From: Chloroflexota bacterium
GTDB lineage: Bacteria > Chloroflexota > Limnocylindria > Limnocylindrales > CSP1-4
DNA length: 7,673 bases
Reading direction: 5' to 3'
NCBI GenBank assembly: GCA_021786915.1
Contig: JAJYMP010000117.1
Location: 1-7,673, forward strand
Shown: positions 1 through 7,673 of the stretch, piece after piece
Position numbering within the stretch: the first letter of the stretch is position 1
How the letters are laid out: each line of letters opens with the position of its first letter
The notes under the pieces: model-generated
Told to the model about the DNA's origin: nothing
What the model saw: the letters and a program-made list of their open reading frames with translations, nothing else
The model's database searches: none
Program-made: the position numbers and the translations under genes

Positions 1-657
1 GGGGCGCGGCTCCACGCCCGGGCGCGGGGCGAGGAGACGGAGCAGTTCCGGCCGCGCCGCGCCGCGGAGCGGATGGCGCTGGGGTTGCCGCTGGACCCGC
101 CCGCGGAGGGGCTCGACGCGCTGCGGTTCGTGCTCCGTCGGCTGGCGGCGACGCTCGCCGACCAGCTGGCGGCGCGGGGCCAGGCGGCGGGGCTGGCGCG
201 CCTCGCGATCACCCACGACCTGGCGTTCGCGCGACGGGGGACGCCGTCGGAGCTCCGCCTCGAGCAGCGGTTCCCCGAGCCCACCGCGGACGCCGAGGCG
301 ATCGAGCGGCTGCTGTTCGCGCGCCTCGAGGGGTCGCCGCCGCCGGCTGCCGTGGCACGCCTGGAGCTCGAGCTCGGGCTGGTCGATTCGGCGCGCGGCC
401 AGCAGCTTCCGCTGTTCACGCCCCAGGCCGCTCGCGGGGCGCGCCTGGAGTGGCAGCTGGCCCGGCTCGCGATCGCGTTCGGGGCGGATCGGGTCCGACG
501 CGTGGAGGTGGGCGATCCGGAGGCGCCGCTCGCCGAGGAGCGCTGGGCGTGGCTGCCGGTGGCAGGCACTGACGTGACCGGAAGGCCAGCCGGAGGGCTC
601 ACCCGCGTCGACCGACCCGGCATTAGGCCGTCCGCGGCGACAGGACCTGCCCGATGA
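1..657 (+). CDS. imuB: ImuB-like Y-family polymerase homologue, C-terminal part
   Basis: The frame is open from the left edge, so only the last 218 residues are present; the catalytic-type fingers/palm region lies outside. The visible part matches the little-finger-like and C-terminal regions of the ImuB family: an ERMALGLPLDPP segment near residues 24-34, then a helical stretch (40-60), then beta-rich sequence. At residues 135-139 (bases 403-417) is QLPLF, a textbook beta-clamp-binding pentapeptide. A comparable clamp motif is known in mycobacterial ImuB. In that family ImuB is a polymerase-like adaptor bringing DnaE2 to the sliding clamp for mutagenic lesion bypass. The stop overlaps the start of the next gene (ATGA at 654-657), indicating translational coupling. 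That DUF6504-type neighbour and dnaE2 3.5 kb downstream support the assignment. It could instead be an active DinB-type Pol IV; the missing N-terminus prevents checking the catalytic acidic residues. Confidence 0.75.
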   Translation, partial: GARLHARARGEETEQFRPRRAAERMALGLPLDPPAEGLDALRFVLRRLAATLADQLAARGQAAGLARLAITHDLAFARRGTPSELRLEQRFPEPTADAEAIERLLFARLEGSPPPAAVARLELELGLVDSARGQQLPLFTPQAARGARLEWQLARLAIAFGADRVRRVEVGDPEAPLAEERWAWLPVAGTDVTGRPAGGLTRVDRPGIRPSAATGPAR

Positions 658-902
658 CCCGCCTGCTGCGTGAGCATCCGCCCGTGGACGCCGAGCTCGA
701 TGACGCCGGCTGCCTCGTCGCGATCAGCTGGAACGGCCGCCGCGAGCCCGTCGAGGTCTGCAACCGCTGGCGCGTGGAGGAGTCCTGGTGGCGCGAGCCT
801 ATCGCGCGCGACTACTTCAAGGTCGTCGGCCCGACTTGGCTGGCGCTCGTCTACCGGGATCGCATCGCCGGGACGTGGCACCTGGAGCGCCTGTACGACT
901 GA
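654..902 (+). CDS. DUF6504-type small protein of the ImuB/DnaE2 cassette
   Basis: This encodes 82 residues. It starts at the ATG overlapping the imuB stop by four bases and ends TGA at 900-902. The sequence is rich in Trp, Arg and acidic residues, with RWRVEESWWRE (about residues 38-48), DYFKV (53-57) and a C-terminal YRDR...W.LERLYD. This pattern is typical of the DUF6504 small proteins found beside imuB and dnaE2 in high-GC bacteria. No membrane segment or signal peptide is visible. The family's biochemical role is not established; position and coupling suggest it works with, or is co-expressed with, the SOS mutasome. A hairpin ten bases after the stop probably ends the transcript, so dnaE2 is not read from this operon. 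The family call is from recognition of the motif pattern and was not searched. Confidence 0.8.
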   Translation: MTRLLREHPPVDAELDDAGCLVAISWNGRREPVEVCNRWRVEESWWREPIARDYFKVVGPTWLALVYRDRIAGTWHLERLYD

Positions 903-911
903 GGCCCATCT

Positions 912-948
912 TCGCCCGCGCCCAGGCCTTCGGCCTGAACCAGGGCGA
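912..948 (+). terminator. Two-tier hairpin after the imuB/DUF6504 operon
   Basis: Ten bases past the DUF6504 stop is an inner perfect stem CAGGCC-TTC-GGCCTG (923-937). It is enclosed, after symmetrical 5-base internal loops, by an outer perfect stem TCGCCC/GGGCGA (912-917 with 943-948). No T-run follows, so if it terminates transcription it does so without the classical U-tract, as is common in very GC-rich genomes. Confidence 0.5.
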
Positions 949-1087
949 GCACGAGGCACGAGCACGAACAGGCCCATGAGCGGGGGCCGCGAATGGCGGC
1001 GACCGGTCCGGAGGACCGAGGGTCGAGAGGGGTGCGCCGGTCGTGGGCCGGGTCGCGCGTGCGATCCGGGACGCCAGTTGGGGGCCG

Positions 1088-1210
1088 TCAGCGGATGGCG
1101 GGCGACCCGAGCGCAATCGAGGTGACGAGCAGCACGAGCAACACCGCGAGGACGAGTGCGAGCGCACCCAGGTCTCGCCGTCGACTTGTCTGCACCGGCA
1201 CCACCCCCAT
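1088..1210 (-). CDS. Candidate 40-residue single-pass membrane micro-protein
   Basis: On the minus strand from an ATG at 1210-1208 to TGA at 1090-1088 lies a 40-residue frame. It has a short polar N-terminus with an Arg triplet (residues 10-12, RRR), an uninterrupted Leu/Val/Ala helix (about 15-34), and a short tail ending PAIR. The arginines before the helix predict an N-in, C-out orientation. GGGGAG is too close (2 bases) to the ATG but well placed (8 bases) for the GTG at codon 3, so the true start may be codon 3 or 4. The peptide resembles the neighbouring micro-protein at 1381-1479 in design: an R-x-D pair, a Leu/Val helix, then S-I. No family recognised. Chance is a real alternative in such GC-rich DNA. 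The flanking stretches 903-1087 and 1211-1380 show only hairpins. Confidence 0.5.
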   Translation of the reverse strand: MGVVPVQTSRRRDLGALALVLAVLLVLLVTSIALGSPAIR

Positions 1211-1263
1211 CGCTCCCCGGACCGGCTCCAGCCGGTCGCCGGCACCTCAGACGCCGATGGGGG
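1204..1263 (-). promoter_or_regulatory. Nested inverted repeats burying the micro-protein start
   Basis: CCCCCATCG (1204-1212) and CGATGGGGG (1255-1263) are perfect 9-base complements. They enclose an 8-base stem-loop, GACCGGCT/AGCCGGTC, at 1220-1237. Read as minus-strand RNA, the outer stem contains the ATG of the 1088-1210 frame (1210-1208), and the GGGGAG ribosome-binding-like sequence lies just inside it. The leader could therefore hide or expose the start site. No ligand-binding riboswitch family is recognised. Confidence 0.35.
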
Positions 1264-1347
1264 CGATCGTGTTGCGCCCGACAGTTTCAGCGCCGTGACA
1301 ACAGGCGGCCTCCGTCGGGTCGCCTTGGGGGCGGACAGAGCGGTGCC

Positions 1348-1374
1348 GCGCGGCCTGATGCGCGCAGGCGGCGC
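1348..1374 (-). terminator. Hairpin after the lipoprotein/micro-protein operon
   Basis: Six bases beyond the stop of the 1381-1479 gene is a stem of four pairs, one G-G mismatch and five pairs (GCCTG 1353-1357 with CAGGC 1365-1369) around a 7-base loop. No T-run follows on the minus strand, so termination is inferred from position and the stem only. Confidence 0.35.
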
Positions 1375-1380
1375 CAGGAG

Positions 1381-1479
1381 TCAGTGCCTGATCGAACTCA
1401 GGACCAGGATCACGACGAGCGCGACCAGCACCACCGTGAGCACCCCGGCCGCAACGACGTCGCGCGAGCGGACTTCCAT
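1381..1479 (-). CDS. 32-residue single-pass membrane micro-protein
   Basis: The frame runs from an ATG at 1479-1477 to TGA at 1383-1381. A strong Shine-Dalgarno AGGAGG (1493-1488) sits 8 bases upstream, inside the 20-base gap behind the lipoprotein stop. This is the best ribosome binding site in this block and argues that the peptide is made. The protein is a short charged head (MEVRSRD), one Val/Leu/Ala transmembrane helix (about residues 8-29) and the tail SSIRH. Arginines at positions 4 and 6 predict an N-in orientation. It is almost certainly co-transcribed with the lipoprotein and may act with it at the membrane, but nothing shows its function. No family recognised. The nearby 1088-1210 peptide has a similar architecture. 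Confidence 0.7.
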   Translation of the reverse strand: MEVRSRDVVAAGVLTVVLVALVVILVLSSIRH

Positions 1480-1499
1480 CGACCTCTCCTCCTGGTTCG

Positions 1500-2057
1500 T
1501 CAGCCGCCGCCGGCGCACCCGGCGCCGAACAGCACGCTGATCAACGTGGAATCGCCCTGCGGCTTGACGGTGACCTGGGCCTTGCACGCCGGCAGGTCGC
1601 CCTGGACGTCGACCACCCGCGACCCGTCCTCCAGGGCGCTCCCGACGTCCACCTTGGGGAAGCCGGCCGCCAGGAGCGCATCGCGGTACCAGGTCGCGAC
1701 CTCGGACACCGACGCCTTCGACACCCACGCCCCGCTGACGGGCCCGTCGGGCGGAGCGTCGGCCACGGTGGCGGCCGGGAAGACCGGGAACGCCGCCGGC
1801 ACGGCGTCGAGGATCCGGCCCCACGGCGTCTGCGTGGTGCCGACGGGGGTGGCGCCGGGTGCAGACGCCGCCGAGCTGGAGTGCGGCGCCGGCGAGCTCG
1901 TGCCGGGCTCCGTCGCACGCACGGCGGCCGAGGCCGCGGGCGTTCGGGCCGCACTCACCACCGGTGATGCAGCCGGGGTGGCGACCGGCGATCCGGTGCA
2001 GGCGCCGAGCGCAAGCGCGAGGGCCAGCAGGCAGGCAGGGAGGACGGCGGATCGCAT
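1500..2057 (-). CDS. Secreted lipoprotein with Ser/Thr/Ala/Pro linker, unknown function
   Basis: This encodes 185 residues. The start at 2057-2055 gives a canonical lipoprotein signal: an MR head, hydrophobic core (LPACLLALALAL), and lipobox LGAC with Cys20 as the lipidated residue. Residues 21 to about 78 are a low-complexity Ser/Thr/Ala/Pro linker typical of surface lipoproteins crossing a thick wall or envelope. Residues 80-185 look globular, with WYRDALLAAGF, then DGSRVVDVQGD, then two cysteines near the end (LPAC and GAGC) that could form a disulfide. That pattern resembles small unclassified lipoproteins of high-GC bacteria; no enzyme motif is visible. An in-frame ATG 51 codons upstream is rejected because it would bury the signal peptide. 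A -10-like TACGAT six bases before the start suggests a leaderless or nearly leaderless mRNA. The 32-residue membrane protein gene follows 20 bases downstream. Confidence 0.85.
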   Translation of the reverse strand: MRSAVLPACLLALALALGACTGSPVATPAASPVVSAARTPAASAAVRATEPGTSSPAPHSSSAASAPGATPVGTTQTPWGRILDAVPAAFPVFPAATVADAPPDGPVSGAWVSKASVSEVATWYRDALLAAGFPKVDVGSALEDGSRVVDVQGDLPACKAQVTVKPQGDSTLISVLFGAGCAGGG

Positions 2058-2063
2058 GACCGC

Positions 2064-2091
2064 ATCGTAGCCCCCGCGACGCCCCGTGCAA
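2064..2091 (-). promoter_or_regulatory. Promoter of the lipoprotein operon, likely leaderless
   Basis: On the minus strand, TTGCAC (2091-2086) and TACGAT (2069-2064) are separated by 16 bases, a fair sigma-70-type match. Only six bases separate the -10 element from the lipoprotein ATG (2057). Transcription would therefore begin at or next to the start codon, giving a leaderless message. No convincing Shine-Dalgarno sequence is present there. Confidence 0.5.
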
Positions 2092-2095
2092 GAAG

Positions 2096-2125
2096 GGACC
2101 CCCGCCGACGAATCGACGGGGGTCC
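2096..2125 (-). terminator. Strong hairpin terminator upstream of the lipoprotein promoter
   Basis: GGACCCCCG pairs perfectly with CGGGGGTCC; after one mismatch two more pairs follow, around the 6-base loop ACGAAT (12-base arms in total). On the minus strand TTCTT follows at 2094-2090, a short T-rich tail; the plus-strand side has none. It would therefore stop minus-strand transcripts, such as one from the 2227-2358 frame, just before the lipoprotein promoter. Confidence 0.6.
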
Positions 2126-2226
2126 GAGTCACGGTCCGCCGACTGCGAGGAGCCGGTCGGGCCAGGTCGGCGGTCGCCATCGCCTGCGGCCGTCGCCGTG
2201 AGGAGGTCATCTTGGGGACGGCCGGC

Positions 2227-2358
2227 TCAGCCGGCAGAGGTCGCCAGTGCGGGGAGCGCCACGAGGATCAACAGCGCGAGCAGCGCGATCGCCACGGCCC
2301 GACACGCAAGGTCGAGGACGGGCCGGCGGGCGAGGATCTCCTGGAGTTGGGTGACCAC
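2227..2358 (-). CDS. Candidate 43-residue single-pass membrane micro-protein
   Basis: The frame starts at GTG 2358-2356 and ends TGA at 2229-2227. It has a polar head (VTQLQEILARRP), one hydrophobic helix at about residues 18-40 rich in Ala/Leu/Ile, and a short SAG end. No good Shine-Dalgarno sequence precedes the GTG, and the frame stays open far upstream through the HAD gene, so the start is uncertain. Support is the bounded hydrophobic segment, a hairpin GCCGGC-TCA-GCCGGC (2221-2235) over the stop codon, and the terminator-like hairpin downstream at 2096-2125. It is divergent from the HAD gene. Function unknown. It may be a chance frame. Confidence 0.35.
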   Translation of the reverse strand: MVTQLQEILARRPVLDLACRAVAIALLALLILVALPALATSAG

Positions 2359-2455
2359 GCCGCGTGAGACGCGCGAGGCGCTCCGTTGGTTGCGCTCCGG
2401 GCGGCGCTCGCCCGAGCCGATCGTACGGGCTGGCCGGGGCCGAGGAGGCCGCCGA

Positions 2456-2461
2456 TACAAT
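2456..2461 (+). promoter_or_regulatory. -10 element for a leaderless HAD/pentapeptide operon
   Basis: TACAAT, a near-consensus -10 hexamer, ends eight bases before the ATG at 2470, which places the expected transcription start at about the start codon. No Shine-Dalgarno is visible in those eight bases and no clear -35 is seen upstream. This matches leaderless promoters of high-GC bacteria. Confidence 0.5.
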
Positions 2462-2469
2462 CCTCGCTC

Positions 2470-3132
2470 ATGACCGCCCTCGTTCTGCCCCGACGCTTCC
2501 GTGCCGTGCTGTTCGACATGGACGGCCTGCTGGTCGACTCCGAGCCGCTGTGGGCCGAGGCCGAGGCCGAGCTGCTCGAGCGCCACGGCGACCGCCTCAC
2601 CGAGGCCGACCGGGAGGCCAGCCACGGCCGCGCCCTTCCCGACTCCGCCCGCGCCTACTCCAAGCGGCTCGGCGGCATGGACGCGGCGCTCATCGAGGCG
2701 GAGCTGCTTGACCTCATGCGGGCGAAGTACCTCGCCGGCGCACCGCTCCACCGGGGCGCCGCGGAGCTTGTCCAGGCCCTGGTGGGCCGCGTGAGGCTGG
2801 GTGTCGCCACGTCCACCACGACGCCGCTGGTCGAGCTCGCGCTCCGCGGCGCGGGGCTGCTCGACGCGTTCGAGATCGTGGCGTCGGGCTCGGACCTCGG
2901 TGCAGGGAAGCCCGACCCGACCGTGTTCATCGAGGGCTGCCGGCTGCTCTCGACCGACCCGGAGCACGCCATCGCCTTCGAGGATTCGCCGGTGGGCGTC
3001 CAGGCGGCGCGGGCAGCGGGCATGTTCGTCGTGGGCGTGCCCGACCGTCCGGGCGTGGGGCCGGCGCTGATCAGCTCGGGGGCGGACCTGCTGATCGATT
3101 CGCTCGAGGACGTCGTGGTCGAGGGGACCTGA
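2470..3132 (+). CDS. HAD-superfamily hydrolase, beta-phosphoglucomutase-like
   Basis: This 220-residue protein is of normal length for HAD subfamily IA. All four motifs are present: motif I FDMDG with nucleophile D16 and acid/base D18; motif II GVATSTTT with T114; motif III GAGKPDP with K147; motif IV FEDSPVGVQAA with E171 and D172 for Mg2+. The helical cap lies at about residues 20-90. Such enzymes hydrolyse small phosphate esters (sugar phosphates, phosphoglycolate, nucleotides) in the cytosol or isomerise hexose phosphates; the substrate cannot be read from sequence. The start at 2470 fits family starts and lies eight bases after a -10 element; an upstream in-frame ATG at 2386 would add an Arg/Pro-rich tail and is rejected. 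The next gene starts one base after the stop, so the two are translationally coupled. Confidence 0.93.
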   Translation: MTALVLPRRFRAVLFDMDGLLVDSEPLWAEAEAELLERHGDRLTEADREASHGRALPDSARAYSKRLGGMDAALIEAELLDLMRAKYLAGAPLHRGAAELVQALVGRVRLGVATSTTTPLVELALRGAGLLDAFEIVASGSDLGAGKPDPTVFIEGCRLLSTDPEHAIAFEDSPVGVQAARAAGMFVVGVPDRPGVGPALISSGADLLIDSLEDVVVEGT

Positions 3133-3133
3133 G

Positions 3134-3814
3134 GTGGAGGTGATCGGAGGCGCGAAGCCGGCGACGAGGCCGGGCGCACCGCGCGAGGTGGCTCTGCCCG
3201 AGGTGATGACCTCGTTCGCCGGGGCGAGCCTCGAGCCGCATGGCGACTACGATGCCGTCCGGTTCGCCGGCCTCGATCTCGGCGGTCGGGCCGCTGACGA
3301 CGCCGCGTTCCTCGGCTGCCACATCGAGCGGTGCCGGCTCGACGGGGTGTCGATGCGCCGGGTGCGGATCTCCGAGTGCCGGATCGAGGAGCTGGGCGCC
3401 GCGAGCATCGACGCGGCCGACTCGGTCTGGCGCGACACCCTGGTCACGGTCCGGCGAGTCGGCGCGCTGCTCTCGACCGGGGGCTCGTGGACGTCGGTGC
3501 GGGTCCGCGGCGGGCGTCTGGACCTCGTCGACCTCTCAGGCGCGAAGCTCGCCACCGTGGCGTTCGAGGGGTGCGTGATCGGCGAGCTGGACCTGGGCAC
3601 CGTCGAGGCGCGAGACCTGTCGTTCGAGGGCTGCGCGATCGAGCTGCTCGACCTGACCGGGGCGCGCCTCGTCCGCACGGACCTCACGGGCGCCTCGATC
3701 GGCGGGGTCCGCGGCGTCGCCGGGCTTCGCGGCGCGACGCTCACGCCGGCGCAGGTCGCGGACCTCGCCCCGGTGATGGCCGCCCATCTGGGGATCAAGG
3801 TCCGCGAGGCCTGA
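3134..3814 (+). CDS. Pentapeptide-repeat protein
   Basis: This 226-residue protein uses a GTG start with GAGGGG seven bases upstream, one base after the HAD stop. From about residue 42 to 191 it can be written in one unbroken 5-residue register with a hydrophobic or small residue at position i-2 (Val, Cys, Leu, Ala) and Leu/Ile/Phe/Met at i, for example CRLDG, VSMRR, VRISE, VDLSG, AKLAT, VAFEG, ARLVR, TDLTG. That is about 30 pentapeptides, enough for seven coils of a right-handed quadrilateral beta-helix. A C-terminal helix follows (TPAQVADLAPVMAAHLGI). Some members (MfpA, Qnr) mimic DNA and bind gyrase, protecting it from quinolones; most have no known role. This one is degenerate around residues 87-125 and not clearly MfpA-like. 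It ends 7 bases from the convergent GyrI-like gene. Confidence 0.85.
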   Translation: MEVIGGAKPATRPGAPREVALPEVMTSFAGASLEPHGDYDAVRFAGLDLGGRAADDAAFLGCHIERCRLDGVSMRRVRISECRIEELGAASIDAADSVWRDTLVTVRRVGALLSTGGSWTSVRVRGGRLDLVDLSGAKLATVAFEGCVIGELDLGTVEARDLSFEGCAIELLDLTGARLVRTDLTGASIGGVRGVAGLRGATLTPAQVADLAPVMAAHLGIKVREA

Positions 3815-3821
3815 CGCGCGT

Positions 3822-4304
3822 TCAGCCCACCGCGACCGGCACCCTCCTCACCGGGAACTCGACGATCGTCTCGACGCGCTCGGGCGGTGTGGACGGCTCG
3901 CTCAGGTACACCTCCCGCGCCGGGCCGGCGATCGTCAGCCCGTGCTCCGGGATCCACGTCGTCAGCGCGATGTGGGTCGCCTCCACCGTGTCGTACGGCC
4001 CGACGTGCTTCCGGCTCGCGAACGTGCCCGCCGGCAGGTCCACCAGCCGCCACGGGTCGCGCGGCTCGAGCGAGCCGCCCACCGGCGCGCAGATCTCGAT
4101 GTCCATCGGCTCACCCGGCGTCGGCATCGAGTGGTAGATGACGAACGGCGGGCCGGCCGCCTCCGCCTCGGCCGCGCGGATGAGCGCGTACACCTCGCCG
4201 AACGCCTGCCCCAGGGTCGGCCCGATCTGCTCGATGGCGACCGACACGCGCTTCGAGACGACCCGCAGGACGGGCCGGTCGACCACATGGACCGCGTGCT
4301 CCAT
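3822..4304 (-). CDS. GyrI-like / effector-binding domain protein
   Basis: This 160-residue stand-alone protein starts at ATG 4304-4302 with AGGAGG six bases upstream (4316-4311), which decides against the in-frame ATG 13 codons earlier. Typical features of the GyrI-like (BmrR/AraC effector-binding) fold appear in order: an N-terminal strand (VHVVDRPVLRVVS), a helix (about 26-48), PPFVIYH (52-58), DIEICAPVGG (68-77), LPAGTFASRKHVGPYD (90-105), and E131 in REVYLSEP, the position of the conserved ligand-binding glutamate. No DNA-binding domain is attached. Family members bind amphipathic small molecules or, like E. coli SbmC/GyrI, inhibit gyrase. The gene is divergent from dnaE2, with the SOS box about 107 bases from its start. 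It is convergent with the pentapeptide-repeat gene, with no terminator in the 7-base gap. Confidence 0.85.
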   Translation of the reverse strand: MEHAVHVVDRPVLRVVSKRVSVAIEQIGPTLGQAFGEVYALIRAAEAEAAGPPFVIYHSMPTPGEPMDIEICAPVGGSLEPRDPWRLVDLPAGTFASRKHVGPYDTVEATHIALTTWIPEHGLTIAGPAREVYLSEPSTPPERVETIVEFPVRRVPVAVG

Positions 4305-4400
4305 GACACGCCTCCTCACCAAGCCGTCGCAGCTCGCGGGCAACGGCCGCAGGGGCGATCCTCGGGGGGTGATGCGGCGGCCGCCAGAGGCCTTCGGCTC

Positions 4401-4429
4401 TTGCCGATCTAGAACGTCCGTTCTATCCT
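4401..4429 (+). promoter_or_regulatory. dnaE2 promoter
   Basis: TTGCCG (4401-4406) and TATCCT (4424-4429) are separated by exactly 17 bases. Transcription would start near 4436, giving a leader of about 20 bases that includes GGAG (4445-4448), eight bases before the GTG start at 4457. The LexA-type box fills the downstream half of the spacer and touches the -10 element, an arrangement expected for repression. Confidence 0.75.
4411..4424 (+). promoter_or_regulatory. SOS (LexA) box
   Basis: AGAACGTCCGTTCT contains a perfect GAAC-N4-GTTC core flanked by A/T, the LexA operator type known from Bacillus and mycobacteria. It lies between the -35 and -10 of dnaE2, a known SOS gene family, so damage-inducible control is strongly suggested. 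It also lies in the intergenic region shared with the divergent GyrI-like gene, about 107 bases before that start, and could affect it as well. Confidence 0.85.
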
Positions 4430-4456
4430 TCGTCTCCGCCCCCCGGAGACCGACGC

Positions 4457-7400
4457 GTGGCCACCATCCCCTTCGCCGAGCTGCACTGCCACACCTACTT
4501 CTCGTTCCTCGACGGGGCGTCGGCCCCGGACGACATCGTCGAGCGGGCGGCCGAGCTGGGCCTCGCCGGGCTGGCGGTCACGGACCACAACGGGCTGTAC
4601 GGCGCCGTCCGCTTCACGAGTGCGGCGGAGGCTGCGGGGATCCACCCGGTCGTCGGCATCGAGATCGAGCTGCTGGACCCGTGCGTGCCGGACCCGGGCG
4701 GGATCGCGGTGCCGGGGCGACGGGCGTGGCGCCCGGGCCGGCGGCGGCCAACGCCGCAGCCCGAACTCCCGTGCCCGGTGGAGGGCCGACCGGCTCGCCC
4801 CCGGCCCGAGCGCGCCCTGCTGCCCGGCCACCGCGAGGTGCGCAAGGAGGACCACCGGGGGATCGGCGAGGCGGAGCGCGGCCCGCACCTGGTGCTGCTC
4901 GCACGGAACGAGGCAGGCTGGCGGAGCCTGTGCCGGATGGCGTCACGGGCGAACCTGGCCGGGACGAAAGCGGTGCCGAAATTCACCCACGAGCTGCTGG
5001 CGGCGAACGCCGAGGGGCTGGTGGCGCTGTCGGGGTGCCGGCACGGGGAGATCGCGCGGCGCCTGCGGGCCGGCGACCGCGAGGGCGCGCGCGCGGCGGC
5101 CGAGCGGTACGCGCTGCTGTTCGGCTCGGCATCGGCTTCGCCCGGCTCCGCATCGGCCTCGTCGGCGTCGGCTGCGTCCGGCTCGTCGTCTTCGGCGGCC
5201 GCGGCCGGCTTCGTCCTCGAGCTCTCGCACCACCTGCTCCCCGACGACGACTGGCTGGCGTCCGAGACCGCGCGCCTGGCCGACGAGCTGGGCCTGCCGA
5301 CCGTCGTCACGAACGACGTCCACTACGCCCGCCCCGACGGCCGCGAACTGCACGACGTCCTCACCGCCATCCGCCATGGCCGGACGCTGGCCGACCTGCG
5401 CGAGCTGCGCCGCCACGACGGCGAGTCATACCTCAAGGACGCCGACGATCTGCTCGCGCTGCCGCCGGGGGAGCCGACCATCGCCGCAGCCGACCCCGTG
5501 CTGGCGCGGGCCTGGCGCGAGGGGATCGCGAACTCGGTCGAGATCGCCGCCGCCTGCCACGTGGCGCTGACCTTCGAGCGCTACCGCTTCCCGGGCTTCG
5601 AGGTGCCGCGGGGCGAGACGCCGTTCAGCCACCTGTCGGGGCTGTGCTGGGAGGGCGCGCGCCGCCGGTACCACCCGTTCACGCCCCAGGTCATGCGCCA
5701 GCTGGCCCACGAGCTCGACGTCATCGAGAAGACCGGGCTCGCCGAGTTCTTCCTGATCTGCTGGGACCTGATGCAGTTCGCGAAGCGGCAGCGCATCCCG
5801 GCGCAGGGCCGGGGGTCGGCGGCGGACTCGATCGTGGCCTACGTGCTGGGGATCACCCGCGTGGACCCGATCCGCCACGAGCTGCTGTTCGAGCGGTTCA
5901 TCAACGAGGGGCGGACGGCCTACCCCGACGTGGACATCGACTTCAGCTCCGAGCGCCGGGAGGAGGTGATCCAGTACGTCTACCGCAAGTACGGGCCCGA
6001 GCACACGGGGATGGTGTGCAACCTGGTCACGTACCGGGCGCGGTCGGCGGTGCGCGAGGTGGGGTCCGCGCTCGGGTTCCCACGGCCGCTCGTGGACCGG
6101 GTGGCGAAGGCGCTCGAGACGTACGACAGCGTGATGGTCCGCCGCGACCTCGAGACCGAGGGCGGGTTCGCGCAGTTCTTCGCGCGGCCGGGCGAGGAGG
6201 GGGCCGCCGCCCCGTTGCCGGCACCCGACACGACGACGCTCGGCCTCACCGATTCGATGGGCCAGCTCAACCACGCGCGGGGCGGGCGGATCCGGACCGG
6301 CGCGCCCTCGTCCGCGCCCGCGCCCGGTCCCTCGCCCGCGCCCGGTCCCTCGCCCGCGCCCGCGCCCGCGGCCGCACCGCCGCCCGCGGCCGCACCGCCG
6401 CCCGCGGCCGCACCGCCGCCCGCGGCCGCACCGCCGCCCGCGGCCGCACCGCCGCCCGCGGCCGTGCCCCCATTCACGAACCAGGCTCGTGGTATCCCGG
6501 GAGCACCACGGGTGGGACGCCCGGTAGCGCGCGCGGTCCAGCCGCCCGAGACGGGCTCGAGCGTGGACTCGTCGGCGGCGACGACCTCGACGAAGCAGCG
6601 TCGTGTTGGGCGCGGCACCCCTGGCCGCGACGCGCCGAGCACGAAGGAGGCTCGTGCATGGCGGCAGGTTGGCGTCCCGACGGCGATTGCACGAACGGGG
6701 CTCGTGGGTGGTGGCCCCACCGGCGGCGTCGGCGATCCGGGCCCGGAGAGCACGAGCGGTGGTCGTGATCGGGGGGCCGCGGGCAGCGGCACCTGGGAGG
6801 GCGCCCCGGGCTCGGCACCGGCGATCCGCGGCGGGGGCGCCGACGACAAGGGCGGCCCCGGCGACACGCCCGCGAGCGTCGCCTGGCTGCGGGCGGGTCG
6901 CGGCACGGGGTACACGACTGAGCACCACCCCGGCCGAGGTGAGCGCCCCGGCAGCCACGGCACCGAGCGATGGGCGCCCTATCGCGAGGCGAAGCGGAAC
7001 CTCGACGAGGAGGTCGCCCGACGGCTGGACCCGGAGACCGGGATCCTCCTCCCCGAGGACCGGCGCTTCGACCCCCGGGTCGGTGGGGATCGGGAGGGGG
7101 GTCGCTCCGACCATGACGCGGGCGCCAGCAGCGTCGCCCGCCTCGACCCGCCCGTGCCGCCCGCCGGCTCGGACCCGGAGCATCGCGGCTCGGTGGCGCG
7201 CCTCTCGGACTGGGAGCGCTGGCTGGAGCTGTGCGCCCGCATCGACGGCTTCCCGCGCCACCTCTCGATCCACTCGGGCGGGATGCTGGTGACCGCGGCG
7301 CCGCTGATCGACATCGCGCCGATCGAGCGCGCCACGATGAAGGACCGGGTCGTCGTGCAGTACGACAAGCGCGACGTCGAGACGATGAAGCTGATCAAGC

Positions 7401-7673
7401 TCGACCTGCTCGGCCTGGGCATGCTCGCGGCCATCGACGAGACGCTCGGGCTCATCGAGCACGACTGCGCGGTGTGTGTCGACCTCGACCGCATCCCCGA
7501 GGAGATCCCCGAGGTGTTCGAGATGCTCCAGGCCGCCGACACCGTGGGCGTGTTCCAGGTGGAGAGCCGGGCACAGATGCAGACGCTGCCGAAGTCGCGC
7601 CCCCAGAACCTCGACGACCTGGTGGTGGAGGTCGCGATCATCCGTCCGGGCCCGATCCAGGGCAACGCGGTCC
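4457..7673 (+). CDS. dnaE2: Error-prone DNA polymerase DnaE2, N-terminal 1072 codons, with large insertions
   Basis: The frame opens at GTG 4457 (GGAG eight bases upstream) and runs without a stop to the right edge. DnaE2 is a C-family polymerase doing SOS mutagenesis with ImuB. The PHP domain begins ELHCHTYFSFLDGAS (residues 8-22), then AVTDHNGLYG, LSGCRHGE and TNDVHY. The palm has QGRGSAADS (450-458), PDVDIDF with catalytic D493 and D495, RARSAVREVG, GFPRHLSIHSGG, and KLDLLGLG with the third aspartate D983. The end, VGVFQVESRAQMQTLP then IIRPGPIQGNAV, is typical DnaE2. In E. coli DnaE the equivalent aspartates are 401, 403 and 555; here the last gap is 488 instead of 152 residues, owing to a low-complexity insertion at about residues 578-911. 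Further unusual stretches are an Arg/Pro-rich segment (about 75-143) and an Ala/Ser run (224-251). The catalytic residues seen are intact. Confidence 0.95.
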   Translation, partial: MATIPFAELHCHTYFSFLDGASAPDDIVERAAELGLAGLAVTDHNGLYGAVRFTSAAEAAGIHPVVGIEIELLDPCVPDPGGIAVPGRRAWRPGRRRPTPQPELPCPVEGRPARPRPERALLPGHREVRKEDHRGIGEAERGPHLVLLARNEAGWRSLCRMASRANLAGTKAVPKFTHELLAANAEGLVALSGCRHGEIARRLRAGDREGARAAAERYALLFGSASASPGSASASSASAASGSSSSAAAAGFVLELSHHLLPDDDWLASETARLADELGLPTVVTNDVHYARPDGRELHDVLTAIRHGRTLADLRELRRHDGESYLKDADDLLALPPGEPTIAAADPVLARAWREGIANSVEIAAACHVALTFERYRFPGFEVPRGETPFSHLSGLCWEGARRRYHPFTPQVMRQLAHELDVIEKTGLAEFFLICWDLMQFAKRQRIPAQGRGSAADSIVAYVLGITRVDPIRHELLFERFINEGRTAYPDVDIDFSSERREEVIQYVYRKYGPEHTGMVCNLVTYRARSAVREVGSALGFPRPLVDRVAKALETYDSVMVRRDLETEGGFAQFFARPGEEGAAAPLPAPDTTTLGLTDSMGQLNHARGGRIRTGAPSSAPAPGPSPAPGPSPAPAPAAAPPPAAAPPPAAAPPPAAAPPPAAAPPPAAVPPFTNQARGIPGAPRVGRPVARAVQPPETGSSVDSSAATTSTKQRRVGRGTPGRDAPSTKEARAWRQVGVPTAIARTGLVGGGPTGGVGDPGPESTSGGRDRGAAGSGTWEGAPGSAPAIRGGGADDKGGPGDTPASVAWLRAGRGTGYTTEHHPGRGERPGSHGTERWAPYREAKRNLDEEVARRLDPETGILLPEDRRFDPRVGGDREGGRSDHDAGASSVARLDPPVPPAGSDPEHRGSVARLSDWERWLELCARIDGFPRHLSIHSGGMLVTAAPLIDIAPIERATMKDRVVVQYDKRDVETMKLIKLDLLGLGMLAAIDETLGLIEHDCAVCVDLDRIPEEIPEVFEMLQAADTVGVFQVESRAQMQTLPKSRPQNLDDLVVEVAIIRPGPIQGNAV
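6320..6355 (+). repeat. Two 18-base tandem repeats encoding APGPSP
   Basis: GCGCCCGGTCCCTCGCCC occurs twice in direct succession, in frame, giving (Ala-Pro-Gly-Pro-Ser-Pro)2. Further GCGCCC dinucleotide-codon steps precede and follow it. It runs directly into the AAAPPP array. Confidence 0.9.
6368..6464 (+). repeat. Five-plus 18-base tandem repeats encoding AAAPPP
   Basis: GCGGCCGCACCGCCGCCC is present in five exact copies (6368-6457) followed by a partial sixth that breaks at GCGGCCGT. Each copy is in frame and encodes Ala3-Pro3. Each contains the 8-base palindrome GCGGCCGC. Identical copies imply recent slippage or duplication, so copy number probably varies between strains and is prone to assembly error. 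Confidence 0.95.
6475..6767 (+). repeat. Dispersed 17-base inverted-repeat units, CACGA-N7-TCGTG
   Basis: Four copies have perfect 5-base arms and a 7-base centre: 6475-6491, 6640-6656, 6690-6706 and 6751-6767. A fifth with 4-base arms lies at 6589-6605. The first and third read CACGAACCAGGCTCGTG and CACGAACGGGGCTCGTG. One copy (6690) is in a different codon phase from the others, so the conserved unit is DNA or RNA rather than protein. Spacing of the last four copies is 51, 50 and 61 bases. Confidence 0.75.

Follow-up and report, generated by a model that had tools for sequence, protein, structure and literature searches.

We found that a DnaE2-type polymerase gene in a 7,673-nucleotide stretch of DNA (the window) carries a long in-frame insert in its thumb, and that this extra stretch is genuine and common to a group of uncultured Chloroflexota. 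The insert is built from short conserved motifs separated by variable linkers, and our leading explanation, to which we assign a probability of roughly 0.45, is that it would act as a flexible thumb arm whose conserved motifs dock a partner within the mutasome. We favor partner binding because of these conserved short motifs, which occur in a fixed order with free spacing, are joined by disordered linkers, sit in the thumb and are found in one polymerase only; together, these traits are typical of docking arms on flexible tethers. The features of the window are collected in Table 1.

Table 1. Features of the window, with positions counted from its first nucleotide
Feature	Position	Strand	Remarks
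ImuB-like Y-family gene, 3′ part, IMS_C	1..657	+	QLPLF clamp-type motif at residue 135 of the piece
LexA/SOS-type box, GAACGTCCGTTC	4412..4423		GAAC-N4-GTTC, 33 nt 5′ of the GTG
dnaE2/imuC-type polymerase gene	4457..7672	+	GTG start; 1072 aa present; open, cut by the window end
First catalytic Asp pair, codons 493–495	5933..5941	+	residues 493 and 495 are Asp
Insert, residues 576–916	6182..7204	+	loop of the thumb helix-loop-helix
Block A, GLTDSMGQLNHARGGR, residues 596–611	6242..6289	+	pattern GLTDxMGQLNHxRGGR
Repeat array coding for a Pro/Ala-rich stretch	6301..6469	+	length as assembled; perfect 36-base units at 6363–6464
Block B, residues 778–819, core DDKGGPGDTPASVAWLR	6788..6913	+	W.GAPGS.P.IR stretch, then DDEGGPGDSPASVAWLR.G.GTGY
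Block C, RRLDPETGILLPEDRRFDP, residues 855–873	7019..7075	+	RRxDPESGxL.P..RR.D; DPESG-type motif also in the second insert-bearing group
Block D, SDHDAGASSVARLDPP, residues 884–899	7106..7153	+	SSVARxEP
Return to the conserved core, HRGSVARLSDWERWLELC, residues 909–926	7181..7234	+	alignment
Third catalytic Asp, codon 983	7403..7405	+	residue 983 is Asp

An error-prone polymerase in an SOS setting

The gene encodes a DnaE2/ImuC polymerase of the SOS type and comes from an uncultured member of the Chloroflexota, of the Limnocylindria type. Pfam recognized the PHP, DNA_pol3_alpha (ending at residue 573) and finger domains (beginning at residue 989 and cut by the window end) of the C-family core, to which most relatives add HhH and OB domains. 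Against the NCBIfam model PRK05672 (error-prone DNA polymerase; cut-off of 939 bits), the truncated window fragment scored 617 bits and the full-length relatives P0001, P0012 and P0104 all scored above the cut-off (1054.7, 1051.5 and 1065.3 bits, respectively). Six of seven relatives' genomes encode a second, 41–46% identical polymerase, as befits an alpha subunit that accompanies a DnaE1; the exception is G006, whose assembly totals 1.4 Mb.

The LexA/SOS-type box is a regular feature of these genes. Its pattern, GAAC-N4-GTTC, matched 65 of 68 upstream regions of 300 nt, comprising the window and those of the L001–L072 and L089–L103 loci with a placeable start. From the background frequency of the pattern (104 occurrences in 700,327 nt of L001–L072), matches would be expected in about 3 of the 68.

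An ImuB-like gene is located upstream of dnaE2, and loci L124 and L125 contain the whole gene. A search with PF00817 identified a strong Y-family gene in all 19 genomes, 16 of which also have a divergent second copy. In 10 of the 14 window-group genomes, this divergent ImuB-like gene shares a contig with dnaE2; in three it lies on a different contig, and in G186 it was not found. Among five genomes of a second insert-bearing group (described below), two have the divergent gene on the same contig as dnaE2 (G015 and G090, each scoring below the family cut-off), one has it elsewhere and two lack it. The clamp-type motif QLPLF is also present in both whole ImuB-like frames, and QL[PS]L[FW] occurs in a Y-family-like frame at 21 of 72 loci, counted whether or not they extend as far as that gene. 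Within the L124 and L125 frames, there is no S.DE, D.D.F is found only as DEDRAA or DDDRAA, deep inside the domain and nowhere near its start, and the match to IMS starts at position 22 of the model. These features fit ImuB, which in mycobacteria has been described as lacking activity and as contacting DnaE2 via its C-terminal region (PMC6511836). The ImuB-like protein is therefore probably catalytically inactive as well.

The insert occupies the thumb loop

D495 and D983 are separated by 488 residues, as an earlier sequence-only reading of this DNA had counted, alongside its own figure of 152 for E. coli DnaE. By the same measure, Dormibacterota-type DnaE2 proteins have a minimum of 146 and a median of 149 residues (the maximum, 272, reflects mis-anchoring of a motif). 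From the D.D.DF motif to FPRH, the span is 441 residues in the window, compared to 99–102 residues in all 120 Dormibacterota-type DnaE2 proteins (the best 120 of thousands of matches), and the window protein consequently has about 340 extra residues. This agrees with the earlier estimate of about 334 extra residues in an intact frame with preserved flanking blocks; the Pfam domains are intact on both sides.

When aligned to the solved Taq polymerase, query residue 553 corresponds to Taq 525 and the alignment picks up again at query residue 907, corresponding to Taq 543. Both breakpoints fall within Taq 513–552, described as the thumb helix-loop-helix that contacts the DNA duplex (PMC3919608), and the insert is thus located in the thumb loop. 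In sequence it does separate the catalytic aspartates, as had been said, but it lies outside the palm proper, where it had been placed. The sequence-only reading had also called it low-complexity, which is mostly accurate: low-entropy windows cover 78% of the insert, compared to 6% of residues 380–575, 19% of residues 917–1072 and 50% of residues 1–379, though conserved motif islands among the linkers were overlooked. P, A, G, S and R account for 66% of the insert's composition and order-promoting residues for only 12%, versus 36–39% in the flanks. A Pfam search of the insert returned zero domain matches. The tandem DNA array behind its Pro/Ala stretch is short in P0001 and L001.

Structure prediction did poorly on the chain from the window (pLDDT of 58.9), whose end falls within the fingers. 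A 1140-residue piece from the compact relative L071, with a 121-residue insert containing blocks A to C, yielded a pLDDT of 83.6 and a pTM of 0.82. Most ten-residue means in its core are about 90 or above through residue 540 and again from residue 681, while the thumb helices just N-terminal of the insert (residues 546–563) have a pLDDT of 55–72. The insert itself falls below 50 at residues 582–634 and 655–678, with a weak helix over PASVAWLQ and a mean of 61 for the ten residues around DPESG, and no part of it is confidently docked in this model. Among solved structures, the best matches were C-family polymerases. A confident core with an insert mostly below 50 supports the earlier suggestion that the enzyme would fold around a very large loop.

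Two groups of DnaE2 carry inserts at the same place

We combined the window with the best 120 of 6614 matches from a protein search and 80 loci from a scan with one genome per species, 72 of them titled Chloroflexota. Among these 201 sequences, 175 contained both anchors, giving 173 distinct rows, and 26 were dropped for a missing anchor (contig ends, broken frames and variant motifs). Alignment A1 holds the window and 114 of the 120 proteins (115 rows), and alignment A2 holds 113 chosen rows. Because the listed proteins are the best 120 of thousands, statements about the group hold for those rows.

Relatives from many other assemblies have an in-frame insert of 20–454 residues at the same place (169 rows). 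In the 118 of the best 120 proteins with both anchors present, the span from D.D.DF to GFPRH is 186–554 residues, and only six of these 118 relatives equal or exceed the window's length, which puts it near the long end of the group. The DnaE1 paralogues have no insert, with spans of 102–103 residues in 6 of 6 group genomes, and other Chloroflexota DnaE2 genes have spans of 101–126 residues (14 loci, L104–L117, from a 201-genome sample of the phylum).

A second group of DnaE2 proteins (P0241–P0360, the best 120 of thousands of matches; assigned by some sources to Limnocylindria, with some entries under the name Candidatus Limnocylindria) also carries an insert there, with spans of 213–351 residues in 120 of 120 cases when a looser anchor is used. 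Its insert has its own long, strongly conserved stretch, and the GGPGD motif of block B is found in 0 of the 120. Common to both groups are [IV]DPESG[VM] and the arginines that follow, over 15 columns (hhalign E-value of 7e-4, probability 27%). In a quick tree, the window falls together with 36 rows of its group (SH-aLRT of 100); the tree does not resolve the order of the window group, the second group and insert-free DnaE2, and the two insert-bearing groups are not shown as sisters. It had been asked whether ordinary DnaE2 proteins contain a domain of this size here, and they do so within the two Limnocylindria-type groups only, and not among the other DnaE2 examined.

Conserved motifs persist while their linkers turn over

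In the 173-row alignment, four conserved islands (blocks A to D) are separated by variable linkers, and the thumb helix SDWERWLELCARIDGFPRH follows block D. GGPGD, part of DDEGGPGDSPASVAWLR, is present in 167 of the 173 rows. The six exceptions are three insert-free Firmicutes, P0096 (where the stretch is out of frame), L046 (where the insert is nearly gone) and L043 (which has no motif); the near-loss in L046 and the absence of the motif in L043 indicate that the arm is dispensable in some members. P801 never varies across 115 rows, and D797, G799, G800, G802, D803, P805, S807, W810, R812 and G814 are each conserved in at least 90%. Conservation is less even in blocks C and D, with DPE[ST]G kept in 87 of 173 rows and S[SG]VAR in 109, and the gap from block A to block B varies freely between 7 and 304 residues in the 156 rows carrying both. 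Searching 14 genomes with block B, we obtained a DnaE2 match in all 14 (E-value of 3e-11 or better); the best match outside DnaE2 in these genomes had an E-value of 0.06, with 150 of 164–257 first-look candidates scored per genome. None of 169 inserts contains a canonical clamp motif. We consider this anatomy of the insert, namely its position, motif islands and linkers, to be nearly certain.

We calculated dN/dS ratios between the window and six relatives (L001, L002, L003, L004, L005 and L066, with L003 and L005 ending inside the insert). The ratios are 0.05–0.22 upstream of the insert, 0.05–0.17 downstream of it (four pairs) and 0.38–0.56 over the whole insert; inside it, they are 0.46–1.08 for the linker between blocks A and B and 0.12–0.37 for block A. 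For block B, five pairs give 0.22–0.42, little below the insert average, and the L001 pair, with just three changes, gives 0.79. These ratios indicate translation of the insert under loose constraint, which is distinctly stronger in block A than in the linker and less distinctly so in block B by dN/dS, though the residues of block B persist.

Discussion

We propose a mechanism in which a long flexible arm has been inserted into the loop of the thumb helix-loop-helix, the part that touches the duplex in the Taq enzyme. The arm is translated and stays in frame, and its fast-evolving linkers tether short motifs (A and B, then C and D) that most likely fold upon binding a mutasome partner. The first candidate would be ImuB, which carries a clamp motif, followed by RecA or a replication factor. 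Docking would then link the thumb to a factor for loading or processivity, as thumb insertions do in some other polymerases. The sequence-only reading had listed a partner-binding loop among its options, and it is the one that the conserved short motifs favor, with binding itself conjectural. A wider proposal, that the SOS mutator polymerase of Limnocylindria-type bacteria uses a disordered thumb arm to recruit a dedicated partner and to gate or speed lesion bypass, by a route absent from the other DnaE2 examined, is tentative and open to doubt.

Several other explanations would account for parts of these observations. The insert could be mostly the product of neutral growth, whereby slippage at repeats lengthens a permissive loop of a non-essential polymerase in GC-rich genomes, the islands being relics of a thumb element particular to the lineage and having no more than a modest local role. 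Such growth would produce the window's perfect tandem array of DNA, whose counterpart in near relatives is short, a linker dN/dS reaching 1.08 and the near-loss of the insert in L046, and a neutral origin also fits the reported rise of DnaE2 core length with GC content across bacteria (rho of 0.58; PMC3919608). Within the group, however, insert length has no relation to GC content (rho of 0.03, P-value of 0.83, 50 loci), the DnaE1 genes of the same 6 of 6 genomes have not grown an insert, and GGPGD has been kept despite complete linker turnover, so that we judge mostly neutral growth to be unlikely. We are slightly more skeptical that the motifs act within the polymerase or on DNA, folding back onto the core or the duplex to form either an autoinhibitory lid or a further hold on DNA, remodelled in the course of bypass. 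The location is suggestive, as Taq DnaE meets the duplex at its thumb loop (PMC3919608), plant organellar polymerases are described as bypassing lesions with thumb insertions that act on DNA (PMC7699545), and the thumb loop of M. smegmatis DnaE1 is reported to enter the major groove, with DnaE2 described as having no such loop (PMC12641269). Yet the L071 model does not confidently dock the insert, and the median net charge of 169 inserts is 0 (65 positive and 84 negative), compared to a lysine-rich insertion in the plant enzymes.

The low complexity and predicted disorder of the insert had led to the suggestion of a phase-separating tail, here taken as a tail that separates or crowds with no specific contacts. 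With a median of 2.3% aromatic residues, little net charge and strict short motifs, these 169 inserts make that very improbable. Misassembly, a chimera or a broken gene had also been raised. The length of the repeat array does rest on the assembly, and P0096 is out of frame and L057 loses its frame, showing that errors occur in such GC-rich DNA. But comparable inserts with the same motifs are present in many other assemblies, and the insert of L001 is 84% identical over 296 aligned residues with its frame kept. We therefore reject an artifact as the source of the insert and see scarcely any chance that the gene is faulty.

A docking arm in the thumb would bear on how DnaE2 is anchored in the mutasome, which is poorly known, and the near-invariant thumb motifs are concrete peptides with which to seek the missing contacts, given that purified DnaE2 is described as difficult to handle (PMC12641269). 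The distribution also illustrates that a polymerase thumb tolerates inserts of 20 to more than 450 residues at one spot. We found no description of this insert in the open-access literature searched. A study of repair-gene loss in Limnocylindraceae (PMC13212565) does not contain the terms dnaE or imuB.

Thumb insertions have known roles in other polymerases. The T7 and human mitochondrial polymerases belong to family A. Both are described as binding their processivity factors via thumb insertions (PMC7699545), and the thioredoxin-binding thumb domain of T7 works as a clamp on DNA (PMC5984650). They resemble the window protein in that a thumb insertion is able to carry a partner, but they are from an unrelated family and have a defined partner and a measured effect, whereas for the arm in the window both are conjectural. 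Plant organellar polymerases likewise have lineage-specific thumb insertions linked to lesion bypass (PMC7699545); their insertion 1, however, is lysine-rich and acts on DNA, unlike the inserts of the window group, with their median net charge of 0. Closer at hand, the second insert-bearing group shares the place of insertion and the [IV]DPESG[VM] motif, and differs in its lack of GGPGD and its own conserved stretch. Known DnaE2/ImuC proteins match the window gene in their PHP, palm, thumb, fingers and HhH, in forming a second alpha subunit beside DnaE1, and in their LexA-type box and ImuB-like neighbor; to this shared plan, the window gene adds about 340 residues in its thumb loop, among them the conserved motifs.

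Loss of the thumb insert, frame changes, and a second insert at its site

At locus L046, which is nested inside the window group of insert-bearing Limnocylindria-type DnaE2 polymerases, only 20 residues remain at the insert site of the other members, with masked or unread bases close by. The thumb arm can therefore be lost, and it can be dispensable, as in L046. In three relatives (protein P0096 and loci L057 and L050), the reading frame shifts inside or downstream of the insert. These genes may be truly broken, or the shifts may be sequencing errors, given how GC-rich the DNA is.

A second DnaE2 group (P0241-P0360 and L098-L103) carries another insert at the same site. GGPGD, the core motif of the window group's block B, occurs in 0 of 120 proteins of this second group, whose insert is strongly conserved over a long segment (VPPGRDGRGSGLVH ... 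PRDNGSPGPSSGRP ... VDPESGMPVEERRR).

Other features of the window

Besides the thumb insert, the window DnaE2 has two more low-complexity stretches in its PHP domain, and the structure model of the window chain assigns low confidence to residues 110-137 and 234-241. Five ORFs separate the ImuB-like gene from dnaE2; at L124 and L125, inspection by eye likewise reveals a recognisable HAD start.

Intervening ORFs and PHP-domain low-complexity stretches in the window
Feature	Position (nt)	Strand	Details
ORF	654-902		82 aa
ORF	1500-2210	-	Pfam: no match
HAD hydrolase	2386-3132		
Pentapeptide-repeat protein	3134-3814		
GyrI-like protein	3822-4343	-	
Low-complexity stretch 1, PHP domain	4679-4885		Residues about 75-143
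Low-complexity stretch 2, PHP domain	5126-5206		Residues about 224-250; Ser/Ala-rich; encoded by a short repeat
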